Virus record (IMG/VR): IMGVR_UViG_3300046010_005483
Coordinates: 1 to 33,833 of that record
Length of the DNA stretch: 33,833 nucleotides
DNA from: a virus
Strand: one strand, 5' to 3'
The position numbers and the translations under genes are program-made. The notes under the pieces are model-generated. The model made no database searches, was not told the DNA's origin, and was given only the letters and a program-made list of their open reading frames with translations. Within the stretch, counting starts at the first letter, position 1; each line of letters opens with the position of its first letter. This document shows positions 1 to 33,833 of this stretch, piece by piece.

Positions 1-3
1 AAG

Positions 4-110
4 AATCAATAAAATTAACAGTATGATAGCAGAAAATGAATACTTTGAAAACGTTACAAGAAAACAGTTAGTAAAAGTAATTAAAGTAGAAAGTAATACT
101 TTAACATATA
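4..110. repeat. 107-bp terminal direct repeat, left copy
   Basis: Bases 4-110 are identical to 33725-33831. The match stops at a mismatch on each side (position 3 versus 33724, and 111 versus 33832). It covers the end of one gene and the first 88 bases of the next. This pattern is expected when an assembler overruns the end of a circular or circularly permuted genome. A real short terminal redundancy is the alternative. Confidence 0.95.
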
Positions 111-217
111 AAGTAATACATTCAGATGTTTATAACGTAAAAAACGAATTTGTAAACACAAAGAAAAGATTTAATAATTTATATTTAAAAGTAAACAACC
201 CAAGCAGATGGAACTAA
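23..217 (+). CDS. hypothetical protein, 64 aa
   Basis: Function not recognised. It is a small, basic, soluble-looking protein rich in Lys, Asn and Val, with no membrane segment or Cys cluster. Its ATG overlaps the stop of the preceding (frameshifted) gene as ATGA, which is visible at 33744-33747 in the repeated copy. Its 3' end overlaps the start of the DUF3127 SSB-like gene by 10 bases. This tight coupling places it in the early recombination/replication operon that crosses the contig junction. A role beside the single-strand binding protein is possible but not shown. Confidence 0.7.
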   Translation: MIAENEYFENVTRKQLVKVIKVESNTLTYKVIHSDVYNVKNEFVNTKKRFNNLYLKVNNPSRWN

Positions 218-567
218 AAGGAATAGTGAAAAAAGTATTTCAAACAGTACAAGTTACAGAGAAATACTCAAAAAGAGAAGTAGTAATAACTACAAAAGAT
301 GGTATGTACGAACAGGATATACTATTACATTGTAGTAACAATCAAACCGATTTATTAGACGGTATTCGAGTTGGGGATAATGTAGATTGTAAATTCAATT
401 TAAAAGGTCGTGAATGGACAAATCCACAAGGTGAGGTAAAGTACTTCAATAGCCTTGAGTTATGGCAAATAAACGTTCAAACGAAAGAAGAAAGCACACA
501 AGTCGCGAAGCCAACAGCTACTCAGATAGTAAATGAAGTTGAAGATAACGGAGATCTGCCTTTCTGA
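208..567 (+). CDS. ssb: DUF3127-like single-strand DNA-binding protein
   Basis: A 119-residue protein resembling the DUF3127 family, an OB-fold group found in Bacteroidetes and their phages. The N-terminus (about residues 1-85) is a short beta-rich domain with the pattern GREWTNPQGEVKY followed by a hydrophobic strand ending in LELWQI, as in DUF3127. The C-terminus is a flexible linker ending in acidic DNGDLPF, which closely mimics the SSB tail that recruits partner proteins (DDDIPF in E. coli). It lies in the early block together with ERF, Gp157 and NinG genes, which suits a single-strand binding role in replication or recombination. The family match is from memory of the pattern. The SSB role is inferred from fold and tail. 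Confidence 0.75.
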   Translation: MELKGIVKKVFQTVQVTEKYSKREVVITTKDGMYEQDILLHCSNNQTDLLDGIRVGDNVDCKFNLKGREWTNPQGEVKYFNSLELWQINVQTKEESTQVAKPTATQIVNEVEDNGDLPF

Positions 568-698
568 TGAATAGGCTAATATTATACGGATGGGGGTTTA
601 AAGCTCCCATCTCTAAAAAAGAACTTAGAGCAATTAAGTATTTTAAAAGGTTAAATTTAAGAAAATCAATTGAATATAAAAATGAAGAATACGATTAA
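567..698 (+). CDS. small hypothetical protein, 43 aa
   Basis: A short reading frame that fills the gap between the SSB-like and MazG-like genes. Its ATG overlaps the preceding TGA (ATGA at positions 564-570), and its end overlaps the next gene's ATG at 682 by 17 bases. The product is strongly basic (many Lys and Arg), starting MNRLILYGWGFKAP, with no recognised domain. Overlap coupling on both sides is the main support. Confidence 0.5.
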   Translation: MNRLILYGWGFKAPISKKELRAIKYFKRLNLRKSIEYKNEEYD

Positions 699-1431
699 AG
701 AAGGAGATATATTAGTATGTAAATCTAATTATGTTGTTAGTTATAAAGTACATTTTGAAAAAAATAAAAAATATAAAGCTTTTTTGTATGGTTTTGATAG
801 TATTTATATTTTAAGTGAGTTTAATGTATCTTTCCCATTAAATGATTCACTTTTAAGTTATTTTGAACTAAAAAATCCAAAAGAAGAAAAGACAGATAGT
901 ATAGTTGAAGATGTAATAAACCAATTTCGTAAACGTAGCCAAGTTGGAATTGAAAAGTATGGAACTACTTTAGCCGAAAATAATCAAGACGATTTTCTTG
1001 AACACACCAAGCAGGAATTAATGGATGCCGTTAACTACATACAGAAACTACAAACACAACGAAAAGATAATATAATACAAAAGGTTAAAGAGTTTAATAA
1101 AGCTTTTAATATACCTTACAGTATAGTACCAAACTTAAGTAAATCAGATAAGCTTTTACGCTTTAAATTGATGCAAGAAGAAAACACCGAGTATCTCGAA
1201 GCCGAAACAATAGAAGACGTAGCAGATGCTTTAGGAGATCAATTATATGTTTTGATAGGTACAATACTTAAACATGGATTACAAGACGTTATCTTTAATG
1301 TATTCAACGAAATTCACGAATCTAATATGTCAAAGTTAGAGAATGGAAAAGCATTACATAGAGAAGACGGTAAGATACTGAAAGGTAAAGATTATTTTAA
1401 ACCAAATTTAAAGCAATTCTTTAATAAATAA
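682..1431 (+). CDS. two-domain MazG-like nucleotide pyrophosphohydrolase
   Basis: A 249-residue protein with two all-alpha NTP pyrophosphohydrolase-like segments. Residues about 75-125 carry the DUF550-type pattern (KYGTTL, then EHTKQELMDAVNYI). Residues about 150-245 carry a MazG/HisE-like module with EENTEYLEA and DVADALGDQLYV, the usual paired acidic motifs for Mg-dependent cleavage of NTPs to NMP and pyrophosphate. It ends with the NMSKLENGKALHREDGK signature common in phage MazG-like proteins. Likely roles are control of the nucleotide pool, or removal of (p)ppGpp or modified nucleotides during infection. The start is the ATG at 682, with an A-rich leader. It is the last gene before the terminator at 1474. 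Confidence 0.8.
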   Translation: MKNTIKEGDILVCKSNYVVSYKVHFEKNKKYKAFLYGFDSIYILSEFNVSFPLNDSLLSYFELKNPKEEKTDSIVEDVINQFRKRSQVGIEKYGTTLAENNQDDFLEHTKQELMDAVNYIQKLQTQRKDNIIQKVKEFNKAFNIPYSIVPNLSKSDKLLRFKLMQEENTEYLEAETIEDVADALGDQLYVLIGTILKHGLQDVIFNVFNEIHESNMSKLENGKALHREDGKILKGKDYFKPNLKQFFNK

Positions 1432-1473
1432 TTATTAATTTAGCACCGCTTTCGCTTTTGCTTTTTTCCAGTC

Positions 1474-1504
1474 AGCCCTAACATTAATTTTGTTAGGGTT
1501 TTTT
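1474..1504 (+). terminator. intrinsic terminator ending the early block
   Basis: Inverted repeat 1474-1483 / 1491-1500 (CCCTAAC paired with GTTAGGG, extended to 10 bp with one G-U pair), a 7-base loop, then a T run to 1504. It follows the MazG-like gene and sits directly upstream of a promoter, so it separates early from late transcription. Confidence 0.85.
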
Positions 1505-1506
1505 AT

Positions 1507-1514
1507 TATATTTG
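1507..1514 (+). promoter_or_regulatory. Bacteroidetes promoter (-7 TATATTTG) for the late block
   Basis: TATATTTG fits the Bacteroidetes -7 consensus TAnnTTTG. A TTG at 1490-1492 could serve as the -33 element, but the 14-base spacing is short and it lies inside the terminator hairpin. It is the only promoter-like site seen before the packaging and structural genes, so it probably drives the whole late block. Confidence 0.65.
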
Positions 1515-1518
1515 TCAT

Positions 1519-1611
1519 ATGAAAGTAAAAGTAAAACCAAAGTACTGTTTAATCTATATCGAATCGGATTTTTATAACGGTGGCATAGAAATAATTTATT
1601 ATCTTAATTAA
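1519..1611 (+). CDS. possible leader peptide, 30 aa
   Basis: A 30-codon frame starting 4 bases after the -7 element and ending 1 base before the ATG of the next gene. The product begins MKVKVKPKYCLIYIESD and is rich in aromatic residues. The ATG is so close to the promoter that the message would be leaderless or start inside the frame, so this may simply be 5' untranslated RNA. Confidence 0.3.
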   Translation: MKVKVKPKYCLIYIESDFYNGGIEIIYYLN

Positions 1612-1612
1612 A

Positions 1613-1849
1613 ATGAAATACGAAATATTAGCCCTTTTCACGAGTGTAATACTACACCACGAATTAAACATAGGTTACTACCTTAGAAAGGTCACAGGAA
1701 CGAGAATATCAAAGCCTATCAAACCATTAGATTGCTTTCCATGTTTTACATTTTGGATTAGTCTTCCATTTGGTTTGATTTTAAACGATCTTTATTTACC
1801 TTTAACCACATTTTTAATAGCTAAATTTTATGATACTATCAGCAAATAG
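1613..1849 (+). CDS. small membrane protein with a CFPC motif
   Basis: A 78-residue protein with an N-terminal hydrophobic stretch and a C-terminal hydrophobic segment (residues about 44-70), giving one or two membrane passes. A central DCFPCFTFW motif resembles a group of small membrane proteins in Bacteroidetes phages. Function not recognised. It is the first clear gene of the late block and overlaps the next gene by 20 bases, upstream of the terminase pair. Confidence 0.65.
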   Translation: MKYEILALFTSVILHHELNIGYYLRKVTGTRISKPIKPLDCFPCFTFWISLPFGLILNDLYLPLTTFLIAKFYDTISK

Positions 1850-2093
1850 TTTTGAATCTTACGAAAAGATCAAAGACAAACAAAACGAATCTAAGTTATC
1901 AGATAACGAATTCTTACTTTTGAATGAAGTATATTCAGAGATAACGAAAAGACCTATAACAAAAGGGTGTAATAACTGTTTACTTTCTGCATGGAAAATA
2001 ATCGAAAACTGGAAAGTTAGATTTTACGAAGAAACAAAATCTAAATATTCAGTAGAACAACCAAAGAAAACGAGACGTAAACCAAAAGCATAA
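1830..2093 (+). CDS. hypothetical protein, 87 aa, upstream of terminase
   Basis: Function not recognised. The product is helical with a conserved-looking CNNCLLSAWKIIENW core (about residues 48-62) and a basic tail ending KKTRRKPKA. The basic tail could contact DNA. It lies between a membrane protein and the small terminase, overlapping the former by 20 bases and ending 5 bases before the latter, so it is co-expressed with the packaging genes. A link to packaging is only inferred from position. Confidence 0.65.
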   Translation: MILSANSFESYEKIKDKQNESKLSDNEFLLLNEVYSEITKRPITKGCNNCLLSAWKIIENWKVRFYEETKSKYSVEQPKKTRRKPKA

Positions 2094-2098
2094 ACACA

Positions 2099-2506
2099 AT
2101 GAATGCTAAATCAAACGACTTTATACTATCAATAGAGAAACACGCAGATAACTATATTGCTGAATGTTTAGCAAACACAAAAGAAGTAGTTTCTGGTAGC
2201 GGTAAAGTAATAGAAGTTAGAGATAGACACATACCAACAATCGAATACTTTTTGAATATCTATTTGCCTTTGTTGAAACTTGAAACAATAGTGAAATCAA
2301 CTTACTATGCTTGGTTAAAATCAGAAGACGAACTTAAATCGAACACTATAAAAAGTATAGATGCTAAATTTAAAGCACTTGCAACCGATATAGTAGCTAA
2401 TGAAGGCAAAGGAATATTCTATGCTAAGAATCGTTTAGGTATGCACGACAAACAACAAATAGAGCAAACGATAATCGAGAAGTTCGATTTTGATGGCAAC
2501 GATTAA
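2099..2506 (+). CDS. terS: terminase small subunit (putative)
   Basis: A 135-residue helical protein directly upstream of the large terminase, overlapping it by 14 bases. It has an N-terminal region likely to bind DNA (residues about 25-80, including IPTIEYFLNIYLPLLKLETI and a YYAW segment) and a C-terminal part with NRLGMHDKQ, a pattern common to TerS proteins that act on replicated phage DNA. TerS recognises the genome and loads the large subunit for packaging. The call rests on size, position and the C-terminal motif. Confidence 0.75.
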   Translation: MNAKSNDFILSIEKHADNYIAECLANTKEVVSGSGKVIEVRDRHIPTIEYFLNIYLPLLKLETIVKSTYYAWLKSEDELKSNTIKSIDAKFKALATDIVANEGKGIFYAKNRLGMHDKQQIEQTIIEKFDFDGND

Positions 2507-3689
2507 AGGATATAAGCCCCACGAGAAGCAAAGACTAATACACCACTCGATAAACAACGAGCCGTATAAGTATTACGTTTTAAATATAGGTAGGCAGTTT
2601 GGGAAAACCATGTTAGGTATTAACCAAATGCTTTACTGGGCAATCAATCACAAAGGTTGTTCTATTGCGTGGGTAACTCCTATCTACAAACAATCTAAGA
2701 AGGTATTTGACGAAATGGAAGGTGTAACCGCACGAAGTGGATTATTCCAATATAACAGGTCAGATTTAACGATAACAGGCTTAGGAAGTAAAATTCAGTT
2801 CTTTTCTGGTGAGCGTCCTGACAATATTCGTGGTAACACATTCGACTATCTTATAATCGATGAGTATGCCTTTACACGTGCGGAGTTATGGAGTGAAGTT
2901 CTTTCAGCTACTGTCCTTGTAAAAGGTAAGAAGGTTATATTTATTTCAACTCCAAAGGGTAAGAATCACTTCTACAAGATGAGTCTACAACCGAACTACG
3001 ATGAGAGATACAAATACTTTCACTATACGTCCTTTGATAATCCTATGATTGATCCAAATGACTTAGAAGAAAGGAAACGTAACCTTCCGGCCCATATCTT
3101 TGAACAGGAGTATTTAGCGAAGTTCATTGATAATGCAAGTGGACTATTCAAGAATGTGGATAGTTGTGTATTTGAAGGTACAGAAAACAAAGGTAATCTT
3201 TATGGTGGTTTAGATATTGGGCGTGCAGATGACTACACGGTTTTAACAATTTTAAATTCTAACTATGAAATGATATATGTTAACCGTTGGAGGCATTTAG
3301 AATGGTCACGTATAATAGATGAGGTTTCAGAGGTTATAAAGCATTATAACGCAAAGGTAATGGTTGAGGTAAACAATCAAGGAGATGTATTCTTTGAGAT
3401 GCTTCAGAATCGAATATACAACTTTGTAGAGCCTTATGTAACTTCTGTAAAGTCTAAGCCTATAATGATTGAGGATCTATCCGTGTTATTCGAGAATAAA
3501 GAAATAAAAGTATTAAACCAAAACTGGCTAATAGATGAACTAAATGCATTCACTTATGTATACAATGAAAAGACCAGACGTGTTCAATACGGTGCACCTC
3601 AGGGAGTTCATGATGATGGTGTGATGAGTTTAGCGTTAGCAGTGCAATCAATTAAAACAATAAGCAATGGGTATTTTGAAGTATATTAA
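2493..3689 (+). CDS. terL: terminase large subunit
   Basis: ATPase-nuclease motor that pumps DNA into the prohead and cuts it. The ATPase domain shows Walker A GRQFGKT (about residue 33), Walker B YLIIDEYAF (about 118) and the coupling motif STPKG (about 151). The RNase H-like nuclease domain begins near GGLDIGRADDYTVL (about 238) and ends with HDDGVMSLALAV (about 372), with the expected catalytic Asp residues. At 398 residues it is normal length for the Terminase_6 type. The ATG at 2493 is preferred over a TTG at 2490. It overlaps TerS upstream and the next gene by 23 bases. Confidence 0.95.
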   Translation: MATIKGYKPHEKQRLIHHSINNEPYKYYVLNIGRQFGKTMLGINQMLYWAINHKGCSIAWVTPIYKQSKKVFDEMEGVTARSGLFQYNRSDLTITGLGSKIQFFSGERPDNIRGNTFDYLIIDEYAFTRAELWSEVLSATVLVKGKKVIFISTPKGKNHFYKMSLQPNYDERYKYFHYTSFDNPMIDPNDLEERKRNLPAHIFEQEYLAKFIDNASGLFKNVDSCVFEGTENKGNLYGGLDIGRADDYTVLTILNSNYEMIYVNRWRHLEWSRIIDEVSEVIKHYNAKVMVEVNNQGDVFFEMLQNRIYNFVEPYVTSVKSKPIMIEDLSVLFENKEIKVLNQNWLIDELNAFTYVYNEKTRRVQYGAPQGVHDDGVMSLALAVQSIKTISNGYFEVY

Positions 3690-4278
3690 TATTAAGGCAC
3701 CAAAGTCAATGAATGACTTAAGGATTGAACATTTACAAGCTTTGACTAATCCAAAGTTTACGACAGGTGAATTAGACTTGAATGACATCATAGAGTTTTT
3801 AAGCGTGCTTACAAGCGGTACAGTAAACGAATTAAAGAAAGTGAATATATCAGAACTAAAAGATATTTACGTTCATTGTATAGGCTTATTTGAAAACTAC
3901 AAAGCAACAGAGCCTGAGAAAGAAATTGAGGTGTTAGGACAAAAGTATGAATTAGTAGACCCTAAAAAAGTTGGTGTAGGTTGGCATATAGACGTATCAA
4001 ATTCAGATATGCAAGCGAATCCTGCTCGATTGGTGGCATTGATGTATATCGAGAAAGGCACGAATTACGGAGACTTGGACGCTAACGGGAATATGATATA
4101 CTCTAATCAGGAAAGGGAAAAGATATTTAAACAGCATTTGCCACTACCTATCTACTTAAACGTGGTTAGTTTTTTTTTGCGACAATCAATCGTATTAATA
4201 GAGAGTTATACGGGGAGCCAAAAGAAGACGAAAATAAGACTGATAAGAAATCTTCTCGCTATACGTGGGAAAAGGTAA
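3667..4278 (+). CDS. putative tail assembly chaperone, zero-frame product
   Basis: The zero-frame product has 203 residues. Residues 1-170 look like a well-folded helical domain (including VGVGWHIDVSNSD and ARLVALMYIEKG). After the T9 run at 4170-4178 the zero frame changes character to a Ser/Lys/Arg-rich tail and stops. The -1 frame instead encodes a sensible acidic and helical extension. This matches tail assembly chaperones of the lambda G/GT type, which make a short and a frameshifted long form in a fixed ratio and coat the tape measure during assembly. The family call rests mainly on the frameshift architecture. The position just after TerL, far from the tape measure, is unusual. Confidence 0.6.
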   Translation: MGILKYINIKAPKSMNDLRIEHLQALTNPKFTTGELDLNDIIEFLSVLTSGTVNELKKVNISELKDIYVHCIGLFENYKATEPEKEIEVLGQKYELVDPKKVGVGWHIDVSNSDMQANPARLVALMYIEKGTNYGDLDANGNMIYSNQEREKIFKQHLPLPIYLNVVSFFLRQSIVLIESYTGSQKKTKIRLIRNLLAIRGKR

Positions 4279-4415
4279 TACACTTTTTAAGTAAGGAATA
4301 CAATACAAGTTGGGAAGAGGTAGTAAAATGGAACGTTTATAAATTCAATCATAGACTAAATTTTATTAATTTTGAGAAACAACAAGAAATAAAAACGATA
4401 CAACGTGGTAAATGA
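3667..4415 (+). CDS. putative tail assembly chaperone, -1 frameshift fusion
   Basis: If ribosomes slip back one base on the T9 run (T TTT TTT at 4170-4176, or T TTT TTG at 4173-4179), translation continues in the -1 frame to the TGA at 4413. The result is about 249 residues: 170 shared plus about 79 new. The new part contains YTWEKVIHFLSKEYNTSW and a helical stretch ending IQRGK, clearly protein-like, and removes an otherwise uncoded gap at 4279-4404. Its end overlaps the GTG start of the next gene. A missed T in the homopolymer would give the same fusion constitutively. Confidence 0.65.
4170..4179 (+). promoter_or_regulatory. -1 ribosomal frameshift slippery site (T9G)
   Basis: Nine T residues at 4170-4178 followed by G. 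In the zero frame the codons are AGT TTT TTT TTG, which contains the X XXY YYZ heptamers T TTT TTT and T TTT TTG. I did not identify a clear stimulatory stem-loop or pseudoknot immediately downstream. Confidence 0.65.
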
Positions 4416-4956
4416 GGCTGATATAGTAGGACAAATTGATTTTGGGGAGGCTGAAGCAATCCTTTCTAACAAGTCGGACAATCCACTTGCTCAACTATTA
4501 TTCGACCTTACAAACGAACTTATTGCTGACCTATCAAAAGAGTTAGACAAACATAGAGCGACAGGGAATTTAGCGTCTTCAATCGTACCCACTCAATTAA
4601 ATCCTGCGCAAATAGAAGTTACAGCACCTTACTATTGGAAGTATTTAAACTATGGTGTAAATGGTATTGCAAAGAACAACGGCGCACCTACTCATGGACC
4701 AGCCCCAAAGACTGAAAAGACTTTTTACCAGGCTATTTACAAATGGATAGGGGATAAAGGTATTACACCACCAAACGGAATAACCAGAGAACAATTTGCG
4801 GGAATGATTAAGAATAGTGTAAGAATGAAAGGTATTGAAGCGACTCACTTTTATGATAAAGTTGTTACACCGCAAAGAGTAGAAGAAATGAGTAAACCAA
4901 TTTCAGCTTTGATTAAAGAAAGTATTATAACGATAATTAAAAAACCAACTACATAA
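4405..4956 (+). CDS. HK97 gp10-like tail completion / neck protein
   Basis: A 183-residue protein with features of the HK97 gp10 family, which joins the head connector to the tail. Visible hallmarks are the RATGNLASSI segment (about residues 51-60), the following beta strand, and APYYWKYLNYGVNG (about 78-91). No suitable ATG exists early in this frame, so the GTG at 4405 is the likely start. That GTG lies inside the end of the frameshifted upstream gene, implying translational coupling. Its end overlaps the next start (ATGG after TAA sharing one base). Family assignment is by pattern, and the exact role is inferred. Confidence 0.65.
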   Translation: MVNEADIVGQIDFGEAEAILSNKSDNPLAQLLFDLTNELIADLSKELDKHRATGNLASSIVPTQLNPAQIEVTAPYYWKYLNYGVNGIAKNNGAPTHGPAPKTEKTFYQAIYKWIGDKGITPPNGITREQFAGMIKNSVRMKGIEATHFYDKVVTPQRVEEMSKPISALIKESIITIIKKPTT

Positions 4957-6188
4957 TGGCAGTATCAATAACACAACAACCAGCGTATGCAACACCATCT
5001 GATAATCCTATTATCTTTCAGTTTAAACAAACCATAAGCGGCAAGTTTAATATGTCATTTGTTATTGAAGTGATAGTTGAAGGAAGTGTTGGAACGTATG
5101 AAGTCTATCCTCAGGATGAAGATGCAACGTATGTTTATGGGAAATACGATGTATCAAATATAGTAGCACCTTACATACCTACACAGAATTTAAAACCTAT
5201 AAATTCAGCAACTATATTTGATCCGGATGGATATAGATTTATATCTGTAAATGTTTATGAAAAGTATTCGACTACAATAAACGGAGCTGTTTCTGTAAAT
5301 CCAACACCTGCTTCGAGCAGTCAAATTGGCGTGTTCAAAGGTAAGCTTTCACGAACTGAATTTTTAAACTGGGATTACACCGACTATCAAAAAGGATTGA
5401 CAAAGCAATTGTTAACTGATAGATCTTATATGTTATATTATTCAACCATTAATCTATACGAGCAAACAATAAAAAAAGAAGATAGCTTAACATATACATG
5501 GATTGACAACACCACAATAGATACACCTGTTAACTATAAAGTAAGATATACATATTACAACGAGGCGACCATAATAAAACAAACTGATGAAAACTTTACT
5601 ACAGGAAATCAAGGTTTATTAGGTTCAATTTATTTCAACTTAGATCAACACGTAAGTTTAGGTTATTTGACAAGTGGTGAAGCTGCAAGTTGTACGAGTG
5701 TTATTATAGGGTTGTTAAATAGTTCAAACGTAAACATTGCGTCTATTACTACTGTAAAATTTGACAACACTTGTTTTTACAATGGAGCTACTTTAAGATT
5801 CATGAATAAATATGGAGCTTATGACAACTATCTATTTACTTATAACAAGAGATATTCAGCAAGCGTGAAATCATTCGAGTTTGAACGTTCACAAGGAAGT
5901 TGGAGTAATGGTGTATATTCATTAAGTAAAGCCAATACAGGAAGGTTAAGTTACCTAAAACAAACTACTAAGAAATTACAATTGATATCTGACTGGTTAG
6001 ATGAGACTACTCAAAACTGGTTGACTCAATTATATGACTCTCCAGCAGTGTATATTAACGAAGGTGAAGAAAATGAAAGTGTAATTATCACTAATTCGAG
6101 TTATCAAATCAAACAGGATAAACACGACGAGCTATTTAATGAGATAGTAGAAATTGAATTTACACCTGAAAACTCTATTAGACTATGA
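4956..6188 (+). CDS. tail / baseplate structural protein, 410 aa
   Basis: I do not recognise a named domain. The protein is beta-rich, with many Tyr, Thr and Asn, no signal peptide and no membrane segment, typical of a virion structural protein. It begins AVSITQQPAYATPSDNPIIF, resembling the start of distal-tail or baseplate proteins in Bacteroidetes siphoviruses. It sits between the gp10-like neck gene and a 734-residue tail protein, with end-to-start overlap of 4 bases (ATGA), so the two are probably made in a fixed ratio. Distal tail protein or baseplate wedge are reasonable candidates. Confidence 0.6.
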   Translation: MAVSITQQPAYATPSDNPIIFQFKQTISGKFNMSFVIEVIVEGSVGTYEVYPQDEDATYVYGKYDVSNIVAPYIPTQNLKPINSATIFDPDGYRFISVNVYEKYSTTINGAVSVNPTPASSSQIGVFKGKLSRTEFLNWDYTDYQKGLTKQLLTDRSYMLYYSTINLYEQTIKKEDSLTYTWIDNTTIDTPVNYKVRYTYYNEATIIKQTDENFTTGNQGLLGSIYFNLDQHVSLGYLTSGEAASCTSVIIGLLNSSNVNIASITTVKFDNTCFYNGATLRFMNKYGAYDNYLFTYNKRYSASVKSFEFERSQGSWSNGVYSLSKANTGRLSYLKQTTKKLQLISDWLDETTQNWLTQLYDSPAVYINEGEENESVIITNSSYQIKQDKHDELFNEIVEIEFTPENSIRL

Positions 6189-8389
6189 ATTCAAAACTAA
6201 TTGTAAACGGTATAGAGCTTGATTTATCTGAGAATATAGCTGTACCATTAAACTTATCGATAAGTGATGTTAAAGAGCCTGAAAAGCGTAAAAGAAGTTA
6301 TTCTAAATCTATAAAGTTAGAAGGCACATCGAACAATATGCAGTTTTTTATGAGTGCATACTCTTTATCGATGGATGTGCTGCAAAGTTCAAATGTATCT
6401 TTTAATCCTGCTATCCGTAACCCTTGCGAATTTTACAAGAATGACTTGCTAATATTCAAAGGTAAGTTGAAATTAAACGAAGTAATTATTCAGGATAAAA
6501 ACTATTACTTTGATTGTACTTTGTTTTCAGATGCGGTCGATATATTTGCTAAGCTTAAAGAAAAGAAACTCAACGAATTAGATTGGAGCGAATATGACCA
6601 CACTTTGACAAGGGATAATGTGGTTAATACATGGATGCAAGGCGTACACGTTAACGGAGTGTTTACACGTAATTTCGGAGCTGACTCATACGGATATCAA
6701 CCACAATCATTTGGTTATATTTATCCGATTGTAGATTATGGCTATAACAAGCCGAGTACCTCTACATTTAAAACTAATCAATTATATCCATTCGTATACG
6801 TTAAAGAAGCTGTTAAGAAGATATTAAACGAAGCTTTAGAAGGTGAGAATATAGAAGTAGATTACTCGACTTCGTTTTTTACGAGTGCCAATATGCAGAA
6901 GCTTATATATGGTTTTGGAGGTGGTGATGTAATGAAGCTTAATTCAACCTATTCTAACGATATGAAATTTGAAGCAGATGGTTTTATATCGTCTCAAACA
7001 ATATATGGATATCCAAGATACTACACCGATTTAAATGGAAATAAACAATTAAAATATTTTGAATTCAATAATGCTTATAACATATTTGATAATGTATCAT
7101 TACCAACTCAAAATATAAATTACTTAAACACAGCAACAGGATTGTTGTATATAAATGCAACTGGTCTTTATGATATAAATTTGTCAGGAAATTTAATATA
7201 TACTCATGGTGGAATTAATAGTACTGGCTCGTACAATGTTCAAATATATGTAGATGGAATTGTAGTAAAAGAAACAAGAAGAACTATGAGCAATGGTACG
7301 TTGTGTTCAATTTCTTTAAATACAAACCTTAATTTAAAAGCAGGTCAAAAAGTTAAATTTAATATTGAATTTTTTCTAAACAAAAAAGATGGCTCAATAG
7401 TTACAGTAGATGTTAACGACATTCATTTAACATTGACTGCAAGAGATACTATTGTTGACGGATCTCCGATTACTTTAAACAATTCATTGCCTGACATCAA
7501 ATGTTCAGAGTTTTTGAAAGGTATAATGAACTTGTTCTATGCTTACATGAGTGACCCTATTTACAACGTAGTTACTAATAAATCAACAATTTACATTGAT
7601 ACGTTTAATAACTACTATAAAGCACCTTCAAATTACGATGATTGGACAGATAAAGTTGACTATCAAAGAGAAATAACCATACAAAGCAACTCACTTGTTC
7701 AAGGTTCTAACTACATTTACAAGTTTTCAGAGGAAAAAGACTTCTTAAACAATGAATATAAACGTTTGACAAGCTTAAATTATGGTGAAAAATCCATCCA
7801 ATTAAGCACATGGGCTACTGGTGATGTTAAAATAGAGCTTCCATTTAATACTTATGTGCCTTATAAAGTTGAAAATACTAACTTAATTTACCCTAAAATC
7901 ATTGATCAGTCAATAGATACAACAGGAAAAGAGACAATAAAGCCGTACAAAGGGAAAGGAATGCTAACATTTTACAACGGATTTCGCACAGAACCGATAA
8001 CTATAAGGAATACTAACGATGATACTCAAACAACTTACACCGTATACCCTTTCACGCATCACATAAGATATCGAGAAAATCAAAATTTCGATCCTTTATT
8101 TGATTTACACTTTGCATCACGTAATTACACCTTTGATGGGTTACAGGTTATACCGGATCAAAAGAACACGTACGACTATTACCATGCAAGATTTGTGAAT
8201 GAAATGACCTCAGAAAATTCTAAATTACTATCTTTATACTTGAAACTAAATTATAAGGATATTCACGATTTGGACTTCTCAAAATTGAAAATGATTGATG
8301 GCATACTTTACAGACTAAACACAATCAAAGATTTTGATTTAGATGCATATGGTACAACACAAGTTGAACTTCTTAAATACTTAGGTTAA
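6185..8389 (+). CDS. large tail / baseplate hub-like protein, 734 aa
   Basis: The N-terminus contains a short ligand-like beta domain with EKRKRSYSKSIKLEGTSNN (about residues 33-51), a pattern I associate with large baseplate or distal-tail proteins of Bacteroidetes siphoviruses. The rest is beta-rich and aromatic, with a region about 300-410 that looks like an inserted jelly-roll or carbohydrate-binding module (INATGLYDINLSGNL and following strands). No enzymatic motif is visible. It is coupled to its neighbours by overlaps (ATGA at 6185; TAATGG at 8387-8391). Baseplate hub or tail-associated adhesion protein is the best inference. Confidence 0.6.
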   Translation: MNSKLIVNGIELDLSENIAVPLNLSISDVKEPEKRKRSYSKSIKLEGTSNNMQFFMSAYSLSMDVLQSSNVSFNPAIRNPCEFYKNDLLIFKGKLKLNEVIIQDKNYYFDCTLFSDAVDIFAKLKEKKLNELDWSEYDHTLTRDNVVNTWMQGVHVNGVFTRNFGADSYGYQPQSFGYIYPIVDYGYNKPSTSTFKTNQLYPFVYVKEAVKKILNEALEGENIEVDYSTSFFTSANMQKLIYGFGGGDVMKLNSTYSNDMKFEADGFISSQTIYGYPRYYTDLNGNKQLKYFEFNNAYNIFDNVSLPTQNINYLNTATGLLYINATGLYDINLSGNLIYTHGGINSTGSYNVQIYVDGIVVKETRRTMSNGTLCSISLNTNLNLKAGQKVKFNIEFFLNKKDGSIVTVDVNDIHLTLTARDTIVDGSPITLNNSLPDIKCSEFLKGIMNLFYAYMSDPIYNVVTNKSTIYIDTFNNYYKAPSNYDDWTDKVDYQREITIQSNSLVQGSNYIYKFSEEKDFLNNEYKRLTSLNYGEKSIQLSTWATGDVKIELPFNTYVPYKVENTNLIYPKIIDQSIDTTGKETIKPYKGKGMLTFYNGFRTEPITIRNTNDDTQTTYTVYPFTHHIRYRENQNFDPLFDLHFASRNYTFDGLQVIPDQKNTYDYYHARFVNEMTSENSKLLSLYLKLNYKDIHDLDFSKLKMIDGILYRLNTIKDFDLDAYGTTQVELLKYLG

Positions 8390-8988
8390 TGGATATTCCT
8401 CAATTACAAACGATTTCGTACAATGATGATTATTCATTGATGATATTTCAAGATGATTTTCAAACAAATGCAACGTTTTTTTACACATCTAAGTTGTATG
8501 GTAACAATGTATTGTTAAATACTACTGATACGTATAATGGAGAGTTTAACACTCAAATGATTTATGATAATAACTCGGTAATTGATTCAGGTGCAAAAGC
8601 TTGTTTGTCTTTTATGGATTCTTTGGATGGGTATAGTGATTATTATTTACCCTCTATAGATGAATTACAGGCAGTACTGAACGCTGGTTATATACCTTCA
8701 GGGAGTTATTTTATTTGGACATCTACTGAATATGATTTAAACGAAGCTTATGCTTTGAATGTAGATACAGGATTGTTTGAAGTAACTTTAAAATCTGAGA
8801 CTTTATACGCTATGCCTATACGCAAAGTGTATTTAAGTGATGTTATAACGATTGAAAGAATGAGTTTATCGAGTATTGACGCGCCAATTTTAAATGGTGG
8901 CGTAAATAATGCAGATGAAGATGTATATAAGATGTTAGGGGGAATAAATGGTATAAGTAAAAATTCTAAAATAATGACAAATGAGTGA
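8389..8988 (+). CDS. DUF1566 / Lcl C-terminal domain tail protein
   Basis: Residues about 60-145 match the DUF1566 (Lcl C-terminal) pattern: CLSFMDSLDGYSDYYLPSIDEL, then SGSYFIWTSTEYDLNEAYAL and a closing MPIRKVY strand. This domain often occurs on surface proteins and is thought to have a C-type-lectin-like fold used for binding. Here it is probably a tail-tip receptor-binding component. The about 50-residue C-terminal tail beyond the domain is unusual and may mediate attachment. It overlaps the next gene by 8 bases. I saw no reverse transcriptase or template repeat nearby, so it is not evidently diversified. Confidence 0.7.
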   Translation: MDIPQLQTISYNDDYSLMIFQDDFQTNATFFYTSKLYGNNVLLNTTDTYNGEFNTQMIYDNNSVIDSGAKACLSFMDSLDGYSDYYLPSIDELQAVLNAGYIPSGSYFIWTSTEYDLNEAYALNVDTGLFEVTLKSETLYAMPIRKVYLSDVITIERMSLSSIDAPILNGGVNNADEDVYKMLGGINGISKNSKIMTNE

Positions 8989-10324
8989 CGAAACAAGAAG
9001 GATAATAATTAAAAAAGGAACTGGAGTTCCTACTATTCCAACTTCTAACGACCATAGAGATGGGTCGTGGTTAGCAACTGATATTTATGTTGGTGAGTTT
9101 TACCAAAATACAACAACAGGTATTTTATACCAACGTTCAGATGCTGGGATTTTGAGCTTACAAGCTTCAAGTGGGACTGGGGATGAGTTTGTATTTGTAG
9201 GAACTAAAGTAGATTTTCCTGAAGCTGTAGCGGGTGTAATAACTTTGGCTAACGATGTTACTTACTACATAACAGGTTTAGTTGACTTAACAGGTGATCG
9301 TTTAGTTGCAGGTCAAAATACAACAATATTAGGCGCGAGTTCAGAGAATTGTATTCTTAAGTCAACAGGTTTAAGTTCATCAACTGCATTGATAACGTCG
9401 GTTTATTCTTTGCCTATGAGAAATATAACGATTACTCATGGAACTGCATTAAATTTGGATGGTGATGCAACAACAACCGCATTAGATTGGTTTGGAGTTA
9501 ACTTTACTGATTGTGCTACTGTAGGAACTATTAAAGATTACACAAACTTTGTGATGAGTGATAGTGCATTTTTGAATAGTGGTAACCTAACATTTGATGG
9601 AACGATAGGAACGATAGCAACGAGTAACTGTTTATTTGATTGTACAAGCGGTTCTACTGCATTAATATTTCCAAGTACGTTGAATGTAACAAGAAGGATA
9701 AGAGTTATTTATTCGTCTTTCGTAGTTTTATCTGGTGAAACAGGAATTAACCTAAATGCAAGTGCAACTGTATCGAGTGAACGTTACATTTTAGATACTG
9801 TTAACTTTTCAGGTGGTGGTACTTATTTGGCTGGTGTAACTTATACAGATAACAAGGCTTTATTCGTGAATTGCGTAGGTATTACAAACACATCTACAAA
9901 GGGGTTTATGTATATGCTTAACAACACTACAGATACACCGATAGGGACTGCAAACGTGAATGTTTGGGTAAAAGCAAGCGGAACGACTACAAGCGGAACG
10001 AACTCAAAGTTTACACATACAACAAACCGACTAACGTACAACGGAGCCTTTACAAACTCTTTTTTAGTAACGATTAACGCAACTGTAAGGTGTGCAACTT
10101 CAAACCAATCTATATCAATCGGAGTTGCTAAGAACGGAACTATAATAGCAGAAAGTGAGGGTATTATTAGAACAACAACCTCAAACGTTGAACATGGGGG
10201 AAGTACTCAAGCGGTTCTTGAAATGGTAGCAAACGACTATGTAGAATTGTTTGTAAGGAATACCAACTCAGCAGATGTAAGAGTGACAGATTTTAATTTT
10301 AACGTTGTAAAGATACCAGTATAA
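8981..10324 (+). CDS. tail spike-like beta-helix protein
   Basis: A 447-residue protein. The N-terminus (about 1-65, RRIIIKKGTGVPTIPTS and GEFYQNTTTGILYQRSDAG) resembles short attachment modules of phage fibres. Residues about 70-310 are repetitive short strands with Asn/Ser/Thr turns, typical of a right-handed beta-helix (pectin-lyase-like). Residues about 330-447 (NRLTYNGAFTNSFLVTINAT onward) look like a jelly-roll C1q/TNF-like trimerising tip. No catalytic residues can be assigned. It most likely binds or degrades host surface polysaccharide. It lies just upstream of the tape measure. Confidence 0.65.
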   Translation: MSDETRRIIIKKGTGVPTIPTSNDHRDGSWLATDIYVGEFYQNTTTGILYQRSDAGILSLQASSGTGDEFVFVGTKVDFPEAVAGVITLANDVTYYITGLVDLTGDRLVAGQNTTILGASSENCILKSTGLSSSTALITSVYSLPMRNITITHGTALNLDGDATTTALDWFGVNFTDCATVGTIKDYTNFVMSDSAFLNSGNLTFDGTIGTIATSNCLFDCTSGSTALIFPSTLNVTRRIRVIYSSFVVLSGETGINLNASATVSSERYILDTVNFSGGGTYLAGVTYTDNKALFVNCVGITNTSTKGFMYMLNNTTDTPIGTANVNVWVKASGTTTSGTNSKFTHTTNRLTYNGAFTNSFLVTINATVRCATSNQSISIGVAKNGTIIAESEGIIRTTTSNVEHGGSTQAVLEMVANDYVELFVRNTNSADVRVTDFNFNVVKIPV

Positions 10325-10325
10325 A

Positions 10326-12494
10326 ATGGCACAAGAAGAAATAATATTTAAAGTAGGAGTAGATACAGGCACTGCGAAAAATGATATTGACAAAGTAGGG
10401 GATTCAGTTGAAAATGTTGGTAAGGAAACCAAGAAGACAGCTGGTTCGTTTACTTCATTAAGAAAGGAGTTGAAAGACCTTACTATCCAACTACAGAATT
10501 TAGATCCTGCGAGTAAAGAATTTGAAATGGTAGCACAAAGGGCAGGTCAAATAAAAGAACAAATGCGTGGAGTTGCTGACGCTATTAACGACGCCGACCC
10601 AGAAGTTTTCGGAGGTAAATTTCAACGAACTGCAGAGGGTATTGCTGGAGCTTTCTCAGCTGTAACAGGTGCACAAGCTTTATTCGGTCAACAATCTGAA
10701 GAAATAGAAAAGCAAATGTTAAAAGTTCAGGGCGCTATTGCTTTAACTCAGGGTATTAGTGCTATGAAAGAGCTTAAAAACGATGCTTTGGATTTGGCTA
10801 CTTCTATTAAAACAAAAGTAATAGGTGCTGTAACATCTTTAACAGGTGCGGAGTTAGCAAATGCTGAAGCTACTGGAACTATGACAACCTTACAAAAGGT
10901 ATACACTGCAGTTGTCGGAACTTCTACAGGTGCATTAAAAGCCTTTAAAATAGCTTTGGCTACTACAGGAATAGGTTTGTTAGTAGTTGGTTTAGGCTTA
11001 TTAATATCTAAAATGATGGACTATTTCAAATCTACGGAAGAAATAATCAAACAAAATGAAAGACTATTTAATTCTAACAATAAAATCATAGCGCAAATTG
11101 GTAAACGTAGAGAGAAAATAGATGAAGATATGAACAAACAATTAGCTTATGCAGAAGCTATGGGTAAATCTGATGAAGATTTATATAATATCAAAAAGAA
11201 ATTTTCTGATAAGTCAATTAAAGCAAATAATGATGAAATACAAGTTAGATTAGATAATGTAAGAAAATTAAAAGAAATTGATTTAGGTCAACAAGCAAGC
11301 TCAAAAGAGCAATATTTAGAATTAGTTAAAGCTAACAAACAAAAAATAGTTGCTGAATGGGAAAGAATAAACGAGCTTAAAAAAATTAATTCAAAAGCAA
11401 ATGACGATGTTAAAATAGCACAAATAAAACTTAATAACGAAACAAAACAAGAACAACAAAAGTCAAATGAAGATGCTATAAATAAACAAAAAGAACGTAA
11501 TGCAAAACTCAAGGAGCAAAGAGAAAAGGAAGCTCAGGAACGTTTAGTACTTCAAAGAAGATTAGAAGATTTAACAGTTGCAAATATTGACGATGTGAAC
11601 ACACGTGAAATAATGGCTTTGAAATTAAAGCACGATCGCGAACGTGAGGAGCTTGTGAAACAATATGAAGGTAAAAAAGCATTAAAAGAAAAGTATGATG
11701 CTTTAATGTTAGAGTTGGATGTTCAACAAGAAAACGAAAGAGCTGAATTAAAGAAACAACAGGATGATGCTCAAGCAGAAAAAGACAAAGCTAAACAAGA
11801 AAAAGAAAATTTAAACAAACGTTCACAACTTGAAGCGGAGTTAATTAGAGCAGAAGAAGATTTCAATTTAAAACAACAAAAAAGAATTGAACTTGAAAAC
11901 TTAGACTACGAACAAAAGAAAGCTAACACAGAATTAACAAGTGGTGAATTAGAATTATTGAAAGCTAACCATGAAAAAAATCTTTTAGATATTTCAAAGG
12001 ATTCAACTGACAGACAAAAAATGTTAGATGAAGAACTTGCAAACTCTAAAAAATTCTTGTTGGATGAGACTGCTAATATGTTTGGAGCTTTGGCTGGATT
12101 ATCAGAACAAGGAAGTGCCGTTCAAAAAGCTTTTGCTATCACTCAATTATCAATAGATACTGCTAAGGCTATTTCTTCTACAATTGCTGGAGCTTCAGCG
12201 GCTGCGGCTGCAGGCGGTCCTGCTGCACCTTTCTTATTAGCTGGATATGTAGCTTCAGGTATTGCAACTGTTACAAAGGCTATGAGTTCAGCAAAACAAA
12301 TACTAAACGCACCTATGCCAAGTGTACAACCACCACAAATAAACAGACCAACCGAACAAACGCAAAATAACGCCACACAAGGCGCGCAAACAGAAATACA
12401 AGCTCAAAGTGCCTACAAGGTTGTAGTTGTTGATTCAGATATCACTAAAATGCAAGAAAAGACGAAAAAAACTGAATTAATTTCTACTATTTAA
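10326..12494 (+). CDS. tail tape measure protein
   Basis: A 722-residue protein. The N-terminal coiled coil (about residues 20-95) has the usual tape-measure start (a short beta piece VGVDTGTAKNDIDKVG and then helices). A hydrophobic transmembrane-like segment lies at about 209-232 (TTGIGLLVVGLGLLISKMM). A long Lys/Glu/Gln-rich coiled coil spans about 240-560, and a second Ala/Gly-rich hydrophobic stretch about 600-650. This layout is diagnostic of siphovirus tape measures, which set tail length and are ejected with DNA. Using the general relation of about 0.15 nm per residue, a tail near 105-110 nm is expected. It is followed by head genes, not by tail-tip genes. Confidence 0.9.
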   Translation: MAQEEIIFKVGVDTGTAKNDIDKVGDSVENVGKETKKTAGSFTSLRKELKDLTIQLQNLDPASKEFEMVAQRAGQIKEQMRGVADAINDADPEVFGGKFQRTAEGIAGAFSAVTGAQALFGQQSEEIEKQMLKVQGAIALTQGISAMKELKNDALDLATSIKTKVIGAVTSLTGAELANAEATGTMTTLQKVYTAVVGTSTGALKAFKIALATTGIGLLVVGLGLLISKMMDYFKSTEEIIKQNERLFNSNNKIIAQIGKRREKIDEDMNKQLAYAEAMGKSDEDLYNIKKKFSDKSIKANNDEIQVRLDNVRKLKEIDLGQQASSKEQYLELVKANKQKIVAEWERINELKKINSKANDDVKIAQIKLNNETKQEQQKSNEDAINKQKERNAKLKEQREKEAQERLVLQRRLEDLTVANIDDVNTREIMALKLKHDREREELVKQYEGKKALKEKYDALMLELDVQQENERAELKKQQDDAQAEKDKAKQEKENLNKRSQLEAELIRAEEDFNLKQQKRIELENLDYEQKKANTELTSGELELLKANHEKNLLDISKDSTDRQKMLDEELANSKKFLLDETANMFGALAGLSEQGSAVQKAFAITQLSIDTAKAISSTIAGASAAAAAGGPAAPFLLAGYVASGIATVTKAMSSAKQILNAPMPSVQPPQINRPTEQTQNNATQGAQTEIQAQSAYKVVVVDSDITKMQEKTKKTELISTI

Positions 12495-12529
12495 AATCTA
12501 ATCATTAAATTTGACTAAAATCTAATCAT
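12492..12529 (+). repeat. 14-bp direct repeat between tape measure and prohead protease
   Basis: TAAAATCTAATCAT occurs at 12492-12505 and again at 12516-12529, spaced 24 bases start to start. The first copy includes the tape measure stop codon. The second ends 2 bases before the ATG of the protease gene. It could be an operator, a processing site or a small duplication. Confidence 0.8.
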
Positions 12530-12531
12530 AA

Positions 12532-13053
12532 ATGTTACCTTTTTTTGAATTAGTTGTAAACGAGAACGATGAAACAGGAGTTGACTTTAACTCTTTTGTT
12601 TTAAGACCTGCACATAACAAGCCTTATTTTGCATTTAATAAGGACGTTAAAGAACACTTTGTTTTTAATGAAGAAAAGAGAATTGTAACAGGTGTAATGA
12701 TTTCAGCTAACACACCTATTTATAGATCAAATCCTGATCGTTACGTACTATTCAAACCTAAAACAATTAAGGTTATTCGAGAAAAAAATAAGAAATTAGG
12801 TTTTGCTAATAATGTAAATATAGAACATGACTCAAATAGAGTGATTGAAGGTGTTAGAATGCTATCTGATTACATTATTACCGATTTAAAACAAATACCT
12901 AAACAATTTGCTGGTTTTAATTTACAAGTTGGGACTTGGATTAGATCTTACAAAGTTGACAATCCTACAATTTGGAATAAAATTAAGAAAGGTGAATTTA
13001 GCGGTTATAGTGTTGAAGGCTTGTTCGAGCAAATAGAAATTAAACTAAAATAA
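12532..13053 (+). CDS. prohead serine protease, XkdF-like (Peptidase S78_2)
   Basis: A 173-residue protein matching the XkdF-like prohead protease family: GVMISANTPIYR (about residues 54-65), NIEHDSNRVIEGV with the likely catalytic His (about 102), and SYKVDNPTIWNKIKKGEFSGYSVEG with the likely catalytic Ser (about 161). These proteases cleave scaffold and capsid N-terminal segments as the prohead matures. It is directly upstream of the scaffold-like and capsid genes, as is usual. The family assignment is confident. The precise catalytic residues are inferred from the pattern. Confidence 0.85.
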   Translation: MLPFFELVVNENDETGVDFNSFVLRPAHNKPYFAFNKDVKEHFVFNEEKRIVTGVMISANTPIYRSNPDRYVLFKPKTIKVIREKNKKLGFANNVNIEHDSNRVIEGVRMLSDYIITDLKQIPKQFAGFNLQVGTWIRSYKVDNPTIWNKIKKGEFSGYSVEGLFEQIEIKLK

Positions 13054-13059
13054 ATAAAT

Positions 13060-13548
13060 ATGAACAAACAAGTAAAATCAATCTTTGATTTCTTCAAGAA
13101 AGAGGAAGAGGTTAAAGTTACATTTGCAGAAGTTCAAACAATTGATGGTATCACTTTATTCTATGAAGGTGACCTTGCTGTTGGAACTCCTGTTTTTGTA
13201 TTAGATGCTGAGAACAATCAAATACCAGCTCCAGAAGGTGATTTCCAAGTTGAGTATGAGGATAAAGTTTGGGTTGTATCAGTTGACGTAAACGGTGTTA
13301 TTACTGCATTAGAAGAAGTAATGTCTGAAGAGACTACAGAAGAAACAGTAGCGCCAGAAATGATGTCTAAAGAAGAGTTTTCATCTATGACTGAAAAAAT
13401 TATCAATGATATTGATGAGAGATTCAAAGCATTAGAAGACAAATTCAATGAATTGGCAAATGTAAAAGAGTCTAAATTTAAAGACGAAAGAAAAAAAGTT
13501 GAAGAGTTCAAAACTTTAACTGTGAAAGAAATATTAACTAAAAAATAA
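13060..13548 (+). CDS. capsid scaffold-like protein
   Basis: A 162-residue acidic protein between the prohead protease and the major capsid gene, the classic scaffold position. Residues about 15-90 form a beta-rich domain (EVQTIDGITLFYEGD, VWVVSVDVNGVITALEEV). Residues about 95-162 are Glu/Lys-rich helices likely to form a coiled coil (MTEKIINDIDERF and KDERKKVEEFKTL). No catalytic motif is seen. The inferred role is to guide capsid protein assembly and be removed by the upstream protease. Confidence 0.7.
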   Translation: MNKQVKSIFDFFKKEEEVKVTFAEVQTIDGITLFYEGDLAVGTPVFVLDAENNQIPAPEGDFQVEYEDKVWVVSVDVNGVITALEEVMSEETTEETVAPEMMSKEEFSSMTEKIINDIDERFKALEDKFNELANVKESKFKDERKKVEEFKTLTVKEILTKK

Positions 13549-13556
13549 AAAACAAA

Positions 13557-14525
13557 ATGAGATTACAAAAAACACTTAAAGAAAAATTTGGATACGATGT
13601 ATCAGGATTAGCAGCTTGGAAAGATAACAACCTTCCAAACATCACTGCAGATTTATTATCTACTTCTACTTTCCTTGACAAATTAATGTTAGAAGAAGGT
13701 GTGAAAGGTTCAAGAGAAATTGCTTTATTGTCTTCTTCAGTAGCATTACAAGCTAAAGCAGCATGTACTCCTTCACCTGATGGTTCTGTTGTATTCACTG
13801 AAAAAGTTTTAACTACTAAGCCACTTTATATGGGTGTTGAGTTTTGTAATGAAACTTTGAACACTAAAATGACTCAAGTATTGAATGCTTTAGGAATGAA
13901 GAACCAAGAAGGACAACTTCCTGCACCGCTTGAGACTATCTTAATGGCTTATTTAACTAAAATGTTACAGAAAAAAGCTGAGAGATTAGTATGGTTAGGT
14001 GATACTACTTCATTAGATCCTGATTTAGTACATTTTGATGGTTTAGTTAAAGCATTGAAAGCAGATACAGCTGTATTGAAAACGACTACTACATACGCTA
14101 CTATTACATCTACAAACGCGTACGATGCAGCTTATGAGGTTTTCACTAAAATCCCTGCTGAGATTTTCGACAACCAAATGGATGTTGCTTTATACACAGG
14201 AAGAACTGAAGCATTAAACATTATTGCTGCATGGAATACTTCTAACCCTTACGATCGTATTCAACCAGTTAACGAGGGTGGTGCTTTACGTTTCACTTTG
14301 CCACAAACTAACGTAGAAGTGTTAACAGTGCCTTCATTAGATGCGTCAAATGAAATCTTTGCGGTGCCTGTATCATTAGTGTTCTTAGGAACTGATTCAA
14401 GAGACGATGAGAACTTCGATATCAAATACGATTCTTATAACGAGAAATTGAAAGTAGATACTTCTTTCAGATTGGGTGTTCAATATGTATTTCCTCAATA
14501 TTTCGTAAGAGTTAAAAGAGCTTAA
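13557..14525 (+). CDS. major capsid protein (HK97-like)
   Basis: A 322-residue protein, the expected size for an HK97-fold capsid subunit. It contains a conserved-looking segment EKVLTTKPLYMGVEFCNETL (about residues 82-101), a long helical region (LETILMAYLTKMLQKKAERL, about 125-144) compatible with the HK97 spine helix, and a C-terminal beta segment VQYVFPQYFVRVKRA. Its codons look more uniform than those of neighbours, as in highly expressed genes. It is preceded by protease and scaffold and followed by a strong hairpin, all consistent with a main structural product. Confidence 0.85.
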   Translation: MRLQKTLKEKFGYDVSGLAAWKDNNLPNITADLLSTSTFLDKLMLEEGVKGSREIALLSSSVALQAKAACTPSPDGSVVFTEKVLTTKPLYMGVEFCNETLNTKMTQVLNALGMKNQEGQLPAPLETILMAYLTKMLQKKAERLVWLGDTTSLDPDLVHFDGLVKALKADTAVLKTTTTYATITSTNAYDAAYEVFTKIPAEIFDNQMDVALYTGRTEALNIIAAWNTSNPYDRIQPVNEGGALRFTLPQTNVEVLTVPSLDASNEIFAVPVSLVFLGTDSRDDENFDIKYDSYNEKLKVDTSFRLGVQYVFPQYFVRVKRA

Positions 14526-14536
14526 TTATTAACATT

Positions 14537-14559
14537 GGGGAGCTAATCACTCCCCTTTT
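14537..14559 (+). terminator. hairpin terminator/attenuator after major capsid gene
   Basis: GGGGAG (14537-14542) pairs with CTCCCC (14550-14555) around a 7-base loop and is followed by TTTT. The GC-rich stem stands out in this AT-rich genome. The short T run suggests partial termination, or protection of the 3' end of the capsid message. Confidence 0.75.
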
Positions 14560-14574
14560 AAAACTTATATAAAA

Positions 14575-15099
14575 ATGTGTGAAATTGTTTCAGGTTTTGG
14601 TGCATTAAATTGCGACTCTGCTGGTGGTGTTGACAAGTGGTACTTAGGCTCGTTAAGAGATGAGGCAACAGGTGCTGCTAATTACACTTATACAAGAACA
14701 GCTGGAGAGATTACAGCTATGGCAAACGTAGGAGCTAAATTATTTTATGAAGTTATTGTTGACGTTGAAATGTCTGATTTTACAGTTGCTTCAATTGGTA
14801 CTCGTGAGAATGCTTCAACAGGTTTTGATATTACAGGAAACATTAAACTTTCAGGTAATACAGCTGCTAACATTAACCAATTTGAAAACTTAGTAAAAGA
14901 CAGAGTTTGTCTTATTGCTAAATTAAACGATGGTACTTATGAAGTGTTAGGAATTGATAAAGGTTTAAAATTTAACTTATCAAGAACAACAGGAACTAAG
15001 TTTGAGGATATGAATGGTGTAACTTTATCATTTGTTGGTAGAGAAAAACAAAACGCACCTAAGATTGGTGGTTCTATTGTGACTACATTATTATCTTAA
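14575..15099 (+). CDS. putative major tail (tube) protein
   Basis: A 174-residue beta-rich protein starting MCEIVSGFGALNCDSAGG and including SFVGREKQNAPKIGG near the end. It lies between two clear hairpin terminators, which suggests a separately tuned, high-level transcript like that of the capsid gene before it. Size, abundance signals and structural neighbourhood fit the tail tube subunit, the one siphovirus component not otherwise accounted for in this genome. A head decoration protein is the main alternative. Confidence 0.55.
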   Translation: MCEIVSGFGALNCDSAGGVDKWYLGSLRDEATGAANYTYTRTAGEITAMANVGAKLFYEVIVDVEMSDFTVASIGTRENASTGFDITGNIKLSGNTAANINQFENLVKDRVCLIAKLNDGTYEVLGIDKGLKFNLSRTTGTKFEDMNGVTLSFVGREKQNAPKIGGSIVTTLLS

Positions 15100-15108
15100 T
15101 AAACATTA

Positions 15109-15134
15109 GGGACTATTTCGGTAGTCCCTTTTTT
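15109..15134 (+). terminator. intrinsic terminator after putative tail tube gene
   Basis: GGGACTA (15109-15115) pairs with TAGTCCC (15122-15128) around the loop TTTCGG, followed by six T residues (15129-15134). It is a well-formed terminator 10 bases past the stop codon, so downstream genes are probably reached by partial read-through. Confidence 0.85.
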
Positions 15135-15144
15135 ATTTAATCAA

Positions 15145-15309
15145 ATGGAAAAAGAACACATTGACGAGATTCTAAGCAATTTGTTTACAATTTCAGAGAA
15201 AAACGGAGAAAAAATAGTTATTTTTAAGGATTCAAAACAAAAGAATGTTAAGTCTAATAGAAAAAGGAAATCTAAATCAAATAGCTCTAACACTGACGGA
15301 GAAATCTGA
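15145..15309 (+). CDS. small hypothetical protein, 54 aa
   Basis: A short frame beginning at an ATG with the leader TTTATTTAATCAA, in the gap after the terminator at 15109-15134. The product starts MEKEHIDEILSNLF and turns into a Lys/Ser-rich tail where it overlaps the following gene by 65 bases. The N-terminal helix with an acidic/hydrophobic pattern looks protein-like. The overlap tail may be incidental. Function unknown. Confidence 0.45.
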   Translation: MEKEHIDEILSNLFTISEKNGEKIVIFKDSKQKNVKSNRKRKSKSNSSNTDGEI

Positions 15310-15613
15310 TCAAGAATTAGCTATTAATTGGCTGTTTAGATTCGTAAATGAACAATCTAAAAAAGAGTATTTTTGTTTTTTAAACGATTTGACGACGTCA
15401 GCAAAACGTTACAACCTATTTAATCTTTATGAAGGCACTGATATAACATTACCTTTGGGAGATTATACCTATTATGTGTATCAAAAGACGGTATTAAATG
15501 AAGATTACACGACTGGAATAGAATGCGAAACAGGGAAAGCACGAGTTTTTGAAGATGAAATACCAACTACTACATATACGAATACAACAACAATAATAAA
15601 TGTCTATGATTGA
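15245..15613 (+). CDS. structural protein with Ig-like/beta fold, 122 aa
   Basis: A 122-residue beta-strand-rich protein (NQIALTLTEKSDQEL, LPLGDYTYYVYQKT) that ends in a Thr-rich segment. The pattern resembles short all-beta virion proteins seen next to portal genes in Bacteroidetes phages. I cannot name a family. Its stop overlaps the portal start (ATG at 15600) by 14 bases, so it is translated with the portal. A head decoration or adaptor role is possible. Confidence 0.6.
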   Translation: MLSLIEKGNLNQIALTLTEKSDQELAINWLFRFVNEQSKKEYFCFLNDLTTSAKRYNLFNLYEGTDITLPLGDYTYYVYQKTVLNEDYTTGIECETGKARVFEDEIPTTTYTNTTTIINVYD

Positions 15614-17495
15614 GGATTATATATTTCGTGAAGCAAGTTTACCGCTTCCTGTAGAGAAACAAAAAAGGGGTGAAACACATATAAGCTGGGGTGAAGATAA
15701 TTTATATCCGCAGTTCTTAGTATCTCTATATTACAATTGTAGTATCAATCAAGGTATTATCAATTCTAAGGTGAAATATATTTCTTCAAGTGGATTAGAC
15801 TCAGACACTAACGACAAAGCTAAATGGGAGCTTATTAAGAAGAACGGAAACGCACCTTATAGCTTGGATGAAATAGCTGTAATGTTAGCGAATGACCAAG
15901 AAATATTAAATTCTTTTGCGGTCCTATTCAAGAAAAATCCTATTAGTAAATTTTGGGATGCTCACCACATTCCTGTTGAGTTGATTAGAAAATCATCAAA
16001 CGAAGAGTATTACGAATATTCGGAAAATTGGAAAGAGAAAAATCAAAGTGAAGAAAAGACTGGTTATAAATTAATCAAATCAATCGAAGCTTTAAGCTTA
16101 CAAGATAATGAAGTTTTATTATACGTTAGTGCTAAATCAAAACAGCATTTAGTTGATGACCGAACTAAACAACTTACAAAATCGGTTTATCCTATTCCAT
16201 CATATAGTGGATGTATTAGTTCTATTTTAGCATCTGTTGAAATGAACTATTTCAGATATTCAGAAGTGGTAAATGGCTTTAAAGGCGGTACAATTATTAA
16301 TGTACCAACAGGAGAGCCAAACAACCAAGACGAAAAGAAAAAGATTGTAGCTAAACTTAAAGGTGAAAGTTCTGACAGAGATAAACAAGGTGGAATTGTA
16401 GTAACTTTTAGTAAGTCACAAGAAACAGCGCCTTCAGTTGTGCAGATAAATGGTAATAACTTAGATCAAAGATATTTACTAACACAAGAAAGTATAGTTG
16501 ATGAAATAATGGTTGGTCATTCAGTGATTAATCCTGCTTTATTTTCAGTGAAAACAGCTGGTCAATTAGGTGGTACAGCTGAACTTGAAACAGCGTATTC
16601 AATCTTTATGAATAACTACGCACAAGACAGACAAAAAACGATTACAGACGCGCTTGAATATGCACATTATACACTTAATAATTTTGTTGGTAATATCTAT
16701 TTTATACCGAAACCTTTAAAATTAACGCAACAACCTGACAGTAAATCAATAGTAGCAGATTCACTTAATAAAATGAGTCCACTATTAGCAAACGCGGTTC
16801 TTAGAAACTTGACTATTAACGAGCAAAGAGCTTTAGCAGGGTTACAACCAGTGCCAAATGGGGATGTAATAAGTACAGGCTCACCTACTCAAATGAGTGC
16901 TGAAGTAGACGAAAACGTTGTTTTAAGTTGGTTTAATGAACTCGGAACTACCGAATATAAAGAAGTATATTCTCAAGAAATAAAAAGCTTTGAAAATTTA
17001 GATATGAGCGAAAAAGAGCTATTATCAAAATACAAATTTGCTGACACTTTAACAGAAGATCAAAATAAAATCATCCAATTAATTGATAAAGGTGAAAGCT
17101 ACGGAGCTATCGTTAAAGCAATTGATAAAGGAGCTACCTATGTAAGTAAACAATTAATCGAGCTTGAGAAATTAGGTATGATTAAGGGCTTTGAACTTAC
17201 ACCACAAGGTAAAAGCAACGTTGGGAATGTAGATTTTAGAGTAGTTTACCAATATAGAGAACGTACGGATGCACCACCTTTAAAAGGGGAAAGTAGACCA
17301 TTTTGCAAAGCTTTATTAGCAGCCAAAAAAGTGTTTACACGTCAAGAAATAGACATGATTACAGCACGTTTAAAAGCGGCTGGAATTGATCGCAATGTTT
17401 GGGAATACAAAGGTGGCTGGTACACTAACCCAAATACAAAAGTACACACTCCAAGTTGCAGACACACATGGTTTCAAGTTATTATAAATCAATAA
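15600..17495 (+). CDS. portal protein with C-terminal winged helix and MuF-like domain
   Basis: The N-terminal about 460 residues resemble Bacteroidetes phage portal proteins: YPQFLVSLYYNCSINQGIIN (about residues 37-56), and the clip/stem region with SILASVEMNYFRYSEVVNGF and LGGTAELETAYSIFMNNYAQ. The portal is the dodecameric ring through which DNA enters and leaves the head. The C-terminus adds a winged-helix-like unit (about 485-545, DQNKIIQLIDKGESYGAI then SKQLIELEKLGMIKG) and an about 80-residue MuF-like end with RPFCKALL and TPSCRHTWFQ, probably metal-stabilised. MuF minor head proteins are usually separate genes, so this is a portal-MuF fusion. Confidence 0.8.
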   Translation: MSMIEDYIFREASLPLPVEKQKRGETHISWGEDNLYPQFLVSLYYNCSINQGIINSKVKYISSSGLDSDTNDKAKWELIKKNGNAPYSLDEIAVMLANDQEILNSFAVLFKKNPISKFWDAHHIPVELIRKSSNEEYYEYSENWKEKNQSEEKTGYKLIKSIEALSLQDNEVLLYVSAKSKQHLVDDRTKQLTKSVYPIPSYSGCISSILASVEMNYFRYSEVVNGFKGGTIINVPTGEPNNQDEKKKIVAKLKGESSDRDKQGGIVVTFSKSQETAPSVVQINGNNLDQRYLLTQESIVDEIMVGHSVINPALFSVKTAGQLGGTAELETAYSIFMNNYAQDRQKTITDALEYAHYTLNNFVGNIYFIPKPLKLTQQPDSKSIVADSLNKMSPLLANAVLRNLTINEQRALAGLQPVPNGDVISTGSPTQMSAEVDENVVLSWFNELGTTEYKEVYSQEIKSFENLDMSEKELLSKYKFADTLTEDQNKIIQLIDKGESYGAIVKAIDKGATYVSKQLIELEKLGMIKGFELTPQGKSNVGNVDFRVVYQYRERTDAPPLKGESRPFCKALLAAKKVFTRQEIDMITARLKAAGIDRNVWEYKGGWYTNPNTKVHTPSCRHTWFQVIINQ

Positions 17496-17496
17496 T

Positions 17497-18021
17497 ATGG
17501 CACATTTAATATCAACAACTAATTTAAAGAAACTAAGTTACATTAGTTCAAATGTAGATGATAGTTTAATTTCTACTTTAATTACACGCGTACAAGACAC
17601 TGTTTTAGAGTCGATTTTAGGCAGTCAATTATTTAACCATTTATTAGAAGCTGTAGATAACGATACTTTAAATGCAAATGAAGAAATACTATTGAACAAA
17701 TATATTTCACCTTGTTTGGTTGCATCTGTAGAAGTTAGAGCGGTTGAAATGACTACATTAGAGCTTAGACAAATTGGATTAAGTAAAGTAAATTCAGAAG
17801 GTGTAAACAACGCTTCAGAGAGCGAAATGAATAGAAGTATTAACACTTTGAAAAAAGATTATAATTTCTATAGAGAAAGGTTAATAAGGTTCTTAAAATT
17901 GAATTATACGCTTTTTCCTGAGTATGGTAGTTATTACAGTTATCTTTACCCTTGTGATGACTCTTTAGGTGAAATAAAACCAGATAATGGAGGACCAGAT
18001 GTAAATATTGTTTTTGCATGA
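17497..18021 (+). CDS. head-tail connector / head completion protein, DUF6712-like
   Basis: A 174-residue, mostly helical protein (HLISTTNLKKLSYISSNVDD at the start; TLIARVQDT-like helix; long central helices) resembling the DUF6712 connector group, the Bacteroidetes equivalent of gp6-type head-tail adaptors that dock below the portal. It directly follows the portal gene with a 1-base gap and overlaps the next gene by 4 bases. The acidic Gly/Pro tail (IKPDNGGPDVNIVFA) is probably flexible. Assignment is by pattern and position. Confidence 0.7.
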   Translation: MAHLISTTNLKKLSYISSNVDDSLISTLITRVQDTVLESILGSQLFNHLLEAVDNDTLNANEEILLNKYISPCLVASVEVRAVEMTTLELRQIGLSKVNSEGVNNASESEMNRSINTLKKDYNFYRERLIRFLKLNYTLFPEYGSYYSYLYPCDDSLGEIKPDNGGPDVNIVFA

Positions 18022-18638
18022 TAACGACTATAAACATATTAGAGAAAGAGTTTGAAGAAATTCAGAAAGCTCACTATCAACTAAACTCGTTTTATTTCGG
18101 TGAACTTAATTTAGCACTTCAAAACAGGTCTTTGCTTTATCCATTATTAGCTATCGATTATAACAGCGGAAACATAAACGAATTGAACACAAATATTCAA
18201 TTTGTAATGGTTATTGCGGACAAGGTTTACAAGGATAATTCAAACCTAACGGAAACTAAATCTGATACTTTACAAATTTGTAGGGATATATTCAACTTAT
18301 TAAAGAAATCAAAAAGATGGACATTAATAGGTCGTGTATCGAATGCAAATATTTCAGCTTTTGTTGAAAGAGGTAAGGATGAAATTGCAGGTCATGTACT
18401 TACTTTCTCATTAGAGCTTAGAGATAGTAATGGTATTTGTGATTTACCACTAAATGGGTACGATTATGGTGGTATTTTACGAGTGCCTTGTGAAGATGCT
18501 CACGTATTTAATTCAGATAGCACGTATAGTGCGGATGTACCCGCTGGAGGTACTTTAATACTGCCTGATATGGTATTTGATGTTTTCGTTAATTCAAACT
18601 TTAAAGAACAAATAAATTTAATAACTTTGTCAGCATGA
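18018..18638 (+). CDS. putative tail terminator / neck protein with C-terminal beta domain
   Basis: A 206-residue protein. Residues about 1-140 follow a pattern seen in Bacteroidetes phages just after the connector: a helix, then a segment like ELNLALQNRSLLYPLLAIDY and strands ending FSLELRDSNGICD. It is compatible with a tail terminator or neck subunit. Residues about 150-206 form a short beta add-on containing YSADVPAGGTLILPD, a module often appended to Bacteroidetes phage structural proteins. It overlaps both neighbours by 4 bases (ATGA), giving strict translational coupling from connector to fibre. Confidence 0.6.
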   Translation: MITTINILEKEFEEIQKAHYQLNSFYFGELNLALQNRSLLYPLLAIDYNSGNINELNTNIQFVMVIADKVYKDNSNLTETKSDTLQICRDIFNLLKKSKRWTLIGRVSNANISAFVERGKDEIAGHVLTFSLELRDSNGICDLPLNGYDYGGILRVPCEDAHVFNSDSTYSADVPAGGTLILPDMVFDVFVNSNFKEQINLITLSA

Positions 18639-20080
18639 GTAATACAGTTAATATTTATGTAAATAAGGCGGATATAGGCTTAGATTTAGTCGATAATACA
18701 TCCGATTTAAACAAGCCAATTTCAACAGCTACGCAAACAGCTTTAAATGGTAAAGAAGATGTTTCTAACAAGTCAACAGATGTTAATTTGGGTACTTCTG
18801 ATACTCTTTATCCAAGTCAATTAGCAGTTAAAACGTATGTTGATAGTCACACTGTAATTGTGCCTGATGCAACTGCAAGTGTTAAAGGAATAGTTAAATT
18901 AACAGGTGATTTAGGTGGTACGGCAGATAGTCCTACAGTGCCATCTTTAAGCGGAAAAGAGACTAAACAAGCTCCTCAAGTTGCTTCTACGCAATTTAAA
19001 TTTGATGGTCGATACTTTCACGCTGTAACTGGTGGTGGTGGTAATTTAGCTGGCTTAACAGGTAATATTACATTATGGGGTGGTGTTAATTATGTAGGAA
19101 GTACTTCATATATGTTACATAATGACAGCGTAGAGCCTACTTTTCCAAGTGAGTTTGAAAGACAAGCGGATAGTTTATCATATGTAACAGGTGCTGATAA
19201 TTTAATTGTAGCGACTTGTATTAATCAATATCCATACAAAATTTCTTATAGAATTGAAAGACCTGGTACTAACATCTATTCTACATTTTTAACGACTGAT
19301 TTAAAAGGTGCGAATAATGGTTTAGCTGAATTAGATGGTACGGGTAAAGTTCCAAGTTCACAATTGCCGTCTTATGTAGATGATGTGTTAGAATATGCAA
19401 ATTTAGCTGCATTCCCTGTTACGGGTACAACCGCAACTATTTATTTGGCATTAGATACAAATCTTACTTATCGTTGGGGCGGTACTTCATACGTTGAAAT
19501 TAGTCCATCTTTAGCATTAGGTGAAACTTCATCGAGTGCTTATAGAGGTGACCGAGGTAAAATTGCTTATGATCATTCACTTTTAACAAGCGGCAACCCT
19601 CACAACGTTACAAAATCGGATGTTGGACTTTCAAATGTGGTTAATAGTGATACAACAACAACAGCAAACATTACAGATAGTTCAAACAAAAGATTTGTAA
19701 CAGATGCACAATTAACAGTAATAGGTAATACAAGCGGAACGAATACAGGAGACCAAGACCTATCAAGTTATGCAACTAAAAACCTAACATTAGATAGAAA
19801 AACAGCATCTTACACGTTAGTTGCAAGTGATAACAACAAACTAATAGAAATGAACGTTGCAACTGCTAACAACGTAACTATTAACAATAGTGTGTTTACA
19901 GCAGGAAATCAAATTTTAGTTAGCCAATACGGTGCTGGTCAAGTTACATTCGTAGCAGGTGCTGGAGTTACTTTACGATCTCCAAGTGGAAAGACGAAAA
20001 CAACAGGCCAATATTCAATGGTTTCGATAATTTGTATTTCAGCAGCTGAATTTTATATTAGTGGTGATTTAACAGCGTAA
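18635..20080 (+). CDS. tail fibre protein
   Basis: A 481-residue fibre. The N-terminus carries fibre repeats with NKPISTATQTALNGKEDVSNK (about residues 27-47) and LYPSQLAVKTYVDS. A middle part (about 225-320) has GLAELDGTGKVPSSQLPSYV and TYRWGGTSYVEISPSLAL, common in fibre shafts. A further DVGLSNVVNS repeat lies about 330-340. The C-terminus ends in a compact beta domain (TASYTLVASDNNKLIEMN onward) typical of receptor-binding tips. It probably mediates host adsorption together with the LamG protein encoded next. The 4-base overlap with the upstream gene places it in the connector operon. Confidence 0.85.
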   Translation: MSNTVNIYVNKADIGLDLVDNTSDLNKPISTATQTALNGKEDVSNKSTDVNLGTSDTLYPSQLAVKTYVDSHTVIVPDATASVKGIVKLTGDLGGTADSPTVPSLSGKETKQAPQVASTQFKFDGRYFHAVTGGGGNLAGLTGNITLWGGVNYVGSTSYMLHNDSVEPTFPSEFERQADSLSYVTGADNLIVATCINQYPYKISYRIERPGTNIYSTFLTTDLKGANNGLAELDGTGKVPSSQLPSYVDDVLEYANLAAFPVTGTTATIYLALDTNLTYRWGGTSYVEISPSLALGETSSSAYRGDRGKIAYDHSLLTSGNPHNVTKSDVGLSNVVNSDTTTTANITDSSNKRFVTDAQLTVIGNTSGTNTGDQDLSSYATKNLTLDRKTASYTLVASDNNKLIEMNVATANNVTINNSVFTAGNQILVSQYGAGQVTFVAGAGVTLRSPSGKTKTTGQYSMVSIICISAAEFYISGDLTA

Positions 20081-20082
20081 TT

Positions 20083-20814
20083 ATGATAGTAGCAACTCAT
20101 GGAATTTTAGCTAACTCAGCACCGCCAAGTACATTAAATAATGGTTTGTCTGCTGTGTATAAAGCAGAAAATAATACAAATGATTCATTAGATACTTATA
20201 ATGGTACAGCTATCGGTGGTTTAACCTATGTTACTGGAAAATTAGGAAGTGCTTTTAATCTTAATGGTTCAAATGCGTGTGTAAATATTGGCGATAATTT
20301 TGACCTCACAACAACCAGCTGGTCTTTTGATTGCTGGTTATTTACGACTTCAACAGCTTCAAATCAAACTATTTTCTCAAAAACAATTGCAGCTGGACTA
20401 ACGGGAAGATATTTAGCTTCATTAGTTAATGGTGTAGATGTTCGATTCTTTTTCGCAGCCGCTGAATCATCTAACCTAATAGATATAAGACTTATAAATA
20501 CTAATGTTTTAAATCAGTGGAATCATTATGTATTTATGTTTGATAGAAGTGATAAAATGAAAATATACAGAAATGGTGTGTTAACATCACCAACACTTGT
20601 GTCAGGTACAAATAATTTAATTCCTTATGCTTCAACTAATTACAATACAGATAAAATTTTTAGAATAGGAGCTGCAACAAGTACCAATACAGATGTGGCA
20701 AGTAATTTTTTTAACGGGCAGATTGATAATTTTAACATTTGGAATAGAATCTTGAATCAAGATGAAATAACAGAGTTATATAACAGCGGTAACGGTAAAC
20801 AATATCCTTTTTAA
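20083..20814 (+). CDS. LamG / concanavalin A-like lectin domain protein
   Basis: A 243-residue protein matching the LamG/ConA-like fold: GLSAVYKAENNTNDSLDTYN at the start of the first strand, SWSFDCWLFTT (about residues 75-85), NQWNHYVFMFDRSDKMKIYRNG (about 145-166, split here only for description) and IDNFNIWNRILNQDEITELYN (about 214-234). These domains bind sugars or act as fibre tips. The protein carries no signal peptide and follows the tail fibre gene directly, so it is most likely a virion adhesin that recognises a host surface glycan. Confidence 0.85.
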   Translation: MIVATHGILANSAPPSTLNNGLSAVYKAENNTNDSLDTYNGTAIGGLTYVTGKLGSAFNLNGSNACVNIGDNFDLTTTSWSFDCWLFTTSTASNQTIFSKTIAAGLTGRYLASLVNGVDVRFFFAAAESSNLIDIRLINTNVLNQWNHYVFMFDRSDKMKIYRNGVLTSPTLVSGTNNLIPYASTNYNTDKIFRIGAATSTNTDVASNFFNGQIDNFNIWNRILNQDEITELYNSGNGKQYPF

Positions 20815-20815
20815 T

Positions 20816-21034
20816 ATGAATGTATACAAACTAACAACAGAGCAAAAAGACCTTTTAACAGGTCAAAAATGGGACGGTGAAACTTTTTTCAACCCTATTT
20901 TGGACGCAGATGGAAATTATTTTATTTCAATTGAAGAAGTAAACGGATGCACACACGAAAATGGAGCGTTTGAATGGATTAATAATTTACCTTTAATACC
21001 TTATAATCCTATAATTTCTAATTTTTTAATATAA
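20816..21034 (+). CDS. small hypothetical protein, possible fibre chaperone
   Basis: A 72-residue protein starting MNVYKLTTEQKDLLTGQKWD, with aromatic-rich strands and FISIEEVNGC in the middle. Function not recognised. It follows the lectin gene by 1 base and overlaps the next ATG by one base. Small genes directly after fibres often encode fibre assembly chaperones or short adhesin caps, but nothing in the sequence proves it. Confidence 0.6.
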   Translation: MNVYKLTTEQKDLLTGQKWDGETFFNPILDADGNYFISIEEVNGCTHENGAFEWINNLPLIPYNPIISNFLI

Positions 21035-21645
21035 TGAACGAAGTAAAAAACATTTTAGAGCAACTGAGAAAAGCGAAAACAATTCTATTAATACTTCTAT
21101 TTGTTAGCTTTATTTTGTTTTATTACAAGTCATTAATAACGGAAGTAGTTGAAAGTAAGGTTAAGAAAGACGACTTGAAAGAAGACATTACAAATGGTGT
21201 ATTAATTCATCAAATGTTGAATGATTTAATGTTAACTTATAAATCTGATAGGGCATACATCTTTCAATTTACAAATACTATTAAGTATTTTGATGGGCAT
21301 CATAGAAATTACCAGCATATGACTTATGAAGTTTGTGCAAATGGTGTTAGTTCGGAATGTCAAAACCTTCAAAACATTCCTACAAGTCTAACTCCTTTAT
21401 TTTTGCAAGATGTAATGTTAGATAAAATGATTTATAGAGATATTGATAGTATTCAAGAAACATCTACAAGAATAGAGTTAAAAAAACAAGGTATTAAATC
21501 AATCGTAATAGCTCCATATTTTAAAGATAATAAGTTTGTAGCTTACGTGGGCTTAGATTACGTTAAAGAGCCTTATAATGGTAAATTTGACTATAGAAAG
21601 TTTAAAGCAAGAACAAACGAAATCGGTTTTATACTAACTCAATAA
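21034..21645 (+). CDS. membrane-anchored GAF-like domain protein
   Basis: A 203-residue protein with one N-terminal membrane helix (about residues 17-34, ILLILLFVSFILFYYKSL), a short helical linker (ITEVVESKVKKDDLK), then a soluble domain about 60-200. That domain has the GAF-like pattern DRAYIFQFTNTIKYFDGHH followed by a Cys-containing loop and the strand SIVIAPYFKDNKFVAYVGLD. Such anchored GAF-like proteins occur in phages and integrative elements. Their ligand is unknown. It precedes the small hydrophobic protein and endolysin, so a role in controlling lysis or sensing the host envelope is possible but inferred from position only. Confidence 0.65.
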   Translation: MNEVKNILEQLRKAKTILLILLFVSFILFYYKSLITEVVESKVKKDDLKEDITNGVLIHQMLNDLMLTYKSDRAYIFQFTNTIKYFDGHHRNYQHMTYEVCANGVSSECQNLQNIPTSLTPLFLQDVMLDKMIYRDIDSIQETSTRIELKKQGIKSIVIAPYFKDNKFVAYVGLDYVKEPYNGKFDYRKFKARTNEIGFILTQ

Positions 21646-21654
21646 ATAATAACT

Positions 21655-21870
21655 ATGAATATAATAGAAAGAATACAAGAAAAAACACCTAAAAAAAATA
21701 AATTAGGTTTGAAAATTGCATCTGTATTAGGTGCTGTATCGTTAGCAGTTGCTGAAAGTGGTTTAGTAGATCGTAGACCTGTGTTAAAGATAGCTTTAGA
21801 AGTGCTTTCCGTGAAACTTGGCGCAATAGCAGTTTACAACGCTCAAAAAGTAGAAGATGCTAACAACTAA
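21655..21870 (+). CDS. small hydrophobic protein, candidate holin
   Basis: A 71-residue protein with a basic N-terminus (KTPKKNKLG), a hydrophobic segment at about 20-36 (KIASVLGAVSLAVAESG), and a second weakly hydrophobic segment at about 45-62 (ALEVLSVKLGAIAVYNA). The ATG of the endolysin gene lies inside its 3' end (14-base overlap). Size, hydrophobicity and coupling to the endolysin suggest a holin. Hydrophobicity is only moderate, so this remains a candidate. Confidence 0.5.
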   Translation: MNIIERIQEKTPKKNKLGLKIASVLGAVSLAVAESGLVDRRPVLKIALEVLSVKLGAIAVYNAQKVEDANN

Positions 21871-22324
21871 ACAACTAATAGAAAAATATGGTAAACCTAA
21901 CATAACAGGTGCTGGTTATTTAGTTACCATAAATTTACCCTATCCTATAAGATTGGCGTGGGATTTAGATACCAAAGTTACTCGTATGAGTTGTCATAGA
22001 CTCGTTTCAGATAAGTTTTTAGCGGTGTTTAACGACTTATTAAAGCATTATGGTTATGAGAAGATAGTTGAGTTAGGTATAGACCTTTTCGGTGGTTGTT
22101 TTAACTTTCGTAAAATGCGTGGTGGTTCTGATTGGTCGCGACATTCGTGGGGAGTAGCACTCGATCTTGATCCTGCAAGGAATTTACTTAAAGAAACTTC
22201 AAAGACAGCAAGATTTGCACGACCAGAATATAAGCCTATGATTGATATATTTTACAAACATGGTTTTATTTCGTTAGGTAAAGAAAAGAATTACGATTGG
22301 ATGCACTTTGAAATAAAAGACTAA
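21857..22324 (+). CDS. endolysin, M15 family peptidase (VanY / L-alanyl-D-glutamate type)
   Basis: A 155-residue peptidase of the M15 family, which cuts peptidoglycan stem peptides. The zinc-binding signature is visible: SRHSWGVALDLD (about residues 93-104, with His and Asp ligands) and DWMHFE (about 147-152, with the catalytic Glu region and third His). The pattern matches M15_4 phage endolysins, and there is no signal peptide, so a holin is needed for export. It is the last gene of the late block and is followed by an intrinsic terminator at 22330-22353. Confidence 0.9.
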   Translation: MLTTKQLIEKYGKPNITGAGYLVTINLPYPIRLAWDLDTKVTRMSCHRLVSDKFLAVFNDLLKHYGYEKIVELGIDLFGGCFNFRKMRGGSDWSRHSWGVALDLDPARNLLKETSKTARFARPEYKPMIDIFYKHGFISLGKEKNYDWMHFEIKD

Positions 22325-22329
22325 TAATT

Positions 22330-22353
22330 AGCGTATTAAGTTACGCTTTTTTT
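22330..22353 (+). terminator. intrinsic terminator ending the late block
   Basis: GCGTA (22331-22335) pairs with TACGC (22342-22346), extended by an A-T pair, with a 6-base loop and seven T residues (22347-22353). It starts 6 bases after the endolysin stop and marks the end of late transcription. Confidence 0.85.
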
Positions 22354-22370
22354 ATCTCTTAAAATATTTT

Positions 22371-22440
22371 ATAATTTTTTTATTATTTTTTGTTGATAAC
22401 TATTGTTAATTAAAAATAAGTACTTATATTTGTTCTATAA
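22371..22440 (+). promoter_or_regulatory. 70-bp duplicated promoter/operator, copy 1
   Basis: It carries the -7 element TATATTTG (22425-22432) and a -33 TTG (22403-22405) with 19-base spacing, an ideal Bacteroidetes promoter. Sixty-five of 70 bases are identical to 23861-23930. It also contains TGTTGATAA, which on the other strand is TTATCAACA, one base from the DnaA box TTATCCACA. It drives the genes from 22456. Confidence 0.8.
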
Positions 22441-22455
22441 TTAAAAACGGAAAAA

Positions 22456-22641
22456 ATGATAGAGATACAAAAATATGAAGCAGAAATCGCCACTACCGAT
22501 CAAAAGGTAGTTGGCTATATAACTGAAGGCTGTTTTAATGGTGAATTAAAATATATAATTTCAGTAACAGAAATATCAATGCCAAACTCTATTATTAGAG
22601 GTTGTTTTATTGTTAAACCAGAATCAATTAAAAAAATATAA
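22456..22641 (+). CDS. hypothetical early protein, 61 aa
   Basis: Function not recognised. It is a small beta-rich protein (EIATTDQKVVGYITEGCF, ELKYIISVTEISMPNS) with two Cys residues and no membrane segment. It is the first gene after promoter copy 1, with its ATG 23 bases beyond the -7 element and an A-rich leader (CGGAAAAA) in place of a Shine-Dalgarno site. The early position suggests a role in host takeover or regulation, unproven. Confidence 0.65.
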   Translation: MIEIQKYEAEIATTDQKVVGYITEGCFNGELKYIISVTEISMPNSIIRGCFIVKPESIKKI

Positions 22642-22642
22642 A

Positions 22643-22987
22643 ATGGCAGTAGTAGAAAAAATATTCAGAAAAGTGTTCAATTATTTACCTGATCACTTTA
22701 ACGAAATCGAAGTTTATTTTCACGGATACAAAGATGAAATTTGCATCGACTATTTAAACGACACTCAGTGTTTAATAGTATCTGAAGACGGCGAAATATT
22801 CAACGAAAACGATGAGTTTGTAGGTTATATTTCAGATTTATACTATTTCACCAATTTTGTCGAGTATAATCAATGTCCAGATTGTTACGATAACGGTTAC
22901 ACACGTTCTGAAGTGTACGGAGTGGATACAATCGAAAGAGAAGAAATAGAAAAATGTAATTGTATTAACAGACCTTTTAATTTTTAA
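22643..22987 (+). CDS. hypothetical protein with CPDC zinc-ribbon-like end
   Basis: About 114 residues from the ATG at 22643, which follows the previous stop by 1 base and has an A-rich leader, making it more likely than an upstream alternative at 22610. Residues about 1-85 are acidic strands and helices (FNEIEVYFHGYKDEICIDYL). The C-terminus has CPDCYDNGYTRSEVYG and later CNC, resembling half of a DnaJ-type zinc module that commonly closes small phage proteins. It could bind a nucleic acid or another protein. Family not recognised. Confidence 0.65.
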   Translation: MAVVEKIFRKVFNYLPDHFNEIEVYFHGYKDEICIDYLNDTQCLIVSEDGEIFNENDEFVGYISDLYYFTNFVEYNQCPDCYDNGYTRSEVYGVDTIEREEIEKCNCINRPFNF

Positions 22988-22991
22988 AATT

Positions 22992-23129
22992 ATGATACCA
23001 TTAATAGCAGTAATATTGTACGTTTTAACGATATATATTTTATGTAAAGGTATATTTGCTTACAATCGCAGAATAAACCGCTTAAACGAGCTAAAAGAAG
23101 TAAAAAACACATATAAACCAAAGTTATGA
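22992..23129 (+). CDS. small single-pass membrane protein, 45 aa
   Basis: Starts MIPLIAVILYVLTIYILCKG, one membrane helix, followed by a basic cytoplasmic tail rich in Arg, Lys and Asn. It follows the previous stop by 4 bases and overlaps the next ATG (ATGA at 23126). Function unknown. Small early membrane proteins of phages sometimes block superinfection or alter host membrane proteins. Confidence 0.6.
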   Translation: MIPLIAVILYVLTIYILCKGIFAYNRRINRLNELKEVKNTYKPKL

Positions 23130-23515
23130 TAATAGATCAATTGCACAATCACGTTCATAATTACGTTATAAATCAAAATTCTTTCTTTGAAGTTTGCCCT
23201 ATTCCTTTAAATGATTTGTTTGGAAAGACTAAATTGCACTCAGTAGCTACGTGGCGAAGTGTTGGAATGGTATGGATGAGACTTTCAGGACTTACACAAA
23301 CACAAGTTGGTGAAATATTCAATAGACATCATTCAACTGTCGTTTACGCTGAACATTCAATGCTTGATGCCTTCGATGGTTATAACCCGCAATTGAAAGA
23401 AAAGTTTGATTTGGTGCTAAATTTCGGTAAAGAAACTTGCGTAATCAATGAAGATTTAAATATTAACTTAGTTAACTCACTTTTAACACTTGAAAATCAT
23501 GCTCAAAGGATTTGA
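23126..23515 (+). CDS. DnaA domain IV-like DNA-binding protein
   Basis: A 129-residue protein whose core (about residues 30-85) looks like the C-terminal helix-turn-helix of DnaA: SGLTQTQVGEIFNRHHSTVV then YAEHSM, matching the DnaA signature (a hydrophobic helix, then R-x-HSTV and a following A-H). It lacks the AAA+ ATPase domain. It could recognise DnaA-box-like sites at a phage origin or promoter. It lies between two copies of a 70-bp promoter element, each containing a near-DnaA box, which makes autoregulation plausible. The domain match is strong by pattern. The target is inferred. Confidence 0.75.
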   Translation: MIIDQLHNHVHNYVINQNSFFEVCPIPLNDLFGKTKLHSVATWRSVGMVWMRLSGLTQTQVGEIFNRHHSTVVYAEHSMLDAFDGYNPQLKEKFDLVLNFGKETCVINEDLNINLVNSLLTLENHAQRI

Positions 23516-23864
23516 ACAGCACACCAGTAAAATGACTGAAAATGAAATTCAGTTAGCTCACCAACTAATACCAGCCTTTAAAAAGCGAAATTCAAACAAT
23601 CCTATTTTAGCGAGTGAGATTTGTAGGTTAGTAAATGAAAAAATGGATCTCGATTTTAAGCTTTCAGAAGTTAGATTAAGACGAATTATAAACTACTATC
23701 GAGTTAATGCAATTTTGCCAGTATTAAGCACTAAAAACGGGTATTATGTTTCAAACGATGTAACAGAGATAAGAGCGTGTATAGAGAGTTTAACACAAAG
23801 AGCGACAAGTATATTAGATACAACGTTTGGTTTAGAGAAAATAATTAAAAACAATTTAAAATAA
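23499..23864 (+). CDS. winged-helix DNA-binding protein
   Basis: About 121 residues from the ATG at 23499, which overlaps the end of the DnaA-like gene. Residues about 14-75 form helices with LAHQLIPAFKKRNSNNPI and LSEVRLRRIINYYRVNAI, followed by a beta wing (LSTKNGYYVSND) and a C-terminal helix with SLTQRATSI. This is the pattern of a phage winged helix used for regulation or replication initiation. It is co-transcribed with the DnaA-like gene and ends just before promoter copy 2, so it may regulate one or both promoters. Confidence 0.65.
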   Translation: MLKGFEQHTSKMTENEIQLAHQLIPAFKKRNSNNPILASEICRLVNEKMDLDFKLSEVRLRRIINYYRVNAILPVLSTKNGYYVSNDVTEIRACIESLTQRATSILDTTFGLEKIIKNNLK

Positions 23865-23930
23865 TTTTTTTATTATTTTTTGTTGATAATTGTTGTTAAT
23901 TAAAAATAAGTGTGTATATTTGTTCTATAA
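23861..23930 (+). promoter_or_regulatory. 70-bp duplicated promoter/operator, copy 2
   Basis: Sixty-five of 70 bases match 22371-22440. It has -7 TATATTTG (23915-23922) and -33 TTG (23893-23895) with the same 19-base spacing, and the same TGTTGATAA near-DnaA box. It starts 4 bases inside the previous gene's end and drives the genes from 23949. Confidence 0.8.
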
Positions 23931-23948
23931 TTAAAAAACGAAAAGAAA

Positions 23949-24161
23949 ATGGAAAATGAAATTTACACGCTTGCATCTGAACTAACAGAAAAACAAATAG
24001 AAAATCTTTTATTTTCTTGGGAAGGAAAAAAGGAAATTGAAATTTTTAATTGTTTAGTTAGATTAGGAGATAGCAAAAGTTTAGCAATTGCAACTATATT
24101 AGTTGAAAAATTAAATAATGTAGACAATTACGATATTAATTATAACGCTTATAATATTTAA
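23949..24161 (+). CDS. hypothetical acidic early protein, 70 aa
   Basis: Function not recognised. A helical, acidic protein (LASELTEKQIENLLFSWE; LAIATILVEKLNN) without Cys clusters or membrane segments. Its ATG lies 26 bases past the -7 element of promoter copy 2, so it is the first gene of that transcript. Small acidic early proteins are often inhibitors of host DNA-binding proteins, but no specific target is suggested here. Confidence 0.65.
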   Translation: MENEIYTLASELTEKQIENLLFSWEGKKEIEIFNCLVRLGDSKSLAIATILVEKLNNVDNYDINYNAYNI

Positions 24162-24165
24162 AATT

Positions 24166-24453
24166 ATGAAAAAAGAAAAATTTGAAGAAGCATTAACTTT
24201 AATAAATGAAATAAACGAATTAAAAAAAACAATAAATTCCTTTGTTTTTGAATATAAAGAAAGAAGAAAAAAGGAAATGTACTATTTTGATATGCATTTA
24301 AAAGTTTCGCAATGTGATATTACAAAACATATTAACCGTAATGAGGAATTAAGAAATCTTTTTATAGATAAAATTGATATTGTTATAAATGAAATGGAAG
24401 AAGAAATAAATTATAAAATAAACCAATTAGAAAAAGAATTTAAAGAATTATGA
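24166..24453 (+). CDS. coiled-coil protein, apparently truncated by an in-frame TGA
   Basis: A 95-residue, Lys/Glu-rich helical protein with two coiled-coil stretches (EALTLINEINELKKTINSF; VINEMEEEINYKINQLEKEF). The TGA at 24451 is followed, in the same frame, by 34 more sense codons to a TGA at 24556, and these continue the helical character (FIGKVSDVIGFEKTIELLKE). The full product would be about 129-130 residues. The stop may be a mutation, an assembly error or a read-through site. Function unknown. Confidence 0.55.
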   Translation: MKKEKFEEALTLINEINELKKTINSFVFEYKERRKKEMYYFDMHLKVSQCDITKHINRNEELRNLFIDKIDIVINEMEEEINYKINQLEKEFKEL

Positions 24454-24558
24454 AAAAATTTAGAGAAACACCAATTATTTATAGGTAAAGTATCAGATGT
24501 AATTGGATTTGAAAAAACAATTGAGCTATTGAAAGAAGTAAACGAAGAAATAAAATGA
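24454..24558 (+). pseudogene. in-frame continuation of the coiled-coil gene after TGA
   Basis: Thirty-four sense codons with no ATG, GTG or upstream ATG-led frame of their own, ending LLKEVNEEIK then TGA, which overlaps the next gene's ATG at 24555. Protein-like composition, same frame as the upstream gene and gene-gene overlap at its end suggest that it was originally part of that gene. It is unlikely to be translated independently. Confidence 0.5.
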
Positions 24559-24776
24559 AAGCAATCGAAAAAAACTTAGAAACAATCATTGAAAGATTAT
24601 ATGTTATCATGTTAGAAAATCCAACAATGAATGAAATGGAAGCTATTAAATTGGCGTTTAAACAAGAACAAGAATTTTTATCTGAAATGATTGAGCAAAG
24701 AACTGAAAGAAGTCAGAAAGCTTTAAAGCAAATAACAAAAAATGTTTACGGACTATCTAATATTTTAACTAATTAA
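24555..24776 (+). CDS. hypothetical helical protein, 73 aa
   Basis: Function not recognised. An all-helical protein with alternating charge (NLETIIERLYVIMLENPTMN; FKQEQEFLSEMIEQRTERSQ). Its ATG overlaps the TGA ending the disrupted upstream frame (24555-24558), which supports the view that the upstream frame used to be translated to that point. It is followed by a hairpin before the next gene. Confidence 0.6.
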   Translation: MKAIEKNLETIIERLYVIMLENPTMNEMEAIKLAFKQEQEFLSEMIEQRTERSQKALKQITKNVYGLSNILTN

Positions 24777-24783
24777 AACAGGG

Positions 24784-24800
24784 GTGCGACTGTAACGCAC
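24784..24800 (+). promoter_or_regulatory. GC-rich hairpin before the 24807 gene
   Basis: GTGCG (24784-24788) pairs with CGCAC (24796-24800) around a 7-base loop, 6 bases upstream of an ATG. There are only three T residues after it, so it is a weak terminator. It could control translation or stabilise the 5' end of a processed message. Confidence 0.5.
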
Positions 24801-24806
24801 TTTAAA

Positions 24807-25007
24807 ATGAATACAAAAGCAAAAGCGTTCCATCTATATTTTAGCGTAATTAGAGAAATTATTGCGGATGAACAAAAAGCAAAATTAATCACAACTAAAA
24901 TAGTAAGTGAAATAATAGAAAGTCATTTACATTATGAGTATCCTGATGACATTTATAAGAATCTAAAATACTGGTATACTGTTAAATACGAAATAAACAA
25001 CTTATGA
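24807..25007 (+). CDS. hypothetical early protein, 66 aa
   Basis: Function not recognised. It has a helical N-terminus (KAFHLYFSVIREIIADEQKA) and an aromatic C-terminus (DIYKNLKYWYTVKYEINNL), with no Cys cluster or membrane segment. The start has a short hairpin upstream and an A/T-rich leader. It overlaps the following gene by 4 bases (ATGA), indicating translational coupling. Confidence 0.6.
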   Translation: MNTKAKAFHLYFSVIREIIADEQKAKLITTKIVSEIIESHLHYEYPDDIYKNLKYWYTVKYEINNL

Positions 25008-25348
25008 TTATAGATTTAAAAGGTGAGATAAAAAAGAAATATATTCGTTACAATATAGACTCTTTACGAAATATCTTAAAAAAATTCAGTGCTGGATCAG
25101 AAGAAAGCGTAGTAATAAACTACATAATTTTACAACGTCAAAACAGATTAAAAGAATATTACTCACGTGAATCTAAAATACAGTTAGAACGTGAAAGACA
25201 AAAAGAGTTAGATAAAAAAAAGGTTTATTTCGGTCATAAAAATGAATCTTATATGACTGAAGATGAAATGTTAGAAGGTTTTAAATGTAGTTATGAAGAT
25301 TTAAGCGAAATTGAAAAATATATGTATAATGAAAGTATTTATTCCTAA
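25004..25348 (+). CDS. hypothetical protein with charged helical region, 114 aa
   Basis: Function not recognised. Residues about 1-35 are basic; 40-75 form a charged helix (IILQRQNRLKEYYSRESKIQ, then ERERQKELDKKK); the end is acidic (MTEDEMLEGFKCSYEDLSEI). It may bind DNA or another protein through the basic half. It overlaps both neighbours and belongs to the promoter copy 2 transcript. Confidence 0.6.
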   Translation: MIIDLKGEIKKKYIRYNIDSLRNILKKFSAGSEESVVINYIILQRQNRLKEYYSRESKIQLERERQKELDKKKVYFGHKNESYMTEDEMLEGFKCSYEDLSEIEKYMYNESIYS

Positions 25349-25478
25349 TTACAACAACTGGTTTAATATCCTTCAAAAGTCTGGCAATTATGCTTTAATT
25401 GAATTTAACAAAAAGAAAATAGTATTTAATATCTTAGGGTATAAGATACAAGAATTTAAACAACAAACATTATTTTAA
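25329..25478 (+). CDS. small hypothetical protein, 49 aa
   Basis: Starts MKVFIPNYNNWFNILQKSGN and ends QEFKQQTLF. It overlaps the previous gene by 20 bases and fills the gap before the lipoprotein gene. It is basic and beta-rich with no recognised motif. The unbroken frame and gap-filling position are the only support. Confidence 0.5.
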   Translation: MKVFIPNYNNWFNILQKSGNYALIEFNKKKIVFNILGYKIQEFKQQTLF

Positions 25479-25499
25479 TAACCAATAAATAAAAATAAA

Positions 25500-25721
25500 A
25501 TGAAAAAAGTAATCTTAGTATTAGCGACAGCTTTAACGTTATTAAGTTGTGAGAAAGAAGTGAACAACGCAAATAAATCATGTGGTTTAATTGTAGATGA
25601 TAACGTAGAAGATTATTCAATCACAATTAGAAAGTCAAATGGAAGTTATGAAACAATAGTACTTTATCCCGGTGATTGGGTAAATGCTCACGTTGGAAGT
25701 GAAATTTGTGTAAATAAATAG
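25500..25721 (+). CDS. phage-encoded lipoprotein, 73 aa
   Basis: The N-terminus MKKVILVLATALTLLSC is a clear lipoprotein signal peptide: two Lys residues, a hydrophobic core, and a lipobox ending at Cys17, followed by EKE, which resembles the charged residues after Cys in Bacteroidetes surface-export signals. The mature part is about 57 residues with two further Cys residues that could form a disulphide, and a beta-rich body (YSITIRKSNGSYETIVLY). It should be anchored in the envelope. Small early phage lipoproteins elsewhere can block superinfection or receptor function. That role is inferred here. Confidence 0.75.
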   Translation: MKKVILVLATALTLLSCEKEVNNANKSCGLIVDDNVEDYSITIRKSNGSYETIVLYPGDWVNAHVGSEICVNK

Positions 25722-25742
25722 TTCTAATTAAAAAATAATAGT

Positions 25743-25750
25743 TATATTTG
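25743..25750 (+). promoter_or_regulatory. Bacteroidetes promoter (-7 TATATTTG) for a structured RNA
   Basis: TATATTTG, 22 bases after the lipoprotein stop, in a very AT-rich stretch. No clear -33 TTG at the ideal distance. The predicted start near 25755 precedes a structured, non-coding segment ending in a terminator. Confidence 0.7.
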
Positions 25751-25754
25751 TTGA

Positions 25755-25850
25755 GTAGTTCGAGTCTCAAACATAGTGAACTTAAAGAAATTGAAACCTT
25801 ATCAATGACGTAGACGTGAGACTCCTACAGATTTGATAGGGTTTTTTTTA
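25755..25850 (+). ncRNA. structured phage RNA with own promoter, terminator and possible pseudoknot
   Basis: An about 95-base segment between a TATATTTG promoter and a T8 run, with no convincing reading frame. Two helices are visible. Helix A: GAGTCTCA (25762-25769) with TGAGACTC (25817-25824), 8 bp perfect. Helix B: 25794-25805 with 25833-25844, about 12 bp with one G-U, directly followed by T residues. Their order is A, B, A', B', so they can form a pseudoknot, or compete so that A-A' formation affects the terminator hairpin. It could be a free small RNA or an attenuator for the gene at 25871. Confidence 0.65.
25794..25849 (+). terminator. terminator of the structured RNA
   Basis: Stem AACCTTATCA (25795-25804) with TGATAGGGTT (25834-25843), extended on both sides, then a T run to 25849. 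The 27-base loop is long for a terminator and contains the partner of an upstream helix. Confidence 0.7.
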
Positions 25851-25870
25851 TTATTAAAAATTAATTATTT

Positions 25871-26059
25871 ATGATTTACAAATTAAAATGTGCAAACAGT
25901 AGAACAACTTCAATGGAAGTTGAAAAAATTGATGAAAATCATATTAGCATTTCTATTTCAGATTTTGATGAAAAAAATATGCTTATGTTATATATAGATA
26001 AAGAAGATCTTTATTATTTGAAGGGTATTTTGCATTTATTACATAAAGAAATGGAATGA
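25871..26059 (+). CDS. hypothetical protein, 62 aa
   Basis: Function not recognised. A small beta-alpha protein (KLKCANSRTTSMEVEKID, SISISDFDEKNMLMLYID, then a helix LYYLKGILHLLHKEME). It starts 21 bases after the terminator-like hairpin of the structured RNA, so its expression may depend on read-through. Its end overlaps the DUF6291 gene as ATGA, linking it to the replication genes. Confidence 0.6.
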   Translation: MIYKLKCANSRTTSMEVEKIDENHISISISDFDEKNMLMLYIDKEDLYYLKGILHLLHKEME

Positions 26060-26760
26060 TTATGGCAGAAGATAAAAAAGGATTTTTATTGTATGCTGAT
26101 CTAATACATACAATTGAAAAAATGCCAAATGATAAGGCTGGTTTATTATTTAAACACATACTAAACTATGTAAATGATTTGAATCCTGTAACAGATGATT
26201 TGATAGTTGAATTGACTTTTGAACCTATTAAACAACAGTTAAAACGTGACTTATTAAAATACAAAGAAACTAAAATTGACAAAAGCAATGGTGGTAAATT
26301 AGGTAATCTTAAAAGGTGGCATAAAGATTTACACGACAAAGTTGTTAAAAATGAGTTAGATATAAATGAAGCGTTAGAAATCGCTAACAATCGCAAAACA
26401 TCGCATACCGACACTATGCAATCGCAACCAATCGGACAAATCGCTGTTAATGTAAATGATAATGTTAATGTAAATGATAATGTAATAAATAATAATATAG
26501 ATGCACGCAAAATAAATTTTGCTAACTCTTTAAAACCTTTTTTAGAAACCTATGGTAAAGAATTATTAAATGATTTTTATTTGTATTGGTGTGAACATGG
26601 AGAAAAAGATAAAAAGATGAGGTTTGAAAAAGAAAAATCATTTGATATTAATTTAAGACTTTCAAGGTGGTTTAAAAATGATAAGAATAATCAAAAGAAA
26701 CCAGGTGTAATAATAGAAACAGAAGAACAAATGTTAAAACGTAGATTTGCGAAATCATGA
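26056..26760 (+). CDS. DUF6291-like replication initiator / helicase-loader protein
   Basis: A 234-residue protein (232 if the ATG at 26062 is used). Residues about 5-85 match the DUF6291 pattern (FLLYADLIHTIEKMPNDKAG; LLFKHILNYVNDLNPVTDD; RDLLKYKETKIDKSNGGKLG), common in Bacteroidetes phages beside primase-helicase genes. Residues about 108-150 are a low-complexity linker. Residues about 155-220 form a C-terminal module (LLNDFYLYWCEHGEKDKKMR, FDINLRLSRWF) typical of phage replication proteins. It overlaps the helicase gene by 4 bases. By analogy with lambda O it may bind origin repeats and recruit the helicase. The DNA encoding its linker holds a repeat array resembling an origin. Confidence 0.7.
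   Translation: MIMAEDKKGFLLYADLIHTIEKMPNDKAGLLFKHILNYVNDLNPVTDDLIVELTFEPIKQQLKRDLLKYKETKIDKSNGGKLGNLKRWHKDLHDKVVKNELDINEALEIANNRKTSHTDTMQSQPIGQIAVNVNDNVNVNDNVINNNIDARKINFANSLKPFLETYGKELLNDFYLYWCEHGEKDKKMRFEKEKSFDINLRLSRWFKNDKNNQKKPGVIIETEEQMLKRRFAKS
26380..26515 (+). other. candidate replication origin: phased ATCGC iterons plus AT-rich tandem repeat
   Basis: ATCGC occurs at 26380, 26390, 26400, 26421 and 26440, with ATCGG at 26431, so spacings are 10, 10, 21, 10 and 9 bases, close to one helical turn. The copies fall in all three codon frames, so the repetition is in the DNA and not in the protein. Directly downstream lies an 18-bp perfect tandem repeat (26446-26463, 26464-26481) and an AT-only run suited to strand opening. 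It lies inside an initiator-like gene, as in lambda O. Confidence 0.65.
26446..26481 (+). repeat. 18-bp tandem repeat, two copies, AT-rich
   Basis: GTTAATGTAAATGATAAT is repeated exactly at 26446-26463 and 26464-26481. Being a multiple of three it also gives a VNVNDN amino-acid repeat. Its composition suits a DNA-unwinding element next to the ATCGC motifs. Confidence 0.9.
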
Positions 26761-28559
26761 AAGAATTTATAGAATGGAATACTTTACCATTAAAAAGATA
26801 CAAAGGTAAAGAACCGATACGATGCCCAAAGTGTGATGAACACAGAAGTGATAAAAAAGATAAGTCACTAAAAATAGACCACGATAAAGGGTTTGGAAAT
26901 TGTTTTTATTGTAAAGCTTTAACTATTCGAGATAAAGCAGAAAATATTTACAAAGAGAAAACATATACATTCCCAAAGCAAGAATGGAAAAACTATACTA
27001 ATTTGCCTGATAAACTTGTAAAATGGGTGTGGAGTGAAAGAATGATTAGTCAAACTACTTTAAAGCAATTTGAGATTACACAAGAAGAAGTTTATTTTCC
27101 ACAAACACAAAAGAAACAAAACGCAATAGTGTTTAATTACTTTGAGGGTGAAACGTTGGTTAATAAAAAATATAGAGGAGTTGCCAATATTAATGGAGAA
27201 ACAAAAAAACTTTTTACTTCTCATCCTGGTGGCAAGCCTATTTTTTATAATATCAATTCAATTATCGGTTTAGATGAATGTTACATTGTAGAAGGTGAGT
27301 TTGATGTATTAGCATTGTACGAAATAGGAATTAAAAACGTTATAAGCCTTCCAAATGGTGCAAATGATAACGATGATTTTTGGATTCATTCAGAAAAATA
27401 TTTAAAAGATGTTAAAAATTTTATTATTGCTACTGACAACGATGAAAAAGGAATTGAAGTTAGAGAAAAGATTGCTCAAAGATTAGGGCGTTACAGATGT
27501 ACTTATATTGAATTTGATAGTAAAGATGCAAATGACGACTTAAAAAGTGGTAAATTAAGCCACGTAATGAACGATCGTAAGCATTTTAATATAGGAGGAA
27601 CGTTTACAAGTTTTGATTTGTTAGATTCAATATTAAGACTAAAAGAAAAAGGATTGCCTGATACAATTTCACCAAAGAAATCTGTTTTTGGTAATTTAAA
27701 AGAAACATTTTCTATTATGATGGGTCAATTAACTACCATAACAGGTATACCTTCGCATGGAAAAAGTAGTTTTTTGGATTGGTATTTACTTAATTTAATT
27801 CACGAATACGGATATAAAGCTTCTATTTATTCACCTGAACATAATCCACTTGAATTATTTGCCACAAAACATATTCAATTAGCAGTTGGAAAACCTTTTT
27901 ATGGTGAAAATTCGTGTACTGATACAGATATTTACAGGTTTATTGAATGGTCAAGAGATAAGATGTATTATACAACTCAAGAACAGGATAAAGCACCTGA
28001 TTGGGATTGGTTATTTAATAAATTTGAAGAACAAATGTTTACCTATGGTATTAATATGTTTGTGATTGACGCCTGGAATAAAATTCAAATGCCAAAAGGA
28101 TTAGGAGGTAAAGAAGGTATTGATATTATTTTAACTAAACTTACTAATTTTTGTGTAAAACATAACGTTCATATTTTTTTAGTTGCACACCCTACTAAAA
28201 TGAAAAAGGATGCAAATGGAGATTATGAAATGCCAACTTTGTACGATGTGAGTGGATCAAGTGATTTTAAAAACCAAACTCATAATGGATTTACAATTTA
28301 TAGACAATTTGAAACAGATCAACAACCAGGATTTACAATGTTTTCAAATCAAAAAACTAAATTTTCTTTTCAAGGTAAAATAGAAGGATTAGTGAGATTT
28401 AATTATCATATACCAACAGGTAGGTATTATGTAGATGGTAGTATTCCTGATAATTTTGATTTAACTTTGAATTCATTTATTGAAGAAAAACCGCAAATTG
28501 AAGTAACTAATTATTTTGAACCAAATAAAATGTTTGATGATGAAAATTTACCATTTTAA
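26757..28559 (+). CDS. bifunctional primase-helicase (T7 gp4-like)
   Basis: A 600-residue replicative enzyme. The N-terminal zinc ribbon has CPKC (about residue 23) and CFYC (about 50). The TOPRIM primase fold shows CYIVEGEFDVLALYEIG (about 175-191), the ISLPNGAN loop and IIATDNDEKG (about 221-230). The helicase domain has Walker A ITGIPSHGKSS (about 327-337) and Walker B-type NMFVIDAWNKIQ (about 432), RecA/DnaB family. It unwinds the fork and makes primers. It overlaps the initiator-like gene by 4 bases. The acidic end DDENLPF resembles an SSB tail and may bind partner proteins. No phage DNA polymerase gene is seen, so host polymerase is probably used. Confidence 0.9.
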   Translation: MKEFIEWNTLPLKRYKGKEPIRCPKCDEHRSDKKDKSLKIDHDKGFGNCFYCKALTIRDKAENIYKEKTYTFPKQEWKNYTNLPDKLVKWVWSERMISQTTLKQFEITQEEVYFPQTQKKQNAIVFNYFEGETLVNKKYRGVANINGETKKLFTSHPGGKPIFYNINSIIGLDECYIVEGEFDVLALYEIGIKNVISLPNGANDNDDFWIHSEKYLKDVKNFIIATDNDEKGIEVREKIAQRLGRYRCTYIEFDSKDANDDLKSGKLSHVMNDRKHFNIGGTFTSFDLLDSILRLKEKGLPDTISPKKSVFGNLKETFSIMMGQLTTITGIPSHGKSSFLDWYLLNLIHEYGYKASIYSPEHNPLELFATKHIQLAVGKPFYGENSCTDTDIYRFIEWSRDKMYYTTQEQDKAPDWDWLFNKFEEQMFTYGINMFVIDAWNKIQMPKGLGGKEGIDIILTKLTNFCVKHNVHIFLVAHPTKMKKDANGDYEMPTLYDVSGSSDFKNQTHNGFTIYRQFETDQQPGFTMFSNQKTKFSFQGKIEGLVRFNYHIPTGRYYVDGSIPDNFDLTLNSFIEEKPQIEVTNYFEPNKMFDDENLPF

Positions 28560-28563
28560 CACA

Positions 28564-28719
28564 ATGACAGCAGAGGAGTATATAGACTATTTAAAGTTTG
28601 AAAATAATCTATTAACTCACAAATTATTAGAAGTTAGTGATGACGTTGCAAATGCTTTTAAAAGAGGTTTAGAGCAAGGATATAATGAAGCATTAAAAGA
28701 ATTTAGTAAAAAAGATTAA
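28564..28719 (+). CDS. small hypothetical protein, 51 aa
   Basis: The start is the ATG at 28564, 4 bases after the helicase stop, with the leader CACA. An upstream start inside the helicase gene (28516) is possible but less likely. The product is a single long acidic helix (EEYIDYLKFENNLLTHKLLE then FKRGLEQGYNEALKEF) of coiled-coil type. Function unknown. Its position suggests an accessory partner of the replication proteins. Confidence 0.55.
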   Translation: MTAEEYIDYLKFENNLLTHKLLEVSDDVANAFKRGLEQGYNEALKEFSKKD

Positions 28720-28729
28720 AATTAAGATT

Positions 28730-29788
28730 ATGAGAGAATATGAATGGAAATTAAGTGAAGCGAATTTCACAAAGGATAAAGGAAAAGTATTTAGTTGTTT
28801 TGCGTGTGGTGGTGGATCTACTATGGGGTATAAATTAGCTGGTTTTGATGTAATAGGGCACAATGATATAGATCCTAAAATGGTAGAAGTTTACAAAGCA
28901 AATCATAATCCTAAATATTCATTTTTAGAAAGTATTACAACATTTGCAAAACGTAAAGACTTACCAAAAGAATTATATGAGTTAGATATTTTAGATGGTT
29001 CACCGCCTTGTTCGAGTTTTTCAATGGCTGGTAATAGAGAAAAAGACTGGGGAAAAGAAAAGAAATTCCGTGAGGGTCAAGAGTTACAAGTTTTAGATAC
29101 TCTATTCTTTGACTTCATAGATTTAGCAAAAGAGTTACAACCAAAAGTAGTAGTTGCTGAGAATGTAAAAGGGTTGTTATTAGGTAATGCAATTGATTAT
29201 GTGCGTAAGATATACAAGGCGTTTGATGAAGCTGGGTATTATTGCCAACATTTTTTATTAAACGCTTCAAAAATGGGAGTTCCACAACGTAGAGAGAGAG
29301 TCTTTTTTGTATGTTTACGAAAAGATTTAGCACCAAAATTTCTTGAAAGTGTAGATATGTTTACTGAACTACCTAAAATTAAAATGGAATTTAATGATAA
29401 AGAAGTTGTTTATTCCGAAATAGAAACAGAAGAAAAAGGTAAACAAGTTTTAAAAAAAATACAAGATGTGTTTTATGAGATAAATCCCGGTGAACAATGT
29501 GGTAATTTTTTTAGAAGAACAATAGGAAAAGAAACATATTTTAATTACAATAAAGCACACCCTAAACAAGTGATTCCTACTATTACAGCGAATACTGATA
29601 GTGGTACATTTCATTATTCTAAACCATTTTATTTAAGTGATAAAGAATTAATGTTAGCTGGAACATATCCAATAGATTATAATTTTTTAAAATTAAAACC
29701 TAAATATCTTGTTGGAATGAGTGTGCCTCCTTTAATGACAAAAAGAATAGCAGTAGAAATATATAATCAATGGTTAAGTGAGTTATGA
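28730..29788 (+). CDS. DNA (cytosine-5)-methyltransferase
   Basis: A 352-residue C5 methyltransferase with the main motifs in order: motif I VFSCFACGGGSTMGYKLAGF (about residues 20-39), motif IV DGSPPCSSFSMAGN (about 87-100, with the catalytic Cys), motif VI VVVAENVKGLL (about 139-149), motif VIII PQRRERVFFVCLR (about 183-195), and the C-terminal motifs IX/X (VIPTITANTD; YLVGMSVPP). No restriction enzyme gene is nearby, so it is an orphan enzyme, probably protecting phage DNA from host restriction. The target site cannot be read from sequence. Confidence 0.92.
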   Translation: MREYEWKLSEANFTKDKGKVFSCFACGGGSTMGYKLAGFDVIGHNDIDPKMVEVYKANHNPKYSFLESITTFAKRKDLPKELYELDILDGSPPCSSFSMAGNREKDWGKEKKFREGQELQVLDTLFFDFIDLAKELQPKVVVAENVKGLLLGNAIDYVRKIYKAFDEAGYYCQHFLLNASKMGVPQRRERVFFVCLRKDLAPKFLESVDMFTELPKIKMEFNDKEVVYSEIETEEKGKQVLKKIQDVFYEINPGEQCGNFFRRTIGKETYFNYNKAHPKQVIPTITANTDSGTFHYSKPFYLSDKELMLAGTYPIDYNFLKLKPKYLVGMSVPPLMTKRIAVEIYNQWLSEL

Positions 29789-30015
29789 AGAAAAGAATCA
29801 AATTCATTAAAGGGGTTCTAATACCAAAGGTCTCTGAAATATACGAAGTAGATCAACTCGATATTAACTGGCATATAAAAACTAAATACAACTTTGAATC
29901 TTACACATTAATAGATGCAGAGCAATTAGATGAAATCATTTTTATGTTAGATCAGATGTTGTTGGAAAAGAATTACGATATAAATTATGACTATTACGAA
30001 AAAATTAAAAGATAA
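29785..30015 (+). CDS. hypothetical protein, 76 aa
   Basis: Function not recognised. It has a basic N-terminal strand (KKRIKFIKGVLIPKVSEIYE) followed by an acidic helical region (LIDAEQLDEIIFMLDQMLLE). It overlaps the methyltransferase by 4 bases and the NinG gene by 29 bases, so it is tightly coupled to both. It could be a small accessory of either. Confidence 0.6.
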   Translation: MKKRIKFIKGVLIPKVSEIYEVDQLDINWHIKTKYNFESYTLIDAEQLDEIIFMLDQMLLEKNYDINYDYYEKIKR

Positions 30016-30541
30016 GAAATGTAAGGTGTGTTCAGTATTGTTCACGCCTTTACGACCTTTACAAGCGTGTTGCACTTGGGAATGTGCTAATCTATACGTT
30101 AAGGAACTAAACGAAAAGAAAGAAAAAAAAGACTGGCAAAAGCGTAAAGCGAAAATGAAATCTGATCTTATGACTTTGCAGGATTATATTAAAATTGCTC
30201 AATCTATATTCAATAGTTACATTAATCTTAGAGATAAAGGAAAAGACTGTATTAGTTGTTTTAAACCAATTAAAGGGCGTGTAAATGCTTCGCACTACTA
30301 TAACGCCAACAACCATTGGAACGTTCGGTTTAATGAAGATAACGTGCATAGCAGCTGCATTACGTGTAACCAGTATTTAAGTGGCAATCTTATTGAATAC
30401 CGAAATGGATTAATTCAAAGAATAGGTATTGAAAGACTTGAAAAGCTTGATCAAATAGCAAACGAAACAAGAAAATTCACAATAGAAGAAGTTAAAGAAA
30501 TAGCAGAGAAATACAAAAAATTAAATAAAATGATAAAATAA
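29987..30541 (+). CDS. ninG: NinG / Rap-like recombination nuclease
   Basis: A 184-residue protein matching lambda NinG (Rap), a structure-specific Holliday-junction/D-loop nuclease. Features: an N-terminal zinc site (CKVCSVLFTP and CCTWEC, about residues 13-33), a central helix (KSDLMTLQDYIKIAQSIFNS), and the C-terminal signature with CISCFKPIKGRVNASHYYNA (about 86-105), then HSSCITCNQYLSGNLIEYR with more Cys and His residues. It acts in phage recombination, probably together with the ERF annealing protein encoded 500 bases downstream. It is followed by a new promoter. Confidence 0.88.
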   Translation: MTITKKLKDKKCKVCSVLFTPLRPLQACCTWECANLYVKELNEKKEKKDWQKRKAKMKSDLMTLQDYIKIAQSIFNSYINLRDKGKDCISCFKPIKGRVNASHYYNANNHWNVRFNEDNVHSSCITCNQYLSGNLIEYRNGLIQRIGIERLEKLDQIANETRKFTIEEVKEIAEKYKKLNKMIK

Positions 30542-30574
30542 TTACAAAAAAATTATTTATTAAAGATTTATTAT

Positions 30575-30582
30575 TATATTTG
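30575..30582 (+). promoter_or_regulatory. Bacteroidetes promoter (-7 TATATTTG) for the recombination genes
   Basis: TATATTTG in a 63-base AT-rich gap after ninG, 22 bases before the next ATG (30605). No good -33 TTG is visible. It starts the transcript carrying the ERF and Gp157 genes. Confidence 0.65.
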
Positions 30583-30604
30583 TAGAAACAAAAACGAAAA
30601 GCAA

Positions 30605-30865
30605 ATGAATTTAGAGGAAGTACAAAACTATTTTAAAGATCAAATTTCAAAAGGTAATTACGATGTTGTTAGAATAACAGGCAAAGTATTTACGCGCTGG
30701 ATATCTTTGAAAGTAAATGATCGACCTTTTTTAATTAAGGTAAATGAATTAGATGTAATGCAAGAAGGTGAAATAGATGAAAATTATATCCAACTTGGTG
30801 ATTTTAGTAAACAACAAAAACAAATAATATATGAAAGATACAGAGACGAAATCGAAAGGTATTAA
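30605..30865 (+). CDS. hypothetical protein, 86 aa
   Basis: Function not recognised. A small alpha-beta protein (NLEEVQNYFKDQISKGNYD; VRITGKVFTRWISLKVNDRP) whose central strands could form a compact sheet. First gene after the promoter at 30575, with an A-rich leader, and overlapping the next gene by 35 bases. The operon context is recombination. Confidence 0.6.
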   Translation: MNLEEVQNYFKDQISKGNYDVVRITGKVFTRWISLKVNDRPFLIKVNELDVMQEGEIDENYIQLGDFSKQQKQIIYERYRDEIERY

Positions 30866-31031
30866 TTTCAAATTAAGCCCTGAATCAAACGAGCAAATCA
30901 AACGATTCAAACGAATAGCTAACTTTGTTAAAGACTATTCAGAACAGAAACCTTTTTACGTAAATAAAATGTTAGAAGGTTATGAAAAATTAAGTGATGA
31001 ACAAATTATTAATCTATTAAAAAACAAATAA
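30831..31031 (+). CDS. small basic protein upstream of ERF, 66 aa
   Basis: Function not recognised. It begins with a short strand-like GINFKLSPESNEQIKRFKR and continues in two helices, a layout faintly like ribbon-helix-helix regulators, though too weak for a call. It overlaps the preceding gene by 35 bases and ends 1 base before the ERF gene, so it may be an ERF accessory or autoregulator. Confidence 0.5.
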   Translation: MKDTETKSKGINFKLSPESNEQIKRFKRIANFVKDYSEQKPFYVNKMLEGYEKLSDEQIINLLKNK

Positions 31032-31032
31032 A

Positions 31033-31527
31033 ATGATTTACGGAAAATTAGCAAAAGCAAAAAAAGAAATGGGGAAAGTTTTTAAGAACTCAAAGAATCC
31101 TCATTTTAAATCTAATTACGCTGATATTAACGCGTTGTTAGATACAGTCGAACCAATCTTATTAGAAAATGGTTTGCTACTCTTACAACCTATTTTAAAT
31201 GGCAAAGTAATAACACAAATAATAGATATTGAAACAGGGGAAAAGATTGAAAGTATAATTGAGTTAGACGGCACAATGAACGCGCAGCAACGTGGTTCTC
31301 AAATTACATACTATCGTAGATATACTTTACAAAGCATTTTGAGTTTGTCAACAACAGATGATGATGGTAATTTAGCAAGTCAACCGCAAAAACCTTTGAT
31401 GAGTGATGCACAATATGAAAAATTTATTGAACGTTTACAATTAGATCCAAAGGTATTGGATAAAGCAAAACAGCAATTTGTATTTACACCTCAACAAGAG
31501 ATTGAGATAAAAGAGATAATAGGATGA
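31033..31527 (+). CDS. erf: ERF family single-strand annealing recombinase
   Basis: A 164-residue protein with the ERF family core: KNPHFKSNYADINALLDTVE (about residues 21-40), then NGLLLLQPI, and the hallmark QRGSQITYYRRYTLQSIL (about 90-107) ending in TTDDDGN. ERF proteins form rings that anneal complementary single strands, promoting recombination and genome circularisation in phages. It is placed with Gp157, an SSB-like protein and NinG, a full annealing pathway. The C-terminus is short, so this is the compact form. It overlaps the next gene's ATG (ATGA). Confidence 0.88.
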   Translation: MIYGKLAKAKKEMGKVFKNSKNPHFKSNYADINALLDTVEPILLENGLLLLQPILNGKVITQIIDIETGEKIESIIELDGTMNAQQRGSQITYYRRYTLQSILSLSTTDDDGNLASQPQKPLMSDAQYEKFIERLQLDPKVLDKAKQQFVFTPQQEIEIKEIIG

Positions 31528-31664
31528 GTAGAGCATATGATTTTTACAGAGTTCCTGACCAATCAGAAGTAGAAGAACAGGAAAGGCTGGAATACCTCGA
31601 ATGGTATAATGAGCAAAAAGAAAAAGAAAGTAATAATCAAAACACAGGAGAAAATGGAAAATAA
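31524..31664 (+). CDS. small acidic protein, 46 aa
   Basis: Begins SRAYDFYRVPDQSEVEEQER and continues as a Glu/Lys/Asn-rich tail. The ATG overlaps the ERF stop (ATGA at 31524-31527), and its 3' end overlaps the Gp157 start at 31654 by 11 bases. Nothing in it is recognisable. The coupling on both sides supports translation. Confidence 0.5.
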   Translation: MSRAYDFYRVPDQSEVEEQERLEYLEWYNEQKEKESNNQNTGENGK

Positions 31665-32148
31665 AAGTTTATACAAAATTGAAAGCGAATATTTAGAATT
31701 ATTTGCACGAATAGAAATGGCAGATGGTGAACTTACACCTGAGTTAGAAAGCGCCTTAGAAATCAATAAAGCGGAGTTAGAGGTAAAATCTATTGCTTAT
31801 GTAGAAGTAATCAAGCAACGAGAATCATTTAACACACGTATAGATGATGAAATAAAGCGATTACAGGCATTAAAAAAGCAAAATGATAATCTTATACTAC
31901 GATTAAAAAACAACCTTTTAAATGCAGTTAATTTGTTTGGTAATTTTGAATCAGGATTTTTGAAGTTTAGCACAAGAAAATCAAAACAAGTTGAGGTAAA
32001 TATAGATCCTAACGACTTACCGAAAGAATTTAAAGTAGTTAAAGTAACTGAAACACCGGATAAGAATGCTATTAAGAAAGCAATTGAACAAGGTCAAGAG
32101 ATACAAGGGTGTAGAATAATAGAAAACATAAATCTTCAAATCAAATAA
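31654..32148 (+). CDS. Siphovirus Gp157 family protein
   Basis: About 164 residues from the ATG at 31654. Gp157 pattern: YLELFARIEMADGELTPELE (about residues 10-29), then a long coiled coil (RIDDEIKRLQALKKQNDNLI, about 63-82) and a beta-rich end with FSTRKSKQVEV, DLPKEFKVVKVTETPDKNAI and an IEQGQEIQGCRI segment. Gp157 genes sit beside ERF/RecT and SSB genes in many phages. The family was named from a streptococcal phage and its biochemical role is unsettled. The ATG at 31654 gives less overlap with the upstream gene than the alternative at 31609. Confidence 0.85.
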   Translation: MENKSLYKIESEYLELFARIEMADGELTPELESALEINKAELEVKSIAYVEVIKQRESFNTRIDDEIKRLQALKKQNDNLILRLKNNLLNAVNLFGNFESGFLKFSTRKSKQVEVNIDPNDLPKEFKVVKVTETPDKNAIKKAIEQGQEIQGCRIIENINLQIK

Positions 32149-32149
32149 A

Positions 32150-32335
32150 ATGAATGCAATTGAAAAAGCAGATGAACTAATAGAGACGTTCTCGAATGAT
32201 AATACAAGAGATAGCGAACGTAAAGCAATTGAACACGCTATTTATCACGTAGAAGAAATCATAGTAATAGCATATGATCAAGCGACAAAGAAATATTATA
32301 CAGAAGTGTTGAATCATTTAAAAGAAATAAAATGA
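32150..32335 (+). CDS. hypothetical helical protein, 61 aa
   Basis: Function not recognised. All-helical, with EKADELIETFSNDNTRDSER then KAIEHAIYHVEEIIVIAYDQ, a two-helix hairpin-like layout. It starts 1 base after the Gp157 stop and overlaps the RlpA-like gene by 4 bases (ATGA). It resembles many short early proteins of Bacteroidetes phages that lack a known role. Confidence 0.6.
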   Translation: MNAIEKADELIETFSNDNTRDSERKAIEHAIYHVEEIIVIAYDQATKKYYTEVLNHLKEIK

Positions 32336-32658
32336 AAATAATAATAACAATAGTGGGGTGGTTGTTGACTACCTCACTAACTTTCAATGCAACATGGTAT
32401 GGTGAGGAATTTAATGACCAAGTGACATTTAGCGGTGAGAAATTTAATTGTAATAAATTAACATGTGCATCTAACTACTTTCCTATTGGCACGAAGCTAA
32501 AAATCACAAACAAAGAGAATAAAAAAAGTGTGATTGTTAGATGCAACGACAGAGGCGGAATGGGAGAATATACAATCGACTTGTCTAAAGAAGCATTTAA
32601 ACGAATAGCAGATTTAAAAACAGGAGTAATTGATGTGAAAGTAAGAGTTATAAAATAA
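32332..32658 (+). CDS. RlpA-like double-psi beta-barrel secreted protein
   Basis: A 108-residue protein with an N-terminal signal-like segment (MKIIITIVGWLLTTSLTFNA) and a double-psi beta-barrel of the RlpA type: ATWYGEEFNDQ (about residues 20-30), FPIGTKLKITN (about 49-59), and VIVRCNDRGGMGEYTIDLS (about 65-83), matching the family's V-R-V-N-D-R-G-P...D-L-S motif with the key Asp retained. RlpA proteins cleave denuded glycan strands or bind them. Its place in the recombination operon, far from the lysis genes, is unusual. The SPOR domain of cellular RlpA is absent. Confidence 0.8.
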   Translation: MKIIITIVGWLLTTSLTFNATWYGEEFNDQVTFSGEKFNCNKLTCASNYFPIGTKLKITNKENKKSVIVRCNDRGGMGEYTIDLSKEAFKRIADLKTGVIDVKVRVIK

Positions 32659-32729
32659 CGGCATCGGGCTTTGTGTCCGTTGGTGACTAAAACCACAAAT
32701 GTTAAATTAAAAAACTAAAACTAAATAAT
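32657..32729 (+). other. structured, relatively GC-rich leader
   Basis: AACGG (32657-32661) can pair with CCGTT (32677-32681), and TTTGTG (32670-32675) with CACAAA (32694-32699), an interleaved order that would form a pseudoknot. TGGT/ACCA (32681-32684/32692-32695) is an alternative. The segment 32658-32685 is much more GC-rich than its surroundings, suggesting recent arrival. Confidence 0.45.
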
Positions 32730-33005
32730 ATGACAAAAGTTAAATCGAAGAACAAAACCGCCAATGGTACAAAACCCGTGTTAGGCGCAGTTAAATTGAA
32801 AAAAGGAGATACTATCAAATTTAATTTTCATGGATTTGGAGTTGTATCACAAGAAGAAACTGAAATCACAAAAATAACTAAAGATTATATTCAGATTTCT
32901 GATGGTGAACCAGAGTATAAATTTGATAGAAAAACAGGAAAATGCTTAAATGACAATACAGATTTTGGTTACAGAAGAAGTTTGCCAAATGAGTATCTCG
33001 CTTAA
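32730..33005 (+). CDS. hypothetical small beta-barrel-like protein, 91 aa
   Basis: Function not recognised. A Lys/Asn/Thr-rich N-terminal tail (TKVKSKNKTANGTKP) precedes a beta-rich body: GDTIKFNFHGFGVVSQEETE, then ITKDYIQISDGEPEYKFDRK and GKCLNDNTDFGYRRS. The compact strands suggest an SH3- or OB-like barrel. It lies within a 0.5-kb island with structured flanks; a 15-bp near-perfect inverted repeat joins codons 17-22 of this gene to the base after its stop. This suggests a separately acquired module. Confidence 0.55.
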   Translation: MTKVKSKNKTANGTKPVLGAVKLKKGDTIKFNFHGFGVVSQEETEITKITKDYIQISDGEPEYKFDRKTGKCLNDNTDFGYRRSLPNEYLA

Positions 33006-33016
33006 TTGCGCCTAAC
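32780..33016. repeat. 15-bp inverted repeat around the 91-aa gene body
   Basis: GTTAGGCGCAGTTAA (32780-32794) is the reverse complement of TTAATTGCGCCTAAC (33002-33016) except at one base. The second arm overlaps the gene's stop codon. It is strikingly GC-rich for this genome. The arms contain GTTAGGC and GCCTAAC, the 7-base core motifs of integron attC ends, in cassette-like order. Confidence 0.8.
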
Positions 33017-33180
33017 AAAGAAATAAGCAAACGTTTTAATGTTGCTTATGGAATGTTATGAGTAGTTTATCCAACTAAAAGCCTTCCTTAAAGGTTGACG
33101 AATGAGTAAAGCTTTATAAGTGGTAGTATAATTCATTGGTTGCCAAGTTGGATAAATTAATTTAGTAGAAAGTAATAAAA
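33006..33180 (+). other. non-coding structured segment (possible RNA or attC-like site)
   Basis: No reading frame of note in 33006-33234. Hairpin ATAAGCAA (33023-33030) with TTGCTTAT (33042-33049). Then a long-range stem, TTTATCCAACT (33066-33076) with AGTTGGATAAA (33146-33156), 11 perfect base pairs enclosing AGCCTT/AAGGTT (33080-33085/33091-33096) and AATGAGT/ATTCATT (33101-33107/33131-33137): a three-way-junction fold. ATCCAAC/GTTGGAT inside the outer stem also fits the attC core consensus. There is no terminator T run. Confidence 0.55.
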
Positions 33181-33205
33181 AAGTAATTTATATAAATATA
33201 TTTAC

Positions 33206-33213
33206 TATATTTG
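33206..33213 (+). promoter_or_regulatory. Bacteroidetes promoter (-7 TATATTTG) before the zinc-ribbon gene
   Basis: TATATTTG, 21 bases upstream of the ATG at 33235, in an AT-only stretch. It would start the transcript that runs through the contig junction to the terminator at 1474. Confidence 0.65.
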
Positions 33214-33234
33214 TATCACAAAAAGCAAAGCAAA

Positions 33235-33468
33235 ATGAAGTTTAAAAAGTGTCACACGTGTAAACGTAAACTTCCCTTAATTTTATACAAAGTAAATACC
33301 GCTGTTTATCAAAGAAAATCAGACTATGGTATGTGTATAAATTGCCGAGTATGTAGCTACAAGTTAGCTTTAAGACAGGGAGGATGGATGCAACGAATTG
33401 AAGGCAAATTTAAGTTTGTAAATGCAACGAAAAAAGAAATAATGATTAAATATTTTTGGAAAAAATGA
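33235..33468 (+). CDS. small zinc-ribbon-like protein, 77 aa
   Basis: Starts at the ATG 33235 with a purine-rich leader (AAAGCAAAGCAAA). It is highly basic and carries CHTC (about residues 6-9) and CINCRVC (about 35-41), arranged as a zinc ribbon, plus an aromatic C-terminus. Short basic zinc-ribbon proteins in phages usually bind nucleic acid or host RNA polymerase. No specific family is recognised. It overlaps the next gene as ATGA. Confidence 0.65.
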   Translation: MKFKKCHTCKRKLPLILYKVNTAVYQRKSDYGMCINCRVCSYKLALRQGGWMQRIEGKFKFVNATKKEIMIKYFWKK

Positions 33469-33747
33469 AAGCAAAAAGAGAATTAACACCAATACAAATA
33501 GACACGTTAAACACAATATTTCAAACGTGCTTGCTCTTTCAAGTTTCATTACATAATTTAGGAAAGTGTAAGTGATAGTGTAATATTTGTTAGAGAAAAC
33601 AAACGACAATTGAATAAAACTTTGAAATGGTTAGAATCAATAGTAGAAACTTTAACCGCTCAGTTAGATATTTTTGAATCTGAAGAATATGTAAAAATAG
33701 TTGCAGAAGTAGAAAAGCTTAGTAAATCAATAAAATTAACAGTATGA
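33465..33747 (+). pseudogene. early gene split by a frameshift near 33565
   Basis: The first frame runs from ATG 33465 (MKAKRELTPIQIDTLNTIFQ) to a TGA at 33573, 36 codons. A second frame, open from 33562 to TGA 33745 and lacking its own ATG, continues as a helical protein (RENKRQLNKTLKWLESIVET; VKIVAEVEKLSKSIK). Skipping one base near 33567 joins them into about 92 residues (GKVSDSVIFVRENKR across the joint). The end overlaps the next ATG. This is an indel mutation, an assembly error close to the contig end, or +1 frameshifting. Confidence 0.6.
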
Positions 33748-33831
33748 TAGCAGAAAATGAATACTTTGAAAACGTTACAAGAAAACAGTTAGTAAAAGTA
33801 ATTAAAGTAGAAAGTAATACTTTAACATATA
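33725..33831. repeat. 107-bp terminal direct repeat, right copy
   Basis: Identical to 4-110. It contains the end of the frameshifted gene and the first 88 bases of the gene that is complete at 23-217, so the reading frames continue smoothly across the junction. Confidence 0.95.
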
Positions 33832-33833
33832 TC
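33744..33833 (+). CDS. partial copy of the 64-aa gene at 23-217
   Basis: The first 88 bases repeat the gene starting at 23, and the last two bases differ, probably contig-end noise. It is not a second gene. It shows that the gene at 23 directly follows, and overlaps (ATGA), the split gene at 33465-33747. Confidence 0.85.
   Translation, partial: MIAENEYFENVTRKQLVKVIKVESNTLTYI

Follow-up and report, generated by a model that had tools for sequence, protein, structure and literature searches.

Phased repeats within DUF6291 genes as a probable phage replication origin, with a repeat motif that covaries with a segment of the encoded protein

We propose that DUF6291 proteins are phage replication initiators, and that the DNA encoding their linker is the replication origin. 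We regard this reading as very likely, with the caveat that no binding, footprinting or replication data support it. The sequence analysed (the window) comprises the full 33,833 bases of a virus record in IMG/VR. The observations consist of selection at the DNA level, a fixed architecture, covariation between the repeat motif and a segment of the protein, modular C-terminal domains and gene context. The initial annotation had already placed an origin inside this gene, which is supported by homologues and by the DNA-level selection. That the array is an origin, and that the DUF6291 protein binds it, is still inferred from the anatomy, the covariation and the gene context.

The gene had been assigned to DUF6291, and Pfam confirms this identity. 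The match to PF19808 covers residues 7-84 and scores 69.2 bits against a gathering cut-off of 27.2, so that membership in the family is met (coordinates and E-values of the features are given in Table 1). A second in-frame ATG is present at 26056, besides the ATG at 26062. An AlphaFold2 model has a pLDDT of 85-96 over residues 1-90, with helices predicted at residues 12-20, 23-37 and 47-86; the proposed recognition segment is the second half of the last and longest of these. Comparison of the fold of the N-terminal domain and of the model with the PDB gave no match at E<=0.001, and the named matches to the model in a viral structure library are mostly other DUF6291 proteins. The linker is of low complexity and poorly structured in the model (pLDDT 42-60 at residues 111-140). 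The next gene does encode a primase-helicase, as initially annotated. Elsewhere in the window, at 23126-23515, a small protein with the C-terminal DNA-binding domain of DnaA is encoded (PF08299, E=1.6e-8); a gene for this type of protein is also found near the DUF6291 gene in the Cellulophaga phages phi19:3 and phi13:2.

Table 1. Features of the DUF6291 locus, in positions of the window
Feature	Position	Strand	Detail
DUF6291 gene, proposed replication initiator	26062..26760	+	232 aa; PF19808 E=3.5e-19; phrog_19415 E=2e-57
All-helical N-terminal domain, residues 1-86	26062..26319	+	AlphaFold2 model
Proposed DNA-recognition segment, about residues 66-86, includes GGKLGNLKRW	26257..26319	+	Array sequence covaries
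Repeat copy 1, ATCGC	26380..26384	+	
Repeat copy 2, ATCGC	26390..26394	+	
Repeat copy 3, ATCGC	26400..26404	+	
Degenerate inverted copy, CCGAC (CCGAT/GCGAT in homologues L001, L002)	26408..26412	-	Position near -38/-36 conserved across motif classes
Repeat copy 4, ATCGC	26421..26425	+	
Repeat copy 5, ATCGG (ATCGC in homologue L011)	26431..26435	+	
Repeat copy 6, ATCGC, at -6 from AT-rich element	26440..26444	+	
AT-rich element, 6-bp GWWANW period, proposed unwinding element	26446..26499	+	13% GC
Exchangeable C-terminal domain, proposed helicase contact	26500..26757	+	C-domain clusters of relatives; weak DnaT match E=0.008
Primase/helicase, next gene	26757..28559	+	phrog_239 E=1.8e-87; Toprim_2 E=1.9e-12

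The initial annotation described five copies of ATCGC and one of ATCGG occurring in all three codon frames, followed by a perfect 18-bp tandem repeat and an AT-only run. All of these were recovered: the six copies lie exactly where they had been placed, the frames hold relative to the ATG at 26062, the tandem repeat (2.2 copies, 100%) spans 26445-26483 and the run consists of 16 A/T bases at 26484-26499. Overlooked at that stage was the inverted copy, which lies at 26408-26412 in the 21-bp gap of the series. The GC content of the AT-rich element falls in the bottom 0.9% of 54-bp windows.

The array is real and far beyond what chance would produce. On the + strand, ATCGC occurs 9 times in 33,833 bases, where about 8.9 occurrences are expected, and five of the nine fall within 66 bp, for which the chance is about 4e-7 for the record. 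No other helically phased repeat cluster in the record is as strong (the array scores 240 and the runner-up 82), and the array's position ranks first by two different repeat statistics. We further compared the gene with synonymous-codon shuffles, which preserve both the protein and its codon usage. The phased statistic is significant in this comparison (p=0.003, and p=0.005 with an earlier version), while the maximum count of a single 5-mer over the whole linker is not, for this gene alone (p=0.22). The latter statistic was dropped in favour of phased-pair statistics, because it has insufficient power in AT-rich DNA (median p 0.19). Since the cruder statistic was not significant and a single gene leaves doubt, we collected homologues. 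GC skew was discarded as evidence on the origin: it climbs almost monotonically along the record, mirroring gene orientation, and no switch occurs at the array in the record or in three complete phage genomes.

Homologues were drawn from viral contigs (searched with the single protein and with an alignment), genomes and annotated phages, giving 74 non-redundant genes, and statistics were calculated on the 69 that have a recognisable AT-rich element. Searching genome contigs with the single protein yielded no relative, and relatives were found with the alignment as query. The gene family is widespread in Bacteroidota phages and is also present in Clostridia. Homologous genes lacking phased repeats had been named initially as a possible refutation; in fact, 66 of the 69 genes have repeats phased beyond synonymous shuffles in the same place, entirely different motifs included. 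An earlier, stricter 5-mer filter gave 56 of 67. Arrays are weak or unrecognisable in L048, L057 and L059 of this set, and likewise in L143 and L156, and the array is outranked by another cluster of the genome in phages phi19:3 and filifjonk9-1. In Flavobacterium phage 11b, the array (near 34110-34220) ranks first in the genome.

The architecture of these arrays is fixed. Pooled over homologues, repeats lie 10 bp apart in 416 pairs (53.5 expected) and 20 bp apart in 307 (35 expected), with further peaks at 29-31 and 40-41 bp. The peaks at 10, 20 and 40 bp do not fit multiples of three, as is expected of DNA-helix phasing and not of a repeated peptide. Relative to where the AT-rich element begins, copies lie near -75, -65, -55 and -45; an inverted one follows at about -36 to -38, and then come further copies near -25, -15 and -6. 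These offsets are constant across subfamilies with the motifs ATCGC, GAAGC, AACCC/AACCT, ATAAC, AAAGC and ATAGC. Directly downstream of the array, GC content drops in 68 of the 69 homologues, and the AT-rich element has a 6-bp period of the form G-W-W-A-N-W, encoding VNVN, VNDN, VTDT, SVSV and similar peptides. In the record and at the same place in homologues, the element alternates GTA/GTT/GAT codons with AAT/ACA/ACT/AGT, so that V interchanges freely with D, and N, T and S with one another.

Several known phage origins have the same layout as the DUF6291 locus, with the origin inside the initiator gene. In lambda, gene O has repeated sites for the initiator midway along its length, and an AT-rich region follows them (PMC7466680). 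The oriL of SPP1, within gene 38, combines direct repeats with an AT-rich unwinding element, and a phage loader and helicase are also needed (PMC6316719). The replisome organisers ORF13 of TP901-1 and Rep2009 of Tuc2009 bind repeat-rich regions of their own genes, which serve as the phage origin (PMC8965321). The analogy with lambda, which had been drawn in the initial annotation, holds for the layout, as iterons and an AT-rich region are present inside the DUF6291 gene also. It does not extend to the protein: lambda O carries PF04492 (E=5.7e-36), whereas the record's protein has only DUF6291 and sub-threshold matches. Moreover, lambda has four 18-bp iterons with starts 20-24 bp apart, while the DUF6291 sites are of about 5-6 bp in 10-bp steps, with one inverted, and the next gene in lambda encodes the loader P in place of a primase/helicase (phrog_239). 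The TP901-1 rep protein has HTH_36 and DnaB_2 domains, and the strongest in-gene repeat lag is 15 bp, not 10. Neither HTH_36 nor DnaB_2/DnaD domains were found in the record's protein at E<=0.1, and DUF6291 is absent from lambda O and TP901-1 rep at E<=0.5. Judging from these sequence comparisons, the locus would work like known in-gene origins, but with an initiator domain that is unrelated to the lambda O and TP901-1 rep families.

Initiators that bind iterons often regulate their own operons too, and phased protein-binding sites would suit a regulator equally well. It is conceivable that the array serves as an operator within the gene, through which the DUF6291 protein controls the downstream replication genes, and that the true origin is elsewhere. 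We consider this unlikely. An operator does not need the AT-rich element that is found at a fixed distance downstream in all motif classes, the array lies inside or after the coding region and not at a promoter, and the layout is the same as that of three documented origins.

The repeat sequence covaries with one segment of the protein. Similarity of the array DNA (-50 to 0) is correlated with similarity of an 18-residue segment (r=0.59, Mantel p=0.001) that starts three residues past a conserved LKRD motif, at the end of the N-terminal domain. There is no correlation of the array with residues 1-63 (r=0.005, p=0.45), and that with the C-terminal domain is weak (r=0.06) and not significant after accounting for the segment. 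When the 69 genes are tabulated by segment class and motif, the correspondence is almost one-to-one: GNLKRW occurs with TCGC (24/24), GG[IL]KSG-like segments with AAGC (15/15), GGRP with ACCC/ACCT (8/9), GMxKRW-like segments with TAAC/TAGC (6/6), SAE-like segments with CAAC (10/10) and KRWN-like segments with ATGC/GCGA (5/5, including three that the pattern left as 'other'). It is important to consider that the boundaries of the motif classes were drawn post hoc, after inspection of the data, and that homologues share ancestry; the unsupervised Mantel test is therefore the better evidence. Additionally, the segment adjoins the array, so part of the covariation could have arisen from exchange of the two as a unit. 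Out of sample, on a second set of loci, the classes held for most GGRP-type proteins but not for all (6 of 9 had ACCC/ACCT); two loci of this set come from contigs that had already been sampled (L127 with L120, and L150 with L108).

The same covariation bears on the possibility that the array is a site for host DnaA, for the phage's own DnaA-C-domain protein (23126-23515) or for a partition protein with 10-bp phased sites. Partition sites composed of short direct repeats in phase are known, and a gene for a DnaA helix-turn-helix protein lies in the vicinity, both here and in the Cellulophaga phages. However, the motif changes completely between subfamilies, and does so together with the DUF6291 recognition segment. 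DnaA-box-like sites, allowing up to one mismatch, are scattered in the record, but none lies within the array. A site for any of these proteins is therefore highly doubtful.

Some DUF6291 arrays are not coding at all. Several DUF6291 proteins have only 83-97 residues in genomes that were sampled from the class to which L120, a Clostridia MAG, belongs, and their ORFs end just before the array. In L129, for instance, the array lies beyond the stop codon (...GCATAG AAACGTATAGGAACGTATACCAGCGTATACCACTCTATACCAAACATACC, then GATACTGATA). The non-coding arrays of L129, L130 and L146 beat all control windows of their own loci. With the direct-repeat statistic, the array of L132 reaches 0.048 against control windows, and those of L131, L133 and L134, at 0.08-0.15, are no more than suggestive. 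That the ORF ends and the array runs on as non-coding DNA argues strongly that the sequence is kept as DNA and not as peptide. The initial claim that the repetition is selected in the DNA and not in the protein is borne out by these arrays and by the lag spectrum. The idea that the repeats are a by-product of a peptide linker under protein selection, which the low complexity and low pLDDT of the linker might suggest, is refuted, given that copies of a single 5-mer fall in two or three frames in almost every homologue (in three in the record), that spacings of 10, 20 and 40-41 bp are not codon multiples, that the signal is lost on synonymous shuffling and that arrays persist past the stop codon; such selection may still shape the codon-periodic VNVNDN-type segment. 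As a separate observation, without statistics, DnaA-box-type sequences (TTTTCCACA-like and TGTGGAAA-like) follow the non-coding arrays of L131, L132, L133 and L134, 3' of the DUF6291 stop.

The C-terminal regions of the homologues form 16 similarity clusters, which are found across motif classes. Between the record and L011, identity is 83-100% per 30-nt block up to gene position 420, array included, and 40-67% past this position through most of the remainder. Pfam matches of C-terminal domains include Phg_2220_C (just below cut-off), DUF7833 and the weak match to DnaT. The genes next to DUF6291 usually encode a DnaB-type helicase or primase-helicase (38 downstream neighbours belong to one helicase/primase-helicase cluster) and sometimes a DnaC-like protein, as is the case downstream of the DUF6291 gene in phi19:3 and phi13:2 (annotated COG1484). 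Other downstream neighbours are P-loop-like proteins without a Pfam match.

Two further observations concern the surroundings of replication genes. Upstream of the initiator gene in the record, at 25741-25851, is a probable stand-alone small RNA of roughly 100 nt, which also occurs in L001 (5657-5763), L011 (3932-4036), L164, L167, L169 and L174. It consists, in order, of a promoter-like start (TATATTTG), a pseudoknot and a terminator-like stem with a T run. The 8-bp helix of the pseudoknot varies between phages with its pairing kept (GAGTCTCA/TGAGACTC, GCTCCTAC/GTAGGAGC, GATCTCAC/GTGAGATC and GCTCTCGC/GTGAGAGC), and a comparison with Rfam gave no family at the gathering score. This RNA also precedes replication genes with initiators other than DUF6291. 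Secondly, unrelated-looking initiator genes in L169 (8726-9445) and L174 (683-1402) have linkers such as NADETQTKHKRNADETQT, which suggest, without statistics, that similar in-gene arrays exist in other initiator families.

If DUF6291 proteins are initiators, the most likely mechanism can be outlined; within it, binding by the protein, melting, helicase recruitment and origin activity are all inferred. The N-terminal domain would bind about seven short sites by way of the recognition segment. With sites one helical turn apart and one central site inverted, the bound molecules would be aligned on one face of the DNA. This row of molecules would strain and melt the adjacent AT-rich, 6-bp-periodic element, and the exchangeable C-terminal domain would then recruit or load the replicative helicase or its loader, which is usually encoded next door.

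We also tentatively favour, by a narrow balance, a more general proposal: that DUF6291 is a large family of phage initiators in Bacteroidota and Clostridia whose members share a recognition code. According to this proposal, a segment of about 18 residues sets the repeat sequence, and the layout of sites, with 10-bp steps, a single inverted copy in the centre and a hexamer-periodic melting element, is fixed, whether the array is coding or non-coding. If such a code is real, a swapped segment would re-target the initiator to the origin of another phage.

A literature search found no text naming DUF6291, with subscription journals mostly outside its coverage, and returned no phage origin of this type mapped in Bacteroidota or Clostridia. 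Our reading of the array as an origin gives a testable function to PF19808, a widespread family of unknown function, and, for many phages and prophages in these two groups, predicts the origin base by base. The link between segment and motif provides a natural series for studying how initiators recognise origins, and the non-coding versions uncouple the origin from coding constraint.
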